Below, in pieces: positions 1 to 64,000 of a DNA stretch of 64,000 bases. Each line of letters begins with the position of its first letter. The first letter of the stretch is position 1. The DNA comes from Sulfurospirillum barnesii SES-3 (GTDB lineage Bacteria; Campylobacterota; Campylobacteria; Campylobacterales; Sulfurospirillaceae): contig NC_018002.1 in the NCBI RefSeq assembly GCF_000265295.1, positions 372,001-436,000 of the forward strand, read 5' to 3'. The position numbers and the translations under genes are program-made. Below the pieces are notes generated by a model, which saw nothing but the letters and a program-made list of their open reading frames with translations, was not told the DNA's origin and did no database searches.

Positions 1-43
1 TAAACTCTCCTCGCCTTCAAAACAAACTTTCAGGAGAAAAGAG

Positions 44-1255
44 ATGAAACTAGCTAAACTTAGCTTGGCGGCCATTGTAGTTGCAGGACTTGCTTCCCAT
101 TCATTCGCAGCAGATAGCTTAGCGGATGCATTTAAAAACGGTAAAGTAACGGGTGAATTAAGAGCGTGGTATTTTGACAGAGATACGGATGTACCTGCTG
201 CTGCAGGTGGTGCTTGGGATAGAAAAAAAGGTGATGCTAATATTATCAATATGGGTGTTATTTTAAATTATGTGACTGATTCATTTTATGGTCTTAAAAT
301 GGGCGCAACGTTCCAATCCAATTATGCTCCCTTTGCTGATGATGAAGCTAAAGCATTGTTTTATAATGATATGTATGGCTCAGGTGCAGTCCTTTCTGAG
401 ATGTATGTTCAATACACCATTGATAAAACAACTGCAAAAGTGGGTCGCCAATTTATCAATACGCCACTTATCGCAGGCAGTGGTTCTCGTATGATACGCC
501 AATCTTTTGAGGGTGCATTAATCACCAATACAAATCTTCCAGATACAACCTTAGCTGCAGGATATATCAGTAAATGGCAAAATAGAACATCCCCTGATAC
601 GACAGCTAAAAAATCAGATGTGGGTGAATTTGAAAGATTTAACGATGATGGTGCGTATACCTTACTTGCGATTAACAAATCGATTCCAGGCCTTACTATT
701 ACAGGTCAATGGGCACAAGTAGTTGATGTTGCGGATGTGTATTATGCAGAGCTTGCGTATGCGGGTAAGATGAATGATTTTCGTTATGGTCTAGCAGGTC
801 AGTACCTTATTACAGATTATGATGAATCAGGCAAAGATGATGGTAGTTTTTATGGTATAAAAGCCAGCTTTGGAATCGGTGCGTTTAACATGTATGTGGC
901 GTATGCTGAGGTGGATGATGACAACGATGCTAGCGTGAGTGCTGATGTGGGTGGAGCAGATCCAATTTACACCGCTAACGTGATTCACAGTGGTGAGTAT
1001 AAAGCGGGAAGTAAAGGGTATGCGATTGATGCCAATTATGAAGTGGTTAAAGGCGCAAAAATTGGTGCACGCTACTCTGATATTAACATGAAAGCGGCTA
1101 AGAGCGATTATGATGTGATTGATCTTTATGCGAACTACACCTTTGATGGTCCACTTAAAGGGTTTGGTGTTGAAGTGCAATACGAAACCAAAGACAAAGA
1201 TGCTTCAACAGGAAGCAGCAACGAATTACGTTTTAGAGCAAATTATAAGTTCTAA
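44..1255 (+). CDS. OprD-like outer membrane porin
   Basis: 403 residues. It starts with a Sec signal peptide (basic MKLAK, hydrophobic core, likely cleavage in SFA-AD near residue 22) and then has the amphipathic, Gly/Tyr/Asp-rich beta-strand pattern of a trimeric porin. It ends in a terminal Phe (NYKF), the usual BAM recognition residue. Size and N-terminal motif (SLADAFKNGKVTGELRAWY) match the OprD-like porins abundant in Campylobacterota. It should allow diffusion of small, possibly anionic, nutrients; the substrate cannot be read from sequence. An AGGAG ribosome site lies 8 bases before the ATG. A hairpin terminator follows at once, so it is probably monocistronic and highly expressed. 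Confidence 0.85.
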   Translation: MKLAKLSLAAIVVAGLASHSFAADSLADAFKNGKVTGELRAWYFDRDTDVPAAAGGAWDRKKGDANIINMGVILNYVTDSFYGLKMGATFQSNYAPFADDEAKALFYNDMYGSGAVLSEMYVQYTIDKTTAKVGRQFINTPLIAGSGSRMIRQSFEGALITNTNLPDTTLAAGYISKWQNRTSPDTTAKKSDVGEFERFNDDGAYTLLAINKSIPGLTITGQWAQVVDVADVYYAELAYAGKMNDFRYGLAGQYLITDYDESGKDDGSFYGIKASFGIGAFNMYVAYAEVDDDNDASVSADVGGADPIYTANVIHSGEYKAGSKGYAIDANYEVVKGAKIGARYSDINMKAAKSDYDVIDLYANYTFDGPLKGFGVEVQYETKDKDASTGSSNELRFRANYKF

Positions 1256-1272
1256 TATTTTAATCTAAAATG

Positions 1273-1302
1273 AGCGTGTCTATGAAGTCTTATAGACACG
1301 CT
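1273..1302 (+). terminator. Hairpin terminator after porin
   Basis: Stem AGCGTGTCTAT (1273-1283) pairs perfectly with ATAGACACGCT (1292-1302) around an 8-base loop. Only a short T-rich tail follows, then a TTACATGTAA palindrome (1306-1315) that ends one base before the stop codon of the convergent chemoreceptor gene. Confidence 0.8.
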
Positions 1303-1315
1303 TGTTTACATGTAA

Positions 1316-2764
1316 TCAGCCTACGCTTTTTTCTGCAATCATTGTATCTAAGGAGACAAAAAGTACTTTACTCTCTTTCTCAACTGTATGAAATGCCTCA
1401 ATAATACGCTCTTTTTCCTCCAAAAGGTTCGACGAGGTTGAACGTATAAGGTTGATAATCTCAAGAATGCAGGTATGGAAATTTTTATGGGTTTCATAAA
1501 TAGTTTTAAAGCTTTGCGTGTTTCCAAAGATTTTTTCACCATCTTTTTCGTACCACTCTCCAAAGCTACAGCGTTTATGGTCTTGAAACTCTGTCTCTTT
1601 GTCGTTCACATAAACCGCACTGTAGGCATTGGATTTGAAAATAGCATGATTCATCTTTGCAAGGGTAATAAAAACGGTTTCTTGGATGGTGTTAATATTA
1701 GAGGCCGTACTGTTGGAGTGCTCAATGAGGCTATGGAATGTTGTGCTAAGCTTATCGAGTGTTTGGGTGGATGCATCGGCATTGCTTTTCATCGAATTGG
1801 CATTGCTTTCAAGCCCTGCCGTTTCTTGTTGAAGCATTTTGATAGAAATGGCAATTTCAGCGGTAGCTTTTTGCGTGGTTTCTGCCAGTTTTCTCACTTC
1901 ATCTGCCACGACGGCAAATCCACGCCCATGCTCACCTGCTCTTGCTGCTTCAATGGCGGCATTGAGGGCTAAGAGATTGGTCTTATCTGCAATATCATTT
2001 ATCATATCGACCACGGCGCTAATTTCACGTGTGCGTTGCACAAGAACACCAATACTTTGTTCATTTTGATTGACAAATTCGATTAAAGAGGTGATTTTAC
2101 TAATGGTTTCACGTAGGTTTTGATAGCTTCCTTTGGTCTCTTCTGCATAAATTTCACCATCGTTGGCAATCTCTTTCAGACGTTCCACAATGGTGGTTAA
2201 ATTAGATTGTACCGTAGTAAAATCATTGGAGCTACTTCCAATTTGCGCCAATTCAGCATTGAGGGTATTTCGGGCAATAAAATCGTGCGTTTGCTTCATC
2301 GCAAGGACAGCTTGATTGACCATTTCGACTTGTTCTTTAAACTCTCCGTGCATTCCTTTTTGAAGAATTTTACGACTAAAATCCTCTTTGGAAGCGGCAA
2401 GAATCGTTGCTTTAATCTCTTTGGTCACCAGTTCAAAATTGTCCAAAAGCATGTTCATGTTAAGGCACAAAGCTTTGAGTTCTCCCCCATCATTGACACT
2501 GACAATGCGTCCATTTAAAGAGCCATGAGAGCTGTCATAAATGATGCTTGAGAGAGAGCGAATGGTGTGTTGTACTTTATGGATATTAATAAACATAAAC
2601 CAACCCAGTGCAAAGTTACTGAGATTGAGCAGTTGAAGCCAGTGAAAACCATTAAAATAGGTCTCTAAACAAAAGGACAAAAAGAAGAATAATAAAGAGA
2701 TGACATTGGCGTTTTGGACTTTGGTGAGTGAGGATCTATTCATGGGAGAAGATGAATTGCGCAT
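1316..2764 (-). CDS. Methyl-accepting chemotaxis protein with C-terminal CZB domain (CetA-like)
   Basis: 482 residues. Two hydrophobic stretches lie near residues 22-62 with almost no periplasmic loop, so ligands are not sensed outside. A coiled coil follows and then the highly conserved MCP hairpin tip ([19 protein letters not shown]). The C-terminus has a chemoreceptor zinc-binding (CZB) pattern: upstream His in MNHAIFK, the [10 protein letters not shown] core Cys, and paired His in THKNFH. The gene overlaps the end of the upstream PAS gene. A membrane signalling unit plus a separate PAS protein matches the C. jejuni CetA/CetB energy-taxis pair. The CZB could sense zinc or HOCl, as in other CZB receptors. 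Ligand unproven. Confidence 0.85.
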
Positions 2765-3245
2765 AAGAAACCTTTAAATCAGATAGCATGGTGTTAAGAT
2801 AGCTTAAAGAGTGTTGTATCCCGCCTGTTTGTTCTGCTTGGAGCATTTTTTGATAAAGAGGCTCAATGGCAGCAATGCCTTTTGGATTGGGAGCACGTCT
2901 TACCGAGTGATACCCAATAATGGCATGCGTTTTCGTATCAAAAATGGGTGTAATATAGGCATGAACCCAATAATAGTGTCCTGATTTTGTTCGATTTTTG
3001 ATGTAAGCAAAAATTTCATCGCCTGCTTGGGCTTTGTCCCAAACCAATTTAAAAATGGCTTTTGGCATGTCCGCATGGCGCACAATGTTATGTGGAGCTC
3101 CGAGTAGTTCCTTCTCACTGTAGCCAGAAATTTTGATAAAAAGCTCATTTGCGTAGGTAATATGACCCTTTAGGTCTGTCTTCGAGACAATAAAGAAGTT
3201 CTCATCGAAAGTAAAGGCATCGCCTTTTTGTGTGATAGGCACCAT
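2736..3245 (-). CDS. Aer-type PAS domain protein (CetB-like energy sensor)
   Basis: About 169 residues from the chosen ATG, which is preceded by AAAGGAG; the reading frame stays open 54 bases further upstream. Almost the whole protein is one Aer-type PAS domain: [18 protein letters not shown], the [22 protein letters not shown] motif (given here with key residues Asn and Arg-His) and a [10 protein letters not shown] strand. These Aer/CetB PAS domains bind FAD and report redox state. It has no output domain and must act through the membrane MCP encoded immediately downstream, with which it overlaps. The C-terminal 50 residues look helical and could be the contact surface. Confidence 0.8.
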
Positions 3246-3366
3246 GACTCCTTTGTAACAATATGAAATGGCTAGTATAACGCAATTTTTTATATTCATT
3301 TTATTCTTAAGAATGAATCAAAAAAGAGCCTTGATAAGATTACATTTTGTAACAGATTAAAAAAAA

Positions 3367-3867
3367 TTATTTGTCCGTTTGAAAGGTAAAAACGGCACCT
3401 AAACTTTCAGAAGGGGTATTGATAATAAGGTTAGCTTGCCAAATCATATTTCCCACAACACACGTTGGCAACATTCCCTCACCTTCATATACGCCTCCTT
3501 CTTTAGCATAAAGTTTAAAGGTATGTAATCCCATATTCATATTGGTGGCAAAGAGGGTAAGTTCAATATAGGGCAGATGAATATCTTTGATAACAGCCCT
3601 AAAGTGCAGTGGTTTCATCAGTGGAATAGGCTTTGGATTGATGTCAAATTCAACAAGGGTATTGTTTTTTAAAGAGACACTGCAACTGCTTTGGTGCAAG
3701 TTACAAGATGAGGGTGCTTTGACAAAACGGGTATCTCCGACCCACCATTTATAGACATCATGAGCGTCGACTAAAAAGTAAAGAGCGACACACATCACCG
3801 CAATGATTTCAACAATAAGAAGTTTCCAGAAGCGACTTTTTGGCACGTGCACATTTCCTTGTGACAT
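3367..3867 (-). CDS. Single-pass membrane protein, FixH/YtkA-like fold suspected
   Basis: 166 residues: a basic N-terminus, one transmembrane helix (about 13-34, LLIVEIIAVMCVALYFLV), then a periplasmic domain. The domain ends with MNMGLHTFKL, a Gly-rich turn, YEGEGMLPTCVVGNMIWQANL, which resembles the Met/Gly-rich end of YtkA/FixH-like proteins, some of which support cytochrome oxidase or copper handling. It has a Cys pair (SSCNLHQSSC). It is divergent from nuoG across a 179-base gap. The family call is from pattern resemblance only; function not established. Confidence 0.5.
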   Translation of the reverse strand: MSQGNVHVPKSRFWKLLIVEIIAVMCVALYFLVDAHDVYKWWVGDTRFVKAPSSCNLHQSSCSVSLKNNTLVEFDINPKPIPLMKPLHFRAVIKDIHLPYIELTLFATNMNMGLHTFKLYAKEGGVYEGEGMLPTCVVGNMIWQANLIINTPSESLGAVFTFQTDK

Positions 3868-4046
3868 AATTTCTACAGTTTAACATGCTATGATTGAAAA
3901 CGTGTTTAAAATGGCTTTTTCGTGGTGGCTGATGCTTCCATGTTAGCATAACAATGACAGCTTTTTTAAAGTTCGTACGGGATAAAATCAAAACTCCACG
4001 CACATTGATAGTCTAAACAATACGCCACAAAAGGTGATACGATTTC

Positions 4047-5561
4047 ATGGCACATATTACAGTTGATGGAAGACTTTTAGAAGTTAAAGAGGGTGCGCTT
4101 CTTATCGAAGAATTACTCGCCAATAAAATTCACATTCCCCATTTTTGTTATCATCCCAGTCTAGGGAAAGATGGAAATTGCCGTATGTGTATGGTGGAAA
4201 TTGAAGGGCAAAAACGTCCGCAAATTGCTTGCGATACACCGATTAAACATGGCATGATTGTTCGCACAAAGGGCGAAAGTATCGACCGTGTAAAGCGTTC
4301 GATGTTAGAGCTTGAACTTATCAATCATCCTATTGATTGTCCTATTTGTGACCAAGCAGGGGAGTGTTCGTTACAAAATTACTACATGGATGTGGGTTTG
4401 TATGAGAGTAGGCTTTCCACGCCTAAAACGCATGGGCAAAAGCGTGTTGATTTGGGAGCAAATGTTGTTTTAGACCAAGAGCGTTGTGTTTTATGCACAC
4501 GCTGTGTTCGTTTTACCCAAAAAATTACCAAAACCCATGAACTGGGTGTTCTAAAAAGAGCAGACCATTCTGTGATTACCACCTTTCCTGGCACAAAACT
4601 CTCCAGCCCTTATGCGATGAATGTTGTGGATTTATGCCCTGTGGGAGCTTTGACCAGTAAAGATTTTCGCTTTCATAAGCGTGTTTGGTTTTTACGCTCG
4701 CAAGAGGCTATTTGTAACCATTGTGCAAGAGGTTGTTCTTTACATGTAGACCATCATTGTGAAAAATACAAGGCAGAAAAAATCTACCGCTATCGCCCTC
4801 GTTTGAATGAAAAAGTTAACGGTTATTTTATGTGTGATGCAGGACGGCTTAGCTATGCAAAAGAGAATGAAAAAACAGGGTTTCACCCCTTAATCCGAGG
4901 TAAAGTAAGTGAGTATGAATACGCTCAAAGTAAACTGCTTCGTCTTTTAAAGCGCCATTTGGGTAAAACGCTGATTCTCCTAGGCGGTGATTTAAGTATA
5001 GAAGAGATGGCACGCTGTGTTTCTCTCTCAAAATACTACACCCTTTTTTTAAGTGCGTATGATGCTGAACGCAGGGATGAGCATTTTGGGGATGATTTTT
5101 TAAAATGCTCAGATCGTTCTGCAAATGCAAGAGCCTTTAATATTTTAGGCATCGATACTTCTTTGAACTTTTTTGAAAAAGCTTTGAATGAAGTGGAGTT
5201 GGTCATCATGATAGGACGAGAAGACAGCCATGCGATTGCGCAAAGATTGAAAAACCAAACCAGTGTGATTGTCAGTGCGTACGATGTGGGTGCATGTGAG
5301 GGAATAGACCTTGTTTTACCAATGGCATCGCATATGAGCAGAGCTGGAAGTTATATCAACATCGATGGCTATGTGCAACACAGTGCCTGTGCGATTGCTT
5401 TGCATCTTGAACATCAACCCTTATTAACGATTTTAGCTACTTTATTAAACGATAGCATCTTTACATGTAAAGAGGTGTGGGAAGAACTTTTATGCCAAGA
5501 ACGTGCTTTTGAAGGTATGACGTTTGATACGCTTCACCTGACACCAAAGATAGCATTATGA
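4047..5561 (+). CDS. nuoG: NADH-quinone oxidoreductase subunit G, short form
   Basis: 504 residues; peripheral-arm subunit carrying the Fe-S chain of complex I. It has the N1b [2Fe-2S] ligands (CYHPSLGKDGNCRMC...C), the N5 motif with its His (HPIDCPICDQAGEC), N4 ligands (CVLCTRC...LCPVGAL), and a CNHCARGC...C motif like the N7 site of E. coli and Thermus. The molybdopterin-like C-terminal region is much reduced compared with E. coli NuoG (about 900 residues). First gene of the plus-strand half operon; the stop overlaps the nuoH start. It contains one TTACATGTAA. Confidence 0.93.
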   Translation: MAHITVDGRLLEVKEGALLIEELLANKIHIPHFCYHPSLGKDGNCRMCMVEIEGQKRPQIACDTPIKHGMIVRTKGESIDRVKRSMLELELINHPIDCPICDQAGECSLQNYYMDVGLYESRLSTPKTHGQKRVDLGANVVLDQERCVLCTRCVRFTQKITKTHELGVLKRADHSVITTFPGTKLSSPYAMNVVDLCPVGALTSKDFRFHKRVWFLRSQEAICNHCARGCSLHVDHHCEKYKAEKIYRYRPRLNEKVNGYFMCDAGRLSYAKENEKTGFHPLIRGKVSEYEYAQSKLLRLLKRHLGKTLILLGGDLSIEEMARCVSLSKYYTLFLSAYDAERRDEHFGDDFLKCSDRSANARAFNILGIDTSLNFFEKALNEVELVIMIGREDSHAIAQRLKNQTSVIVSAYDVGACEGIDLVLPMASHMSRAGSYINIDGYVQHSACAIALHLEHQPLLTILATLLNDSIFTCKEVWEELLCQERAFEGMTFDTLHLTPKIAL

Positions 5562-6841
5562 ACAGCGTTTTGCTCAGTGTCGTCATTATCAATGTGATTT
5601 TAGCACTTCTTTTTTCACTCGGAGCCGCACCTATTTTAGTCTGGATGGAACGTCGTGTGGCAGGGCTCATTCAAGACCGCTTAGGTCCCAATCGCTGTCA
5701 TATCAAAGGATTTCGTTTAGGAGGGCTCATTCAGTCGTTTGCGGATATGCTCAAACTGGTTTTCAAAGAAGACTTCCAATCCAAATCCATCAAGCAAGGC
5801 TTTTTCTTCTCCCTAGCGCCCGTCATTGTGTTTGCCTCGGCGTTTTTAACCTTTATGGTCATGCCTTTTGCCGACACACTCGTGATTGGCACACAACAGT
5901 TTCGGATGCAAGGCTTGCCCATCGATTTGGGCGTTTTATGGTTTTTAGCCTTTGCAGGGCTTAGTGTGTATGGCATCATGATAGGAGGGTGGGCGAGTAA
6001 CAATAAATATTCGCTTCTAGGCTCCGTTCGCGCTGCTGCACAAGTTATCAGTTACGAAGCGGCGATGGGGCTTTCTTTGGTTTCGGTTTTGATAACGTAT
6101 GGCTCAATTGATTTGGTCAAAATCGTCAATGTTCAAGGAGAGACTTTTTTAGGCATTGTGCCGATGTGGGGCATTGTTTTACAACCCATTGCGGGGCTTA
6201 TTTTTATTGTTACCGCCTTTGCGGAGGCGAATCGTACCCCTTTTGATATTGCAGAGGGAGAGAGTGAAATCGTAGGTGGTTTTCACACCGAATACAGTGC
6301 GATGCGCTTTGGGCTCTTCTTCGTAGGTGAATATGTGGCGATGAGTGCGTCAAGTGCGCTGATTGTCACCCTCTTTTTTGGCGGATACCATCTACCCTAT
6401 CTTAATTCCCAAACCCTTCAAACGCACATGGAGCTTTTTTTAGGGGTTTTGATGATAGCGCTACCTCTTGTGAGCTTTTTCTTTGTGCGTTGGATGCTGC
6501 GCAACAATCGTTTTCAAGCAAAGGCGGATATTCGTAACCGTGAGAGTGCTGTTTTGCTCAAAGGTATTGTACTTTTGAATGCGCTTATTGTGCTCTTTTT
6601 GGGAGCACTTTTATTTTTTGGCTTGAGTCAAACGGGTTCAAACATTGCCACCGCCGTGGTGCAAATTGCGACGTTTGCGTTTAAGCTATTGCTTATGAAT
6701 TTTGTCTTTGTGTGGGTACGTTGGACGCTGCCTCGTTTTCGCTATGACCAACTTCAAGATTTGGGATGGAAGGTGCTTATGCCTTTAGCCATTGCCAATA
6801 TTTTTATCACCGCAACGGTTGTTGTGGTTTTTGGGGTGTAA
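5558..6841 (+). CDS. nuoH: NADH-quinone oxidoreductase subunit H, enlarged
   Basis: 427 residues, about 100 more than typical NuoH (about 325). This membrane subunit forms much of the quinone chamber. Signature segments are intact: ERRVAGLIQDRLGPNR near residue 33, and FAEANRTPFDIAEGESEIVGG followed by FHTEYSAMRF (acidic loop near the quinone site). The extra residues lie between the FFGGYHLPYL segment and the final FVWVRWTLPRFRYDQL segment. They add two or more hydrophobic helices and a charged loop (RNNRFQAKADIRNRES). The start overlaps nuoG by 4 bases (ATGA), so translation is coupled. Confidence 0.93.
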   Translation: MNSVLLSVVIINVILALLFSLGAAPILVWMERRVAGLIQDRLGPNRCHIKGFRLGGLIQSFADMLKLVFKEDFQSKSIKQGFFFSLAPVIVFASAFLTFMVMPFADTLVIGTQQFRMQGLPIDLGVLWFLAFAGLSVYGIMIGGWASNNKYSLLGSVRAAAQVISYEAAMGLSLVSVLITYGSIDLVKIVNVQGETFLGIVPMWGIVLQPIAGLIFIVTAFAEANRTPFDIAEGESEIVGGFHTEYSAMRFGLFFVGEYVAMSASSALIVTLFFGGYHLPYLNSQTLQTHMELFLGVLMIALPLVSFFFVRWMLRNNRFQAKADIRNRESAVLLKGIVLLNALIVLFLGALLFFGLSQTGSNIATAVVQIATFAFKLLLMNFVFVWVRWTLPRFRYDQLQDLGWKVLMPLAIANIFITATVVVVFGV

Positions 6842-6842
6842 A

Positions 6843-7343
6843 ATGGGCATTAAAATTGTTAAACGTGAAGGAAATAGTTTTAAAGAAAAACTTTACATTC
6901 CTGCGATTTTTGGTGGCATGAAAACGACCTTGCGCCACTTTTTAACCAATCTAAGCGATACCTCAAAGGTGAAAACGTTTTCTTACCCCGAAGAGCAACC
7001 TCGTGACATCACAAGCCGTTACCGAGGGGTGCATCGCCTCACCAAGCGAGAGGATGAGAGTATTCGCTGTGTGGCGTGTTTTATGTGCGCAACAGCGTGT
7101 CCTGCGGAGTGTATTTTCATCGAAGCTAAAGAGCGTGACGATGGGGTGGATGAAAAGATGCCTGAAGTGTTTACCATCGACTTACTAGAGTGTGTCTTTT
7201 GTGGAGGCTGTGTTGAAGCGTGTCCGTGTGATGCGATTCGTATGGATACGGGGATTTTTAGTTTTGTGGCTAAGGCTCGAGAAGATTTTATGCTCACCAA
7301 AGAGAAACTTTTAAGCCATGAGCCCAAAAAGGAGTCTGAATGA
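6843..7343 (+). CDS. nuoI: NADH-quinone oxidoreductase subunit I
   Basis: 166 residues from the ATG one base after the nuoH stop (an in-frame codon inside nuoH is less likely as start). It holds two 4Fe-4S ferredoxin motifs, CVACFMCATACP and CVFCGGCVEACPCDAI, for clusters N6a and N6b, which pass electrons to N2 in NuoB. The N-terminal amphipathic helix that anchors NuoI to the membrane arm is present. It overlaps nuoJ. Confidence 0.95.
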   Translation: MGIKIVKREGNSFKEKLYIPAIFGGMKTTLRHFLTNLSDTSKVKTFSYPEEQPRDITSRYRGVHRLTKREDESIRCVACFMCATACPAECIFIEAKERDDGVDEKMPEVFTIDLLECVFCGGCVEACPCDAIRMDTGIFSFVAKAREDFMLTKEKLLSHEPKKESE

Positions 7344-7843
7344 TGGATGTCATTTTTATCATTCTTTCAGTGTTTGCTATCGGTGGAGCATTAGGCATGG
7401 TGTTGTTTCATCAGCCCGTGCACGGAGCGTTGAGTCTTATTTTAACCATCATCGCTCTTGCGGGATTGTTTGCGCTTTTGAGTGCCTCTTTTTTATTTAT
7501 GGTGCAAATTATTGTTTATGCTGGGGCGATTATCACGCTTCTTATTTTTATCATTATGTTTTTAAACGTCAAAGAGGCTAATTTACCCAAAGAGCCGTAC
7601 AAAAACATCACTCTTTTTCTAGGCTCTTTGGCATTGCTTCCTTTGAATTTTTTGATTTTACGGGCGTTTTCCAAACTCCCTTTGGCGCAACAAAATGTTT
7701 TAGTGGAAGGCTTTGGCGACATCCAGCCTCTTGGGATGGAGCTTTTTGAAAAGTGGTTGTTGCCTTTTGAGCTTATTTCTGTTTTGTTGCTGGTGGCGCT
7801 CATCGGTGCGGTGGTATTGGGACGTAAGGAGGAGGAAGTATGA
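7340..7843 (+). CDS. nuoJ: NADH-quinone oxidoreductase subunit J
   Basis: 167 residues with five predicted transmembrane helices. The third carries the conserved VQIIVYAGAIITLLIFIIM segment with the Tyr and Gly of the NuoJ pi-bulge helix. It forms part of the E-channel linking quinone reduction to proton pumping. The first two codons are both ATG; either could be the start. It overlaps nuoI and nuoK by 4 bases each. Confidence 0.93.
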   Translation: MMDVIFIILSVFAIGGALGMVLFHQPVHGALSLILTIIALAGLFALLSASFLFMVQIIVYAGAIITLLIFIIMFLNVKEANLPKEPYKNITLFLGSLALLPLNFLILRAFSKLPLAQQNVLVEGFGDIQPLGMELFEKWLLPFELISVLLLVALIGAVVLGRKEEEV

Positions 7844-8160
7844 TAGCAGGGTCACTTTTTTCCTACATTGTGGTGGCGATGATACTTTTTTCCATCGGAC
7901 TTTTAGGGGTGATGAGTCGTAAAAATATTTTTGTGATTTACATGTCGATTGAGCTGATGCTCAATGCGGTGAATCTTATTTTTATAGCACTTGCACAGTA
8001 CCATGGTTCTATGGGCTCACACGTGATTGCGATGCTGATTATTGCCATCGCAGCAGCGGAAGCGGCGGTTTTTTTATCGTTAATTGTGGTCTTGTACAAG
8101 CGCAAAAAATCCCTTGATTCGGATATTTTTAGGTCTCTTTCACAAAAGGAGTATGTATGA
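7840..8160 (+). CDS. nuoK: NADH-quinone oxidoreductase subunit K
   Basis: 106 residues and three transmembrane helices. Both membrane glutamates needed for proton transfer are visible (MSIELMLNAVN and AIAAAEAAVFLSL). It overlaps nuoJ (upstream) and nuoL (downstream, ATGA), so the J-K-L block is translationally coupled. Confidence 0.95.
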   Translation: MIAGSLFSYIVVAMILFSIGLLGVMSRKNIFVIYMSIELMLNAVNLIFIALAQYHGSMGSHVIAMLIIAIAAAEAAVFLSLIVVLYKRKKSLDSDIFRSLSQKEYV

Positions 8161-10040
8161 ATTTCCTTTTAGCGTGGATTGTGCTTATTCCGTTGTGCTC
8201 TTCATTATTTATAGGCTTGGCGTATGTGTATAGCATTACATGTAAACGACTCTCACGGGCGTGGTTTAGCGTTCCAGCTCTGAGTGCTCCTTTTTTAAGT
8301 TTGGCGATAGGGATTTATTTTTTCATACAGATGTTGCACGAATCGCAGGTGTTTTTATACCGTCCTTATCTGTGGCTCAGTATTGATAACTACGACATTC
8401 ATATGGGATTTTTAGGCGATAAGCTCTCTATTTTTATGGTACTTTTCATCACGTTCGTGGGAGGGTTGATTCATCTATATGCCAGTGCGTATATGAAAGA
8501 AGACGAAGGGTATGGAAAGTTTTTTTGCTATTTCAACCTTTTTTTAGCATCGATGTTACTTTTGGTCTTAGCCGATGGGCCGCTTATTATGTTTATTGGG
8601 TGGGAAGGGGTAGGGCTTTGTTCGTACTTACTCATTAGTTTTTATTTTAGCGAGGCATCCAATGTGGTTGCGGGCAATAAAGCCTTTCTTGTCAACCGAG
8701 TCGGGGATATGGGGTTTTTAATAGGTCTTGCGCTGCTTTATTTTTACTGTGGGGATTATGGGTTTGATTATGCTTCGATTGAAGCGAAAATGGCAGGGGT
8801 TCCTTCATGGGTTTTACCCCTAGCAGGGCTTGCTCTTTTTGTGGGTGCTATGGGAAAATCAGCGCAAATTCCGCTCTACGTTTGGCTTCCAGATGCGATG
8901 GCAGGTCCCACACCTGTTTCAGCACTCATTCACGCCGCAACCATGGTCACAGCGGGTGTGTACATGGTGACACGCTTTTCCTTTTTGTATGAGATGATTC
9001 CACACATCGGTCTGTTTATCGCTTACATCGGAGCGTTTAGTGCTCTGTTTGCCGCACTTATTGCTACCAAACAAAGCGATATTAAAAAGATTTTGGCGTA
9101 TTCGACGATGTCACAGCTAGGTTATATGTTTATCGCCGCAGGATTGGGGGCTTATAGCAGTGCGTTGTTTCATGTCTTGACCCATGCGTTTTTTAAAGCG
9201 CTTTTATTTATGGGAGCAGGAGCGGTGATTGTCATGATGCACCATGAACAAAATATCTTTAAGATGGGACAGATGCGTCTGGTTTCCAAAGTGGTGTACG
9301 GTACGATGTTGATTGCAACGCTTGCTATTAGCGGTATTCCTCCTTTTTCAGGGTTCTTTAGCAAAGATGAGATTTTATTGGTGGCGTTTGGCAGTGGGCA
9401 TTATGGCTTATGGGCGATAGGTGTGCTAAGCGCTATCCTTACAGCGTACTATATGTTTCGCCTCTTTTTTGTTGTTTTTGAGGGGAAAAACGCTTTACAT
9501 GTAAAGCACGCACATGATGTCTCATGGGTGATGAAAGCACCTTTGGTGATTCTTGCTTTAGGTGCTCTTGGCGCTGGATTTTTAGGACTTCCTGAGCTTT
9601 TGGGAGGTTCTCATGGCATAGGTGTGTGGCTTGGCGAGTGGGGCAGACGTGCGTTACATGTAAGTCATACAACCGAGTGGGTACTTATTGGTATCAACAT
9701 TGCCGCATCGGTTCTTGGCATCGCCATCGCTTCGGTGAAATTTAGCCGTTATGATTTGCGCCACGAGCCTCTTCTAAGCGGAGTGATTTACCATAAATTT
9801 TATATTGATGAGCTTTACGATGCTCTTTTTGTACGTCCGCTTTTACGCTTGAGTCAAAAGTGTGCTTTTTGGATGGATACCAATGTTGTGGATGCGGTGG
9901 TGATGGGGCTCTCACGTGGGTTTATTCGTATAGGGTATTTGGTCTCTGTCGTGCAAAATGCGAATGTTCGTTTTTACGCATCAATTATGATGTTGGGTGT
10001 CAGTGCGATTGCGCTTTATTTGATTGTGATTGTGGGGTAG
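8157..10040 (+). CDS. nuoL: NADH-quinone oxidoreductase subunit L
   Basis: 627 residues; the distal antiporter-like proton pump of complex I with the long lateral helix. Family motifs include FIGWEGVGLCSYLLI, the KSAQIPLYVWLPDAMAGPTPVSALIHAA core (central Lys, Pro and His), KKILAYSTMSQLGYM and SGIPPFSGFFSKDEIL. Length fits the family. The gene contains three TTACATGTAA copies (8236, 9495, 9654). One is read as Thr-Cys and two as Leu-His-Val, in poorly conserved loops, suggesting the word is tolerated as DNA rather than needed as protein. Confidence 0.96.
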   Translation: MNFLLAWIVLIPLCSSLFIGLAYVYSITCKRLSRAWFSVPALSAPFLSLAIGIYFFIQMLHESQVFLYRPYLWLSIDNYDIHMGFLGDKLSIFMVLFITFVGGLIHLYASAYMKEDEGYGKFFCYFNLFLASMLLLVLADGPLIMFIGWEGVGLCSYLLISFYFSEASNVVAGNKAFLVNRVGDMGFLIGLALLYFYCGDYGFDYASIEAKMAGVPSWVLPLAGLALFVGAMGKSAQIPLYVWLPDAMAGPTPVSALIHAATMVTAGVYMVTRFSFLYEMIPHIGLFIAYIGAFSALFAALIATKQSDIKKILAYSTMSQLGYMFIAAGLGAYSSALFHVLTHAFFKALLFMGAGAVIVMMHHEQNIFKMGQMRLVSKVVYGTMLIATLAISGIPPFSGFFSKDEILLVAFGSGHYGLWAIGVLSAILTAYYMFRLFFVVFEGKNALHVKHAHDVSWVMKAPLVILALGALGAGFLGLPELLGGSHGIGVWLGEWGRRALHVSHTTEWVLIGINIAASVLGIAIASVKFSRYDLRHEPLLSGVIYHKFYIDELYDALFVRPLLRLSQKCAFWMDTNVVDAVVMGLSRGFIRIGYLVSVVQNANVRFYASIMMLGVSAIALYLIVIVG

Positions 10041-10043
10041 AGG

Positions 10044-11522
10044 ATGGAAGTAGGAATTCTTTCGGTCATTATATTTTTGCCAATGGTTATGGCATTTTCT
10101 CTTCTTTTATTGCCTGTAAATACTGCGTGGACACGAGCTATTGCCTTTAGTGTTTCGGTGGTGATTTTTTGTTTGGCGTTTTATATTTATCAGCAGTTTG
10201 ACCCTCATGGGGGAATGCAGTTTCGAGAATACCATCCGTGGATTAAAAGCTATGGGATTCATTACAGCCTTGGGTTGGATGGTTTTTCGCTGATTGTTTT
10301 GATGTTAATCGCAACACTGATTCCCAGTGCTTACTTATTATTATGGAAAAACAATCGCTCAAAAAGCTATTGGATTAGTATGTTACTCATTCAATCGGGT
10401 ATTAGTGGGACACTCTTTTCGCTGGATTTGATTTTGTTCTACTTTTTTTGGGAAGCGATGTTATTGCCTGTCTTTATGATTATTGGTCTTTTTGGAAGTG
10501 GCAATCGTGTTTTTTCAACATTGAAGGTGACGATTTATACCATCATGGGCTCTTTGTTTATGTTTGTGAGTATTTTGTATTTGGGCGTGGCGTATTATTA
10601 TGAGTTTGCGATGTGGAGTTTTGAGATGAGCGATATTGCGACCATCTCAACCTTGCAGTATGAGCAAAAAGTATTGCTTTTTTTAGGCTTCATGCTCGCT
10701 TTTGCCATTAAAATTCCACTTTTTCCGTTTCATTCATGGCTTTTAGAAACCTATTCAAACTCTCCCACGGGCGGTGTTTTTTTACTCTCATCCATTATGG
10801 CAAAACTGGGTGTTTATGCCCTAGTGCGTTTTGTTCTGCCAATTTTTCCTGATATTTTTGTTTTAGCAGCCCCCTTTTTGATAGGGCTTGGGCTTTTTGG
10901 CTTAATCTATTTTGGTATTGCCGCCTTATCGCAACATACCATCAAAAAGATGCTTGCTTACTCTTCGGCATCGCATTTAGGCTTTATCACCGCAGGTGTC
11001 TTTTCTTTGAATGTGCATGGCATGATGGGCAGTGCGTATCTTATCGTCGCACATGCGATTGCCACGGGAGGGCTTTTTTTACTCGTGGGGGTGATGGAGC
11101 GAAATTTGGGTATTCGCTCTCTTGATCAGCTTGGAGGCATCGCACACAAAGCACCGCTTTTTACCGTTTTTTTTGCGATTATGGTTTTGTGTACGGTGGG
11201 AATCCCTGGTACGAATGGTTTTGTGGCAGAACTGCTCATTATATTAGGTATTTTTAAATTCAATAGTCTCTTAGGCATTGTTGCGGCATTAACGGTTTTG
11301 GTGGCGGCAAGTTATATGTTATGGTTGTTTCAAAAAGCCATTTTGGTGCGCTCAAACAACGATGTCTCACGCATGGTGGATTTAGATGGTAAAGAAATCT
11401 TGGGGCTTTTACCGCTTTCACTTTTGATTATTGCGATGGGTGTTTATCCTGATTTTTTCCTCTATAAGATAGAACCTACCATTCATTACTATCTTAACGA
11501 ACTTTTACATGTAGGAGGATAG
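10044..11522 (+). CDS. nuoM: NADH-quinone oxidoreductase subunit M
   Basis: 492 residues; the second antiporter-like subunit. Motifs: FFWEAMLLPVFMIIGLFG with the proton-channel Glu, AFAIKIPLFPFHSWLLETYSN (pumping Lys/His), KKMLAYSSASHLGFITAG, and GIPGTNGFVAELLII. About 14 transmembrane helices. It starts 3 bases after the nuoL stop; its last codons run through a one-mismatch TTACATGTAG. Confidence 0.96.
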   Translation: MEVGILSVIIFLPMVMAFSLLLLPVNTAWTRAIAFSVSVVIFCLAFYIYQQFDPHGGMQFREYHPWIKSYGIHYSLGLDGFSLIVLMLIATLIPSAYLLLWKNNRSKSYWISMLLIQSGISGTLFSLDLILFYFFWEAMLLPVFMIIGLFGSGNRVFSTLKVTIYTIMGSLFMFVSILYLGVAYYYEFAMWSFEMSDIATISTLQYEQKVLLFLGFMLAFAIKIPLFPFHSWLLETYSNSPTGGVFLLSSIMAKLGVYALVRFVLPIFPDIFVLAAPFLIGLGLFGLIYFGIAALSQHTIKKMLAYSSASHLGFITAGVFSLNVHGMMGSAYLIVAHAIATGGLFLLVGVMERNLGIRSLDQLGGIAHKAPLFTVFFAIMVLCTVGIPGTNGFVAELLIILGIFKFNSLLGIVAALTVLVAASYMLWLFQKAILVRSNNDVSRMVDLDGKEILGLLPLSLLIIAMGVYPDFFLYKIEPTIHYYLNELLHVGG

Positions 11523-11524
11523 GG

Positions 11525-13027
11525 ATGCTTATAGAACTGAGTTATCTTTTGCCCTTGATTATTGTTGGTGTGGGGGCTATTGTTTTGATGGTGCTCTCGC
11601 CTGTCAAATATTTCTCGATGGAGCATTTTTCACTGATGAGTTTTAGTGTGATTTTAATGGCTCTGGGAAGCAACGTCTACTATTTTGGCGAATTGCGTAC
11701 CAGTTTTCCTTTTGAAGACATTTTTTCAAAGATGATTATTGATGATAGTTATGCGGTCTATTTTGATTCTATCTTACTGAGTGGCGCTCTCGTGACATCG
11801 TTGGTTGGAACGCACTATTTTCAAACCAAACGCCATTTCAAAAAAGAGTTTTTTTCCCTCTTTCTTTTTTCGGTGTTTGGGATGATGCTTTTAGTGCATG
11901 CCAATGAGTTAATCACCGCTTTTATCGCTCTTGAAATCGCTTCTTTGTCCTTATATGTGATGGTAGGGTTTCAAAAAAACGATGACCGTCGGGTAGAGGC
12001 AAGCTATCAATACTTAGTCTTAGGCTCACTCTCAGGCATTTTCTTTTTGCTAGGCACAGCACTCATTTATGCAGGGCTTGGAACAACGGTTTTGGGCGAT
12101 TTGGGAAGAGCACTTGATGCAATGATGGGAAGAGATGTTTCCTTAGTCGTGATAGGCGGAACCTTTTTACTGGTGACGTTTTTATTTAAAATCTCCGCCT
12201 TTCCTTTTCACAATTGGACGATTGATGTCTATGATGGCTCACCCCTTCCTGTCACGGCGTTTATGGCAGCAACCTTTAAAGTGGCTATTTTTGGATTTAT
12301 CTTACGCTTAATGTTAGTAGATTTAGACCCGATTCGGGATATGTGGGATAGTTTATTTGTGGTGATTATCATTGCAACGCTCTTATATGGCAGTTTGATG
12401 GCGATTATCCAGAAGAGTTTAAAGCGAATGTTGGCGGCTTCGAGTATCGTGCATACGGGGTATTTGCTCATTGCTTTTGTCTCCATTGGGGTTTTAGGGG
12501 AGAGTGCTTCAAGTTCGATTATTTATTATCTTGTCGCCTATTTTCTCTCGGCCATGGGAGCGTTTGGGCTCATTTCGTACATCACCTCGGATGATCAAAA
12601 ACGTGTCACGTATGAAGATTTTCGAGGCTTTGCGCATGTGCATCCGTATATGGCGGCGATGCTCAGCATCTTTATGCTCTCTTTAGCAGGACTTCCAACC
12701 ACCATAGGCTTTGTTGGCAAGTTTTATATCTTCACAGGAGCCATTGAAGCAGGTTACACCCTTTTAGCGGTGTGTGGCGTGAGTGCCACGTTTGTTTCGA
12801 TTTATTACTACTTCAAGTTGATTGCGCTGATGTATTTTTACCCTGCGTGTGAGTCTGAATATGAAAATGTCCTAACGCTTCGAGGGATTACTCCCATTAC
12901 GATAGGATTTATTGCCCTTGCCGTTATTTGGGGTGGTATTGGTAACACGTTTATCGCCTATTTTCCAGGGGTTGATTTTCTTATCGATACCGCAAGACTT
13001 TCGTACATGTCACTTTTCATCAAATAG
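11525..13027 (+). CDS. nuoN: NADH-quinone oxidoreductase subunit N
   Basis: 500 residues; the third antiporter-like subunit. Recognisable by FKISAFPFHNWTIDVYDGSP, KSLKRMLAASSIVHTGYLLI and LAGLPTTIGFVGKFYIF. It is the last gene of the plus-strand nuo half. Its final Lys codon and TAG stop form one arm of the 30-bp palindrome shared with the convergent nuoF. Confidence 0.95.
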   Translation: MLIELSYLLPLIIVGVGAIVLMVLSPVKYFSMEHFSLMSFSVILMALGSNVYYFGELRTSFPFEDIFSKMIIDDSYAVYFDSILLSGALVTSLVGTHYFQTKRHFKKEFFSLFLFSVFGMMLLVHANELITAFIALEIASLSLYVMVGFQKNDDRRVEASYQYLVLGSLSGIFFLLGTALIYAGLGTTVLGDLGRALDAMMGRDVSLVVIGGTFLLVTFLFKISAFPFHNWTIDVYDGSPLPVTAFMAATFKVAIFGFILRLMLVDLDPIRDMWDSLFVVIIIATLLYGSLMAIIQKSLKRMLAASSIVHTGYLLIAFVSIGVLGESASSSIIYYLVAYFLSAMGAFGLISYITSDDQKRVTYEDFRGFAHVHPYMAAMLSIFMLSLAGLPTTIGFVGKFYIFTGAIEAGYTLLAVCGVSATFVSIYYYFKLIALMYFYPACESEYENVLTLRGITPITIGFIALAVIWGGIGNTFIAYFPGVDFLIDTARLSYMSLFIK

Positions 13028-13050
13028 CCTTTACATGTAAAGGCTATTTG
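13021..13050. terminator. Perfect 30-bp palindrome between nuoN and nuoF (bidirectional terminator)
   Basis: All 30 bases are self-complementary with TTACATGTAA (13031-13040) at the centre. The left arm includes the nuoN stop (13025-13027) and the right arm the nuoF stop (13044-13046). A hairpin with a CATG loop could form in RNA from either strand. There is no clear long T-tract, so termination strength is uncertain. Confidence 0.75.
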
Positions 13051-14288
13051 AGCAATGCTTCAAACTCTTCACGAAATTTTTTAAGATAGCTTTGCGCGAT
13101 AAACGCCACCGAGGGCGCAAAAACACAAATGGTTTTTCCATTGAGCATATCACAGACATCCAGCAACGTTTCAATGTCTTGATGTGTTCCTTTGCCTTGT
13201 AAGATTTTTTCTAAAATGTTATCGACCCAGCCTGTTCCTTCTCGACACGGAGTGCATTGACCGCACGATTCGTGGTGGTAGAACTCAAAGAGGTTTTTCA
13301 TCGCTTCAGGGATGCTCACCTCTTCATCCATCACGATCATACCACCTGTTCCTAACGATGAGCCATGCGCTTTGAGACTTTCGTAATCAAGCGTTATAGC
13401 TTCAATCTCATCGGCTCGCAAGATTTGCACAGAAGAGCCTCCTGGAATCACCGCTTTAAGTTTTTTGCCCCCTGTAATACCACCGCAAAGGGAGTAAATC
13501 ACCTCTTTCATCGACGTGCCATAGGGGAGTTCATACACCCCTGGTTTTTCCACATGTCCGCTGATGCCAAAAAGCATGGTTCCAGGACTCTCCGCCGTTC
13601 CGTACGCGCGATAGGCTTCATAGCCTTGTTCGATAATAAAAGGAACAGAAGCGATGGTTTCGACATTGTTTACCACCGTGGGGCAACCAAAAAACCATTC
13701 AGGCTCTTTGCCTTTTGGCTTAAGACGTGGATGCCCACGTTTTCCCTCTAATGATTCTAAAAGAGCGGTTTTCTCACCGCAAATGTACGCACCAGCACCT
13801 CGGTGAAGCGTTACATGTAACGTATAGTCATGCCCTAAAATGCGCTCTCCTAAAATGCCAGCCGCATAAGCTTCATCAATCGCTTCTTGGACTCTTTGTG
13901 CCCAAAAAACATATTCACCACGAATATAGATGTAAGCATGGTGTGCGTCTATGGCGTAACTTGAACAGATGATGCCCTCAAGAAGCAAATGCGGATCAAA
14001 CTCCAAAATTTGCCTGTCTTTAAAAGTTCCTGGTTCACTCTCATCGGCGTTCACAACCAAATAGACGGGTTTTTCACTAGCTCTTGGAATGAGTCGCCAC
14101 TTTTCTCCCGTATGTGCCCCACCACCCCCTTTGCCACGAAGCCCACTTTTTTCCACTTCACTCGTAACCGCATCGGGGCTCATCGAAAAAAGTTTCACTA
14201 ACGAGCCGTAGCGTCCGTTTTCACGGGCAACACGTAGTGTGTGGGAGAGTGGAATATCAAAATTTTTACTGACGATTTTGACCATCAT
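13044..14288 (-). CDS. nuoF: NADH-quinone oxidoreductase subunit F with altered nucleotide pocket
   Basis: 414 residues; the FMN subunit that normally oxidises NADH. Conserved: LVVNADESEPGTFKDR, FFGCPTVVNNVET, and the N3 4Fe-4S ligands SCGQCTPCREGTGW with a later TIC. Unusual: the FMN/NADH glycine loop reads GLRGKGGGGAHTGEKW where the family has GLRGRGGAGFPTGLKW, so the aromatic residue that stacks on NADH adenine is Ala. The following KWSF-type aromatic is Leu, and the normal ICGEETALL reads ICGEKTALL, an acidic-to-Lys change beside the cofactor. It may use another donor or dinucleotide. It overlaps nuoE by 4 bases. Confidence 0.93.
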   Translation of the reverse strand: MMVKIVSKNFDIPLSHTLRVARENGRYGSLVKLFSMSPDAVTSEVEKSGLRGKGGGGAHTGEKWRLIPRASEKPVYLVVNADESEPGTFKDRQILEFDPHLLLEGIICSSYAIDAHHAYIYIRGEYVFWAQRVQEAIDEAYAAGILGERILGHDYTLHVTLHRGAGAYICGEKTALLESLEGKRGHPRLKPKGKEPEWFFGCPTVVNNVETIASVPFIIEQGYEAYRAYGTAESPGTMLFGISGHVEKPGVYELPYGTSMKEVIYSLCGGITGGKKLKAVIPGGSSVQILRADEIEAITLDYESLKAHGSSLGTGGMIVMDEEVSIPEAMKNLFEFYHHESCGQCTPCREGTGWVDNILEKILQGKGTHQDIETLLDVCDMLNGKTICVFAPSVAFIAQSYLKKFREEFEALLK

Positions 14289-14764
14289 GAGGCACTTCCA
14301 TCGATAAGTTCATCCAGCTTTTCAAGGGTGAGATTTTCCACATAATCATCATTCAAGCTCATGCATGGAGCCGTGCCACACGAGCCTAGACATTCGACCA
14401 AAGAGAAGGTAAATTTCCCATCTTTCGTGGTTTGTCCTGGCTTAATTCCCAGACGATTTTCGATATGCGCTTGCATGGTTTGTGCGCCTCGAAGCATACA
14501 CGAGAGTGTTTTGCACAGTTGGATATGATATTTTCCCACAGAGGCAAGGTTAAACATCGTGTAAAAAGAGGCAACAGAGTAGACATCCATTGCAGAACAT
14601 TCTAATTTTTGAGCTAAAAACTGCATCGCCTCAGGGCTAATCCATCCTTCTTGATACTGCACCATCCAAAGAGAGGGAAGCATGAGCGAACTTTTTTCAG
14701 GGTAACGCTCTAAAAGAGCTCTAAATTTGGTTTCATTTTCTTGGGAAAAAGCAAAAGAACTCAT
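14285..14764 (-). CDS. nuoE: NADH-quinone oxidoreductase subunit E
   Basis: 159 residues; thioredoxin-fold [2Fe-2S] (N1a) protein that pairs with NuoF. The four ligands are in CKTLSC and [11 protein letters not shown], all present. The N-terminal four-helix part ([18 protein letters not shown]) is typical. Presence of NuoE contrasts with Campylobacter and Helicobacter, where E and F are replaced by unrelated small proteins (known from those genera). It overlaps both neighbours by 4 bases. Confidence 0.94.
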
Positions 14765-16428
14765 CGGTCTAACTCTCCTGCGATGATATTAAGGCTTCCA
14801 AGGCTCAGTACGGCATCGGCTATCATGCCGCCCTCCACAATGTGCGGATACGCCGCCATCGCATAAAAACAAGGAGGTCTGACTTTGACTTTATAAGGCG
14901 TTCCACTCCCATCGCTAATGATGAAAAATCCCAATTCGCCATTACCGCCCTCAATGGCACGGTAGTACTCTTTAGCAGGGACTTTAACCCCTTCATAGAT
15001 GAGCTTAAACTGGTTCATTAAGCCCTCAATGTTGGAGTAAACCGCTTGTTTGGATGGAAGCGAGATAGAAGCATCTTTGACGCAAATAGCACCATTTGGA
15101 AGTCTGGTGTAGGCTTGAGTGATGATACGAATACTTTGGCGAATCTCTTCAAAGCGTACCATCATTCTATCGTACACATCGCCCACACTGCCTAACGCCA
15201 TATCAAAATCAAAGGTTTCATAGTGATAATAGGGCTCACTCACACGCACGTCATAAGGCACCCCACACGCCCGCAAATTAGGGCCACTCAAACCACGGTT
15301 AATGGCTTCTTCTTGGGTGATAATACCTACATTTTGTGTTCTATCGTGAAAAATACGGTTGTGCTCAATCAGCCTAAGGGTATCGCCCATGCCCTCTTCA
15401 ATGGCTTTAATACAGGCTTTTAAATCTTCCCCAAACCCATCATACAGATCATAACTCATCCCACCGATGCGCATATACGAGTTGGTAAGGCGAGCTCCTG
15501 TGAGTTTGGAGAGCAAGGAGTAGACCACTTCTCGTGGGTTGTAAAGGTACCAATAATTGGTCAATGCGCCCATATCCACCAAAATAGCCGCTAAACAAAC
15601 GAGATGGTCGATGATGCGAGAGAGTTCACCGATCATGACACGGATAAATTTTGCACGCTCCGGCAAATCCACCCCCAACATTCCCTCAACCGTATGCGCA
15701 AAAGCGATGTTGTTTAAAATCGCAGAACAGTAATTGAGACGGTCGGTATAGGGAATAATTTGGTTATAGGTATGGTTTTCGCACGATTTTTCAAAACCAC
15801 GGTGTAAATAGCCGATTTCACTCACCGCACACACGATGCTTTCCCCATCTAAAGCGACAAAGTTACGAATCGTCCCATGACTTGCAGGGTGGGCAGGCCC
15901 TAGATTTAAAAACATCAAACCCTCTTCTTTATCCAGTCCTTTTTTCTTTAAACGAGGTGTCATCTCATCCATCAAATCATCACTTCGGTGGCACAACTGC
16001 CCTTTAGTGATGGGATAATCTTTGCGTAAAGGATGACCGATAAACTCTTTGTGATTTAAAATACGTTTTAAATTGGGGTGATTTTTAAAGCTAATACCGT
16101 ACTGATCCCAAATTTCTCGCTCCGCCCAGTTGGCAGATTTGAATAACGATGTGATGCTTTGTGTTGCTAAAGAGGTATCGATAAAGGTTTTAATCGTGAT
16201 GAGGTTTTTAAAATGCTTATCACGCAAAAGATAGACAATGGCAAAACGCTCTGGCATTTTTTCTTTACATGTAAGATAATCAATCGCCGTCATATCGACT
16301 AAAAAATGGTAACCATCGTCGTGTTTGAGTACATGTAAAACATTTTGAATGAGCTCTTTGTCCACGATGTAAGCACCCTGCGCATCAAGAGCGTATTGGT
16401 TGGCAAAAACTTCTTTAAAGTGTTTCAT
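14761..16428 (-). CDS. nuoCD: NADH-quinone oxidoreductase, fused subunits C and D
   Basis: 555 residues from the chosen ATG, preceded by AAAGGG and overlapping the nuoB end by 14 bases; the frame is open 87 bases further back, inside nuoB. Residues 1 to about 150 form the NuoC (30-kDa) domain, including [20 protein letters not shown]. NuoD follows from [21 protein letters not shown] onward, with the HRGFEK quinone-site segment and a C-terminal [10 protein letters not shown] fusion is also found in E. coli. It contains one exact and one near copy of TTACATGTAA. Confidence 0.94.
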
Positions 16429-16942
16429 CAAGAAGCCCTTTAAATGCTCTTTGTGTACGCTCTTTGATGATGCTTTCATTTTCATATTGGAGTTTTTGAA
16501 TCTGAAGGAGCGCATCTAAAAAAGCTTCAGGGCGTGGAGGACATCCTGCGATGTAAACATCCACAGGAATAATCGCATCAATACCTTGTAGCGTCGTATA
16601 GTTATCGTAAAACCCCCCACTGCACGCACACGCTCCTGCGCTAATCACCCATTTAGGCTCAGTCATTTGGTCGTAAATCTTTTTTAAAATAGGCGCTTGT
16701 TTGTAGCTAATGGTTCCTGCAACAATGAGTAAGTCCGCTTGTCTGGGTGAAAAGCGTACCACTTCAGCGCCAAAACGTGAAATATCATACGTGCTACTTG
16801 CCACACTCATAAACTCGATGGCACAACACGCCGTTCCAAAAACATACGGCCACATGGAAGATTCTCTTGCCCAGTTAATGGCATTATCCAGTTTTGTTGT
16901 TATCACGCTGTTTCCAAAAATTGCCTCAGCCCCTACTGCCAT
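16415..16942 (-). CDS. nuoB: NADH-quinone oxidoreductase subunit B
   Basis: 175 residues; carries terminal cluster N2 next to the quinone. Ligands visible: the adjacent Cys pair in [10 protein letters not shown], Cys in GACACSGG and in [24 protein letters not shown] and [12 protein letters not shown] are family signatures. It overlaps nuoA upstream by 10 bases and nuoCD downstream by 14 bases. Confidence 0.96.
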
Positions 16943-17295
16943 TTTAATGCCCCTATTCGGTAAATATAAATAAGACCTAAAAGTAAAAGTGTTACGAAAG
17001 TAAACATTTCAAACAAACCAAAGTAACCTAACTCTCGCACATTAACCGCCCATGGAAACATAAAGATGATTTCAACATCAAAAAGGACAAATAAAATAGC
17101 CACAAGATAAAACTTGGCACTAAAGCGGCTTTCACTCGAACCAATAGGGGTTGTGACACCACTTTCATAGGGAGTGTTTTTTGTTTTTTGAGTCGATTCA
17201 TTAGGCCCTAACTTTTTACTCAGCAAAAAGAGAATGGGCAACAAGAGTGTGAGAAACAGAACAATACTCGAAGCTAAAAAGAGTTCATGGGGCAT
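16933..17295 (-). CDS. nuoA: NADH-quinone oxidoreductase subunit A
   Basis: 120 residues with three transmembrane helices. It has the conserved YESGV segment with its Cys replaced (NTPYESGVTTPIGSSESRFSA would usually have E-C-G) and FVLFDVEIIFMFPWAV. First gene of the minus-strand nuoA-B-CD-E-F operon. An inverted repeat lies 26-45 bases upstream of its ATG. Confidence 0.93.
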   Translation of the reverse strand: MPHELFLASSIVLFLTLLLPILFLLSKKLGPNESTQKTKNTPYESGVTTPIGSSESRFSAKFYLVAILFVLFDVEIIFMFPWAVNVRELGYFGLFEMFTFVTLLLLGLIYIYRIGALKWQ

Positions 17296-17320
17296 AGGGT
17301 GTCTTTTAATGTGATTTTAG

Positions 17321-17340
17321 GTTAATACGTCGATATTAAC
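17321..17340. promoter_or_regulatory. Inverted repeat upstream of nuoA, candidate operator
   Basis: GTTAATA (17321-17327) and TATTAAC (17334-17340) are perfect arms separated by 6 bases, 26 bases before the nuoA start in the divergent nuoA/csd6-like gap. The dyad is of transcription-factor size. The regulator is unknown. Confidence 0.35.
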
Positions 17341-17452
17341 GAAAGTAGAGTAAAACAGACCTTATGTCTCTTTTAGAAATTTTTACTTTTATTTTTGATA
17401 CATTCTTCTCGAATGTGACTTATATCAAAACATCTTCTAAGTGAGTTTTAAC

Positions 17453-17458
17453 TACAAT
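17453..17458 (+). promoter_or_regulatory. Candidate -10 box for csd6-like gene
   Basis: TACAAT 34 bases before the ATG, in AT-rich DNA. Campylobacterota sigma-70 promoters rely mainly on the -10 box, so the absence of a clear -35 is expected. Confidence 0.4.
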
Positions 17459-17491
17459 GGCTTCTTCAAAATTGTTAATCAAGAGGGATGA

Positions 17492-18580
17492 ATGCGCTAT
17501 TTTCTTTTTTTATCTGCGTGTGTGGTAGTAATGTATGCGGCAACTGCTGAGGATATTTATCGTATTTATAAAACCAAAGGCATTCATGCGGTAGAGGATT
17601 TTTTAAAAAAAGAGTTTGAGTCAGAAGAACCTGTGAAATCAAAAGAAATTAAAACGCCGATTGAAGTCAAAGTTCCTGCGAAAGAGCCAAAAGTAGCTGT
17701 GGTAAAAACAAAAGTACCCACTGAAAAAGAGCTAATCTCTAAAGAGTTTTGGTTAAAACAAATTCGAGGCATGGATATTGCATATGGTTATTATGAAGCG
17801 TTAGACTCCTTGATTGTGTGCGAAAAAGATAAAAAGCATTGTGAAGTGTATAAAAACAGTAATGATAATGGTCTTGAGTTGGTTAAATCACACGATGTTA
17901 TTATGGGGAAAGAAGGGGATAAAGTAAAGCGAGGGGATCTGAAAACGCCTGTGGGTGTTTATGAAATCACCAAACGCTTTAAACCAACAGATCCTTTTTA
18001 TGGTCCTTTGGCATTTTCGCTTTCTTACCCAAATCTTTTTGACGTATTGCGTGGAAAAAATGGCAGCGGTATTTGGATTCATGGTATGCCTTTAGATGGA
18101 AAAGACAGAGATGATTTGAGTAAGGGATGTGTTGTTATGGATAATGATGCCATTAAGATTCTTGACAGTGAGATTAATGCCCAAAGTACCATGACAATTA
18201 TTGGTGAAAGTAAAGTACCAAAATTAAGTAAAGAGACGGTTGCAACGCTTTTAAGTGAAGTCTATAAATGGCAACGTGCATGGAAAGTGAATGATATTAC
18301 TACCTATTTGAACTACTATTCCAATGATTTTAAAAGAGCAGATGGTTCAGGAAAAACGCAATTTGCTGTTAGTAAAAAACAGATTTTTTCACGTAAAGAG
18401 ACCAAGACTATTGTATTTGAAAATTTAAATATTGCTCCGTATCCTACGATGGATAATCGCAAACTTTTTAAAATAGCATATGACCAAACCTATAAAAGTC
18501 CCTCTTTTGCTTCTAAAGGAAGAAAAGAGTTGTATGTTGAGCTCGTTGGCAATAAAATGTCGATTGTGGCTGAAAAATAA
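17492..18580 (+). CDS. YkuD-family peptidoglycan peptidase, Csd6/Pgp2-like
   Basis: 362 residues. Signal peptide (MRYFLFLSACVVVMYAATA), then a Lys/Pro/Val-rich linker (about 45-85). A YkuD (L,D-transpeptidase fold) domain follows with catalytic HG near residue 196 and SKGCVV near 210 (nucleophile Cys). A C-terminal NTF2-like domain begins around WQRAWKVNDI. This order matches H. pylori Csd6 and C. jejuni Pgp2, L,D-carboxypeptidases that trim tetrapeptides to tripeptides and determine helical cell shape. It acts in the periplasm. With alr two genes downstream, it forms a small peptidoglycan group. Confidence 0.82.
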   Translation: MRYFLFLSACVVVMYAATAEDIYRIYKTKGIHAVEDFLKKEFESEEPVKSKEIKTPIEVKVPAKEPKVAVVKTKVPTEKELISKEFWLKQIRGMDIAYGYYEALDSLIVCEKDKKHCEVYKNSNDNGLELVKSHDVIMGKEGDKVKRGDLKTPVGVYEITKRFKPTDPFYGPLAFSLSYPNLFDVLRGKNGSGIWIHGMPLDGKDRDDLSKGCVVMDNDAIKILDSEINAQSTMTIIGESKVPKLSKETVATLLSEVYKWQRAWKVNDITTYLNYYSNDFKRADGSGKTQFAVSKKQIFSRKETKTIVFENLNIAPYPTMDNRKLFKIAYDQTYKSPSFASKGRKELYVELVGNKMSIVAEK

Positions 18581-18592
18581 GGAATATGTTTT

Positions 18593-18826
18593 ATGAATGA
18601 AAAAGAGATGATAGAAAAAGAGTTGGAAAAACTTATTGAAGCACGAGATGCTTTTTTGACATACATGGATGCGCATATTCCCAAAGATGACAAAGGAATT
18701 GCCTTTGATTTTTCGCAAGAACCAACATTGGATGCAAAACGTGTGTATGAACACTTTTATAAATTAGATTATCAAGCTCGTAAAATAAGAGGTTTTATGG
18801 TCGCTCAATTGGCATCAAAGGCTTAG
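18593..18826 (+). CDS. Small conserved hypothetical protein
   Basis: 77 residues, highly charged and probably helical, with no signal peptide or membrane segment. An AAGGA site lies before the ATG. It sits between the csd6-like gene (12 bases) and alr (2 bases) and is therefore in their operon. I do not recognise the family. The length and helix-rich pattern would suit a small cytoplasmic adaptor, but nothing shows a function. Confidence 0.7.
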   Translation: MNEKEMIEKELEKLIEARDAFLTYMDAHIPKDDKGIAFDFSQEPTLDAKRVYEHFYKLDYQARKIRGFMVAQLASKA

Positions 18827-18828
18827 CG

Positions 18829-19857
18829 ATGGCATTTATCACCTTGAATAAAGCGCATTTATTTCACAATCTTGACACATTAAGCGCAAAGGCAGGGGGA
18901 AAACAGAAGGTTATGGCCGTCTTAAAAGACAATGCTTATGGGCATGGGCTTCGAGTGATGGCAGAACTTTGTTTTGCGTATGGTCTTCGTAGAGTAGCGG
19001 TTAAAAATATCGAAGAAGCGATGGTAATTGCCGATCTTTTTGACGAAGTCTTAGTGCTGGTCGATACCGTATCATCGCAAAAATTACCTCAAAACATCTC
19101 TTTTTCAGCGCACTCTTACGAGATGCTAGAGGCGTTGGTTGAGGGAGAGAGCATTCATTTAAGTCTTGATACGGGAATGCACCGTAACGGTATTAAAGAA
19201 GATGAGATTGAAAAAGCGATGGCATTGATTGTGGCTAAAAAACTCTCTCTTAAAGGGGTTTTCACCCATTTTAGAAGCAGTGATGAATTAAATGCCGAAT
19301 TTTTTTGGCAACGTACTTTATTTGAGCGGGCTAAAAAACGGATTAAAATCCTTGCCAAAGCTTATGATTTACCAGAAATTTCCTTTCATTGTTGTAATTC
19401 AGCAGGGCTTCTTCGTACACAGACGTTGGGTGATGATGCCTTTGCACGTGTTGGTATTGCCATGTATGGGTATAGTACCCTTCATCCCTCTTTTACTTCC
19501 CTTGAATTAAAACCAGTATTAGCCTTATGGGCGGAAAAGCTGAGCAGTCGTGTGCTTAAAAAGGGCGAACGTGTTGGGTATGGAGGTGTCTATGAAGCAC
19601 CAGAAGATGAACTTATCTCGACGTATGATATTGGCTATGGGGATGGTTTTTTTCGCTTTAATGGCTTAGAACCTGTTGCGATGGCGGATGGGCGTTTAAG
19701 TAAAGGGCGAATGTCAATGGATAGCTTTTGTTTGGGGGGTGATGCTCAAAATGTATGTATGTTTGATAATGCCAATGCTCTTGCCAAACAGTTTAAAACC
19801 ATTAATTACGAGATTCCTACAAAACTTTCATCCACGCTAAAGCGTATTGTTATCTAA
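18829..19857 (+). CDS. alr: Alanine racemase
   Basis: 342 residues; PLP enzyme making D-alanine for peptidoglycan. The Schiff-base Lys lies in AVLKDNAYGHG (Lys33). Other signatures are VGYGGVYEAPEDE, DIGYGDGFFR and RMSMD. It is slightly shorter than the usual 360-380. The 3' end overlaps the convergent GGDEF-like gene by 21 bases with no terminator between them, so antisense overlap of transcripts is likely. Confidence 0.93.
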   Translation: MAFITLNKAHLFHNLDTLSAKAGGKQKVMAVLKDNAYGHGLRVMAELCFAYGLRRVAVKNIEEAMVIADLFDEVLVLVDTVSSQKLPQNISFSAHSYEMLEALVEGESIHLSLDTGMHRNGIKEDEIEKAMALIVAKKLSLKGVFTHFRSSDELNAEFFWQRTLFERAKKRIKILAKAYDLPEISFHCCNSAGLLRTQTLGDDAFARVGIAMYGYSTLHPSFTSLELKPVLALWAEKLSSRVLKKGERVGYGGVYEAPEDELISTYDIGYGDGFFRFNGLEPVAMADGRLSKGRMSMDSFCLGGDAQNVCMFDNANALAKQFKTINYEIPTKLSSTLKRIVI

Positions 19858-21102
19858 TTCATTATTTTGTAAGCTTACTTCAATGGCATTTCCCCCATGG
19901 AGATTTGCCTTTGTGAGTGCGTTTTCGGCTCGTGCTTTAAAACTTCCTAATGTGTCTTTGGGCGAGAGTGACGTAATGCCATAACTACACGAAATTTTAC
20001 CAATAGGTAAAAATTTGGCTGTTTCTATAATCTTTTGAAGCTTGTTTGCAAGCCCTACCCCTGCTTTAAAGGTGTTGTTAGGTAGCACAATGGCAAAACG
20101 ATTGTGAGACCATTTTCCCAAAATATCCACATCCCTAATCGACTTATGAATGACGTGCACAAACTCTTTCTTAAGCGTAACAATGGCTTCTTCTGGAAAA
20201 ACTTTCGACAAATTTTCAAACATATTAATTTCAAGAAGCATCAACGTGAGTTCTGTTTTGTAGCGTTTATGACGTTTAAATTCATAAAAAAGATGTTCAT
20301 TGATGCTTTCATAGTTTAAAAGGTTAAGGTGTTCATCACGACTTTTGCTTTCCTCCGCGTAATCCGTTAATTGTTTTTCTAACTGCTCTTTTTTTAAAGA
20401 GAGTAGCAGTGCAAAGGTAAGCATAGGAAGGTATTTTTTAATGAGGGAGGTATGTCTTTGTATAAAAGAAGCATCTTTGCTCACAAGCATTAATGCACCA
20501 ATTGTTTTTTTAGTCTCCTCTTCTTGCAGTAAAAAATGAAAAATGCTCATGGGTGTATCATTAAAAAAAATCTTCTCTTGAGTGAGGGGTGTTTTTTCTG
20601 TAAAACAGCGTACTACCATCGCTTCAACATCACTTTTTTCATAGGTGTTTGCTCGAAAAGGAAATATATCTTTTGAGTGAAAAGAGGTTTTAATAAACAG
20701 ATTTTCATTGTAAAGGCTGATATGATCTTGTGTGTAAAGTAAAACAATACTTGCCTCAAGGTGCAAAAGTTTTTCAAAGCTCTCTTGTGTTTTTAAAATG
20801 TTAAATTTTGTAGCAAGAGAAGCGAATAAGAGTGTTGAGAGTTTCTCAAGCGCACCAAATTCTAAAAGGGATGTTTTAGAGGCTTTTGGCTTTATGAAAA
20901 GTGGGACGAGGGTTGTTAAAAAAAGCACTACAGCAATAAGGCATTTGAGTAAAGGTACGCTATGGGGTGTTTGAAAAAAAAGCTCTTCTATCCATGATGA
21001 TTGATGTAGACGTGATATAGCAAAAGCATCCAAGACCCAGTACAAAAAAGCTATAAAAAAGGCTAAAAAGAAGTAAAATGTTTTGTTCAGTTTTATTTGC
21101 AA
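19837..21102 (-). CDS. Membrane protein with degenerate GGDEF domain and intact I-site
   Basis: 421 residues. Two transmembrane helices (about 9-31 and 46-66), a GAF-like middle, and a C-terminal GGDEF-fold domain from about residue 255 (EHLNLLNYES onward). The active-site motif that should read GG(D/E)EF is SHNRF, in IRDVDILGKWSHNRFAIVLP. It therefore lacks the catalytic and metal-binding residues and should not make c-di-GMP. The RxxD inhibitory-site motif (RDVD), at the standard spacing upstream, is retained. Such proteins often act as c-di-GMP receptors. It overlaps the upstream 126-residue gene. Confidence 0.8.
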   Translation of the reverse strand: MQIKLNKTFYFFLAFFIAFLYWVLDAFAISRLHQSSWIEELFFQTPHSVPLLKCLIAVVLFLTTLVPLFIKPKASKTSLLEFGALEKLSTLLFASLATKFNILKTQESFEKLLHLEASIVLLYTQDHISLYNENLFIKTSFHSKDIFPFRANTYEKSDVEAMVVRCFTEKTPLTQEKIFFNDTPMSIFHFLLQEEETKKTIGALMLVSKDASFIQRHTSLIKKYLPMLTFALLLSLKKEQLEKQLTDYAEESKSRDEHLNLLNYESINEHLFYEFKRHKRYKTELTLMLLEINMFENLSKVFPEEAIVTLKKEFVHVIHKSIRDVDILGKWSHNRFAIVLPNNTFKAGVGLANKLQKIIETAKFLPIGKISCSYGITSLSPKDTLGSFKARAENALTKANLHGGNAIEVSLQNNELDNNTL

Positions 21103-21473
21103 ACTTGAATTCCTGCTTCAAACAAGATTCCATCAATACCATGCAATGCTGCAAATTCAATATCATTTTCGTCATTGCTTAAGAGTAAGATTTTCCCATC
21201 AAATAAATAATCATCGGCAATTTTTTGTGCTTGCAACGCTAAATCTTTTGTGAGAACAAAGTAGGACGCATTGAGCGCATGGGCGAACATAAGCTCTTTA
21301 ATTTGTTTTACATGTAAAGCAAATGGAATATTTTCCTGTGCGCATGTGTGTGCTAAGTTTATATGAAAATCAAAAAGAACAGTACTGTTTGATGGGGTTT
21401 TAGCAATGTCTTCATATGCGTGAATATGATAAAAAGGTTTAAAAGCAATGGCTTCATGACCAATCAGTAACAT
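21093..21473 (-). CDS. Conserved hypothetical protein
   Basis: 126 residues from an ATG that overlaps the preceding stop (TAATG), so it is translationally coupled to the PP0621-family gene. The sequence is mixed alpha/beta, without signal peptide or membrane helix: hydrophobic strands such as YFVLTKDLALQAQKIADDYL and KILLLSND alternate with helices, as in a Rossmann-like small domain. I do not recognise the family; it could be a locational sensor or nucleotide-binding fold. It contains one TTACATGTAA read as Leu-His-Val. Confidence 0.65.
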   Translation of the reverse strand: MLLIGHEAIAFKPFYHIHAYEDIAKTPSNSTVLFDFHINLAHTCAQENIPFALHVKQIKELMFAHALNASYFVLTKDLALQAQKIADDYLFDGKILLLSNDENDIEFAALHGIDGILFEAGIQVCK

Positions 21474-21706
21474 TAGGATAACCTCGCACACTCTTTAGAG
21501 CAGTAGAACTGACCATCTTTAATGATCGCCTCATTGTGACTGACAAATGTTGAACACTTTTGACATTCTACCATGGTTTCTCCTTCTAAGACTTTGGTAT
21601 GTGTGGTACTCTTTTTGACATCCTCTTGACGTCTGTTTTTAAAGAAAAAAAGATAAATTAAAAAAAGAACTCCAAGTAAAATAGCAATTTTAAACAACAT
21701 CGACAT
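21473..21706 (-). CDS. PP0621-family small membrane-anchored zinc-ribbon protein
   Basis: 77 residues: an N-terminal transmembrane helix (about 4-22), a basic linker, then a zinc-ribbon-like pair CQKC and CSKEC, as in the PP0621 family. Cytoplasmic zinc domain attached to the inner membrane; no known reaction. It overlaps rsmG by 17 bases and the next gene by 3. Confidence 0.75.
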   Translation of the reverse strand: MSMLFKIAILLGVLFLIYLFFFKNRRQEDVKKSTTHTKVLEGETMVECQKCSTFVSHNEAIIKDGQFYCSKECARLS

Positions 21707-22259
21707 TCTCCATAATAAGATAATAGCGCTTCTCTTTTTGATACACCTTACAGTGTGATAACCCTTGAATCTCTTCTTCGACCATTTCCCCTTTATAAAA
21801 AAGCAGGGTTGTTTTAGGTGTTATAAAATTATGACACAAGTTTATTAACATTTTTGTGTTGGTGACAGCTCGAGAGCTAATTAAATCAGCTTCAAAACCC
21901 TCAACTTTTTCCACACGATGGGTACACACTTCTACATTTTTAAGACAGAGTGTTGATTTTACAAGGTGTAAAAAAGCACTTTTTTTAGCAATAGGCTCAA
22001 ACAAGCTAAAATGAACATGTGGTAAGGCAAGGGCTAAAAGTAAGCCTGGAAAACCAGCACCCGTCCCCACATCAATCGCACGTTTCATTTCGCTTACATG
22101 TAAAAATTGCAAAGGATAAATACTATCTTCTACATTTTTTAAAACCACCTCTTTCGTTTTTGCACCTGAAATATTGTGTGTTTGATTGTAGCGCAAAAGT
22201 AAGGTTGCAAATGTATCTGCGTGTTCCCAAAAGGAGATTGGAAGCGTAAACGAAGCCAT
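21690..22259 (-). CDS. rsmG: 16S rRNA m7G527 methyltransferase
   Basis: 189 residues. SAM-binding motif AIDVGTGAGFPGLLLAL near residue 65, N-terminal NISGAKTKEVVLKNVEDS and ISSRAV are RsmG signatures. It methylates N7 of G527 in 16S rRNA; loss gives low-level streptomycin resistance in other bacteria. First gene of a four-gene minus-strand group ending in the degenerate GGDEF gene. One TTACATGTAA inside. Confidence 0.92.
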   Translation of the reverse strand: MASFTLPISFWEHADTFATLLLRYNQTHNISGAKTKEVVLKNVEDSIYPLQFLHVSEMKRAIDVGTGAGFPGLLLALALPHVHFSLFEPIAKKSAFLHLVKSTLCLKNVEVCTHRVEKVEGFEADLISSRAVTNTKMLINLCHNFITPKTTLLFYKGEMVEEEIQGLSHCKVYQKEKRYYLIMENVDVV

Positions 22260-22398
22260 AAACGAAGCCTTTAAATAAATTTATATATATCCTATCCAAA
22301 GGGCGATTAATAGGCAATTAAAGTGCTCATTTACAATTTGTTTATGCAAGAAGCAGTAGAATTATTCTTACAGTTAAATTGATTCAAAGGAGACAATT

Positions 22399-22995
22399 AT
22401 GGCAATTACTTTACCCAAGCTTCCTTACGAGGCCGATGCCTTAGAGCCTTATATTAGTGCGAATACTTTAGGTTTTCATCATGGAAAGCACCATCAAACC
22501 TATGTCACCAACCTCAATAACTTGATTCAAAATACCCCTTTGGCAGAGGAGGCTTTAGAAGCAATCATTTTCGCCTCTGCAAATGTTCCTGAAAAAGTAG
22601 GTATTTTTAACAATGCCGCACAAGTGTGGAACCATACCTTTTATTGGAACTGTATGAAAAAAGATGGCGGTGGTGTTCCAAGCGGTGCTATTGCTTCTAA
22701 AATTACTGAAGATTTTGGTAGTTATGATGCCTTTGCAGAAGCATTTAAAAATGCAGGACTTACCCAGTTTGGTAGCGGTTGGGCATGGTTGGTGTTGGAA
22801 AATGGAAAACTGAAAATTACGAAAACCAGCAACGCCGATACACCAATGGTGCATCAGCAAAAAGCTCTTTTAACCGTTGATGTGTGGGAACATGCTTATT
22901 ATTTAGAATATCAAAACAGACGTGCGGATTATATAGATATTTTTCTCAAACATTTAGTGAATTGGGAGTTTGTCAACGAAAATTTAAACGCATAA
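22399..22995 (+). CDS. sodB: Iron superoxide dismutase
   Basis: 198 residues, cytoplasmic. Metal ligands are visible as His in FHHGKHHQ, His in QVWNHTFYW, and Asp/His in DVWEHAYYLEYQNRRADY. The Gln in NNAAQVWNH, together with FGSGWAWLV, marks the Fe-type rather than the Mn-type. It converts superoxide to H2O2 and O2. AAAGGAG precedes the ATG. Single gene with its own terminator, convergent with mscL. Confidence 0.95.
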   Translation: MAITLPKLPYEADALEPYISANTLGFHHGKHHQTYVTNLNNLIQNTPLAEEALEAIIFASANVPEKVGIFNNAAQVWNHTFYWNCMKKDGGGVPSGAIASKITEDFGSYDAFAEAFKNAGLTQFGSGWAWLVLENGKLKITKTSNADTPMVHQQKALLTVDVWEHAYYLEYQNRRADYIDIFLKHLVNWEFVNENLNA

Positions 22996-23001
22996 GTTTA
23001 T

Positions 23002-23029
23002 GAAATAAGGGAATTTTTTCCCTTATTTC
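23002..23029. terminator. Terminator between sodB and mscL
   Basis: 12-base perfect stem (GAAATAAGGGAA with TTCCCTTATTTC) around a TTTT loop, followed by a run of T. It works for sodB. A TTACATGTAA follows at 23034-23043, just before the mscL stop. Confidence 0.88.
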
Positions 23030-23050
23030 TTTTTTACATGTAAGGTATTT

Positions 23051-23479
23051 TTAGCCTTGTTCACTTAAACAGTGAGGGCATTTTTTTGCTATCAAGGGTA
23101 TGTTCATACCACATTCAGCACACACTTTGGTTGTAGGCGCAGGTGCTTCTTTTGGCATGATTTTTGAATACCCCTTAATCATCATAAACATAACAAAACC
23201 TAAAATGACAAACGAGGTAACATCGTTAAAAAAGACACCAAGTTTAATAGCTGGAGCACCTGCTTTTTCCAAATCTGCCAATGAGACATACTCTTTGCCA
23301 TCCAATGCAATAAACAAAGATGAGAAATCGACATTGCCAAGCAACAAACCCACGGGTGGCATGATAATGTTGCTGACTAAGGACTTGACCACCGTTGCAA
23401 AGGCTGCACCAAAAATAAACCCCACCGCCATATCAATGACATTGCCTTTGATCAGGAAGTTTTTAAACTCTTTTAGCAT
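23051..23479 (-). CDS. mscL: Large-conductance mechanosensitive channel with C-terminal zinc ribbon
   Basis: 142 residues; homopentameric emergency release valve. TM1 (NVIDMAVGFIFGAAFATVVKSL), periplasmic loop, TM2 (VTSFVILGFVMFMMIKGY) fit MscL. After TM2 the usual helical tail is replaced by CAECGMNIPLIAKKCPHC, a two-CxxC zinc ribbon, which could stabilise the cytoplasmic bundle or couple gating to zinc or redox. It sits 12 bases after ribA. Confidence 0.93.
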   Translation of the reverse strand: MLKEFKNFLIKGNVIDMAVGFIFGAAFATVVKSLVSNIIMPPVGLLLGNVDFSSLFIALDGKEYVSLADLEKAGAPAIKLGVFFNDVTSFVILGFVMFMMIKGYSKIMPKEAPAPTTKVCAECGMNIPLIAKKCPHCLSEQG

Positions 23480-23491
23480 AGTGGCTCCTTA

Positions 23492-24055
23492 TTAAAATAG
23501 ATGTCCCATTTGCTCTTTTTTTGTTTTTAAATAGTGTTCATTAAATTGATTCGCTTCAATAATAACAGGCACTCTTTCAACAATTTCAATCCCTTTAAGG
23601 CTATCAAGTTTGAGAGGATTGTTGGTTAAAAGCTTAATTCTAGCAATCCCAAAATGTGCCAAAATAAATTCTACAACTTCATAGGTGCGCTCATCGGCTT
23701 TAAATCCTAATTGATGGTTCGCTTCGATGGTATCAAAGCCTTTATCCTGAAGTGCATAAGCATTAACCTTATTTAAAAGCCCAATATTACGCCCTTCTTG
23801 ACGTAAATAAATTACCATGCCACTCTCTTTTTCAATTGCTTTGAGTGCATACTCTAATTGATCTCTACAATCGCATTTAAGGCTACCAATGGTATCGCCT
23901 GTAAGGCATTCGCTGTGAATGCGAACGAGGGGAACGTCGTCCAAAGGCTCTTTAAAAATGACCAAATGCTCTTTAATCCCTTCCTTAAACGATTGAATTT
24001 TAAAAGAGCCAAAACGTGAGGGGAGGTTCGCAACCTCTGAAATTTCTATTTTCAT
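23492..24055 (-). CDS. ribA: GTP cyclohydrolase II
   Basis: 187 residues; first step of riboflavin synthesis (GTP to diaminopyrimidine, formate and pyrophosphate). Zinc Cys ligands lie in RIHSECLTGDTIGSLKCDC; the catalytic segment YLRQEGRNIGLLNK is intact. Standalone RibA, without a RibB domain. Divergent from hemB across a 77-base gap. Confidence 0.94.
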   Translation of the reverse strand: MKIEISEVANLPSRFGSFKIQSFKEGIKEHLVIFKEPLDDVPLVRIHSECLTGDTIGSLKCDCRDQLEYALKAIEKESGMVIYLRQEGRNIGLLNKVNAYALQDKGFDTIEANHQLGFKADERTYEVVEFILAHFGIARIKLLTNNPLKLDSLKGIEIVERVPVIIEANQFNEHYLKTKKEQMGHLF

Positions 24056-24132
24056 TTTCTTTTATATCCAGTTATGCTAAAATCACTACTTTTTATAACG
24101 AGCGCTAATTTTAACCAAGATAAGGCAAAAGA

Positions 24133-25107
24133 ATGTTTAAAAGATTTAGAAGACTGAGAATGAATGCAACGCTTCGCTCACTTGTACGTGAGACAACCTT
24201 GAGTATGGATGATTTTATTTACCCCTTATTTGCGAGAAGCGGAGAGGGCATTAAAAAAGAGATTGGCTCGATGCCAGGTGTTTTTCAGATGAGCATTGAT
24301 GAGATTTTAAAAGAGTGTAAAAGCTTGCAGGAACTTGGAATTAACTCAATTATTTTATTTGGAATTCCTGAGGTTAAAGACAGTGTGGGAAGTGATGCAC
24401 TGTGCGAGCATGGAATTATCGCTAGTACCATTAAAGCCGTTAAAAAGGCGTATCCAAACATGTTTGTCGTGACTGATTTGTGTTTTTGTGAATTTACCGA
24501 CCATGGGCATTGTGGCATTTTGGATGTGGAACATGAGAGTGTTAATAACGATGCGACCTTAGAAATTTTAGCCAAACAAGCCCTCGTTCATGCACGCTCA
24601 GGTGTAGATATGATAGCCCCCTCTGGCATGATGGATGGCATGATAGAAGCCTTACGTGAAGCACTCGATGGCGAAGGTTTTATTAACCTTCCGATTATGA
24701 GTTATTCGACCAAATTTGCCAGTGCCTATTATGGACCGTTTCGTGATGTGGCAGAGTCCGCCCCTTCTTTTGGTGATAGAAAAACCTACCAAATGGATCC
24801 TGCCAATCGCAGAGAAGCTATTAATGAGTCGGTGGAAGATGAAGCGCAAGGGGCTGACATCTTGATGGTCAAGCCAGCCCTTGCATACCTAGACATCATC
24901 CGTGATGTACGCAATGCCACCTCCTTACCTTTGTGTGTGTACAATGTGAGTGGAGAATATGCCATGCTAAAAGCTGCTGGGCGTGCGGGTGTCATTGATT
25001 ATGAGCGTGTGATGATGGAGACGATGATTGCGTTTAAACGTGCGGGGGCTGACATTATCATCAGTTATCACGCTAAAGAAGTAGCAGAAATTTTAAAAAG
25101 GAAATAA
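24133..25107 (+). CDS. hemB: Delta-aminolevulinic acid dehydratase
   Basis: 324 residues; condenses two 5-aminolevulinate molecules into porphobilinogen. Active-site lysines are in [15 protein letters not shown] and [11 protein letters not shown]. The Cys-rich [14 protein letters not shown] loop marks a zinc-dependent enzyme. First gene of hemB-argF-hypothetical-hemN-FeS protein, the same order as C. jejuni Cj0995c-Cj0991c. Confidence 0.96.
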
Positions 25108-25109
25108 TA

Positions 25110-26036
25110 ATGCGACATTTTTTAACCCTGAAAGATTTTAGCAAAGAAGAGATTTTAGAGATCATTGATCTTGCGATTAAAATTAAGAAACAGACGAAAA
25201 AAGGTAAACTCAAACCTTATTTAAAAGACCAAACGCTAGGAATGATTTTTGAAAAAAGCTCAACACGTACACGGGTGAGTTTTGAAGTAGGGATTCATCA
25301 GCTTGGAGGCAAAGGGCTCTTTTTATCCTCGAACGATTTGCAACTAGGACGTGGCGAACCCATGAAAGACACTGCACGTGTGATTAGCCGTATGGTGGAT
25401 ATGGTGATGATACGAACCTTCGCACAAAGTACACTTGAAGAGTTTGCGGCGTATTCACGTGTACCTGTCATTAGTGGTTTGAGCGATAGCTACCATCCTG
25501 TACAATTGATGGCGGATTATATGACGATGGTCGAGTATGGCAAAGATAAAAACCCTATCGTAGCGTATGTAGGTGATGGCAATAATATGACGCATTCATG
25601 GCTCATGATGGCTTCAAAGTTAGGCTTTGAGCTTCGCATCGCAACGCCTAAAGGGTATGAAGTAGATAGCGCCATTTTAGCCAATGCACACTCTTTTGCA
25701 CAACAAAGCGGTGCGGTCATTAAAATTGGCAATGACCCCAAAGAGGCAATTTCTGGAGCAAGTGTTGTCACAACTGATACATGGGTTTCAATGGGGCAAG
25801 AGGCTGAAAAAGCCAAACGTGTGGCAGATTTTCAAGGCTATATGGTGGACGATGCGATGATGAGCTTAGCGCAAAAGGATGCAATGTTTTTACACTGCCT
25901 GCCAGCGTACCGTGACTATGAAGTGAGTGAGAGTGTCTTTGAAGCCCATGCCGATGAGATTTTTGATGAAGCAGAAAACCGTCTACACGCCCAAAAAGCG
26001 GTGATGGTATGGCTTGATAAACACAGAGAGCATTAA
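25110..26036 (+). CDS. argF: Ornithine carbamoyltransferase
   Basis: 308 residues; makes citrulline in arginine synthesis. Carbamoyl-phosphate loop SSTRTR near residue 50, HPVQ and the [11 protein letters not shown] motif with catalytic Cys are present. It starts 2 bases after hemB; its stop overlaps the next start (TAATG). Confidence 0.95.
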
Positions 26037-26524
26037 TGGAATTTAAGAGAAAAAAAGAGTTTAAGATGATAGAGAAAATTTCTAAAGGTTTAAGCCTCAA
26101 CAAGCAAAAAGAGCAAACGGTTTTAGAGATAGTTTCCCACGAGGATGAAAACAGCAAGCTTTTACGCCTTAAAAGTGGTTCATGGAACAATCAAAAAGAG
26201 CCATGGCTAGTGTATGATGAACATCAAAAGCTCCACGCCATGCTTTCCATTGATACGCTGAGCAAAATGATAGAACACTTTAAAAAAGCAGAGCAAGAGA
26301 CACTTTTTCTCAAGCTTGAAAAGAGCATTTTGCAACATTTGCCACTTGATTTTCACGACGTCTGGACGGTGGCGATGGAAGAGATGAAAAAGAGTAAAAA
26401 AAGCGATGTTGATTTTGATGCGTTGATTAAAAAGATTAAAAAAGAGCATCCTAACCTCTTTTTGGACCTTAAGGATCTCTATTTACCAGAGGGTGCTAGT
26501 ATTATCAACGCCATAGAGCGTTAA
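26036..26524 (+). CDS. Conserved hypothetical protein (Cj0993c position)
   Basis: 162 residues (152 if it begins at the ATG at 26066). Lys/Glu-rich, soluble, mostly helical; contains HLPLDFHDVWTVAMEEMKK and a Lys-rich stretch before the C-terminal PNLFLDLKDLYLP. I do not know a function. Position between argF and hemN is conserved in Campylobacter, which suggests a role linked to that operon or mere co-inheritance. Confidence 0.7.
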   Translation: MEFKRKKEFKMIEKISKGLSLNKQKEQTVLEIVSHEDENSKLLRLKSGSWNNQKEPWLVYDEHQKLHAMLSIDTLSKMIEHFKKAEQETLFLKLEKSILQHLPLDFHDVWTVAMEEMKKSKKSDVDFDALIKKIKKEHPNLFLDLKDLYLPEGASIINAIER

Positions 26525-26532
26525 GGAGATTC

Positions 26533-27906
26533 ATGATTGATTTTGAAAAGTTTGCCAAGTACTCCAAAGCAGGGCCTCGGTATACCAGTTATCCAACCGC
26601 ACCTGAGTTTAATGAAAGCTTTACATGTAAAAGTTACGAGGAGGTTTTGGCGCACCAAGACGCTTCTCGCCCCCTTTCACTCTATTTTCACCTTCCGTTT
26701 TGCCGAAGTGCCTGTTATTTCTGCGGGTGTAACGTCGTTTATACCAGCAAGGAAGATAAAAAAGAGCGCTACATTGACTATTTAGAGCGTGAATTAGTGC
26801 TTTTAAGCCAGCACCTCGATACAGAGCGTGAAGTGATTCAGATGCATTTTGGTGGAGGAACACCCACATTTTTTAGCAAAGAGCAGTTGGAGCGTATTTT
26901 AAAGGCGATTAAAAGCCATTTTAAAAACTTTGCAAAAGATGCGGAAATCAGCTGTGAAATCGACCCTCGATACCTGAGTAAAGAGCAGTTAGACGTGCTT
27001 ACATGTAATGGGTTTAATCGCATCAGTTATGGCGTGCAAGACTTTAACGATGAGGTGCAAAAGGCAATTCACCGCATTCAACCTTACGATGTCACGCAAA
27101 ATGCGGTTAAAATGGCAAAAAGCTCAGGGATTAAGTCGATTAATATGGATTTGATTTACGGGCTTCCTTTTCAAACCTTTGAGACGTTTCAAGAAACCCT
27201 GCGTTTGGCGGTTTCACTCGACCCAAGTCGTTTGGCGGTTTTTAACTACGCGCATGTGCCGTGGATGAAAAAGTCGATGCGAAAAATCGATGAGACGACA
27301 CTCCCCCATCCAAGCGTGAAACTTGCCATTATGCGGTATAGCATTGATTATTTAGAAGCCAATGGCTACAAAATGATAGGTATGGATCACTTTGCAAAAC
27401 CCGATGATGAGCTTTTTCTTGCCATTGAAAAAGGGGAATTGCACCGCAATTTCCAAGGCTATACCACCAAAGGTGGGGCGGATTTGATTGGAATTGGGTT
27501 AACCAGTATTGGTGAGGGCGTGGCGCATTACGTTCAAAACTTTAAAGAGATGGATGCGTATGAAGCGGCCATTGATGCGGGAAAATTGCCTGTGCATCGG
27601 GGACTGATTTTAAATGAGGATGATGTGCTTCGAAAAGCAGTCATCATGGAGATGATGAGCAATTTTAAACTGAACATTGAAGGCATTGAGCAAGCGTTTG
27701 GCATTGACTTTTTTACGTATTTTGCCGATGCTATCGAAGCCCTGAAACCTTTTGAAGCCGAAGAGCTTGTCGTGGTGGATAAGGTGGGTAAAAAGATTCT
27801 CGTTAATCCTACGGGAACGCTTCTCATTCGTAATATCGTGATGCCTTTTGATGCTTATTTACAAAAAATCCCTGAAGATAAACGACGCTTCAGTAAAACG
27901 GTGTAA
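26533..27906 (+). CDS. hemN: Oxygen-independent coproporphyrinogen III oxidase
   Basis: 457 residues; radical-SAM enzyme making protoporphyrinogen IX without oxygen. The cluster motif CRSACYFCGC (CxxxCxxCxC) near residue 58, HFGGGTP, and the N-terminal GPRYTSYPTAPEF segment typify true HemN rather than HemW. It contains two TTACATGTAA copies, both read as Thr-Cys. Confidence 0.95.
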   Translation: MIDFEKFAKYSKAGPRYTSYPTAPEFNESFTCKSYEEVLAHQDASRPLSLYFHLPFCRSACYFCGCNVVYTSKEDKKERYIDYLERELVLLSQHLDTEREVIQMHFGGGTPTFFSKEQLERILKAIKSHFKNFAKDAEISCEIDPRYLSKEQLDVLTCNGFNRISYGVQDFNDEVQKAIHRIQPYDVTQNAVKMAKSSGIKSINMDLIYGLPFQTFETFQETLRLAVSLDPSRLAVFNYAHVPWMKKSMRKIDETTLPHPSVKLAIMRYSIDYLEANGYKMIGMDHFAKPDDELFLAIEKGELHRNFQGYTTKGGADLIGIGLTSIGEGVAHYVQNFKEMDAYEAAIDAGKLPVHRGLILNEDDVLRKAVIMEMMSNFKLNIEGIEQAFGIDFFTYFADAIEALKPFEAEELVVVDKVGKKILVNPTGTLLIRNIVMPFDAYLQKIPEDKRRFSKTV

Positions 27907-27909
27907 AAC

Positions 27910-29172
27910 ATGTTTCAATTTAATGTAACCAGTGATGCGTGTGTGAAATGCGGTAAGTGTATACCTGTGTGTACGATTCACGAAGTCAATCGTGATGAGG
28001 TCACATCTCCTAGAGGTTTTTTAGACCTTTTAAATGCGTATCAGCGAGGGGATTTGGAGCTCGATAAAAACGCTAAAAACATCTTTGAGAGCTGTTTTTT
28101 ATGCACCAATTGTACCGATGTTTGCCCCAATGATTTGCCTGTGGATATGGTCATTGAACAGGTGCGCAATGATATTCGCAAAAAGTTTGGTTTAGCATGG
28201 TATAAAAAACTCGCGTTCTTCTTGCTTCGAAATCGTAACATTATGGATGTTCTGGCTCGTTTTGGGTACATGTTTCAAACCTGTGGGTTTAAAATGGTAG
28301 AAAAACAAAAATCCATGTATTTGCGAAATTTTCCTATCATTAAGATGGACAGGCTGTTTCCTAGTCTTGCAAAAAAAACCTTTCTAAACTCCCATCCTGA
28401 TGTCATCCATAACGGAGGCAAAGGTAAAGTGGGCATTTTTATCGGCTGTTTAGCCAATTACATGTACACCGACATTGGCAAGGCACTTTTGGAAATTCTC
28501 AAAGAGTTACAAATCGATGCGTACCTCATAAAACAACAAAAATGCTGTGGCGCACCACAATACTTTACGGGTGATTTTGACAGTGTGGATTTTTTAGCGA
28601 AGTTTAACATCGAATACATCGAAGGGTTTAAGGATGAACTTGATGCCATCATCATTCCTGAGGCGACCTGTAGTGCGATGATCAAAGCAGACTACGTCCA
28701 TTTCTTCCATGACCAACCTGAATGGCAATCACGTGCTAAAGCGATCGCTCCACATATTTTTATGGCAACCGAATATTTAGAGAAGAAAACAAATTTAGCA
28801 GAAATCTTAGCCAGTAAAGCACGCAAAAGTGAAGTGGTCACCTACCACGATCCATGCCACGCACGCAAAATGCAAGGCGTCTGGAGGGAACCACGCAATT
28901 TAATTTCACAAAACTACACCATCAAAGAGATGAGTGACCCCAACCGCTGTTGTGGGTTTGGAGGGGTTACCATGCAAACCGAAAAATACCGCTTCGCCAA
29001 AGCCGCAGGTCTGCCAAAAGCCGCGATGATTAAAGAGACGGGTGCGGAATACGTGAGTGCAGAGTGCAGTGCCTGTCGCATGCAACTGGGTGATGCGATG
29101 CACGGTCAAAAGGTGGATGTTATCTTTAAAAACCCGATAGAACTCATTGCTAAGGCGTTGAGAGAGGGATAA
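27910..29172 (+). CDS. Ferredoxin/CCG-domain oxidoreductase subunit (GlpC/HdrD-like)
   Basis: 420 residues. N-terminal pair of 4Fe-4S motifs (CVKCGKCIPVC, CFLCTNCTDVCP), then two CCG domains (CCGAPQYFTGD and CCGFGG, with partner Cys in CLANYM, HDPCHARKM and SAECSACRM). This is the layout of glycolate/glycerol-3-phosphate/lactate oxidase iron-sulfur subunits and of HdrD, which pass electrons to quinone or another carrier. No flavin partner is adjacent. It is the ortholog in position of C. jejuni Cj0991c; substrate unknown. Confidence 0.85.
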   Translation: MFQFNVTSDACVKCGKCIPVCTIHEVNRDEVTSPRGFLDLLNAYQRGDLELDKNAKNIFESCFLCTNCTDVCPNDLPVDMVIEQVRNDIRKKFGLAWYKKLAFFLLRNRNIMDVLARFGYMFQTCGFKMVEKQKSMYLRNFPIIKMDRLFPSLAKKTFLNSHPDVIHNGGKGKVGIFIGCLANYMYTDIGKALLEILKELQIDAYLIKQQKCCGAPQYFTGDFDSVDFLAKFNIEYIEGFKDELDAIIIPEATCSAMIKADYVHFFHDQPEWQSRAKAIAPHIFMATEYLEKKTNLAEILASKARKSEVVTYHDPCHARKMQGVWREPRNLISQNYTIKEMSDPNRCCGFGGVTMQTEKYRFAKAAGLPKAAMIKETGAEYVSAECSACRMQLGDAMHGQKVDVIFKNPIELIAKALREG

Positions 29173-29179
29173 GTCAAAC

Positions 29180-29215
29180 GGTTACATGTAAAGTTGAAAA
29201 GCGTTACATGTAACC
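29180..29215. terminator. Inverted pair of TTACATGTAA between convergent genes
   Basis: GGTTACATGTAA (29180-29191) and TTACATGTAACC (29204-29215) are exact reverse complements 12 bases apart. They can fold into one 12-bp hairpin or two small ones. Located between the FeS gene and the convergent accessory gene. Confidence 0.6.
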
Positions 29216-29223
29216 ATGAAATT

Positions 29224-29769
29224 TTATATGCAAAGAGTCAATACTCCTGTTATCATTGATACTAAAGAACTTACTTCAGAGCTACGAGTAAGAAGCTCCC
29301 CTAGTGTTTGTTGAATACCAACTTTATCTGAATGTTGTAGTTTCAAAATAATCTGTTCTTTATCCGATAAGTGAGATTTGTTGATAGCTTCTATTAATTC
29401 AAGAAGCTTTTGGTCTAAAGGTGATTGAATAGTATTGCCATTACCATTAACAGCATTTCCATAATTGTTTCCATGAATATTTAAGACGTTATTGTAGGTT
29501 ACTTCTGTTCTTTCGATTTTAGAATATTGCTTTTTATCGTTATTTTGAAGAAAATTTCGCCCATCGAATGTTAAACCACGAAAAGTATATAATTTATCAG
29601 TTAGATACCAAGATCCTTTTTTAATAAGCCCATCATTTTCTATTTTTTCTATTAGAATTTTAAACTCATCATATTCTAACTCGAACTCTTCTGGATAGAT
29701 ATCACTGCCCGCTTTTTGTTTTCCTAAGAAATCCATAATTTCATTGTATTTTGCCTCAATTGCCGTCAT
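29224..29769 (-). CDS. Unrecognised accessory protein, winged-helix-like N-terminus
   Basis: 181 residues, AT-rich. The N-terminus (about 1-80) looks like a small winged helix (YDEFKILIEKIENDGLI, then LTFDGRNFLQNN), similar in shape to YjcQ-type proteins. A short Gly/Asn repeat follows (IHGNNYGNAVNGNGNTIQ), then a helical segment and a hydrophobic end (SSLVSMITGVLTLCI) that may touch the membrane. Gly/Asn linkers of this kind occur in some defence or signalling proteins, but that is only a resemblance. It sits beside a toxin-antitoxin pair; no integrase nearby. Confidence 0.6.
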   Translation of the reverse strand: MTAIEAKYNEIMDFLGKQKAGSDIYPEEFELEYDEFKILIEKIENDGLIKKGSWYLTDKLYTFRGLTFDGRNFLQNNDKKQYSKIERTEVTYNNVLNIHGNNYGNAVNGNGNTIQSPLDQKLLELIEAINKSHLSDKEQIILKLQHSDKVGIQQTLGELLTRSSEVSSLVSMITGVLTLCI

Positions 29770-29887
29770 AATGTTTTTCCTTTGTTTATATTTTAATAAT
29801 GAAATTTTACCACAGTTAAAATGGGCAAAAAAAAGTTATAAACACAAGAAAAATTGCTTGTTTATGCCTTACATGTAAGTCTATTAT

Positions 29888-29916
29888 TTGACAAAACCCC
29901 TTCACTCAAGTATAAT
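29888..29916 (+). promoter_or_regulatory. Consensus sigma-70 promoter of toxin-antitoxin operon
   Basis: TTGACA (29888-29893), a 17-base spacer and TATAAT (29911-29916): an exact consensus, unusual in Campylobacterota where -35 boxes are rarely recognisable. AT-rich short dyads (GTAT...ATAC) overlap the -10 region and could be the antitoxin operator. A TTACATGTAA lies just upstream (29869-29878). Confidence 0.75.
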
Positions 29917-29951
29917 AAATACCAAATAAAGTACTAAAAAAGGCATCTATT

Positions 29952-30203
29952 ATGCAACCTATTTTATCAAACTACACAGCAAGCATTACTGAGCTTAAAA
30001 AATCACCCACGCAAATTCTTGAAAATGCAGGCGAAGAAGTTGTTGCTATACTCAATCATAATGTGGTAAGTGCTTACCTTGTTCCTTCTAAAACCTATGA
30101 AAAATTGATGGCGATGCTGGATGATTATATGCTCTCTAAAGAAGTTATAAGTAGACAAAGCGAAGCTTACACACCTATTAAAGTAACGCTTGATGCGCTA
30201 TGA
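29952..30203 (+). CDS. Phd/YefM-family antitoxin
   Basis: 83 residues. The N-terminus (YTASITELKKSPTQILENAGEEVVAILNHNVVSAYLVPS) is the Phd/YefM DNA-binding fold; the C-terminal tail should wrap the toxin. It probably represses its own promoter, which is a strong consensus sigma-70 site. AAAAGG precedes the ATG. It overlaps the toxin start by 11 bases. Confidence 0.88.
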   Translation: MQPILSNYTASITELKKSPTQILENAGEEVVAILNHNVVSAYLVPSKTYEKLMAMLDDYMLSKEVISRQSEAYTPIKVTLDAL

Positions 30204-30483
30204 ATTAGAATTTCACCCACAAGCGCTAAAAGAGTGGAAAAATCTAGGTGAAACCATCAAAGAGCAGTTTAAAAAGAAACTGCAAGAGAGACTGGAAAAC
30301 CCAAAAGTTCCTAAAGACAAACTCGTTGGATTTGATGCAGTCTACAAAATCAAACTCAAAACAGCAGGATACAGATTAGCCTATGAAGTGATTGATGAAA
30401 GAGTGGTTATTATCGTTTTAGTGATAGGAAAACGTGAAAACAATAAAGTGTATAATGCTCTGTATTCACGTTTTGAGAAGTAA
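30193..30483 (+). CDS. RelE-family toxin
   Basis: 96 residues. RelE/StbE fold: YELEFHPQALKEWKNLG, the KLVGFDAVYKIKLKTAGYRLAYEV core with the basic residues of mRNA interferases, and VLVIGKREN near the end. Expected to cleave mRNA in the ribosome when free of antitoxin. I chose ATG 30193 over the TTG codon just before it. Convergent with the SotB-like gene. Confidence 0.88.
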   Translation: MRYELEFHPQALKEWKNLGETIKEQFKKKLQERLENPKVPKDKLVGFDAVYKIKLKTAGYRLAYEVIDERVVIIVLVIGKRENNKVYNALYSRFEK

Positions 30484-30485
30484 AA

Positions 30486-30504
30486 ATCTTTACATGTAAA
30501 AGAT
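30486..30504. terminator. Hairpin between toxin and SotB-like gene
   Basis: Near-palindrome centred on TTACATGTAA (30490-30499), extended to ATCTTTACAT with ATGTAAAAGAT (one bulged base), then GTTTT. It sits between convergent genes and is a likely weak bidirectional terminator. Confidence 0.5.
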
Positions 30505-30507
30505 GTT

Positions 30508-31680
30508 TTAAACGATTAAATAGCGTTTCCAAATCCAAATCGCCAGGCTTAGGGCGATTATTCCAAATAAAGCCCCACTCACTCCAACGTAGCGCATACC
30601 AAGGTGTGTTGTAACGATACCTCCCATGAACGCTCCCCCGCCAATCCCAATGTTATAAATACCCGAATACAAAGACATCGCAACATCGGTGGCATCAGGA
30701 GCAAGTTCTAAAACACTCACTTGTAAAATCAGACTAATCAAACAGATAGCCATCCCCCAAAAGAGCGACAAAATGCTAAAGGGAATCGTGTGAAAAGAGA
30801 GGGTGAGCATTAACAGTTCTGCAACAATAAGCGCACCAAGAGCAAAGAGAACCAAGCCAAATGGGTGTTTGTGCCTTAAGCGTGCAAAGAGCATGCTTCC
30901 TAGAAGTCCTGCAATACCAAAAACAAAAAGCACTACGGTGGCAAAATGCTCTCCCAAATGAGCGATGTTCATCACAAACGGCTCAATATAAGAGTAGGCG
31001 GTAAAATGAGCGCTAATGGCTAAAATGGTGAGCAGATACATTCCCATAAGGGCGGGGCGTTTCACGAGAATGGGTAAACTTTTGAGTGAACCAGCGTTTT
31101 GGCTAGGCAGCGAGGGCAGGGTTTTGTAGAGAAAATAGAACATCCCCACACCAAGCAGTGCAATAACACCAAAGGTAGAACGCCAACCCCATGCTTGACC
31201 TATGATGCGTCCCAGTGGTAAGCCCAAAACAATTGCCAAAGCACTTCCTGTGGCAAGAAAACTCAGCGCTTTGGTGGTTTGACCTTTGGGGGCTAAACGG
31301 TAAACCAAAGAAGCGGTAATCGCCCAAAAAATTGCGTGTGAGAAGGCGATGCCAACACGAGAGAGCATTAAGATGGTGTAGCTCCATGCAAAGGCTGAGA
31401 GCAGATGTGAGAGAATGAAAAAAAATAAAATACTCAGCAAAAGCGTTTTACGCTCTACATTTTTGCTAAGAAGCATTAAGGGCAGAGAAATGGTGGCAAC
31501 GATCCATGCGTAGATGGTCATCATCATGCCTGTTTTGGCTTCGCTGATGTTAAAATCCGTTGCAATGGTGGTGAGTAAGCTAATGGGCGCAAATTCGGTG
31601 GTGTTAAAAATAAAGGCGCAAATGGTGAGCCCCATAATGGGAAGCCATGCGTGCAGTGACGTGTGAAAGCGTAAAAACAT
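30508..31680 (-). CDS. MFS exporter, SotB (sugar efflux) family
   Basis: About 390 residues from the first ATG; the frame opens 45 bases earlier with a TTG. Twelve transmembrane helices. FIFNTTEFAPISLL, RVGIAFSHAIFWAITASLV and LATGSALAIVLGLPLGRIIGQ closely follow the SotB/YdeA pattern (proton-driven efflux of arabinose, IPTG and similar compounds). The natural substrate here is unknown. Single gene, divergent from ychJ. Confidence 0.85.
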   Translation of the reverse strand: MFLRFHTSLHAWLPIMGLTICAFIFNTTEFAPISLLTTIATDFNISEAKTGMMMTIYAWIVATISLPLMLLSKNVERKTLLLSILFFFILSHLLSAFAWSYTILMLSRVGIAFSHAIFWAITASLVYRLAPKGQTTKALSFLATGSALAIVLGLPLGRIIGQAWGWRSTFGVIALLGVGMFYFLYKTLPSLPSQNAGSLKSLPILVKRPALMGMYLLTILAISAHFTAYSYIEPFVMNIAHLGEHFATVVLFVFGIAGLLGSMLFARLRHKHPFGLVLFALGALIVAELLMLTLSFHTIPFSILSLFWGMAICLISLILQVSVLELAPDATDVAMSLYSGIYNIGIGGGAFMGGIVTTHLGMRYVGVSGALFGIIALSLAIWIWKRYLIV

Positions 31681-31791
31681 AAAAAGACCTAGTACAAAAA
31701 TAAGCGAGTATTGTACCGAAGCCAAGAATAGAAGCAGTTGAAAACCAAAAAATTTGTATAATTCATGCTAATTTACATGTAAAGAGTTTGA

Positions 31792-32187
31792 ATGCTAAAA
31801 AATCTTTGCCCTTGTGGCTCTCAAAAATCGTATGAAACTTGTTGCGAGCCTTACCATCGAAATAAAAATGCACCAACCTGCGAAGCGCTGATGCGTTCTC
31901 GTTACAGTGCGTTTGTTTTCTCTTTGGTGGATTATTTGTACGAAACGACCCATCCAAGCACGAGAAGTAAACAGCTCAAAGAAGAAATTGCTTTTACATG
32001 TAAAGGCTTAGCGTGGACAGGTTTGAGCGTGCTAGAGACGTGGCAGGGTGGGATGAGCGATAAAGTGGGCAAAGTCTCTTTTCGTGCGTCCTTTGTGCAA
32101 GAAGGACGGGAGGGGGTGCATGTTGAGCATTCTCGTTTTAAACGCTTTGGCAAGGCGTGGATGTATGTGGATGGGGAGGTTGCTTGA
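31792..32187 (+). CDS. YchJ-family SEC-C motif protein
   Basis: 131 residues. N-terminal SEC-C zinc motif CPCGSQKSYETCCEPYH, then the YchJ domain (LMRSRYSAFVFSLVDYLYETTHP, VSFRASFVQ, EHSRFKRF). Probably a zinc-binding NTF2-like protein; no confirmed activity. A TTACATGTAA ends 9 bases before the ATG and its right flank forms the AAAGAG ribosome site; another lies inside. The stop overlaps the regulator gene start (TGATG). Confidence 0.85.
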   Translation: MLKNLCPCGSQKSYETCCEPYHRNKNAPTCEALMRSRYSAFVFSLVDYLYETTHPSTRSKQLKEEIAFTCKGLAWTGLSVLETWQGGMSDKVGKVSFRASFVQEGREGVHVEHSRFKRFGKAWMYVDGEVA

Positions 32188-32843
32188 TGTATGCTTTAGA
32201 GGTGATTCAGCAAGAGTTGCATGAAGACATTGCCCGTTTTGGTCGGGTGAGTTTTGTGAAAAAAGGCGAAGTGTTGATGCGCCCTGAGGAGTGTTTGGAG
32301 CATTTTTTTGTCCTTTTGGAGGGACGTGTGAAAATCTCTCAGATTAATTTTGAAAATGGCAAAGAGCAGATTCTCTATCTCTTATCCAAAGGCGATATGT
32401 ACGATGTGGTAAGCCTTTTAGATGGAAAAATGCATGAAAATATGGCAATGGCGTTAGATGATGTGAAACTGCTGGTATTTCCCATTGAGCTGTTTCGGGA
32501 GTGGATAGAGACGAAGCCCTCGTTTAACAAACTCTTTTTTCCCTATGTGGCAAAACAGCTACGAGAGATGGAGAATTTGGCGAGTGATTTATCTTTGTAC
32601 GATACCACGACTCGGTTGGTTAAATTGATTGCGAAAAACATTGAAAAAGAGGGTGACAAACAAACCCTAAAACTCATCAACAACCTCTCGCACGATGAAC
32701 TCGCCAACCTCATAGGCACGGTGCGAAAAGTGCTCAATCGCAACCTCCAATCGCTCAAAAAAGAGGGACTCATTGATATAAAGCGTAAAGAGATTTATAT
32801 CAAAGATTCGCAAAATCTGCTGGAACATCTGCCTTTAGAGTAA
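32187..32843 (+). CDS. Crp/Fnr-family transcriptional regulator
   Basis: 218 residues from the ATG overlapping the ychJ stop. Cyclic-nucleotide-binding fold (about 15-125: FFVLLEGRVKISQINFENGKE, YLLSKGDMYDVVSLLDGK), dimer helix, and a winged helix at the end (LSHDELANLIGTVRKVLNRNLQSL). There is no N-terminal Cys cluster, so it is not an Fe-S FNR. The effector cannot be read. Neighbouring hsp20 may be a target. Confidence 0.87.
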   Translation: MYALEVIQQELHEDIARFGRVSFVKKGEVLMRPEECLEHFFVLLEGRVKISQINFENGKEQILYLLSKGDMYDVVSLLDGKMHENMAMALDDVKLLVFPIELFREWIETKPSFNKLFFPYVAKQLREMENLASDLSLYDTTTRLVKLIAKNIEKEGDKQTLKLINNLSHDELANLIGTVRKVLNRNLQSLKKEGLIDIKRKEIYIKDSQNLLEHLPLE

Positions 32844-32845
32844 CT

Positions 32846-32874
32846 CTGCTACTTAAGTGGCAGATAATTTTTTT
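32846..32874 (+). terminator. Terminator after Crp/Fnr-type gene
   Basis: CTGCTAC / GTGGCAG stem (one G-U pair) with TTAA loop at 32846-32863, then a run of eight T. A TTACATGTAA overlaps the end of the T-run (32874-32883), upstream of hsp20. Confidence 0.7.
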
Positions 32875-32919
32875 TACATGTAATAGACTTCTTTCATCAA
32901 AAAAACAAAGGAGTCCATT

Positions 32920-33351
32920 ATGTTAGTCACACGTTACAATCCCTTTAAAGAGTTGCGAGAACTTGAAAATAGGCTCTTTAATTATTACCCAAGTGCGCCA
33001 AGCGAGGAGGGTGACATCTCTGCGTTTAAACCCAGTGTCAGTACACGTGAGGGTGAGTTTGCCTACCACATTGAAGTGGACATTCCAGGGGTGAAAAAAG
33101 AGGATATTCACATTGACCTCAAAGAAAATCAACTTATTATCTCAGGGGAGCGAAGTTTCAAAGAGGAGCGCAAAGAAAACGACTATTACAAAATTGAAAG
33201 TAGCTACGGAAAATTCCAACGCTCGTTTGCCTTACCTGAAAATGTGGATGTTGAAAATATTGAAGCCAGCAGTGAAAATGGCGTGCTTGAAGTCGTCCTT
33301 CCCAAACTCAAAGTTGAAAAAGCCGAAGTCAAAAAAATTCAGGTGAAATAA
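32920..33351 (+). CDS. Small heat shock protein (Hsp20/alpha-crystallin)
   Basis: 143 residues; ATP-independent chaperone that holds unfolding proteins. The alpha-crystallin domain (about 45-135) has YHIEVDIPGVKKEDIHIDL, GKFQRSFALPENVD and the GVLEVVLPK end motif. The flexible N-terminus (YNPFKELRELENRLF) is typical. AAAGGAG precedes the ATG. Single gene with its own hairpin. Confidence 0.93.
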   Translation: MLVTRYNPFKELRELENRLFNYYPSAPSEEGDISAFKPSVSTREGEFAYHIEVDIPGVKKEDIHIDLKENQLIISGERSFKEERKENDYYKIESSYGKFQRSFALPENVDVENIEASSENGVLEVVLPKLKVEKAEVKKIQVK

Positions 33352-33357
33352 GCTTAC

Positions 33358-33382
33358 ATGTAAGGAGTTTTTCTCCTTACAT
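33358..33382 (+). terminator. Hairpin after hsp20
   Basis: ATGTAAGGAG pairs with CTCCTTACAT around a TTTTT loop. The left arm shares bases with a TTACATGTAA (33354-33363), so two mutually exclusive folds are possible. Confidence 0.7.
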
Positions 33383-33473
33383 CTTCATTCTACTCTAATC
33401 CTAAATGTGATACTATCTCCTTCTTTATAGCCATGTTGTTCTTGTGCATTGGCGATTACATGTAAGGATTGAA

Positions 33474-34292
33474 ATGCTTTTTTGGAATCACATCTACTCC
33501 CAATTTGACCCTGTTGCTTTTAAAATAGCTGCCTTTGCGGTGCATTGGTATGGCATCATGTATATGTTAGCTCTTTTGGGTGCGCTTTATACTGCCAAAT
33601 GGTACGTAAAACGTGAAAATGTAGGCTTTAGCAATCAAATTTTAGAGAGTTATTTTATTTGGATAGAAATTGGCATCGTTTTGGGTGCACGCATTGGGTA
33701 TATTCTTTTTTATGACCCGCATGTGGATTATTACCTTTCAAACCCGTGGCAGATGTTTAACCCGTTTATGGATGGCACGTTTGTGGGCATTCGTGGGATG
33801 AGCTATCATGGTGCGATTGTTGGCTTTTTTCTAGGAACATGGCTCTTTAATCTTAAATATAAAATCAATGTTTGGAAACTGCTGGATGTGGTTGCTATTA
33901 GCGTGCCAGTGGGATATATCTTTGGGCGCATTGGCAATTTTCTCAATCAAGAACTGATTGGCAGACCCACGGAGGTTGTTTGGGGAATTTATGTGGAGGG
34001 TGTCCTTCGTCATCCCTCTCAATTATACGAAGCGGTATTAGAAGGTTTGGTTGTGTTTATAGTGCTTTATCTCTATAGAAATTATAAAAAATATGATGGT
34101 GAACTCATTGCGCTTTATGGTTTTTTATACTCTGTGGGACGTTTTATTGCAGAGTTTTACAGAGAGCCTGATTTTCAAATTGGTTTTGTGTATGGAGAAT
34201 GGATGACAAAAGGGCAAGCGCTCTCTCTTCTCATGGCATTTGCAGGACTTCTGCTTTATTTTTTCATCCTCAAACAAGGCAAAAAGGGATAA
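33474..34292 (+). CDS. lgt: Prolipoprotein diacylglyceryl transferase
   Basis: 272 residues from the ATG preceded by TAAGGA; the frame is open 30 bases earlier but lacks a ribosome site. Seven transmembrane helices; RGMSYHGAIVGF and GRIGNFLNQELIGRPTEV are the Lgt signatures (catalytic and lipid-contact residues). It transfers diacylglycerol from phosphatidylglycerol to lipobox Cys. The ribosome site is fused to a TTACATGTAA (33456-33465). Confidence 0.94.
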   Translation: MLFWNHIYSQFDPVAFKIAAFAVHWYGIMYMLALLGALYTAKWYVKRENVGFSNQILESYFIWIEIGIVLGARIGYILFYDPHVDYYLSNPWQMFNPFMDGTFVGIRGMSYHGAIVGFFLGTWLFNLKYKINVWKLLDVVAISVPVGYIFGRIGNFLNQELIGRPTEVVWGIYVEGVLRHPSQLYEAVLEGLVVFIVLYLYRNYKKYDGELIALYGFLYSVGRFIAEFYREPDFQIGFVYGEWMTKGQALSLLMAFAGLLLYFFILKQGKKG

Positions 34293-34305
34293 AAAAATCC
34301 CTTTT
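34282..34305 (+). terminator. Terminator overlapping the lgt stop
   Basis: AAAAGGGAT (34282-34290) pairs with ATCCCTTTT (34297-34305) around an A-rich loop. The TAA stop is within the hairpin. Confidence 0.75.
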
Positions 34306-34323
34306 AAATCCCCTTTCGTATAT

Positions 34324-34329
34324 TATAAT
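34324..34329 (+). promoter_or_regulatory. Candidate -10 box of frdCAB
   Basis: TATAAT in an AT-rich tract about 155 bases before the GTG of frdC, giving a leader of about 145 bases. No clear -35. Confidence 0.5.
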
Positions 34330-34421
34330 TTCGTTTGTTAAGCATTAAATAAGTGTTCAGCATAACGAAAAAACGTCTGTTTACGTCTTGAATGAACCTA
34401 AATAGTGTGAATACTATAGCT

Positions 34422-34454
34422 ACCCATAAGCGTAACACGCATGCATTTATGGGT
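34422..34454 (+). other. Hairpin in the frdCAB leader
   Basis: ACCCATAA (34422-34429) pairs with TTATGGGT (34447-34454). Inside, GCGT (34430-34433) pairs with ACGC (34437-34440), leaving a 6-base bulge. It lies 30 bases upstream of the GTG start. It could influence translation or RNA stability of the abundant fumarate reductase mRNA. Confidence 0.45.
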
Positions 34455-34484
34455 GTTTACCAAACTTCACAAAAAGGATTAAAT

Positions 34485-35267
34485 GTGAATGACCTACTTG
34501 AAGGTTTCTTAGGTACGAGTGTTGAGGGGAAAAAGAGTAGAGTTCCAGCCAAACTTGATTATATTCAAAGTGCGACGGGTCTCTTCTTAGGTTTGTTTAT
34601 GTGGGGACATATGTTCTTTGTTTCAACGATTTTGATCAGCAAAGATTTTATGAACACCATAACAAAAATGTTTGAAGGTAGTATGTTCTTTGCTGAACCA
34701 CAACCTTGGATTGTTTCTGGGATTGTTTTATTTGTATTTGCGGTCTTTATTGTACATGCAATGCTTGGTATGAGAAAATTACCAAATACATACAGACAGT
34801 ATCAAGCCTACAAAACACACATGGGCATGATGAAACACGATGATACAACGATGTGGTTTACACAAGCGTTTACAGGTTTTGCAATGTTCTTCTTAGGTTC
34901 TGCTCACCTTTTAATGATGGCAGTTAAAGCAGATGAAATTGGACCATACGGTTCATCTGAGAGAATGTACGCTGATGTTATGTGGCCATTTTACCTTCTT
35001 CTTCTTTTAGCGGTTGAATTTCACGGTGGTATTGGTTTGTACCGTCTCTGTGTTAAGTGGGGCTGGTTTGAAGGTGAGAACGTTAAAGAATCTCGTAAAA
35101 AACTTAAAAAAGTTAAATGGGCTGTAACAACATTTTTCTTAGCACTAGGACTTTTAACACTTGCGGCATACGTCAAAATTGGTTATGAATACAGCAATGG
35201 TCATGTTGACAAATTTAAACCAACAGCGCAAGTCGAAGTAAGAATTGATCAGAAGGTTAGGGCGTAA
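34485..35267 (+). CDS. frdC: Fumarate reductase cytochrome b subunit
   Basis: 260 residues from a GTG start with AAAAAGGA 6 bases upstream. This length fits Wolinella FrdC (256); an open frame extends back to an ATG at 34392 but lacks a ribosome site. Five transmembrane helices bind two haems b. Candidate axial His are in LFMWGHMFF, FIVHAML, GSAHLLM and VEFHGG. The Glu of VEFHGGIGLYR matches the Wolinella E-pathway residue. It oxidises menaquinol and anchors FrdAB for fumarate respiration. Confidence 0.93.
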   Translation: MNDLLEGFLGTSVEGKKSRVPAKLDYIQSATGLFLGLFMWGHMFFVSTILISKDFMNTITKMFEGSMFFAEPQPWIVSGIVLFVFAVFIVHAMLGMRKLPNTYRQYQAYKTHMGMMKHDDTTMWFTQAFTGFAMFFLGSAHLLMMAVKADEIGPYGSSERMYADVMWPFYLLLLLAVEFHGGIGLYRLCVKWGWFEGENVKESRKKLKKVKWAVTTFFLALGLLTLAAYVKIGYEYSNGHVDKFKPTAQVEVRIDQKVRA

Positions 35268-35270
35268 ATT

Positions 35271-37256
35271 ATGAACGTAAAATATTGTGATGCACTGGTA
35301 ATCGGTGGTGGTTTAGCAGGTCTTAGAGCGGCGATTGCAACGCAATCTCGTGGTCTTAGCACAACAGTTTTAAGTCTTTGTCCAGTCAAGAGATCACACT
35401 CTGCTGCGGCACAAGGTGGTATGCAAGCAAGTATTGGTAACTCAAAAATGAGTCGAGGGGACAACGAAGACGTTCACTTTGCCGATACCGTAAAAGGTAG
35501 CGACTGGGGCTGTGATCAAGATGTTGCACGTATGTTCGTAACCGTTGCACCAAAAGCTATTCGTGAACTTGCTGGTTGGGGCGTGCCTTGGACAAGAATT
35601 TCTAAAGGTCCTCGTGAAGCAATTATGAATGCTGAGAGAACAACCATTATTGAAGATGAAGAAGTTCACGGTATGATTCACTCACGTGACTTTGGTGGTA
35701 CCAAAAAATGGAGAACCTGTTATACAGCGGATGCTACAGGCCACACCATGTTGTTTGCTGTTGCAAATGAATCACTAAAACACGGCGTAAACATTGAAGA
35801 TAGAAAAGAAGCGATTGCTTTAATTCACGAAAACAACCGTTGTTATGGTGCTATCGTAAGAGACCTTGTGACAGGTGAGCTTTGGGCGTATGTTGCTAAA
35901 GGTACCTTGATTGCAACGGGAGGTTACGGAAGACTTTACAAACAAACCACCAATGCGGTTATTTGTGATGGTATCGGTGCTGCAATTGCACTAGAAACTG
36001 GTGTTGCCAAACTCGGTAACATGGAAGCGGTACAGTTCCATCCAACCCCAATCGTTCCATCAGGTATTTTATTAACTGAGGGTTGTCGTGGAGATGGTGG
36101 TATCTTAAGAGACGTTGATGGTCATAGATTTATGCCAGATTATGAGCCAGAGAAAAAAGAACTCGCTAGCCGTGACGTTGTAAGCCGTCGTATGATGGAA
36201 CACATCCGTAAAGGTAAAGGCGTTAAATCTGCATACGGTGAACACTTATGGTTAGATATTTCTATCCTTGGTCGTGCGCACATTGAGAGAAACCTAAGAG
36301 ATGTCCAAGAAATTTGTCAAATCTTTAATGGTATTGATCCAGCGGATGAGGGTCCAAAAGGTTGGGCACCGGTTCTTCCTATGCAACACTACTCAATGGG
36401 TGGTATCAGAACCAAAGCAACAGGAGAGTCTCCAACACTTTCTGGACTTTTTTCTGCAGGTGAAGCAGCATGTTGGGATATGCACGGATTTAACCGCCTT
36501 GGTGGTAACTCAGTGAGTGAGACTGTCGTTGCGGGTATGATTGTGGGTGATTATTTTGCTGAATATTGTGCGGCTAATGAAGTGGATGTTAATACAGCAA
36601 CCATTGAAAAAGCGCTCAAAAAACAAAGCGATTTTATTGACCACTTGTTAGGCAACAAAGGTAAATACAATATTTTTGAAATTAAAAACAGAATGCGCGA
36701 CATTATGTGGGAAAAATGTGCAATTTTCCGTGATGGCAAAGGTTTGGCTGAAGCGGTTAATGAACTTGAAGAGCTTCTTAAAAAATCTCACGATGTTACC
36801 ATTAAGTCAAAAACACGTTCAGCTAACCCAGAGTTAGAAGAAGCGTACCGTGTTCCTATGATGCTTAAATTAGCGTTATGTGTGGCTATGGGTGCACGTG
36901 AGCGAACAGAAAGTCGTGGTGCTCACTATCGAGAAGATTTCTTGAAACGTGATGACATCAATTGGTTAAAACGTACATTAACTTCATGGAAAGATGGCGA
37001 AACCCTTCCTGTGGTTGAGTATGAAGATCTTGATATTATGAAAATGGAAATTCCACCAGCATTCCGTGGTTATGGTGCTAAAGGTATGATTATTGAGAAT
37101 GAAATAAGCATCAAACGCCAAGAAGAAGTGGATAAAATTCGTGAAGAGATGGAAGCTGCTGGCAAAGACAGACATGAAATTCAACATGCCTTAATGCCAT
37201 TTGAGCTTCAACCCTATTATAAAGCTAAAAATGAGAGATTTGGAGATGCAAAATGA
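35271..37256 (+). CDS. frdA: Fumarate reductase flavoprotein subunit
   Basis: 661 residues. FAD dinucleotide fold ([14 protein letters not shown]), the covalent-FAD His in [14 protein letters not shown], substrate residues in HPTPIVPSG and the active Arg in [10 protein letters not shown]. The cytoplasmic subunit reduces fumarate to succinate. No TTACATGTAA occurs in the whole frd operon. It overlaps frdB by 4 bases. Confidence 0.96.
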
Positions 37257-37975
37257 GTAGAACTATTACCATCAGGGCTATGAAATATAACCCACAATCA
37301 AAGCTTTCAAAAGCGCATTTTGCAGAGTATAAAGTCGAAGAAACCGATGGTATGACTCTTTTTATTGCGCTTACGAAAATTCGTGAGACTATGGACGCTG
37401 ACCTTTCATTTGACTTCGTATGTCGTGCAGGTATCTGCGGTAGTTGTGGTATGATGGTGAATGGTACACCAAAATTGGCGTGCCGTACCCTAACAAAAGA
37501 TTTTAAAGACGGTGTCATTCAATTGATGCCTATGCCAGCATTTAAACTCATTAAAGACTTATCTGTTGATACAGGTAACTGGATGAACGATATGAGTAAA
37601 CGTGTTGAGAGTTGGATTCATACCAATCACAAACCAGACATTTCTAAACTTGAAGCGCCTATGGATCCAAAATTAGCGGATGAAACCTTTGAGCTTGATC
37701 GTTGTATTGAGTGCGGTATTTGTGTCGCAGCGTGTGGTACAAAATTGATGCGTCCAAACTTTATTGGTGCTGTTGGTTTGAACCGTGTGGCTCGTTTTGC
37801 AATGGATCCACATGATGAAAGAACCGATGAAGACTTCTATGAGCTTGTTGGTGATGATGATGGTGTTTTTGGTTGTATGAGTCTTGTGGCATGTGAAGAT
37901 AACTGCCCAAAACACTTACCACTTCAAACAAAAATTGCTTACATGAGAAGAAAACTCGTTGCACTTCGCAAATAA
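37253..37975 (+). CDS. frdB: Fumarate reductase iron-sulfur subunit
   Basis: 240 residues. [2Fe-2S] ligands in [11 protein letters not shown]...C, 4Fe-4S in [11 protein letters not shown], and the later Cys set ending [11 protein letters not shown] for the 3Fe-4S cluster. It carries electrons from FrdC haems to FAD. Last gene of frdCAB, followed by a strong terminator. Confidence 0.96.
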
Positions 37976-37993
37976 GTTTTTGCGCTAAATTAA

Positions 37994-38021
37994 AAGGGAT
38001 AAGACACCTGTCTTATCCCTT
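37994..38021 (+). terminator. Strong terminator after frdB
   Basis: 12-base perfect stem AAGGGATAAGAC / GTCTTATCCCTT with ACCT loop, then ATTTT and a T-rich tail. Confidence 0.9.
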
Positions 38022-38146
38022 ATTTTAATCTTTTAGTCTTACTTTTTTTGTTTCTATTATAAGAAATACTGATAAAATAAATGGACTTTTTTCATACTTT
38101 TTTGTATCACAATAAAGTCAAAACAAAACTTTAAAGATAGTATCCC

Positions 38147-40519
38147 ATGCATATCATTAATGATTTTTTCTTGCTCGTTTGGAGTGAGAGGTTAGATAAA
38201 AATGTTGTTTTTGACGAGAAAAATAGAGCCAAACTCGATCAAACTCTTTCAACTGCTTTTGATAATTTTTGCGATAGTGCAGCGATTTTATGTATCATTA
38301 GCCCACACAATTTTGCCAATATGGCAAGCCTTGAAGAACCAAAATCTCTTTTAAAAACGCTTTTTGAAACCTCTTCTTTTACCAAAGAGATAGTTCAACA
38401 TGCACAAATCCAACTCCTTTTGTATTTAATTAATTTAGGCAATCTTCGTGTCAATCAAGCAATTATCAAACGATTAGAATACCTCAAAAAAGAAGGGATT
38501 ATCTCATATGACGTAGAGCGCTCCATTAGCGGTGTTCTTTCTCTTATTGAAGAGAAAAAAATTGAAATAGCATCGTTACATGTAAAGCGTTCAAGCACAC
38601 AAGAAAACTACTATAAAACGGCTTTGCATTCTCTCTCAACAGCCATTGAAAATATAGCCCAAGCGCTTGAAATACCACGCTTAAAAGAGCGTTTAAATCT
38701 CATTCCTGAACGCTTAGCCAATCAGCGTTTTTCCATTGGTATTACAGGCGTGATGAATGCTGGCAAATCAACCATGCTCAATGCTCTCTTAGGTGAGGAG
38801 CTTTTAGGCACATCGGTGGTGCCAGAAACGGCCAACTTAACAGTGATAAAATATGCCAAAGAGCCTTATGCTGTCGTTAATTTTTGGAATGCCAAAGAGT
38901 GGGGAAACATTGAAAAAGGCTCCCAAACACTCAAAAGTCTTGAAGCCTTTGTTAAAGAGAGCAAAGCGCATTTTGGAGAAAAATTTAATACATTAGTGAG
39001 TGAAAAAGGGGTAAGTGAGCGCATCAGTGTGAACGATTTAGCCCTTTACACCTCTGCAAAACACTCCGATAAAAAGTGCAATTTGGTCAAAAGTGTTGAA
39101 CTCTATACCGACCTGAAATTTGTGCAAGAGGGGGTTCAAATTGTAGATACCCCAGGTTTAGATGACCCCGTGATTCAGCGTGAAGAGATTACGCTAGAGT
39201 ATTTAAGTGAATGTGATTTGATGATTCATTTAATGAACGCCGCACAAGCCGCAACGCAAAAAGATGTTGATTTTATTATTGATGCGCTTTTGTACCGCAA
39301 TGTTGCACGATTGTTAGTCGTGATTACCCGTATTGATGCCATTAAAGAAAAAGAGTTACAAGAAGTCATTGCCTATACCAAACGTAGCATTGAAGCACGC
39401 TTGAGGGAGCAAAACAAGGGTGCAAAACTCGATGAAATTATTGCTAAAATCGTTTTTATTCCTATTGCTGGAAAATTGGCACTGATGCACAAATTAGGGC
39501 GTGAGCAAGAGGCTTTAGCTTTAGGCTATGATATGCAAAAAACAGGCTTACCGTTGGTGGAGGCTTACCTTGAAGAGGTACTCTTTGGTAGTAACAGTCA
39601 AAAAGCAAATCTGATTATTGCCTCCAATCAAAAAGAGATAGAATCCATTATTGAAGAATCCCTGCGAAGTTTTGAGCAGGAGTTTCAGCTCTTGAATCTC
39701 TCAAACGAAGAGATTGAGCAAGCATACGCCAAACATCAAGACGATAAAAAAGCAATGATGCACTTTTTAGAGCAGATTAAAAGCAGTGTTGCTCAAAGTA
39801 AAGAGGAGATGCGTAACTACTTTACCACCTTACAAACCTTTGCATCCAACCGTTTAAGTACACTGCAAAACGTCCTGAAACGTCGTATTAGCGATGATGT
39901 AAGTTATGAAATGAGTAAGCATAAAAAATTGCCCAAAGAGGAGCGTGTGGCTTCCATTATTGAAACAGCGATGAAAGATGGCATGGTCGATTTGGTACGG
40001 GATTATCGCTATGAGTTTCAAAAAAAGATGCAAAGTGCTTTGGAGTATATGGATGCAAAATACGGTGAATTTAAGAGCGATGCAGGTGAACGCACCTTTG
40101 ATGCTAAAGCCTTTTGCGAAGAGCATTTGAGCTCTGTTTTGCTCTTTAAAAACAGCTCAGTTGTGATTGCAGGAGTCAATGATGCCATTAAAAAACAGGG
40201 CAAAAACGACCTGAGTGCGCTTAATATGAGCCTAGATGCACTGTTTAACGAAGAGTTTTCTGGAATGAAAGCGATGATACACGAGAAATTACGCACGATT
40301 AATGAAACGCTTTTAGAGTCGTTTTCAATACTGATTCAAGCCCCAGCTTCTGCCATTGAAGAGCGTTTTTTAGGCGAGGAGGCATTGCTTGAAAATGCCA
40401 TGCGTCAAATGAAAGATGCAACGCAAAACCGTGAAGCACGCATGCTTGAGATTAAAGAGAAAGAGCGTGTTTTAGGCATTGTTTTAGATGACTTACATGT
40501 ATTAAAGGAGTCCAAATGA
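38147..40519 (+). CDS. Dynamin-like GTPase, first of pair (DLP1-like)
   Basis: 790 residues. After a 190-residue helical N-terminus come the G1 loop GVMNAGKST (about 201-209), DTPGLDDP (G3, about 333) and VITRID (G4, about 394), with a long helical stalk to the end. C. jejuni Cj0411/Cj0412 form a similar adjacent pair that assembles a heterotetramer tethering membranes (known). Likely a membrane-remodelling role at the inner membrane. One TTACATGTAA, read as Leu-His-Val. It overlaps DLP2 by 4 bases. Confidence 0.87.
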   Translation: MHIINDFFLLVWSERLDKNVVFDEKNRAKLDQTLSTAFDNFCDSAAILCIISPHNFANMASLEEPKSLLKTLFETSSFTKEIVQHAQIQLLLYLINLGNLRVNQAIIKRLEYLKKEGIISYDVERSISGVLSLIEEKKIEIASLHVKRSSTQENYYKTALHSLSTAIENIAQALEIPRLKERLNLIPERLANQRFSIGITGVMNAGKSTMLNALLGEELLGTSVVPETANLTVIKYAKEPYAVVNFWNAKEWGNIEKGSQTLKSLEAFVKESKAHFGEKFNTLVSEKGVSERISVNDLALYTSAKHSDKKCNLVKSVELYTDLKFVQEGVQIVDTPGLDDPVIQREEITLEYLSECDLMIHLMNAAQAATQKDVDFIIDALLYRNVARLLVVITRIDAIKEKELQEVIAYTKRSIEARLREQNKGAKLDEIIAKIVFIPIAGKLALMHKLGREQEALALGYDMQKTGLPLVEAYLEEVLFGSNSQKANLIIASNQKEIESIIEESLRSFEQEFQLLNLSNEEIEQAYAKHQDDKKAMMHFLEQIKSSVAQSKEEMRNYFTTLQTFASNRLSTLQNVLKRRISDDVSYEMSKHKKLPKEERVASIIETAMKDGMVDLVRDYRYEFQKKMQSALEYMDAKYGEFKSDAGERTFDAKAFCEEHLSSVLLFKNSSVVIAGVNDAIKKQGKNDLSALNMSLDALFNEEFSGMKAMIHEKLRTINETLLESFSILIQAPASAIEERFLGEEALLENAMRQMKDATQNREARMLEIKEKERVLGIVLDDLHVLKESK

Positions 40520-42540
40520 GTCTTTTAGAAAATTTTGTTAACTCCTATAAAGCGAACTTTTTAAAAGCTGTTCCTACCTTTGATGCAACACTTTTGGGTG
40601 CGCTCAAAAAGGTACAGTATGTTCTTTTAGAAGAAAAACAGTATCCCTCTATTCAGCTCAAAAAAGCGTTAGATCGCCTTCAAATGCGCTCTGAAGAGCC
40701 AATGAAAGTAGCCATTACGGGGCAATTTTCCAGTGGAAAATCGACCTTTTTAAATGCTTTACTCGCCAAGAGTATTTTGCCTACAGGCATTACACCCGTG
40801 ACTTCTAAAGTGAATTATATTCGCTATGGAGAAGCGTTTAAAATTCGTGTACGCTACAAAGATGGCAGAGATGAATACCACGATATTAGCAATATTTCCC
40901 ACTTTACCGACCAAAGAGGTTCGGTGGAAGATATTGCGTATTTGGTCTTATATGCCCCTCTTAATATTTTAAAAGATGTTGTCTTTGTGGATACCCCAGG
41001 TCTTAACTCTCAAGCAGCCAGCGATACGCAAACGACTGAGAAGGTGCTTAAAGAGGTTGATGGAATTATTTGGTTAACGTTGATTGACAATGCGGGAAAA
41101 ATGAGCGAGCTTCAGGTTTTAGAGGAGTATTTAGGCAAGTACCAAAACAAATCACTGTGTGTTTTAAACCAAAAAGATAAATTTACGCCAGAACAAGTGG
41201 AAGAGACAACCAACTATGTTAAAAGCGCTTTTCAAAAATTCTTTAGCGATGTCATTCCTATCTCGGCACGTCAAGCGTTAGAGTCACGTAGCCATGATAA
41301 AAAAGTGATGATGCAAGAGTGCTTAGATACGTTTATAAGCGATTTACATGTAAAGCTCAAAGAGGGCTCTGAAAGGCTTGACTTTAAAGCCATTGAGAAT
41401 GATTTTAAAGCGTATCAACAGACCGTAGAGACTATTGTACAAAGTGATTTAAGTGCCAATATGAAGCTTCTTGAAGATTCAAATATTGATAAAGTTTTAG
41501 AGTTTATTCGAAGTGAAATTCAACCCAAATCAACCCAGTCCAAAGAGTTTGCCATCACTAAGGAAATTCAAGAGATTACCGCTAAACTCATCGCCCAACA
41601 TGAACTTTTTTTAAGCATTTACGATGAGCTTTTAGAAGAGATTGTTCGTTTCGAAGCAGAAGCAAAGGGATTGTTTACGGAGCTTAAGAGTAAATTTTCC
41701 CATGATTTAAAGAGTGCGTTTATGCGTATTGAGCAGATTATTGATACCATTGCCGATGCTATTTTTAACCAAATTACTACCGAGAAATTGGTACGGTATG
41801 AGGTACAAAAAGGAGGCTTGCTCAAAAAGAGTGTAAATTACCTTCCTTTTGAATACCAAGCACCAAAAATTAACTCGGATTTAATTTACAAAAGCCTTTT
41901 TTATGAAGAGAATTTAATTGGCAAAATGTTTAAGCAATATGTGCGCACTTTAGGAGATATTCAAAACGAAGTGAATGAAAAAAATGCGCAAGTGTATCGC
42001 TCATTTGAAGCGGGTGTTGTGGCGTGGCAGGCACCTTATGAAGTCATTCGAAAAAGTGAAGAGATTCACTCGGACATTGAGTTTGCCAATATGCGTCGTT
42101 TTGCCTCTAAAGCGTATGAGACGATTTTAAAAGCCTTTAGCGATGAGATAGCCAATTCCTATGCCAAAATTAGCTCTGAGTTTAACCACCTCTCCAGTGC
42201 GGTGAGTTTTAACTATCAAAATGCAACCGAAGTGTGTGTAGCATTTTTGGAAAATAAAATTGAAAAATCACGTAAATTGTATGAAGAAAATCCCACCAAA
42301 TTTTCTTTGTATCAGCCTAAATTAGACGAAATTAAAGAGCGCCTTAGAACAGCGTTTCATCTTTATGAGCTAGAAAATATGATGAACACCAAACACACCT
42401 TTTTAAGCAAAGATTATGAGCGTTTGGTGAGTCAATTCACCCGTTTAAAAGAGGAAAAAGTGGCATTTTTAGAAGAGAAAAAAGCGCATCATCAAGAGAT
42501 TATTTCATCCATAATGGCTTTACAAAAAGAGGTTTTATAA
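40516..42540 (+). CDS. Dynamin-like GTPase, second of pair (DLP2-like)
   Basis: 674 residues. G1 loop GQFSSGKST (about 69-77), DTPGLNSQ (about 158), LNQKDKF (G4, about 217). The helical stalk includes a hydrophobic stretch near 410-430 that could be the membrane paddle. Expected partner of the preceding protein through translational coupling (ATGA overlap). One TTACATGTAA inside. Confidence 0.87.
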   Translation: MSLLENFVNSYKANFLKAVPTFDATLLGALKKVQYVLLEEKQYPSIQLKKALDRLQMRSEEPMKVAITGQFSSGKSTFLNALLAKSILPTGITPVTSKVNYIRYGEAFKIRVRYKDGRDEYHDISNISHFTDQRGSVEDIAYLVLYAPLNILKDVVFVDTPGLNSQAASDTQTTEKVLKEVDGIIWLTLIDNAGKMSELQVLEEYLGKYQNKSLCVLNQKDKFTPEQVEETTNYVKSAFQKFFSDVIPISARQALESRSHDKKVMMQECLDTFISDLHVKLKEGSERLDFKAIENDFKAYQQTVETIVQSDLSANMKLLEDSNIDKVLEFIRSEIQPKSTQSKEFAITKEIQEITAKLIAQHELFLSIYDELLEEIVRFEAEAKGLFTELKSKFSHDLKSAFMRIEQIIDTIADAIFNQITTEKLVRYEVQKGGLLKKSVNYLPFEYQAPKINSDLIYKSLFYEENLIGKMFKQYVRTLGDIQNEVNEKNAQVYRSFEAGVVAWQAPYEVIRKSEEIHSDIEFANMRRFASKAYETILKAFSDEIANSYAKISSEFNHLSSAVSFNYQNATEVCVAFLENKIEKSRKLYEENPTKFSLYQPKLDEIKERLRTAFHLYELENMMNTKHTFLSKDYERLVSQFTRLKEEKVAFLEEKKAHHQEIISSIMALQKEVL

Positions 42541-42554
42541 GCTCTTTTTCTCTT

Positions 42555-42608
42555 TTACATGTAAAGATACAAAGGTTTGCTGTTGCGTGCAAACCTCTTT
42601 ACATGTAA
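42555..42608. terminator. Nested hairpins between DLP2 and AI-2E-type gene
   Basis: Inner stem AGGTTTGC (42573-42580) with GCAAACCT (42589-42596). Outer arms TTACATGTAAAG (42555-42566) and CTTTACATGTAA (42597-42608) are exact reverse complements. The outer right arm contains the stop codon of the convergent transporter gene. Confidence 0.75.
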
Positions 42609-43639
42609 CTCTTTTCCTTGAGTAATTTATAGAGTTTGAGCAGGGAAATAAACAAGGTCGTAATAGCAGGACCTAAGATCATTCCCCAAAAACCAAATGT
42701 GGAAAGACCCGCAAAAATAGCAAAGAAAATCAAGAGCTCATTAACCATGGTGGGTGTTTTAACCATTTTATCATTGATGTATTTAATAATCAGAGGCTTG
42801 ATAAAGGTATCAGCAATAATGGAAATCACGATAATCGAATAGAGTGCAATAATAATGGCGGAGCCTGTATTGCCGTGTGCGATTTCAAGGGCACACAAAG
42901 GAATCCACATGAGTGCTCCACCAATGATAGGAATCAAAGAGGCAAAGCCGTAAAAGATACCCAATAACAATCCATCGTACCCAAAATACATACCGATGAA
43001 TGAGAAAAGCATCCCCTGAAAAATAGCGCTAAATAAAATAGAATACAACACCACGCTCATCACACTGGTCACTTCTGCAAACACCATGTTCACTTCTTGT
43101 GCGCCAAGGGGCATGACACTTTTGATGTAATCAATTAAATCTTTGCCATTTAAAAGTGCAAAAAAGAAAAAGACCACAATCAAGAGCATATCTTTTAAAA
43201 ATCCCGCACTGTTTTTGCCTAGAGAGCCTAAATAGGAGAGTGCCGTGCTTGACATTTGTGCGATATTGAGGCTACTAATAAACTCATCCAAAGAAGATTG
43301 CATAAAAGCAAGGGGAGTAGGTAGTTGATAATCGAGGGTTCTCAGGTAGTGTTGTAGCTTTTCAATCATCGCAAAATCAAAATTATTGACAATAGACCCA
43401 ATGGAGGTCAGTGAATAAATTAAGGGTCCAAAAAGGAGTAATGAGAGCAGTGAAGTAGAAAGAATAGCCGCAACATGTCTGTTTTTGGTGAATTTATAAA
43501 GTTTAAAATTAATGGTATACGTTGCCATTGCAAGCAAGGAAGCAATAGCGATAATCATCAAAAAAGGCTGATACAATTTTAGCAAGGAGACCAAAACCAC
43601 TAAAAATATAGCGGTTAAAAAGAAGCGATGTTCATTCAT
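42599..43639 (-). CDS. AI-2E/PerM-family membrane transporter
   Basis: 346 residues with about eight transmembrane helices. [20 protein letters not shown] and [23 protein letters not shown] are the AI-2E family signatures. Members export autoinducer-2 or act as Na+/H+ antiporters; which applies here is unknown. Its stop codon is formed inside a TTACATGTAA. The start overlaps the ruvB end (ATGA). Confidence 0.85.
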
Positions 43640-44658
43640 ATATTATCCTCAAAAAGAGTGCTTTGGAGTGTGGGTGGTGTAAGACGAAACAACTCATACG
43701 TTTTAGGACTCGCAATTCGTCCACGTGCGGTTCGCTCAATATAGTTATTCGCAAGCAAATAAGGCTCTATCACATCCTCAATCGTTCCCTCATCTTCACT
43801 CAGTGCTGCTGCAATGGTGCTAAGACCTAAAGGACGTCCTTTGCTTTGAAGCAGTAATTCTAAATATTTTAAATCCAGCTCATCAAATCCCAAATCATTT
43901 ACACCTAGTTCATTGAGCCCATATTGCGCACGCTCTTTATTAATCTGTTCTTCATCCACAACATCTGCATAATCACGAATACGTTTTAACAAACGAAGCG
44001 CAATACGAGGGGTGCCACGTGAGCGTCTTGCCATCTCAACGGCAGCGTCTTGAAGACAAATTTTCTCGAGTTTATGCGATGCTTTGGTAATAATTAAAGA
44101 GAGTTCCTCTTTGGTATAAAATTGCAAGCGAAAATGCATCCCAAAGCGATCCCGAAGCGGAGAGCTAATCATCCCCGCACGTGTGGTTGCCCCAATGAGC
44201 GTAAAGTGAGGTAAATCAATTTTAATCGTTTGCGCCGCAGGTCCTGAGCCAATAATAATATCCAAACGGTAATCTTCCATGGCAGGATAAAGTATCTCTT
44301 CAATCGCAGGAGATAGCCTGTGAATCTCATCGATAAAGAGAATATCGCCTTCTTGAAGATTGGTTAATATCGCTGCTAAATCACCACTTTTTTCAATCAT
44401 AGGGGCTGCGGTAATTTTAATATTGGAGCGCATTTCGTTGGAGATAATATGTGCTAAGGTGGTCTTACCAAGACCTGGAGGACCAAAAAAGAGAATGTGG
44501 TCTAAACATTCTGAACGTTTTTGCGCTGCTTGAATAAAGACTTGTAAGTTTTTTTTAATTTTTTCTTGACCAATATAGTCCTCAAAAGAGGTAGGGCGAA
44601 GGCTCTTTTCATAATCACTCTCAAAAGAGACTTTTTCAATTTCTACAATGCGTTCCAT
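43636..44658 (-). CDS. ruvB: Holliday junction branch migration ATPase RuvB
   Basis: 340 residues from the ATG after the panB stop; the frame is open further into panB. Walker [10 protein letters not shown], Walker B FIDEIHRL, sensor I in [10 protein letters not shown], arginine finger in DRFGMHFRL and the C-terminal winged helix. A hexameric motor that drives branch migration with RuvA. Confidence 0.96.
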
Positions 44659-44662
44659 TTTC

Positions 44663-45451
44663 TCACTTTTGGTAGGTGTATTCGGTGTCGGGGAATTGAC
44701 GTGTTTGCACCTCTTTGACATACGCATCCACAGCATCTTGCACAAGGGTCGCCCCGTCTAAATAGCGTTTGACAAATTTGGGTTTAAAGGCTTGAAAAAA
44801 GCCTAGCATATCACTCCAAACGAGCACTTGTCCATCGGTATATTTTCCTGCACCAATGCCTATGGTAGGAATGGAAATCGCTTCGGAGATGCGTTTGGCA
44901 GCCTCTTCAACAACGCCTTCAATGACAACACTAAATGCACCCGCTTTTTCCACCGCTTTAGCATCTTCAATGAGCGCTAAAATATCTTCCTCACTGCGTC
45001 CTCTAACTTTATACCCACCTTCACTACGTACATATTGTGGCATGAGACCAATATGTGCCATGACAGCAATAGAGTTTTGTGTCAGAGTTTGAATGATGTG
45101 CGCACGACCAACACCCCCTTCAATTTTTACTGCATGGGCATTGGTTTGGCTGTAGACCAAAGAAGCATTGAAAAGAGCACTTTTTTCATCGGTGTAGGTT
45201 CCAAAAGGCATGTCGCACACAATGAAAGTCTCTTTGGCTCCTGCACATACAGCTTTAGTATGGTAGAGCATCACTTCCATACTCGCAGAAAGCGTATCGG
45301 GTTTGGCGTTAAAACTCATATTGAGACTATCGCCAACAAGGATAATATCCACCTTTTGATCGAATAATGAAGCAAAAAGAGCATCATAGGCTGTAATGAC
45401 ACTAAGGGGTGTTTTTCCCTTGTGTTGTTTAATGGACGTAATTGTTTTCAT
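44663..45451 (-). CDS. panB: 3-methyl-2-oxobutanoate hydroxymethyltransferase
   Basis: 262 residues from the first ATG (a TTG 18 bases earlier is in frame). First step to pantothenate. [24 protein letters not shown] and KIEGGV are family motifs, with [14 protein letters not shown] at the C-terminal side. It lies 4 bases before ruvB. Confidence 0.94.
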
Positions 45452-45502
45452 AAGGAGGATTATACCCAATTTTTAGACAAGAAAATTTTAGATTAAAGAT
45501 GG

Positions 45503-45508
45503 TACAAT
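45503..45508 (+). promoter_or_regulatory. Candidate -10 box for the Hpt-trpA pair
   Basis: TACAAT, 23 bases before the ATG of the Hpt-like gene, with GGAGG between. Confidence 0.4.
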
Positions 45509-45531
45509 GAGCCACTTCGGAGGTATGCAAG

Positions 45532-45942
45532 ATGGGTATTCTGAAACAATTAGAAGTTGATTATGACATCGAAATTGTCGGGGATTTTCTTTCTCACTAT
45601 GCGATTATGTGTGAGAACATGGAGCCTTTGATTATTGGCTTGAGTAAAGAGAACCGATACGGTGAAAACATTGATGATTTATTTCGTATTTTTCACAACA
45701 TGAAATCTGCTGCAGCGTTTCTTAGGCTTGATCCTATTATTAAACTCGCAGCTTTGTGTGAAGATATTGTGGAAGAAGCACGTATGTTAAGAGGGCCTGC
45801 GAGTGAGCCATTTATTGATTGGCTGCTTTTGGTAAGCGATCAATTTGAAAAATACCGTAAAGATGTCGAAGGAAATGCCCCCTTCTTTACTGTCTTAAAT
45901 CCTCTTATTATTAAAGTACCTCATATGTTGGAGAGAGCGTGA
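45532..45942 (+). CDS. Hpt-like (histidine phosphotransfer) domain protein
   Basis: 136 residues, all helical, no membrane segment. FRIFHNMKSAAAFLRLDPI matches the Hpt helix with phosphorylatable His and the following Lys-Ser (near residue 54), then a second helix LAALCEDIVEEARML. It may carry phosphate between a histidine kinase and a response regulator, or act as a scaffold. GGAGG lies 8 bases before the start. Its stop overlaps the GTG of trpA. Confidence 0.65.
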   Translation: MGILKQLEVDYDIEIVGDFLSHYAIMCENMEPLIIGLSKENRYGENIDDLFRIFHNMKSAAAFLRLDPIIKLAALCEDIVEEARMLRGPASEPFIDWLLLVSDQFEKYRKDVEGNAPFFTVLNPLIIKVPHMLERA

Positions 45943-46679
45943 AGCAATTAGTTGCCTATATTACAGCGGGATTTCCCGATAAAAATTTTTCCCTAGATTT
46001 GGTTTCTACTCTAAAAGAAGCGGGCGTTGATAAATTAGAATTGGGTATTCCTTTTTCAGATCCTGTCGCAGATGGTCCCATTATTGAACGTGCCAATTTA
46101 TGCTCTTTGCAAAATGGTTTTAAAATGGAGACTCTTTTTGAAATTTCTGCAACAGTTGCACCGCAAATTGAAACTTATTGGATGGGGTATTTCAATCCTT
46201 TTTACCACAAAGGTGTGGATTTTTTTGCACAAAAAGCAACTGATTTAGGTGTAAAAGGGTTTATTATTCCCGATTTGCCACACGAAGAGGCATTACCTTA
46301 CCGCTCTTTAATGAATAAGCATGTGCTTTCTATGGTAAGTTTTGTTGCTCCAACCGATAGTAAAGAGAGAATTGCTCAGCTTGTGAAAGATGCTAAAGGG
46401 TTTATTTACTTGGTTGCATATGCAGGCATTACAGGCTCCCACGCCAGTGAAGATTTAACCCAAACCATTCAAACGATCAAGTCACACAGCCAAACACCTT
46501 TATTTGTTGGTTTTGGTGTGAATGAAAAAACAGCTAAAGAGCGTGTTCGTGGAGCGGATGGGGTGATTGTGGGAAGTGCTTTTGTCGAAGTTTTATTGAA
46601 TGAGCATTTAAGTGCTTCAGAAAAAATTGCGACTATTGGACAAAAAGCAAAAATGATTAAAGAAAAAATTAACGCATAA
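45939..46679 (+). CDS. trpA: Tryptophan synthase alpha subunit
   Basis: 246 residues from GTG. Cleaves indole-glycerol phosphate. Catalytic Glu/Asp in LELGIPFSDPVADGP, plus GFIIPDLPHEE and VGFGVNEK phosphate loop. No other trp gene is in the window, so it is detached from the usual trpFBA group. Confidence 0.94.
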   Translation: MKQLVAYITAGFPDKNFSLDLVSTLKEAGVDKLELGIPFSDPVADGPIIERANLCSLQNGFKMETLFEISATVAPQIETYWMGYFNPFYHKGVDFFAQKATDLGVKGFIIPDLPHEEALPYRSLMNKHVLSMVSFVAPTDSKERIAQLVKDAKGFIYLVAYAGITGSHASEDLTQTIQTIKSHSQTPLFVGFGVNEKTAKERVRGADGVIVGSAFVEVLLNEHLSASEKIATIGQKAKMIKEKINA

Positions 46680-46686
46680 AAGATAG

Positions 46687-46722
46687 ACAAAAGCAGTAAA
46701 CGTTTTGCTTTACTGCTTTTGT
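46687..46722. terminator. Terminator between trpA and mlaC
   Basis: 14-base perfect stem ACAAAAGCAGTAAA / TTTACTGCTTTTGT around an 8-base loop. The mlaC stop lies within the right arm. Works for both convergent genes. Confidence 0.85.
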
Positions 46723-47324
46723 GGTGCTATTTCGTCAGGTTGTTTAAGTTTATCAAGGAGTTTTTCAAAAGGCTCTTTGTTAAGAATATCCGCAAATTGT
46801 GTACGGTAGGTTTGAATAATACTAACTCCTAAAATATCAACATCATAAATCAACCAATCATCGTTTTTATTTTTATAAAATTTATAAATAATCTCGTAAA
46901 CCTCACTGTTTTTCATTAGGTGCGTTGTCAGGTGAATCCGTGTGTCTTTAATTTTCTCTAAATTTTTAATCACAATTTTTTCATCTGTATAAAGGTCTAG
47001 CTTATTCATGTAGGAGACTTTGAGTTTTTGCTCAAACAGTTGGCTAAATTCATTTTGTTTTAATGACTCAAGGCTTGACCATTGTTTGTTTCCCAAAGAG
47101 AGTTGTGCCATAAGTGAATAATCAAAAATGGAATCAAAAATAAGAAAAATCTTTTCAGATTTTTCATTTTTTTGAAGTTGTTTATCTCTCAAAATGGTTG
47201 TAGCACGATCAATATTGGTCTGCATAAAGGAGCTAATTCTACTCTCTTCAATTGCGTAAAGCGTGTGTGAAAAGCTAAGACAAAACAAGCTTATAGCAAT
47301 ACACTGTTTTAAAAATTTATTCAT
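46710..47324 (-). CDS. mlaC: MlaC-like phospholipid-binding periplasmic protein
   Basis: 204 residues from the ATG that overlaps the mlaA stop region by 8 bases. Signal peptide (FLKQCIAISLFCLSFSHTLYA), then the MlaC/Ttg2D fold (IFDSIFDYSLMAQLSLG, IYKFYKNKNDDWLIYDVDILGVSII). It shuttles phospholipid between outer-membrane MlaA and the inner-membrane MlaFEDB transporter, which is not in this window. Confidence 0.85.
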   Translation of the reverse strand: MNKFLKQCIAISLFCLSFSHTLYAIEESRISSFMQTNIDRATTILRDKQLQKNEKSEKIFLIFDSIFDYSLMAQLSLGNKQWSSLESLKQNEFSQLFEQKLKVSYMNKLDLYTDEKIVIKNLEKIKDTRIHLTTHLMKNSEVYEIIYKFYKNKNDDWLIYDVDILGVSIIQTYRTQFADILNKEPFEKLLDKLKQPDEIAPQKQ

Positions 47325-48054
47325 GGATAAGTTTATTCCTTCGTGATTCATACAAATTACGCAAGAACGGATAGAGTTCAATGGCATCTTTTTTTAACTG
47401 ATCATACTCTTTTACATGTAAAGAGGTTTTGTTAATGGTATAAAGTGCTGTTGCCCCTAATGCGTGTTCTTGATTTTTAAAGAGATTGGCATGACGTGCC
47501 TCGATATAATTCATAGGATTAAGCCACATGTCACCTGAAAGTCCTACTACATCACGAGCATTGGATGGTCCTAGTAATGGAAGGACAATATGAAAACCAC
47601 TGCCTATACCATAAAATCCCAAAGTTTGCCCAAAATCTTCATCATGTGCTTTGATGTTTAACTCTTCACTGGCAACATCACGAAAACCTAAAATTCCCAT
47701 TGTGGAGTTAAGTACAAAGCGTTCTGATTCTTCAAGTGCATTTAAAAACTTTAATTGCAACAGATTGTTGACAAAACGAATTGGAAACATAAGGTTGTCG
47801 AAGAAATTTGAAATACCACGGCGTGTCATTTGTGGAACCACCATACTATATCCCTCTGCCGTTGGTTTCAGGATGTACTCATAAAAAGAGTCGTTAACAC
47901 TGGTCATCATTTCATTATAATTGCTCAGTGGGTCAAAAAGTGTTGATGAGTGAGTATCATTAAATTCTTTATCAAAATCTTCGCTTTGAGAAGCAGTCTT
48001 TTCAACAGCGAAGAGCAATGAAAAAGTGAATAAGAAAGTTAAAATTAAACGCAA
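47317..48054 (-). CDS. mlaA: MlaA/VacJ-like outer membrane lipid-transport protein
   Basis: About 245 residues from a TTG that gives a clean signal peptide (MRLILTFLFTFSLLFA); the frame is open back to another TTG at 48108. Conserved MlaA core: FDPLSNYNEMMTSVNDSFYEYILKP, NFFDNLMFPIRFVNNLLQ, FGQTLGFYGIGSGF, LPLLGPSNARD. No lipobox Cys is visible at the cleavage site, unlike E. coli MlaA. It removes misplaced phospholipids from the outer leaflet. One TTACATGTAA. Confidence 0.85.
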   Translation of the reverse strand: MRLILTFLFTFSLLFAVEKTASQSEDFDKEFNDTHSSTLFDPLSNYNEMMTSVNDSFYEYILKPTAEGYSMVVPQMTRRGISNFFDNLMFPIRFVNNLLQLKFLNALEESERFVLNSTMGILGFRDVASEELNIKAHDEDFGQTLGFYGIGSGFHIVLPLLGPSNARDVVGLSGDMWLNPMNYIEARHANLFKNQEHALGATALYTINKTSLHVKEYDQLKKDAIELYPFLRNLYESRRNKLIHE

Positions 48055-48170
48055 ACTATTACCCCGATGTAGATAAATTTGCGCAATTATAAGATTTTTT
48101 TTGTTCAAAGTAAATTAAGTCATAGAAGTACCTATTCAATAAAACAAGCAGAATTTAAACTTTTTTTAAC

Positions 48171-48176
48171 TATAAT
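48171..48176 (+). promoter_or_regulatory. -10 box of rpsB-tsf
   Basis: Exact TATAAT, 99 bases before the rpsB ATG. Transcription would start near 48183, giving a structured leader of about 90 bases. Confidence 0.6.
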
Positions 48177-48194
48177 CACCGTCCAAATCTCACA

Positions 48195-48239
48195 CACACC
48201 AATCCTTTACGGTTGCAGTTTACGCTGTTGATGGGTGTG
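48195..48239 (+). promoter_or_regulatory. Structured 5' leader of rpsB, candidate S2 autoregulatory element
   Basis: CACACCAATC (48195-48204) pairs at nine of ten positions with GATGGGTGTG (48230-48239). The 25-base interior contains a further short CAG/CTG pairing. It lies between the promoter and the rpsB ribosome site. rpsB leaders bind S2 to control translation in E. coli; whether this one does is inference. Confidence 0.5.
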
Positions 48240-48274
48240 GAGGCTAAACCAAAATTTAACAAAGGAGAGACTTC

Positions 48275-49066
48275 ATGGTAACCATGAAAGACCTATTGGA
48301 GTGTGGTGTACACTTCGGACACCAAACACGACGCTGGAATCCAAAGATGAAAAAATTCATCTTCGGTGAGAGAAAAAACATCTACATCGTAGATTTACAA
48401 AAAACACTACGTTATTTCAGATACACGTACAATGTTGTTAAAGATGCAGCAGCAGAGGGCAAAACAATGCTTTTTGTTGGTACAAAAAAACAAGCAAGCC
48501 AAGCGATTAAAGAGTACGCAGAAAAATGCGGTATGCCATACGTTAACCACAGATGGTTAGGCGGAATGCTGACTAACTACCAAACCATCAGACAATCAAT
48601 CCGTAAACTTGACATTATCGAGAAAATGGAAGAAGATGGACAAATCGACCTTCTGACTAAAAAAGAAGCGTTAATGCTTAGAAGAAAAAAAGAGAAACTT
48701 TTGGATTATCTAGGCGGTATCCGTAATATGAAAAATCTTCCAGATATGATTTTTGTGATTGACACCGTAAAAGAAAAAATTGCGGTTCAAGAAGCAAGAC
48801 GTCTTGGAATTACTGTTGTAGCACCACTTGATACCAACTGTGATCCTGATGTGGTTGATCTTCCAATTCCAGGAAATGATGATGCAATCCGTTCGATTCA
48901 ACTTTTCTGTAAAGAGATGTGTGAAGCGATGACTGAGGGTTATGAAATCAGATCAAAAGATGCTCCTGCAACTGAAGAAGTAGCTGACATTAGTGAAGAT
49001 GAGAAAAAAGAGCTTATCAGTGAAGTGGTCAGTGAAGATGACTTTGTAGCAGAGGAAGGCGAATAA
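48275..49066 (+). CDS. rpsB: 30S ribosomal protein S2
   Basis: 263 residues. [23 protein letters not shown] start, [14 protein letters not shown] and [22 protein letters not shown] typify S2. The acidic tail is usual in this phylum. AAAGGAG lies before the ATG. The stop overlaps the tsf start by one base. Confidence 0.97.
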
Positions 49067-50133
49067 TGGCTGAAATTACCGCTGCTTTAGTAAAAGAATT
49101 ACGCGAGTCCACTGGGGCTGGCATGATGGATTGTAAGAAAGCACTTGTCGATACTGAGGGTAACTTTGAAGCGGCAAAAGACCTTTTAAGAGAAAAAGGT
49201 CTTGGTAAAGCAGCTAAAAAAGCTGACAGATTGGCAAGCGAAGGTCTTGTTGACGTTTGTGTAAATGCTGATTTTAAAGTGGCAACAGTAAGTGAGATCA
49301 ATGCTGAAACAGATTTTGTTGCAAAAAATGAAGGCTTTATTAACTTAACAAAAGATACAACAGCACATATCCAAGCGATGGATGTTCAATCAACAGAAGA
49401 ATTGATGAAAACAACTATTAATGGTACCGTGTTTGAAGAGTATTTTGCAACTAAAGTTGCAACCATTGGTGAAAACTTAGTTGTGAGACGTTTTGCTACA
49501 TTAAAAGCAGGTGCTAATGGTGTGGTGAATGGATACGTTCACTCAAACGGTCGTGTAGGCGTTTTAATTGCAGCTAATTGTGACAGCGAAAAAACAGCTA
49601 TGGCTGCGAGTGAATTTATTAGAAATCTTTGTATGCACGCTGCTGCTATGAAACCTAGTTTTTTAAGCTATACCGAACTTGATGCTGATTTCGTTGAAAA
49701 AGAGACCATTGGTATTAAAGCGGATATTGAAAAAGAAAATGAAGAGTTAGCACGTCTTAAAAAACCTCTCAAACGTATGCCACTTTTTGTTTCTCGTGTA
49801 CAATTGAGTGATGAAGTTTTGGCAAATGCAAAAGCTGAGATGGAAGCGGAACTTAAAGCACAAGGCAAACCTGAACAAATCTGGGATAAAATTATTCCTG
49901 GTCAGTTAGAGCGTTTTATTGCAGATAATACACAACTGGATCAACAATACACCCTTTTAAGCCAATTCTATGTAATGGATGATAAAAAAACCATTGCACA
50001 AGTGGTTGAAGAAAAAGCGAAAGAGCTTGGTGGTAAAATCGAGCTTGTAGGCTATGTTCGTTTTGAACTGGGTGAAGGCTTAGAGAAAAAAGCATGTGAC
50101 TTCGCATCTGAAGTGGCAGAGCAACTTAAATAA
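49066..50133 (+). CDS. tsf: Translation elongation factor Ts
   Basis: 355 residues; GDP/GTP exchange factor for EF-Tu. UBA-like N-terminus VKELRESTGAGMMDCKKAL, then NAETDFVAKN and HSNGRVGVLI. It is longer than E. coli Ts (283), as in other Campylobacterota. Followed by a terminator. Confidence 0.97.
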   Translation: MAEITAALVKELRESTGAGMMDCKKALVDTEGNFEAAKDLLREKGLGKAAKKADRLASEGLVDVCVNADFKVATVSEINAETDFVAKNEGFINLTKDTTAHIQAMDVQSTEELMKTTINGTVFEEYFATKVATIGENLVVRRFATLKAGANGVVNGYVHSNGRVGVLIAANCDSEKTAMAASEFIRNLCMHAAAMKPSFLSYTELDADFVEKETIGIKADIEKENEELARLKKPLKRMPLFVSRVQLSDEVLANAKAEMEAELKAQGKPEQIWDKIIPGQLERFIADNTQLDQQYTLLSQFYVMDDKKTIAQVVEEKAKELGGKIELVGYVRFELGEGLEKKACDFASEVAEQLK

Positions 50134-50143
50134 ATAAAACTTT

Positions 50144-50166
50144 GGTGAAGAGAGTTTCTCTTCACC
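50144..50166 (+). terminator. Terminator after tsf
   Basis: GGTGAAGAGA / TCTCTTCACC 10-base stem, GTT loop, then GCTTCTTTTT. Confidence 0.85.
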
Positions 50167-50187
50167 GCTTCTTTTTGAGGGACGTTA

Positions 50188-50832
50188 ATGTCTTTACTAC
50201 AGGTACACAATATTTCTCACCGATTTGATTATCTTCTCTTTGAAAATGTTAATTTTACACTTGCTCCTAAAGAGTCTATGGCAATTTTGGGTGTGAGTGG
50301 CAGTGGTAAATCAACGCTTTTACATATTTGTTCAACCCTCTTATCTCCGAATCAAGGCACAGTTATTGTGTGTGGCCATAATATATATGAAGGCAATGAT
50401 GATACGCGCTTAAAATTAAGGCGATATGATGTGGGGATTATTTTTCAATCTCACTACCTTTTTAAAGGTTTTTTTGCTAATGAAAATGTTGAACTTGCAT
50501 CGGTTATTAGCGATAAAAGCATTGAACAAGGTATCTTAGAGCGTTTGGGAATTGCTGAATTTATGCATTACCGTGTGGGTGATCTCTCAGGTGGACAGCA
50601 GCAACGTGTTTCCATTGCAAGGGTATTGGCTAAAAAACCTAAAATTATCTTTGCGGATGAACCGACTGGAAATTTAGATGACAAGACCGCACAAGAGGTA
50701 ATGAATGTACTCTTTGAATACGTTGAAAAAGAAAATGCGACGCTTTTATTGGTAACGCATAATCATCAATTGGCAAAACAGTGTACATACATGAGGCATC
50801 TGCATGTGGATGGATTAAAAGAGGAAGCATAA
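50188..50832 (+). CDS. ABC transporter ATP-binding protein (LolD/MacB type)
   Basis: 214 residues, one ATPase domain. Walker A GVSGSGKST near residue 35, signature LSGGQQQRVSIA, Walker B IIFADEPTGNLD. Closest to LolD/MacB/FtsE ATPases; no permease is adjacent, the same isolation as C. jejuni Cj1180c. It probably serves lipoprotein release, but the partner is unknown. The stop overlaps the fliR start (TAATG). Confidence 0.88.
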   Translation: MSLLQVHNISHRFDYLLFENVNFTLAPKESMAILGVSGSGKSTLLHICSTLLSPNQGTVIVCGHNIYEGNDDTRLKLRRYDVGIIFQSHYLFKGFFANENVELASVISDKSIEQGILERLGIAEFMHYRVGDLSGGQQQRVSIARVLAKKPKIIFADEPTGNLDDKTAQEVMNVLFEYVEKENATLLLVTHNHQLAKQCTYMRHLHVDGLKEEA

Positions 50833-51605
50833 TGGAGTCGCTTGTAGCGCTTTTTGGCGAAAATCAGGTGGTTATGTTTTTTCTCCTCTTTGCACGATTG
50901 AGTGGTCTTTTTGCTTTTTTCCCTTTTTTTTCCCATTCAAACATTCCCTTAAGCATTAAAACTTCCATTACTTTTTTTATGGTGGTTTTTTTATTTCCTC
51001 TTTTGCCAGCTTTACATGTAAGTCCTACATTGCTGAACTTAGCACTTGCAATTGTTTCTGAGCTTTTGATTGGTTTAATCGCAGGGCTTTTTTTAACCAT
51101 TGCACTCTCCCTTTTACAAATGGCAGGAATGCAAATGTCTTTTGTCATGGGTTTTACAATGGCAAGTGTTGTAGATCCCCAAACCAGTACGTCCATTCCT
51201 GTTTTGTCCCAAATACTTTCACTGATAGGACTTATGGTTGTTTTAGCATTTAATGGTCACCATCAAATGCTCATTTTCATTGCAGATTCCTTGTCTTTAT
51301 TGCCTTTGGGAACATTTTATCCACAAATGAGTATTGTAGGGTATTTGCTTAAGGCTACAACAGGAATGTTTGTTTATGGATTTATTCTCTCTTTCCCTGT
51401 GGTTGCTTTTTCTTTACTCCTTGATGTTGTCTTTGGGATGCTCATGAAAACCATGCCTCAATTTAACCTTTTGGTAGTGGGATTTCCTATTAGAATTGCT
51501 GTTTCGCTCGTGGTTATTATTGTAACCTTAACATCTGTTATGCTGCTTTTTAAGCGAGAGTTTCAAGAAGCACTCAATCAATTAACACTTCTTTTTATGC
51601 GTTAA
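50832..51605 (+). CDS. fliR: Flagellar biosynthesis protein FliR
   Basis: 257 residues from the ATG overlapping the ATPase stop. About six hydrophobic helices; LFARLSGLFAFFPFFS start and FTMASVVDPQTSTSIPVLSQ are FliR marks. Part of the FliPQR export gate of the flagellar type III apparatus. One TTACATGTAA inside. Confidence 0.92.
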   Translation: MESLVALFGENQVVMFFLLFARLSGLFAFFPFFSHSNIPLSIKTSITFFMVVFLFPLLPALHVSPTLLNLALAIVSELLIGLIAGLFLTIALSLLQMAGMQMSFVMGFTMASVVDPQTSTSIPVLSQILSLIGLMVVLAFNGHHQMLIFIADSLSLLPLGTFYPQMSIVGYLLKATTGMFVYGFILSFPVVAFSLLLDVVFGMLMKTMPQFNLLVVGFPIRIAVSLVVIIVTLTSVMLLFKREFQEALNQLTLLFMR

Positions 51606-51665
51606 AGCAATCATAAATTTTTTTATACTACAATGAGAACTAATATTTCTCATTCAGGAGTGAGC

Positions 51666-52940
51666 ATGCGCCTGTTACTACTCAATAATAATCCCGCTGT
51701 TTCAAGATTAATCAAACTAAGTGCTGAAAAGGCTGGTCATGAGTTAGATGAATTTGATGACTACGGGCTAGTTCCTCTTCATGATTATGATGTGATTTTA
51801 GTGGATAATGAACTTTATGATGAAACAGCTTTGGCTGAACTTAAGGAAAATATAGGATGTGATTATTGCCTTTATATTTGCCAAAGGGGTGCTCAAAAAC
51901 CAGACTCTGTGAATGTTTCCTTGGAAAAACCTTTTTTACCAACAGATTTTTTAGTTTTACTTGAAAAAGTGGCGCAGGTATTGAACAGTCAAAAAGAAGA
52001 AGAGAGCTCGTCAGTAGATGAAATAGAAGAAGAAAATAAGCGTTTTGATATTGATGATATTGATACCTTAGAAGCAGACGAAAGTTTGAAATTTGATAAT
52101 GTCAAATTTGAAGACGACCTCTTAGATGAAGCAATCGCAATGGATGAAGCACTTGAAAAAGGTGATTTTTTAAAAGAAACTTCTTGTGTAGATGAAAAAT
52201 CTTTTGAAGATGTTGATTTTGAAGCGGAAAATGAAGAAGAAGAGACACTCTTGGATGAAGTACCTCCTTGTGTTTTAGATAAAGATGATATTAATGAAGT
52301 TAAACAGCTTTTAGATGAAAACGATGAAGAAGAACTAGAGCCATCGGCGTTGGATATTTTAGATGATTTATCTGAAGAGGCATCTCAGAAGGAAGAAAGT
52401 ACGGCGCTGGATGAAGAAACATTGGATGAAGCCTTTTTAGAAAGCATGGATGAAAAACCAGAAGAAGAGGAATCTTTGGAATGGAAACTTCCTGAGTCTT
52501 TAGACGAAGATAGTGAAGATAATGCTTTAGAAGGCTTACTTGAGAATGATCTATCTTTAGCACTTGATCCATCTCCTTTTGATTTTGAAGAAGAGGAGAG
52601 GGAGGAAGTAGCCGCCGAAGAGGTTGCATTTCATGAAGAAGAGACAGAAGAGGAGGAATCTTTTTTAGATACGTTGGATGAGCAAGAAGGTGAACTTGCT
52701 TCATTGGATGATTTAGATGAAAACCTTATTAAAAAAGCGTTTGGTGAACCCGTAGAGGAACAAGAACAAACCCCCGTACGCACGACCAAAAAAGAGGAAA
52801 TAGAAGTGATACGTGGTGAAATGGAAAAAAGTATTTCACGCAGTATCTCAGGACTTGTGCAAAGCGATATTTTAAGAGAAGCGTTAAAGGGAATGCGTAT
52901 TAATATTTCTATCTCTTTTGATGAAAACGAGGCCAAGTGA
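51666..52940 (+). CDS. Highly acidic protein with degenerate receiver-like N-terminus
   Basis: 424 residues from the ATG preceded by AGGAG. Residues 1 to about 110 look like a response-regulator fold (MRLLLLNNNPAVSRLIKLSAE, YDVILVDNELYD, VSLEKPFLPTDFLVLLE with the Lys before Pro). Residues 130-370 are Asp/Glu-rich and low in complexity. The end (IEVIRGEMEKSISRSISGLV... and MRINISISFDE) is helical. It is between fliR and gmk, as is C. jejuni Cj1178c, called a highly acidic protein. A possible motility role is inferred from position only. Confidence 0.75.
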   Translation: MRLLLLNNNPAVSRLIKLSAEKAGHELDEFDDYGLVPLHDYDVILVDNELYDETALAELKENIGCDYCLYICQRGAQKPDSVNVSLEKPFLPTDFLVLLEKVAQVLNSQKEEESSSVDEIEEENKRFDIDDIDTLEADESLKFDNVKFEDDLLDEAIAMDEALEKGDFLKETSCVDEKSFEDVDFEAENEEEETLLDEVPPCVLDKDDINEVKQLLDENDEEELEPSALDILDDLSEEASQKEESTALDEETLDEAFLESMDEKPEEEESLEWKLPESLDEDSEDNALEGLLENDLSLALDPSPFDFEEEEREEVAAEEVAFHEEETEEEESFLDTLDEQEGELASLDDLDENLIKKAFGEPVEEQEQTPVRTTKKEEIEVIRGEMEKSISRSISGLVQSDILREALKGMRINISISFDENEAK

Positions 52941-53551
52941 AAGGAAATCTTTTAGTTCTTTCAGGGCCTAGTGGTTCTGGTAAAAGTTCTTTAATAAAAG
53001 AGGTTTTATTGGAAATCGAAGATGCTTATTTTTCTATTTCTAGTACCACTCGAGAGCCAAGAGAGGGAGAAGTGGATGGTGTTAATTATCACTTTGTTTC
53101 AAAAGATGAATTTGAACGTGATATTGATGCAGGATTTTTTTTAGAGTGGGCGAAAGTACACGATAATTATTACGGAACATCACTCAAGCCTATTTTAAAA
53201 GAGCTTCAAAAAGGTAAGTTAGTGATGTGTGATATTGATGTGCAAGGACATAAAATTGCACAAGAAAAATTTGCCTCATTAATTACCTCTGTTTTTGTTA
53301 CGACTTCTGATCAAAAAAGTTTACAAGAACGGTTGCTAAAACGAGGAACAGACACTCATGAGGTGATAGAAAGACGATTGGCAAATGCCGTCTCTGAAAT
53401 GACCTGTATGAATGAGTACGATTTTGTACTTATTAATGATGATTTTAAAACGGCGTTACACGATATGTTAGCTATTGCATATGCATCACGACGAAAAATA
53501 TCTTTAATGGATGTCAGTGAATTTATTAGTTCATGGGCGAATATTGAATAG
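52937..53551 (+). CDS. gmk: Guanylate kinase
   Basis: 204 residues from a GTG overlapping the previous stop (GTGA). P-loop GPSGSGKSS, STTREPREGEVDGVNYHFVS for GMP binding, then EWAKVHDNYYGTS. GMP to GDP using ATP. Confidence 0.96.
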   Translation: MKGNLLVLSGPSGSGKSSLIKEVLLEIEDAYFSISSTTREPREGEVDGVNYHFVSKDEFERDIDAGFFLEWAKVHDNYYGTSLKPILKELQKGKLVMCDIDVQGHKIAQEKFASLITSVFVTTSDQKSLQERLLKRGTDTHEVIERRLANAVSEMTCMNEYDFVLINDDFKTALHDMLAIAYASRRKISLMDVSEFISSWANIE

Positions 53552-53581
53552 ATTTCTTCATTTTAGTTTATAAAAAAATGC

Positions 53582-53587
53582 TATAAT
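53582..53587 (+). promoter_or_regulatory. -10 box of tatA-argS
   Basis: Exact TATAAT 44 bases before the tatA ATG; a TTACATGTAA (53603-53612) lies in the short leader. Confidence 0.55.
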
Positions 53588-53630
53588 TTGCGCCTTTAAA
53601 GGTTACATGTAAAATATCAAAGGAGAGAAA

Positions 53631-53864
53631 ATGGGTCCAAGTGTTCAGCAATTGCTGATTATTTTATTGATTGTTGTGTTGCTTTTTGGAGCAAAAAAGA
53701 TTCCTGAGCTTGCTAAAGGGTTAGGTTCTGGGATTAAAAACTTTAAAAAAGCAGTGAAAGAAGATGAAGAAACAACTGAAAATGTTGAAAAGGTTGAAGC
53801 AAAAGAGACAAAATCAGAAGCGACAGCAACAACTATTTCATCTGATGAAAAAAAATCCGTATAA
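53631..53864 (+). CDS. tatA: Twin-arginine translocase subunit TatA
   Basis: 77 residues: an N-terminal transmembrane helix ([20 protein letters not shown]), the FG hinge, amphipathic helix ([16 protein letters not shown]) and acidic tail. It forms the pore for folded Tat substrates such as Mo-enzymes. AAAGGAG precedes the ATG. Confidence 0.95.
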
Positions 53865-53873
53865 GGTTTCGTA

Positions 53874-55460
53874 TTGAAAAAATCGGTTGTTCGTGCTATT
53901 TCAGAAACGTTAAACAGAGAATTTGTTTTAGAAAAACCTGCGAATCTCTCCTTTGGCCACTACGCTACGCCTATTGCTTTCTCACTGGCAAAGGAGTTAA
54001 AAAAATCTCCTATTGCCATTGCGGAGGAGATGTGTTCACTTTTTCAAACGGGTGATGTATTTCAAGAAGTTACCCCTATAAAAGGCTATATCAATTTTAA
54101 ACTCAGTGAGCGTTTTTTAGACCAATATGCTACGTGGGCGATTCAAAATGAGTCTCTTTTTGGAAAAGATGAAAATCATGAATCAATCTTGCTTGAGTAT
54201 GTCAGTGCCAATCCAACAGGTCCTTTACACATTGGACATGCAAGAGGTGCTGTCATTGGGGATGCACTTGCTCGTATTGGAAAACATTTAGGGTATCACA
54301 TTACCACAGAGTATTATGTTAACGATGCGGGAAATCAGGTTGATTTATTAGGTCTTTCTATCTACCTTGCTGGCCGTGAAAATATTTTAGGCTTACATGT
54401 AAATTGGCCAGAAGAGTTTTATCGTGGTGAGTACATTGTTGATTTAGCGCATGTAGCTAAAGCTGAACTGGGAAGCTCTGTTTTTGAAGATGAAGCAAAT
54501 ATCACGTTGCTCTCTACATGGGGCAAAGATAAGATGTTGGAGCTTATTAAGTCTAATCTAGCGGATGTGGGTATTTATTTCGAGCAGTTTGTCAGTGAAA
54601 AATCGTTGTATGATAAATGGGATGAGAGTTTTACTAAACTGCAAAAACATGATAAAACCTATGAAGAGGGTGGTAAAATTTGGATTCGCTCTACAGAACT
54701 AGGCGATGAAAAAGATCGTGTGGTTGTGCGTGAAGATGGTAGACCTACCTATTTAGCGGGCGATATTATTTACCACGACAATAAATTTCAACGACATTAT
54801 GACAAGTATATTAATATTTGGGGTGCTGATCATCATGGCTACATCACAAGAGTGAAGGCTGCGATTAATTTTTTAGGCTATGATGAATCAAAACTAGAAG
54901 TATTACTTGCTCAAATGGTTTCTCTTTTAAAAGGTGGTGAGCCTTATAAAATGAGTAAGCGTGCGGGTAATTTTATTTTGATGAGCGACGTGGTTAGCGA
55001 AGTAGGAAGTGATGCTTTACGTTTTGTATTTTTAAGCAAAAAATCAGATACACATCTTGAATTTGATGTGGATGTTTTTAAACAAGAAGATAGTAACAAT
55101 CCTATTTTTTATATCAATTATGCCCATGCTCGTATTAATCAAATTTTTGCAAAAGCAGGAAAAAGCATTGCTGATGTAGAAAATGTTACCCTAGAAGGGA
55201 TGAGTGAAGAGGCTCAAAACTTACTCTTTAGTGCGCTTTTATTGCCAGAAGTTTTAGAAGATGCGTTTCATTCAAGACAGGTTCAAAAAGTAACAGAATA
55301 CCTTAAAAATCTTGCCGCTTCATTGCATAAATTTTACAATGAAAACCGTGTGGTTGGAAGTGATGATGAAGCAAAATTGTTAAAATTGTTTGCTGTGGTC
55401 GCTTTATCGCTTCGTGTAGGTATGCAACTTATAGGCATCAGCGCAAAAGAGAGAATGTAG
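53874..55460 (+). CDS. argS: Arginyl-tRNA synthetase
   Basis: 528 residues from a TTG with AAGG upstream. Class I HIGH motif in GPLHIGHARGAVIGD, KMSKRAGN loop, and the C-terminal anticodon domain. Charges tRNA-Arg. One TTACATGTAA, read as Leu-His-Val in an insertion loop. Confidence 0.96.
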   Translation: MKKSVVRAISETLNREFVLEKPANLSFGHYATPIAFSLAKELKKSPIAIAEEMCSLFQTGDVFQEVTPIKGYINFKLSERFLDQYATWAIQNESLFGKDENHESILLEYVSANPTGPLHIGHARGAVIGDALARIGKHLGYHITTEYYVNDAGNQVDLLGLSIYLAGRENILGLHVNWPEEFYRGEYIVDLAHVAKAELGSSVFEDEANITLLSTWGKDKMLELIKSNLADVGIYFEQFVSEKSLYDKWDESFTKLQKHDKTYEEGGKIWIRSTELGDEKDRVVVREDGRPTYLAGDIIYHDNKFQRHYDKYINIWGADHHGYITRVKAAINFLGYDESKLEVLLAQMVSLLKGGEPYKMSKRAGNFILMSDVVSEVGSDALRFVFLSKKSDTHLEFDVDVFKQEDSNNPIFYINYAHARINQIFAKAGKSIADVENVTLEGMSEEAQNLLFSALLLPEVLEDAFHSRQVQKVTEYLKNLAASLHKFYNENRVVGSDDEAKLLKLFAVVALSLRVGMQLIGISAKERM

Positions 55461-55469
55461 AGTTTTTTT

Positions 55470-56306
55470 GTGAGAAAATCGCAGACATTTTTTTCGCTTC
55501 TTAGCCTTTTTATCAAATATCCAAAACTATTTTTAATTGCTCTCCTTCTAGGAGGGCTTTCGTATACGTATGAAGTTTTTTTTGCACGAGAGCGTATGTC
55601 TTTTCAAGGCATCCCTCAAGCAACACACCATACAGTTTCCACCGTTACACGCATTTTTCGCAATCAAGCCTATATGGTTGGCTATTCGGATCTTAAAGGC
55701 AACCCTTTGTGGGTTGTTTACGCATTAAACCCTGCTAAAGAAAATACACCTCATTTAAAGCGCCCAGAGAGCTTCACGTCTGATTGGCGAAACTTTGGTC
55801 TCATTCATTCCTCAGATTATACGAATAGTGGGTACGATAGAGGGCATATGGCACCTAATAGAGCAATAGCACAGCAGTACGGTAAGCATGCTCAAGAAGA
55901 GACCTTTTTAATGAGTAACATCACACCTCAAAAACCTCTTCTAAACCAAAAAGTTTGGCAACGTTTGGAAGCCATGGAGCTTGAGATGTTTGCGCCACAA
56001 TTTGAAACATTATGGGTTTATACAGGCCCTCTTTTTAATTCCTCCCCTAAGAGGCTAAAGCACTCTTATTTTGTTGAAATTCCAGATGCTTTTTATAAAA
56101 TTTATGTGGGGATTGACAAGGGAGGAGCGATTAAAACCTTAGCATTTCTTGTCCCACAAAATGCAAAAGCCAATACGCCACTTGAATCCTTTTTAGTTAG
56201 TATTGATACAATCGAAGATAAAAGTGGATTTGATTTTTTACATGCGTTGGACGATGTTTTGGAAGACGAATTGGAAAAAAACATCAAGATACAAGGGTGG
56301 TTTTAA
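55470..56306 (+). CDS. DNA/RNA non-specific endonuclease (NUC1 family)
   Basis: 278 residues from a GTG without a strong ribosome site. N-terminal membrane anchor or uncleaved signal (LFLIALLLGGLSYTYEVFF), then the beta-beta-alpha-metal domain with YDRGHMAPNRA (catalytic His in DRGH) and FLMSNITPQKPLLNQKVWQRLE carrying the metal Asn. It probably works outside the inner membrane, possibly in nucleotide scavenging or DNA breakdown. Confidence 0.88.
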   Translation: MRKSQTFFSLLSLFIKYPKLFLIALLLGGLSYTYEVFFARERMSFQGIPQATHHTVSTVTRIFRNQAYMVGYSDLKGNPLWVVYALNPAKENTPHLKRPESFTSDWRNFGLIHSSDYTNSGYDRGHMAPNRAIAQQYGKHAQEETFLMSNITPQKPLLNQKVWQRLEAMELEMFAPQFETLWVYTGPLFNSSPKRLKHSYFVEIPDAFYKIYVGIDKGGAIKTLAFLVPQNAKANTPLESFLVSIDTIEDKSGFDFLHALDDVLEDELEKNIKIQGWF

Positions 56307-56328
56307 TCGTTACATGTAACGATTAAAA
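56301..56328. terminator. Perfect 28-bp palindrome between nuclease and diguanylate cyclase genes
   Basis: All 28 bases are self-complementary around TTACATGTAA (56310-56319) with CG flanks. The nuclease TAA stop is in the left arm. T-rich ends on both strands make it a good bidirectional terminator. Confidence 0.8.
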
Positions 56329-56343
56329 AAGCGTTAGCATAGG

Positions 56344-57507
56344 CTAGGTCTTGAGTGTTTCATCGTAAAGTTTGATACAGTTTCTTCCACTATGTTTTGC
56401 ATGGTAGAGCGCTATATCTGCGTATTTAAACGCCTCTTGAAAGTCTTTTGCTTGATGGGGGAAGAGATTGACCCCCACGGAAATAGTAATCTGTATAGAA
56501 GCTTCTTCGGAAATACTAAAGGCAGTCTTTTGAATGGCGTTAAAAATACGCTCAATGACATTAAGGGCAATAAGATGATTGGCATTTTTATCAATTTTAG
56601 CCAAAATTAAAAATTCTTCTCCTCCATAACGAATAACAATGTCATTGTCCTTACGAATGGTTTGCAAAAGAGTATGGCCAATTTGCGTTAAAACTTTATC
56701 TCCCACAGCATGACCATAAGTGTCGTTTATTTTCTTAAAATAATCAATATCCAACGCTGCTATAACATATTCATTGAGGTTGATGAGAGATTCATATTTT
56801 TGAAGGTAGTTGCGATTGTAAACACTGGTAAGTTTGTCTGTAAAAGCACTCTTTTTAATGGAACTAAACCGCTTGGTTTGAATAATAACAAAGATAAGGA
56901 CAAGTGCAATAACGCCCATGATTCCAAAAATACCATTTTGAATGGTTTGAATAATATGATTAATTTCTTGAATTTTATTGATAGAAAAATCAATCGCCAA
57001 AATTAGCTCTACTTCACCGTGATTTAAGATGGGGATTAAATAGCTAATAGAGAGTTGCTGCAAGAGGGTATGGCGAATAACAAGAGGTTCTTTTGTAGTA
57101 TAAATCTCCAGCCATTCAGGTCCCTCTACATCAAATTTTTGATCAAGAAAGGACTTCTCTTCTTCAAAAGAAGCATCGCCTAAAAAACGAAAAATGCCGC
57201 GTTCATCTCGGTAAAGAAGGTAAGCATATTTGACATGTGGGGTCACTAAAACATTTAAATGCTCTTCAACTCTTTTTTGGAGAAAATGGTATTTTTTTAA
57301 GGCTTCTGGATAGCTAGCATTCCCTTTTAAAAGGTTTTCTATAGTGCGTGCGTTGTTATGCGTGATTGAAAAAATATCTGATGTAGAGATCTCAAAAATC
57401 TTTGTCTCAATACGCTTTTCAAGTTGTATTGTGGCAAAGAAAATGGAAAGCAAAATAGATACGATGAGCACCAAAGGAGCGAAAAGGTAAAAGCTATTTT
57501 GACGCAT
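56344..57507 (-). CDS. Membrane diguanylate cyclase (GGDEF)
   Basis: 387 residues. TM1 about 7-28, a periplasmic sensor of about 160 residues, TM2 about 192-213, then a GGDEF domain with the active motif RYGGEEFLIL and DIDYFKKINDTYGHAVGD for GTP and metal binding. It should make c-di-GMP in response to a periplasmic signal. The start overlaps the preceding stop (TAATG), so it is coupled to the small periplasmic protein and the TonB receptor. Confidence 0.9.
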   Translation of the reverse strand: MRQNSFYLFAPLVLIVSILLSIFFATIQLEKRIETKIFEISTSDIFSITHNNARTIENLLKGNASYPEALKKYHFLQKRVEEHLNVLVTPHVKYAYLLYRDERGIFRFLGDASFEEEKSFLDQKFDVEGPEWLEIYTTKEPLVIRHTLLQQLSISYLIPILNHGEVELILAIDFSINKIQEINHIIQTIQNGIFGIMGVIALVLIFVIIQTKRFSSIKKSAFTDKLTSVYNRNYLQKYESLINLNEYVIAALDIDYFKKINDTYGHAVGDKVLTQIGHTLLQTIRKDNDIVIRYGGEEFLILAKIDKNANHLIALNVIERIFNAIQKTAFSISEEASIQITISVGVNLFPHQAKDFQEAFKYADIALYHAKHSGRNCIKLYDETLKT

Positions 57508-57962
57508 TAGAAACTCTCAATAAATTGGTGAAAGTTTTGAGGCAGCGTAATAGCTTTTTCCTCAAGTCTTTTTTGACTAAAAACAATATTGGGGCGACTC
57601 TTATTCCAAAAAAGTGCTCCAAAGAAATGTTTGTTGGAGAGCAGTTTTCGGTAATTATTGGTAAAGAAGAGACGTTTTTTAGTCGAAGGACAAGGAGGCA
57701 TCTCTTCGGCTTTATTGATAAAGATAAAATTGGCTTTTTCACACTCTTGTGTTAGTGTAAAATAGTTTGTATAGACCTTCTCTTCCATGCTAGAGATATT
57801 GGGGATAAAGAGTGTAATGTTCTCTTCTAAAGAGGCGGAAGCAATTTCATAAATAATTTTTGCTTCTAACTCGACTTCTTTACTGTAGGGTTGGACTAGA
57901 AACGTGTAGTGTTCTGCATAGCAAAGATGCACAATGATTAGACTTAAGTAAAGCGCTTTCAT
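57507..57962 (-). CDS. Small periplasmic protein, possible sensor partner
   Basis: 151 residues from the ATG overlapping the receptor stop (TAATG). Signal peptide (MKALYLSLIIVHLCYA), then an alpha/beta periplasmic domain with FIFINKAEEM, RLFFTNNYRKLL, FFGALFWNKSRPNIVF. The strand/helix order is reminiscent of YfiR-like proteins that restrain a membrane diguanylate cyclase, but I cannot assign a family. The position between a TonB receptor and a GGDEF enzyme supports a relay role. Confidence 0.6.
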   Translation of the reverse strand: MKALYLSLIIVHLCYAEHYTFLVQPYSKEVELEAKIIYEIASASLEENITLFIPNISSMEEKVYTNYFTLTQECEKANFIFINKAEEMPPCPSTKKRLFFTNNYRKLLSNKHFFGALFWNKSRPNIVFSQKRLEEKAITLPQNFHQFIESF

Positions 57963-59875
57963 TAAAAGACCCATTTAAATGAAACAGTGATGCTTCTATC
58001 GTTATCATCTAGGGTAAAAGCATTGCTTCCAAAATTGGTAAAGTAGAGTGATTGTGTTGATTTGTTTAAAATATTGGAAGCTTTAAGGCTGTAACTTAAA
58101 TCTTTTGTCACATGATACGTTGCTCCTAAACTGACATCAAAACTATCGGGAATATCAAGTCCCAAATAATCATAACCGTTTCTATAAATAAGAGAAGTAA
58201 AGTAGTCAAATTTTTGATAACCGCCCATCAATTTGATAAATCCACCTTTGGTAGAATTATTGATTTGTTCGCTTAGTGTGGATGTGTAGTAGTTCAGATG
58301 GAGTTTGTCTCGTTTGGAGAAGGAGTATTCATAATCAAAAATAAGCCCATCGGTTTTTATGGTATGGTCTATATTAACAAAACCAATAGGCGTTTGATAG
58401 AGAAAATCATCAATTTCTACATGATCAAAGGTAATACCAAATTTTGAGTTTCCCTCTGTATACACCGCTTCAAGCGTATAGAAATTGTAGCGCTGAGATT
58501 TAAGATTGACAGCGTTCTTTTTTGCATAATCTACGTTATAAAACGAAGGTGTTAGGGCTGTTTGGGTATAGAATGCTTTAAATCCAAAATGGGGTGTAGG
58601 TGTATAAATAGCACCAATACGTAAAAGCTTTTCATCGTTATCTTTGAGATACGCATTGCGGTCATAATAATCAAGTTTTGCGTTCGCAACTATGAGGAAA
58701 TCCTCTTTAAGCTGATAGCTCTCTTGAAGCAACACTGAAGAGATGGTTTCTCGTTTAAAGCTATTGTAATGGTCTATTTCATTTGTTTGGTTTAGGAAAT
58801 TGGTGCTTTTTCTTTTTAAAACATCATACGTTTTATGTTTCACATTGAGTGCTAGAATCAAGGCGTTTTTATCACTTTCAAACGATTTTGAAACATACGC
58901 ATTGCTTTTCATAAACCGTAAATCTTCTTGAAAGTTTTTTGGAATACTCCCTGGAATACTAAGGTCTATTAAGGGCGTGATATTGATGCCTTGATCATTG
59001 ACTTCTTCATAACTGCGCTCATTCATATCGAATGAAAAATTGGCTTTGAGGGATTGGTCTTCAAGAAAAGAGTGTGTGTAGTTGAAGAAAAAGTCTTTTG
59101 AGAGGCTTTTCCCATCATTAGGCGTAGCATCAAGTGCAAGCCCTGTGTAGTTGTTTTTGGAAACATCTGTGTAGGCTAAATTCATTTTGGCTGTATCGTT
59201 GCTTACATCAGCGTAAATATAGTGTTTTATGCCATTACTATTGAGTTTTTGATGGTTGTAATGGCTTGTTTTTTTTATTTTTTCTTGATTGGCAAAGAAG
59301 AGATAAGACCAGCCATTTTCAAAAATATGTGAATGGGTGATGCTTTGAGCATTGCCTTGTTTAGAGGAAATCCAACCTGTCAGTTCGGAGCCGTCTTCTT
59401 TGCGTGCGGATTTGGTGTAGATGCGAACAAAATAGATTCCTGTTTCATTGCCAAAGGAAAAAGAACTCTCTCCATAATAAATTTCAACGTGGTCGACAAA
59501 ATCTAAAGGTAAATCACCCCAAGAAAGTGAAGTGGATTGGTCGTAGCCTGAACTAATTTCATGGTCATTGATAAAAAAGCGGAAAAAGCCACTGGTGGTT
59601 GTCTTCGAACCAGTTAAAGAGTAGTTGGTGAGTCCAAATTGATTGGTGTTGAGGTTAAAAAGGGGTAATTCTTTTAAAATATCATTGAGTTTTTGATACT
59701 GCATAAGGCGAATTTCTTTTTGAGAATAAATGATGACATGCCCAATTTTTTCATTGACCGTTTGCAAGGAGTTTTCAGATGTCGATTGATACTCTTCTAG
59801 GAGCGTATCGAGTGAATCGGATAGGAGTAAACTACTAAAGAGACCAAGAATAAACACAGCTTTAAAGAAGGGCAA
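57962..59875 (-). CDS. TonB-dependent outer membrane receptor
   Basis: 637 residues from a TTG with AAGGA upstream (this ribosome site adjoins TTACATGTAA at 59884). Signal peptide, plug domain (about 45-165, ILKELPLFNLNTNQFG, VDHVEIYYG), then a barrel ending in SFKWVF with terminal Phe. The ligand is unknown; no siderophore, haem or cobalamin gene is beside it. Its short plug and the operon with a GGDEF enzyme suggest signal reception as well as uptake. Confidence 0.85.
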   Translation of the reverse strand: MPFFKAVFILGLFSSLLLSDSLDTLLEEYQSTSENSLQTVNEKIGHVIIYSQKEIRLMQYQKLNDILKELPLFNLNTNQFGLTNYSLTGSKTTTSGFFRFFINDHEISSGYDQSTSLSWGDLPLDFVDHVEIYYGESSFSFGNETGIYFVRIYTKSARKEDGSELTGWISSKQGNAQSITHSHIFENGWSYLFFANQEKIKKTSHYNHQKLNSNGIKHYIYADVSNDTAKMNLAYTDVSKNNYTGLALDATPNDGKSLSKDFFFNYTHSFLEDQSLKANFSFDMNERSYEEVNDQGINITPLIDLSIPGSIPKNFQEDLRFMKSNAYVSKSFESDKNALILALNVKHKTYDVLKRKSTNFLNQTNEIDHYNSFKRETISSVLLQESYQLKEDFLIVANAKLDYYDRNAYLKDNDEKLLRIGAIYTPTPHFGFKAFYTQTALTPSFYNVDYAKKNAVNLKSQRYNFYTLEAVYTEGNSKFGITFDHVEIDDFLYQTPIGFVNIDHTIKTDGLIFDYEYSFSKRDKLHLNYYTSTLSEQINNSTKGGFIKLMGGYQKFDYFTSLIYRNGYDYLGLDIPDSFDVSLGATYHVTKDLSYSLKASNILNKSTQSLYFTNFGSNAFTLDDNDRSITVSFKWVF

Positions 59876-59975
59876 AAGAATCCTTACATGTAATTATGAG
59901 AAACATGAGTATAGGCAATGAGAGCTTAAGAATATCTATAAAGAAAAGAGACGATGTAATCTAGTGTATGTGTAT

Positions 59976-60386
59976 TTATTTTTTACCAGAACATCGTCTA
60001 CAAATGCCATTCATGACGATAAAACTACTATTTATTTCAAATCCACTTTGAGAAGAAATGGTTTCTAAAAGAGCTTTTGTTTCTACAAATATATCTTCGA
60101 CACTCCCACATTGTGAACATAAAAGATGCACGTGTGGAACTTTCTTAATCTCGTATTGTTGTTTTTGATGCGGTAGCTTAACTTCTTCTAAAATATGAAA
60201 AGAAATTAAATCATTAATGTTGCGGTAGAGGGTGGCTTTAGACATGGTAGGGTATTTTTGTGTAATACTTTCGTAAAGGGTATCAATGTCAACATGCCCA
60301 AATCGTTCAATGCAATCTAAAATAGCCAAACGCTGATGGGTTGATTTTAAATTGCTAGCTTTTAAAATATCTTTGAATCGTTCCAT
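59976..60386 (-). CDS. Fur-family regulator (PerR/Fur-like)
   Basis: 136 residues. N-terminal winged helix (THQRLAILDCIERFGHVDIDTLY, SKATLYRNINDL), hinge, then the metal domain with HVHLLCSQCGS and CRRCSGKK, the two CxxC zinc sites of Fur/PerR. It divides a gap of 163 bases with cytochrome c peroxidase, a typical PerR target, so peroxide control is the best guess. AAAGG ribosome site merges with TTACATGTAA at 60397. Confidence 0.85.
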   Translation of the reverse strand: MERFKDILKASNLKSTHQRLAILDCIERFGHVDIDTLYESITQKYPTMSKATLYRNINDLISFHILEEVKLPHQKQQYEIKKVPHVHLLCSQCGSVEDIFVETKALLETISSQSGFEINSSFIVMNGICRRCSGKK

Positions 60387-60471
60387 AAATTAACCTTTAC
60401 ATGTAAAAGAATATTTTATAAAAGTATGGCTTAGTATGCTATTAACAAAACGTAACAGACAACTAAATGAA

Positions 60472-60495
60472 AATTAATTCTAAACAATATTAATT
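60472..60495. promoter_or_regulatory. AT-rich inverted repeat upstream of cytochrome c peroxidase
   Basis: AATTAAT (60472-60478) and ATTAATT (60489-60495) are exact arms 10 bases apart, 22 bases before the TACAAT at 60517-60522 that is the likely -10 box. Candidate site for the divergent Fur-family protein, although spacing differs from the classic 7-1-7 box. Confidence 0.35.
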
Positions 60496-60549
60496 ACTAT
60501 TTAAGATAAATATTCATACAATGACTTACAATCTTAAAAAGGAGAAGAA

Positions 60550-61578
60550 ATGCAAATTTCTAAGGTTATTGGTCTTTGTGCACTCAGTGCAACGGTTGTT
60601 TTTGGTGCAAGTAGTTTGGTTCAAAAGGTAAAGGATAATGGCATTGAAGCCATTCCAACGAGTCAATTGGAGATTCTTAAACTGATTGATGACCCCAAAG
60701 ATCCTATAACAGATGCAAAGGTAGAATTGGGCAAAAAACTCTACTTTGACCCTAGAATGTCAAAAAGTTCCTTAATTAGCTGTAATACCTGTCATAATTT
60801 AGCTTTGGGTGGGGTCGATGGCATTGCTGCAGCCATTGGACATGGTTGGACAGCCAATCCAGCACACCTGAACTCTCCAACAGTCTATAACTCTGTTTTC
60901 TTTAAAGCACAATTTTGGGATGGTAGAAGTCCCCATTTAGCGGATCAAGCACAAGGCCCCGTTCAAGCAGGTCCTGAGATGGCTGCACCTCCAAAATTGG
61001 TAGAAGAGCGTATCAATTCTATTCCAGAATATGTGAATGCTTTTAAAGTTGCTTACGGTGATAGCGTTAAAATTACTTTCGAGAAAATTACGGATACGAT
61101 CGCAACATTTGAAAAAACGCTTATTACGCCCTCACGTTTTGATGATTTTATGAATGGGAACGAGAATGCGCTTTCAAAAGCAGAAAAAGAGGGCTTAGAG
61201 GTTTTTATGGATAAAGGATGTGCTGCATGTCACAACGGTATTGCCTTAGGGGGCACGATGCAACCATTTCAAATTGCTGCAAAATATAAATTTGCTTCTT
61301 TAGGAGGCTTTCAAGGGGATAAAGATGGTATGGTTAAAACCCCAACGCTTCGAAACATTAGCGAAACAGCACCGTATTATCACAATGGAGCCATTTGGAC
61401 ACTTAAAGAAGCCATTCAAGAGATGGGAAGTACACAACTTGGTATTAGTATTAGCGATGCAGAGAGTGCAAAAATTGAAACCTTCTTAAAGGCATTAAAA
61501 GGAAGAAAACCTACGATTGTCTATCCAGAATTGCCTGAAAGTACTGCAAAAACGCCAAAGCCTGACGCTAAGCTCTAA
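60550..61578 (+). CDS. Di-haem cytochrome c peroxidase
   Basis: 342 residues. Signal peptide ending FGASS; two haem c sites, CNTCH (about residue 78) and CAACH (about 225). LGKKLYFDPRMSKS, NSPTVYNSVF and KTPTLRNIS follow the CcpA/MauG family. It reduces H2O2 in the periplasm with electrons from cytochrome c. AAGGAG precedes the ATG. Confidence 0.94.
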   Translation: MQISKVIGLCALSATVVFGASSLVQKVKDNGIEAIPTSQLEILKLIDDPKDPITDAKVELGKKLYFDPRMSKSSLISCNTCHNLALGGVDGIAAAIGHGWTANPAHLNSPTVYNSVFFKAQFWDGRSPHLADQAQGPVQAGPEMAAPPKLVEERINSIPEYVNAFKVAYGDSVKITFEKITDTIATFEKTLITPSRFDDFMNGNENALSKAEKEGLEVFMDKGCAACHNGIALGGTMQPFQIAAKYKFASLGGFQGDKDGMVKTPTLRNISETAPYYHNGAIWTLKEAIQEMGSTQLGISISDAESAKIETFLKALKGRKPTIVYPELPESTAKTPKPDAKL

Positions 61579-61587
61579 GTAAAGAGG

Positions 61588-61614
61588 AAACTCTTAGGCA
61601 ATGCCTAAGAGTTT
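61588..61614. terminator. Terminator between cytochrome c peroxidase and nadD-rsfS
   Basis: AAACTCTTAGGC / GCCTAAGAGTTT, a 12-base stem with AAT loop and a T-run, between convergent genes. Confidence 0.9.
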
Positions 61615-61627
61615 TTTTAAAACGAAT

Positions 61628-62509
61628 TTACTCAACGCCTCGTATTTTTTTCATTTCTTCTTCTCTCTCTTTTAAGAAGAGTTCTAAGTTGTATTTTTGG
61701 CGGTATTGTGGTGTCATAAGGTGGATGAGCATGTCTCCCATATCAATGACCGTCCAGTTATCATCGGCGTCTACATTTAAGAAATTCTCACCCGCACCTT
61801 TAAGTTCTGTCTTAAGGTGGTCTAAGAGTGAAAGCCCGTGTCGCTCACCCATTGTGCTTGCAATCACAACAGTATTAACAAAATAATCTTTGCCACTCAT
61901 ATCAAAAACTTGAATATCTTCTGCTTTTTTATCGCTTAAAGCCGTGATAATTCTCTCAATTCTATTATCCATTGGATTCCTTGTGTAAAAGGCTATCACT
62001 TCATTTTCGATGGCTTTTGGAATAAAGCGTTTGTCTAAAAAGGAGCGTAGCTTTGAAGAGCTGATATTAACATGAATTGGCAAAATTTTCAAGTCTTTTG
62101 GCGGTATAAATGCCCCTCTTGGTGCGACAACAAATTCAACAAGTGTACAAAGCTCTTCATAACGGTTCCATTTAGGAAGGCTTGCATACGAATCACTACC
62201 AACAATGAGATAAAGCTTTGCTGTTGGATAGAGACTCTTTACATGTAAAACGGTTTCAATGGTTGGAACTTGCCTTTTTTGGTCACATTCATAGGAAAAA
62301 ATTTCTACTTTTTCCATGCCTTTAAACATTTTTGCAAGCCAGCTTTGGCGCAAAGGGGCTGGGGCACAAAAGCTATCTTTAAATGGGCTTAAAAAGGTTG
62401 TTACAATTAATAATTTGTCAATATCTAAGACTTCAAGGGCTTTTGTAACGATGGACTCATGCCCAGAATGCGGAGGGTCGAACGAACCTCCAAAAATAGC
62501 AATGTTCAA
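61628..62509 (-). CDS. Fused nicotinate-nucleotide adenylyltransferase and ribosomal silencing factor (NadD-RsfS)
   Basis: 293 residues in one open frame. Residues 1 to about 180 are NadD (MNIAIFGGSFDPPHSGHE start, ISSSKLRSFL near the end), which adenylates nicotinate mononucleotide. From about residue 185 it is RsfS/Iojap (IERIITALSDKKAEDIQVFDMSG, IASTMGERHGLSLLDHLK, DMGDMLIHLMTPQYR), which binds L14 to keep ribosomal subunits apart. An internal ATG (NPMDNRI) just before the RsfS part could allow separate translation. In C. jejuni the two are adjacent separate genes (from memory). Confidence 0.9.
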   Translation of the reverse strand: MNIAIFGGSFDPPHSGHESIVTKALEVLDIDKLLIVTTFLSPFKDSFCAPAPLRQSWLAKMFKGMEKVEIFSYECDQKRQVPTIETVLHVKSLYPTAKLYLIVGSDSYASLPKWNRYEELCTLVEFVVAPRGAFIPPKDLKILPIHVNISSSKLRSFLDKRFIPKAIENEVIAFYTRNPMDNRIERIITALSDKKAEDIQVFDMSGKDYFVNTVVIASTMGERHGLSLLDHLKTELKGAGENFLNVDADDNWTVIDMGDMLIHLMTPQYRQKYNLELFLKEREEEMKKIRGVE

Positions 62510-62620
62510 TGGATGTCTCCGTGGACTTTAAACTTTTTTATACATCATTTTTGCTAAAATGATTCGCTTTTTAGTGAAAGCAAATGGATGAAAACGACTA
62601 TTATATCAAAAGGAAACCCT

Positions 62621-63622
62621 ATGGCACTCAAAATTGCTATAAATGGATTTGGTCGCATTGGAAGATGCGTTGCAAGAATTATTGATTCAAGAGAGGATGT
62701 TGAGTTGGTATGTGTCAACGATACAGCAGATCGTGCTACCACAAAACAGTTACTTAAATACGACAGCGTGCATGGTGTTTTCGCTGGGCACGTTGAGTTG
62801 CTTGAGAATGATTATATGCAAATGGGAAAATCAAAAGTTAAAATGTTTTCTACCCGTGATCCAAAAGAGCTTAATTTTGCAGATTATGGTGTGGATGTTG
62901 TTTTGGAGTGTACGGGTGCACTTTTAACACAAAAAGATACACAAGTTTTTATTGATAATGGCATTAAAAAAGTGATTCTCTCAGCACCTGCAAAAGATGA
63001 TACTCCAACTTTTGTCATTGGGGTAAATGAAGATAAATACGCAGGTCAAGCGATTATCTCAAATGCGAGTTGTACCACAAACTGTTTAGGACCTGTGGCA
63101 AAAATTTTAGACGATGCGTTTGGCATTGACAAGGGCTTAATGACAACCGTTCACTCCTATACCAATGATCAAAATATTTTAGATGTAAAACACCGTAAAA
63201 ATGATTTACGTCGTTCACGTGCGGCGGCGGTTAATATGATTCCTACGACCACAGGTGCAGCCAAAGCGATTGGGTTAGTCTTGCCTCATTTAAAAGGCAG
63301 ATTGCACGGTCAAAGTGTGCGTGTTCCAACACCGAATGTTTCTATGGTAGATTTAAATGTCGTAGTAAAAAAAGCAACCACCAAAGAAGAGGTCAATGCA
63401 ATTTTGAGCGAAAAAGCACAAGGCGCATTAAAAGGTATTTTGGAAGTGGATGTTGAGCAAAGAGTATCTCAAGATTTTCTCTCTACTTCATGGAGTTCCA
63501 TTGTTGCAGTGGATTTAACCCAAGTGATTTGTGGTGATATGATTAAAGTAATGGCATGGTATGACAATGAGTGGGGCTATTCAACCCGTTTGGTTGATAT
63601 GGCATTGCACATTAGCAAATAA
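62621..63622 (+). CDS. gap: Glyceraldehyde-3-phosphate dehydrogenase
   Basis: 333 residues from the ATG after AAAGGA; the frame is open 33 bases earlier. NAD fold INGFGRIGR, catalytic SNASCTTNCLGP, and WYDNEWGYSTR. Glycolysis/gluconeogenesis. Followed 10 bases later by pgk. Confidence 0.97.
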   Translation: MALKIAINGFGRIGRCVARIIDSREDVELVCVNDTADRATTKQLLKYDSVHGVFAGHVELLENDYMQMGKSKVKMFSTRDPKELNFADYGVDVVLECTGALLTQKDTQVFIDNGIKKVILSAPAKDDTPTFVIGVNEDKYAGQAIISNASCTTNCLGPVAKILDDAFGIDKGLMTTVHSYTNDQNILDVKHRKNDLRRSRAAAVNMIPTTTGAAKAIGLVLPHLKGRLHGQSVRVPTPNVSMVDLNVVVKKATTKEEVNAILSEKAQGALKGILEVDVEQRVSQDFLSTSWSSIVAVDLTQVICGDMIKVMAWYDNEWGYSTRLVDMALHISK

Positions 63623-63632
63623 AGGATAAGGC

Positions 63633-64000
63633 ATGATTCGCTCGATTCGCGATCTTGATATTGCAGGAAAAAAAGTTTTTATTCGTTGTGATTTTAATGT
63701 CCCTTTAGATGAGTTCACTAATATTACGGATGATAGACGTGTACGCTCCGCTATTCCTACGATTCGTTACTGTTTGGACCATGGCTGTTCTATTATTCTT
63801 GCAAGCCATTTAGGTCGCCCTAAGGGTGCTGTGGAGGAAAAATATTCACTCTCTCCTGTTCAAATGCGACTCAAACGTCTTTTGGATAAAGAGGTGATTT
63901 TAAGTTCTGATGTTATTGGGAAAGATGCAACAGAAAAGGCTGCCACATTGCAAGCAGGTGAAATTTTGCTCTTAGAAAATCTACGTTTTCATAAGGGCGA
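63633..64000 (+). CDS. pgk: Phosphoglycerate kinase, 5' part
   Basis: Partial: 122 codons to the window edge. Start [25 protein letters not shown] and then SHLGRPKG, both phosphoglycerate kinase signatures (given as key residues: Arg/Asp of the substrate site). In an operon with gap; ribosome site AAAGGA. Confidence 0.96.

Follow-up and report, generated by a model that had tools for sequence, protein, structure and literature searches.

How a bacterium lets a signal from beyond its outer membrane set the level of c-di-GMP is a question raised by three adjoining genes of Sulfurospirillum barnesii SES-3; to our knowledge, the outside signals that set c-di-GMP are mostly unknown. The genes lie on the minus strand of the 64,000 nucleotide stretch analysed here (the window, in whose numbering all coordinates are given), and the unit that they form ties an outer-membrane receptor to a single cyclase in one short operon. 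It recurs in many related bacteria, and in nearly all sets read its outputs are c-di-GMP enzymes; what may be a signalling system from outside to inside, so far unstudied, is thereby opened to testing. No description of such a set was found in the full-text literature, which was surveyed by titles and abstract openings and left most subscription journals and bioRxiv outside.

The three genes and their predicted products

The three open reading frames follow each other in the order receptor, small protein, GGDEF protein: a TonB-type outer-membrane receptor (57962..59875, minus strand; 637 aa, TTG start, PF07715 plug), a small secreted protein (57507..57962, minus) and a membrane protein with a GGEEF motif (56344..57507, minus; 387 aa, PF00990). 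The preliminary description had them joined by two TAATG stop/start overlaps, and these were borne out between receptor and small gene (57964-57960; 57960..57964 on the minus strand) and between small gene and cyclase (57509-57505; 57505..57509, minus). Since the ATG within the first TAATG is the small gene's second one, translation probably begins at residue 5, giving 151 aa instead of the 155 aa read from 57974; the four residues ahead of it are a frame-shifted reading of the receptor end codons KWVF. A Fur-family regulator gene (59976..60386, minus) lies 100 nt upstream of the receptor on the same strand, and genes of its family occur upstream in 10 of 80 loci, eight of them from the window's clade. 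The genes adjoining those for the small protein and the cyclase in the window are the TonB-type receptor gene, the Fur-family gene and an endonuclease gene.

The window receptor matched the Plug family PF07715 (31.5 bits, cut-off 23.9) and no other Pfam family at E<=10; no STN domain was found, nor any PDB sequence match at E<=1. Nine receptors from sets of this kind were scanned, and PF07715 was over its cut-off in five (the window, L036, L045, L109 and L136), just under it in L073 and unmatched in L134, L081 and L174. The barrel family PF00593 was matched by L036, a close relative of the window receptor (36.3 bits against a cut-off of 27), and by none of the other eight, the window included. 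At the N-terminus of the mature receptor, residues 20-45 (59741..59818, minus) form a conserved segment, LLxxYxxxSxxSxxTxxExxG, derived from 72 receptors and most strongly conserved at G45 (0.99), T39 (0.97), L25 (0.96), L26 (0.94) and E42 (0.93); 51 of the 72 fit a pattern that requires L, L, S, T and G. The segment occupies the place where a TonB box would lie, and a strict TonB-box pattern was found in 1/72 set receptors versus 10/11 of the genome's remaining receptors, the ones used to derive it. The same pattern discriminates poorly, as it recovered only 10/25 further receptors of the genus (two of the 25 read at the wrong place). Moreover, at three loci, L045, L047 and L049 (Aliarcobacter, two isolates), the genes immediately upstream of the receptor are exbB, exbD and tonB (by Pfam for L045). 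The idea that these receptors are TonB-independent, which the pattern had raised, is weakened by both observations.

The small protein has a signal peptide as judged by eye, the model placing a helix at residues 2-19, and W123, K125, R127 and P128 are invariant among 70 sequences. Its structure model (pLDDT 88.8) was closest, among solved structures, to Pseudomonas aeruginosa YfiR (4xjy_D: Z 10.3, 123 aligned, 3.2 Å, 8% identity), with the binding proteins 3lft_B (Z 9.8) and 6hni (Z 8.3) nearly tied. Foldseek placed 3lkv and 3lft on top with E-values that do not pass 0.001, so the fold assignment rests on coverage and Z. By its model, then, the protein has a YfiR-like fold, to which binding-protein folds come nearly level; PMC4655355 names 3LFT and a Vibrio cholerae protein as structural neighbours of YfiR itself. 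The family is unnamed in both Pfam and NCBIfam, the window protein has no Pfam match and in particular none to PF13689 (E<=10), PF13689 does not appear among the families listed for 17 of its kin (E<=1), and searches of PDB and Pfam sequences with the small-protein and sensor alignments returned no useful relative. Membership of DUF4154 was considered and is not claimed: an hhalign probability of 89 came mostly from the signal peptide and dropped to 10 after its removal. The mature protein reached a probability of 10.2 over 116 columns, with E 0.003 against a mixed DUF4154 set, 0.3 against five true members and 0.1 against a weak group, and reversed controls at 1.1-1.3.

The third gene had been described as a membrane GGDEF enzyme with a periplasmic sensor, and the domain analysis agrees. 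The GGDEF domain (residues 221-376; 56380..56847, minus; PF00990, E 1.8e-37) carries the GGEEF form of the GG(D/E)EF motif together with the catalytic motifs, so that from its sequence the output is predicted to be a diguanylate cyclase; RxxD is absent at the usual place of the I-site. Two TM-like stretches (residues 9-27 and 191-210) flank a periplasmic single Cache domain (residues 28-190; 56938..57426, minus), recognised from a model (pLDDT 86.0) and its match to the WalK receptor domain (4ywz_B, Z 14.6, 140 aligned, 2.7 Å). Besides GGDEF, the Pfam scan of the cyclase gave two matches below cut-off, neither of them HAMP or a YfiN-type sensor, and Pfam models of the Cache type match few of 20 sensor kin (MCP-like_PDC_1 three, dCache_1 two). 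The clade in which the window cyclase is nested is one of GGDEF-EAL outputs; the cyclase itself has GGDEF only. Its lineage probably dropped the EAL domain, which is retained in most relatives, in which case the output could only make c-di-GMP.

Recurrence of the set in other genomes

Recurrence of the trio elsewhere is one of the two points on which the preliminary description was open to refutation, and on this point it was not refuted. Among 44 genomes of the window's family the small gene and the sensor half each gave 40 matches, adjacent in 40/40; when these are combined with draws from the phylum, the small gene is paired with the sensor in 83/87. In the family the receptor lies at a fixed place, 1380-1440 nt from the small gene, in 37/40; two of the three misses are contig ends, and in the third, G015, the receptor is about 3.5 kb away. 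The set is present in many genomes of the Campylobacterota and in some Aquificota.

Of 80 loci, 71 have a long open reading frame at the receptor place, 74 have one at the output place and 67 have both; causes were itemised locus by locus for the other 13. The receptor is interrupted by a contig end in L048, L064, L074 and L082 and split over two frames in L059; L061 has no receptor ORF within its 893 nt of sequence, L088 has no receptor upstream, and L067, L068, L069 and L085 have no output, whilst L070 is a small gene by itself and L102 a decayed set. An output is missing from L137 too, and the sets without output, receptor (L088) or both (L070) indicate that the parts can exist separately; G162 holds a degenerate relative of the small gene with no set around it. 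At the junction of receptor and small gene, the stop and the nearest in-frame start share 1 or 4 nt in 57/70 loci; between small gene and output, the stop and the nearest start share 1 or 4 nt in 36/73.

The association of the trio is far from chance: the receptor gene, the gene for the small secreted protein and that for a membrane protein carrying one particular Cache sensor make up a unit that is conserved. The distance correlations of 0.88-0.94 are no proof of contact, as an operon's genes are co-inherited in any case. On plasmids there was no match to the window's small protein, nor to the DUF4154 protein of L113.

A candidate relay and its rivals

The preliminary description saw in the trio an analogue of YfiBNR whose parts are not all homologous to it, and this fits. 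YfiBNR (TpbB, P. aeruginosa) and YfiR-DgcN-YfiB (Escherichia coli, whose gene order was read here) likewise combine in one operon an outer-membrane part, a periplasmic protein of YfiR fold and an inner-membrane cyclase with a periplasmic sensor; HmsCDE of Yersinia is a further system of this type. In the window, however, a TonB-type receptor replaces the OmpA-like lipoprotein YfiB, the small protein lacks a PF13689 match and demonstrable sequence kinship to YfiR, and one single Cache domain serves as the sensor, HAMP not having been seen; the output of such sets, unlike that of YfiBNR, is also exchangeable. Also comparable are the DUF4154 sets of other Campylobacterota (L113, L115 and L140), in which a TonB-receptor gene likewise stands beside a YfiR-type gene and the outputs are GGDEF-EAL, GGDEF or kinase; their small protein, however, is a true PF13689 member, and kinship with the window's sensor was compared for L140 only. 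A bridge to YfiR is offered by G314, where three genes stand in a row: one for a true DUF4154 protein, one for a TonB receptor and one for a kinase whose sensor is of the window's type (E 2.9e-21). L115 has, behind its TonB-receptor gene, a fusion of a DUF4154 domain with GGDEF.

We consider it probable, at roughly 60%, that the three genes encode a dedicated trans-envelope relay which sets c-di-GMP in the manner of YfiBNR, the role of YfiB being taken by a TonB-type receptor; the ligand, the direction of control and the contacts are inferred. An outside ligand would bind the receptor and change its state; the conserved N-terminal segment, expected to face the periplasm, would then hold or release the YfiR-like protein, which when free may sit on the Cache domain and, like YfiR on YfiN, lower the activity of the cyclase (or raise it). 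Were this so, c-di-GMP could be steered directly through the ligand of the receptor.

The reading that survives best beside this one, though we think it unlikely, is that the small protein carries a ligand: the receptor would import a solute with TonB energy, and the one-lobe protein would bind it, dock on the Cache domain and switch the cyclase. It draws on the nearness of the model to substrate-binding proteins, which are almost level with YfiR by Z and lead the Foldseek results, and on the exbB-exbD-tonB genes at three loci, which point to active transport, but a mature protein of about 135 residues and one lobe leaves no two-lobe pocket, and the top solved match, though nearly tied, is the repressor YfiR. 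The parallel is with periplasmic binding proteins that act on sensors, such as NspS-MbaA of V. cholerae, where a periplasmic protein likewise acts on a membrane GGDEF-EAL protein. NspS, however, is a two-lobe binding protein, and that system is not known to include a TonB-type receptor, which in the window is part of the set.

A plain uptake operon is improbable. Here the receptor would import a nutrient, the small protein would aid in its transport or in folding, and the nutrient would be sensed by the Cache domain itself with no protein relay. Cache domains do usually bind small ligands directly, and the Fur-family gene upstream hints at regulation by metal or iron, but the genes that flank the window's set include none that is evidently for a transporter, and the small gene keeps to this sensor across all output types, as an uptake helper need not. 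Very improbable is a sensor of envelope stress with the TonB-type barrel as a scaffold, reporting envelope state and no ligand, as is proposed for the outer-membrane part of YfiBNR: the modelled YfiR-like fold and the rarity of the strict TonB-box pattern in set receptors would suit it, but that pattern separates receptors poorly and exbB-exbD-tonB stand beside the receptor at three loci.

A TonB-type receptor that reports an outside ligand to the inner membrane is known from FecA-FecR-FecI, a system named for Campylobacterota in PMC9239204. The proposed relay would share with it the receptor as outside reporter; it differs in that no STN domain was seen and no FecR or FecI gene was recognised beside the receptor, the go-between would be a soluble periplasmic protein, and the output would be c-di-GMP and not a sigma factor.

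Exchangeable outputs behind one sensor

Proteins with this Cache sensor carry GGDEF, GGDEF-EAL or a histidine kinase as their output. Read by motif, 73 of 76 set outputs are GGDEF proteins, two are kinases and one is cut; an EAL-only output seen by motif in L177 was set aside, as Pfam gives GGDEF and a cut EAL. In all ten kinase sets read that have both the small protein and the sensor, a response-regulator-EAL gene (by Pfam) follows the kinase. Kinases with no such gene behind them occur in L136, where this small protein accompanies another sensor, and in G314, where this sensor type accompanies the DUF4154 protein. The catalytic end is c-di-GMP metabolism in nearly all sets read, either within the sensor protein or, where that is a kinase, by way of a response regulator with EAL.

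It is tentatively suggested that these sets represent a third inward signalling route for TonB-type receptors, besides transport and STN-FecR, in which the N-terminal segment would dock a YfiR-like shuttle that acts through the Cache domain on several outputs, nearly all of them concerned with c-di-GMP; one genome might then hold two relays of opposite sign, one making c-di-GMP (GGDEF) and one breaking it (kinase to EAL). If so, sets that share the sensor and differ in output would offer a natural series for testing how a periplasmic signal is relayed. The genome of S. barnesii itself holds a second set, with a histidine kinase and then a response-regulator-EAL gene; this second set and the exchangeable output are observations that go beyond the preliminary description.

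Recurrence of the three-gene set

Reading of the sequence placed the three open reading frames on the minus strand, at the coordinates of the preliminary description: a TonB-type receptor (57962-59875), a small secreted protein (57507-57974) and a GGDEF protein (56344-57507), with the claimed TAATG overlaps found at both junctions. Pfam recognises only a plug domain in the receptor at E<=10, and a GGDEF domain in the third protein; the small protein matches neither Pfam nor NCBIfam, and its nearest titled kin are Campylobacterales and Sulfurospirillum-type records. The genome is a single contig of 2.5 Mb. Elsewhere in the window lie a tandem pair of dynamin-family GTPase genes overlapping by 4 nt (38147-42540) and a 181-aa open reading frame (29224-29769) that matches no Pfam family at E<=0.001.

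The proposed co-occurrence in other genomes was borne out, and the set is a conserved three-gene unit. Profiles of the small protein (70 sequences) and of the sensor-bearing half of the output (20 sequences), searched separately, each gave 40 matches in 30 of the 44 family genomes, and the two genes adjoin in 40/40 cases with a gap of -5 to 41 nt. A phylum draw of 298 genomes gave 63 matches to each profile (53 and 55 genomes, respectively) and 59 pairs, so that 83/87 are paired when both draws are united. The receptor profile (27 sequences) matched 42 times in the family genomes, the receptor lying 1380-1440 nt from the small gene in 37/40. Four small genes and four sensors remained unpaired, in seven stretches which were each examined: a receptor and small gene with a kinase carrying a different sensor (G087); receptor and small gene with the output absent (G184); a solitary degenerate small gene (G162); the three genes in altered order, accounting for one unpaired small gene and one sensor (G115); a DUF4154 gene together with a TonB-receptor gene and a kinase bearing the window's sensor type (G314); and weak sensor-profile matches inside other proteins (G245, G066). 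By their titles, kin of the small protein in a genome-collection scan (the best 80 of 149, used as loci) belong nearly throughout to Campylobacterota, with a few Aquificota.

Some loci depart from the usual form. Four (L067, L068, L069, L137) are without output and have, by eye, a short HAD-like gene (153-160 aa) after the small gene; the set at L102 is decayed, with its receptor in pieces; the receptor is split over two frames at L059:2600-4513 and L171:6309-8194; and genomes G015 and G022 have short receptor frames.

The small protein and the likeness to YfiBNR

The folds of the small protein and of the sensor come from predicted models. That of the small protein (pLDDT 88.8) is a small alpha-beta fold, whose best structural match in VIA-align is YfiR (4xjy_D, Z 10.3, 123 aligned, 3.2 A, 8% identity); Foldseek returned the same set of structures with weak E-values, and the structural neighbours named for YfiR itself include 3LFT and a Vibrio cholerae protein (PMC4655355). 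Comparison with DUF4154 profiles, signal peptides removed, was weak (probability 10 for a mixed set, 0.3 for five true members), and the modelled protein is therefore described as having a YfiR-like fold and not as belonging to the YfiR family. As C78 and C96 are near-invariant among 70 sequences, a disulfide is possible.

Substrate-binding proteins rank close behind YfiR in VIA-align. That the receptor imports a solute, which the small protein binds and carries before docking on the Cache domain, seems to us rather unlikely. We favour, with a probability of about 0.6, a relay in which the state of the receptor passes through the YfiR-like small protein and the Cache sensor to c-di-GMP: the receptor would bind a ligand, the small protein would dock, and the cyclase would be placed under control. 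YfiR-type proteins likely act directly on the output, since a DUF4154 domain is found by Pfam N-terminal on a GGDEF protein behind a TonB-receptor gene (L115:1429-2973) and since the mixed set of G314 exists.

The window set probably resembles YfiBNR in its mode of working. However, the small protein fails the YfiR-family (DUF4154) match, the OmpA-like part was tested for and is absent, and the sensor of the cyclase is not of the YfiN type; for these reasons the set is a variant of the YfiBNR kind and is not counted as a member, in keeping with the earlier suggestion that it is analogous to, but not homologous in all parts with, YfiBNR. A full-text literature search found no published description of such a set. 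At L116, DUF4154 also stands at the N-terminus of a long protein, by eye a hybrid kinase, beside a receptor-like gene.

Sensor, output and kinase-type sets

The N-terminal half of the output is a single Cache domain flanked by two transmembrane helices, with the WalK receptor domain as best crystal-structure match (4ywz_B, Z 14.6). Output is turned to c-di-GMP in nearly all sets examined. The window cyclase retains GGEEF and the catalytic motif, and motif reading did not find the RxxD inhibitory site at its usual place. Among 55 aligned long outputs, GGEEF occurs in 52 and AGEEF in 3, the glutamate position of EAL holds E in 55/55, and DDFG is kept in 50. A tree built from few columns of 74 small proteins requires at least 6 changes of the GGDEF-only label and nests the small proteins of the window, L033 and L034 in an otherwise GGDEF-EAL clade of 10 rows (100/97); the EAL domain was thus probably lost on the window's lineage, the direction of the change being inferred.

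A second set in the window's genome (L134:2091-5879) comprises receptor, small gene and histidine kinase, followed after 12 nt by a response regulator-PAS-EAL gene (L134:5892-7892). A Pfam-confirmed response-regulator-EAL gene also stands behind 9/9 further kinase-type sets (L168-L176), which have the window-type small protein and sensor, were picked by output-frame length and represent two lineages only. No such gene lies behind the kinase of L136, which has a different sensor, or that of the DUF4154 set of G314; the L105 set is truncated by the end of its contig.

Receptor and neighbouring genes

Behind the signal peptide of the receptor, L25, L26, T39, E42 and G45 are kept in 93-99% of 72 sequences, and a pattern with L, L, S, T and G fixed is matched by 51/72. 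The plug exceeds the Pfam cut-off in 5 of the 9 set receptors scanned, and a Pfam barrel family was found in one of the nine (L036, close kin of the window's). A strict TonB-box pattern fits 1/72 set receptors, but TonB independence is not claimed, because the pattern also fits only 10/25 other receptors of the genus.

Genes for exbB, exbD and tonB lie directly upstream of the receptor at three Aliarcobacter loci from two isolates (L045, L047, L049; Pfam for L045). A Fur-family gene is upstream of the receptor at 10/80 loci, eight of the window's clade and two of Persephonella, the latter with another gene in between. Next to the window receptor, 59976-61578 holds a Fur-family gene and, in divergent orientation to it, a gene for a di-haem cytochrome c peroxidase.
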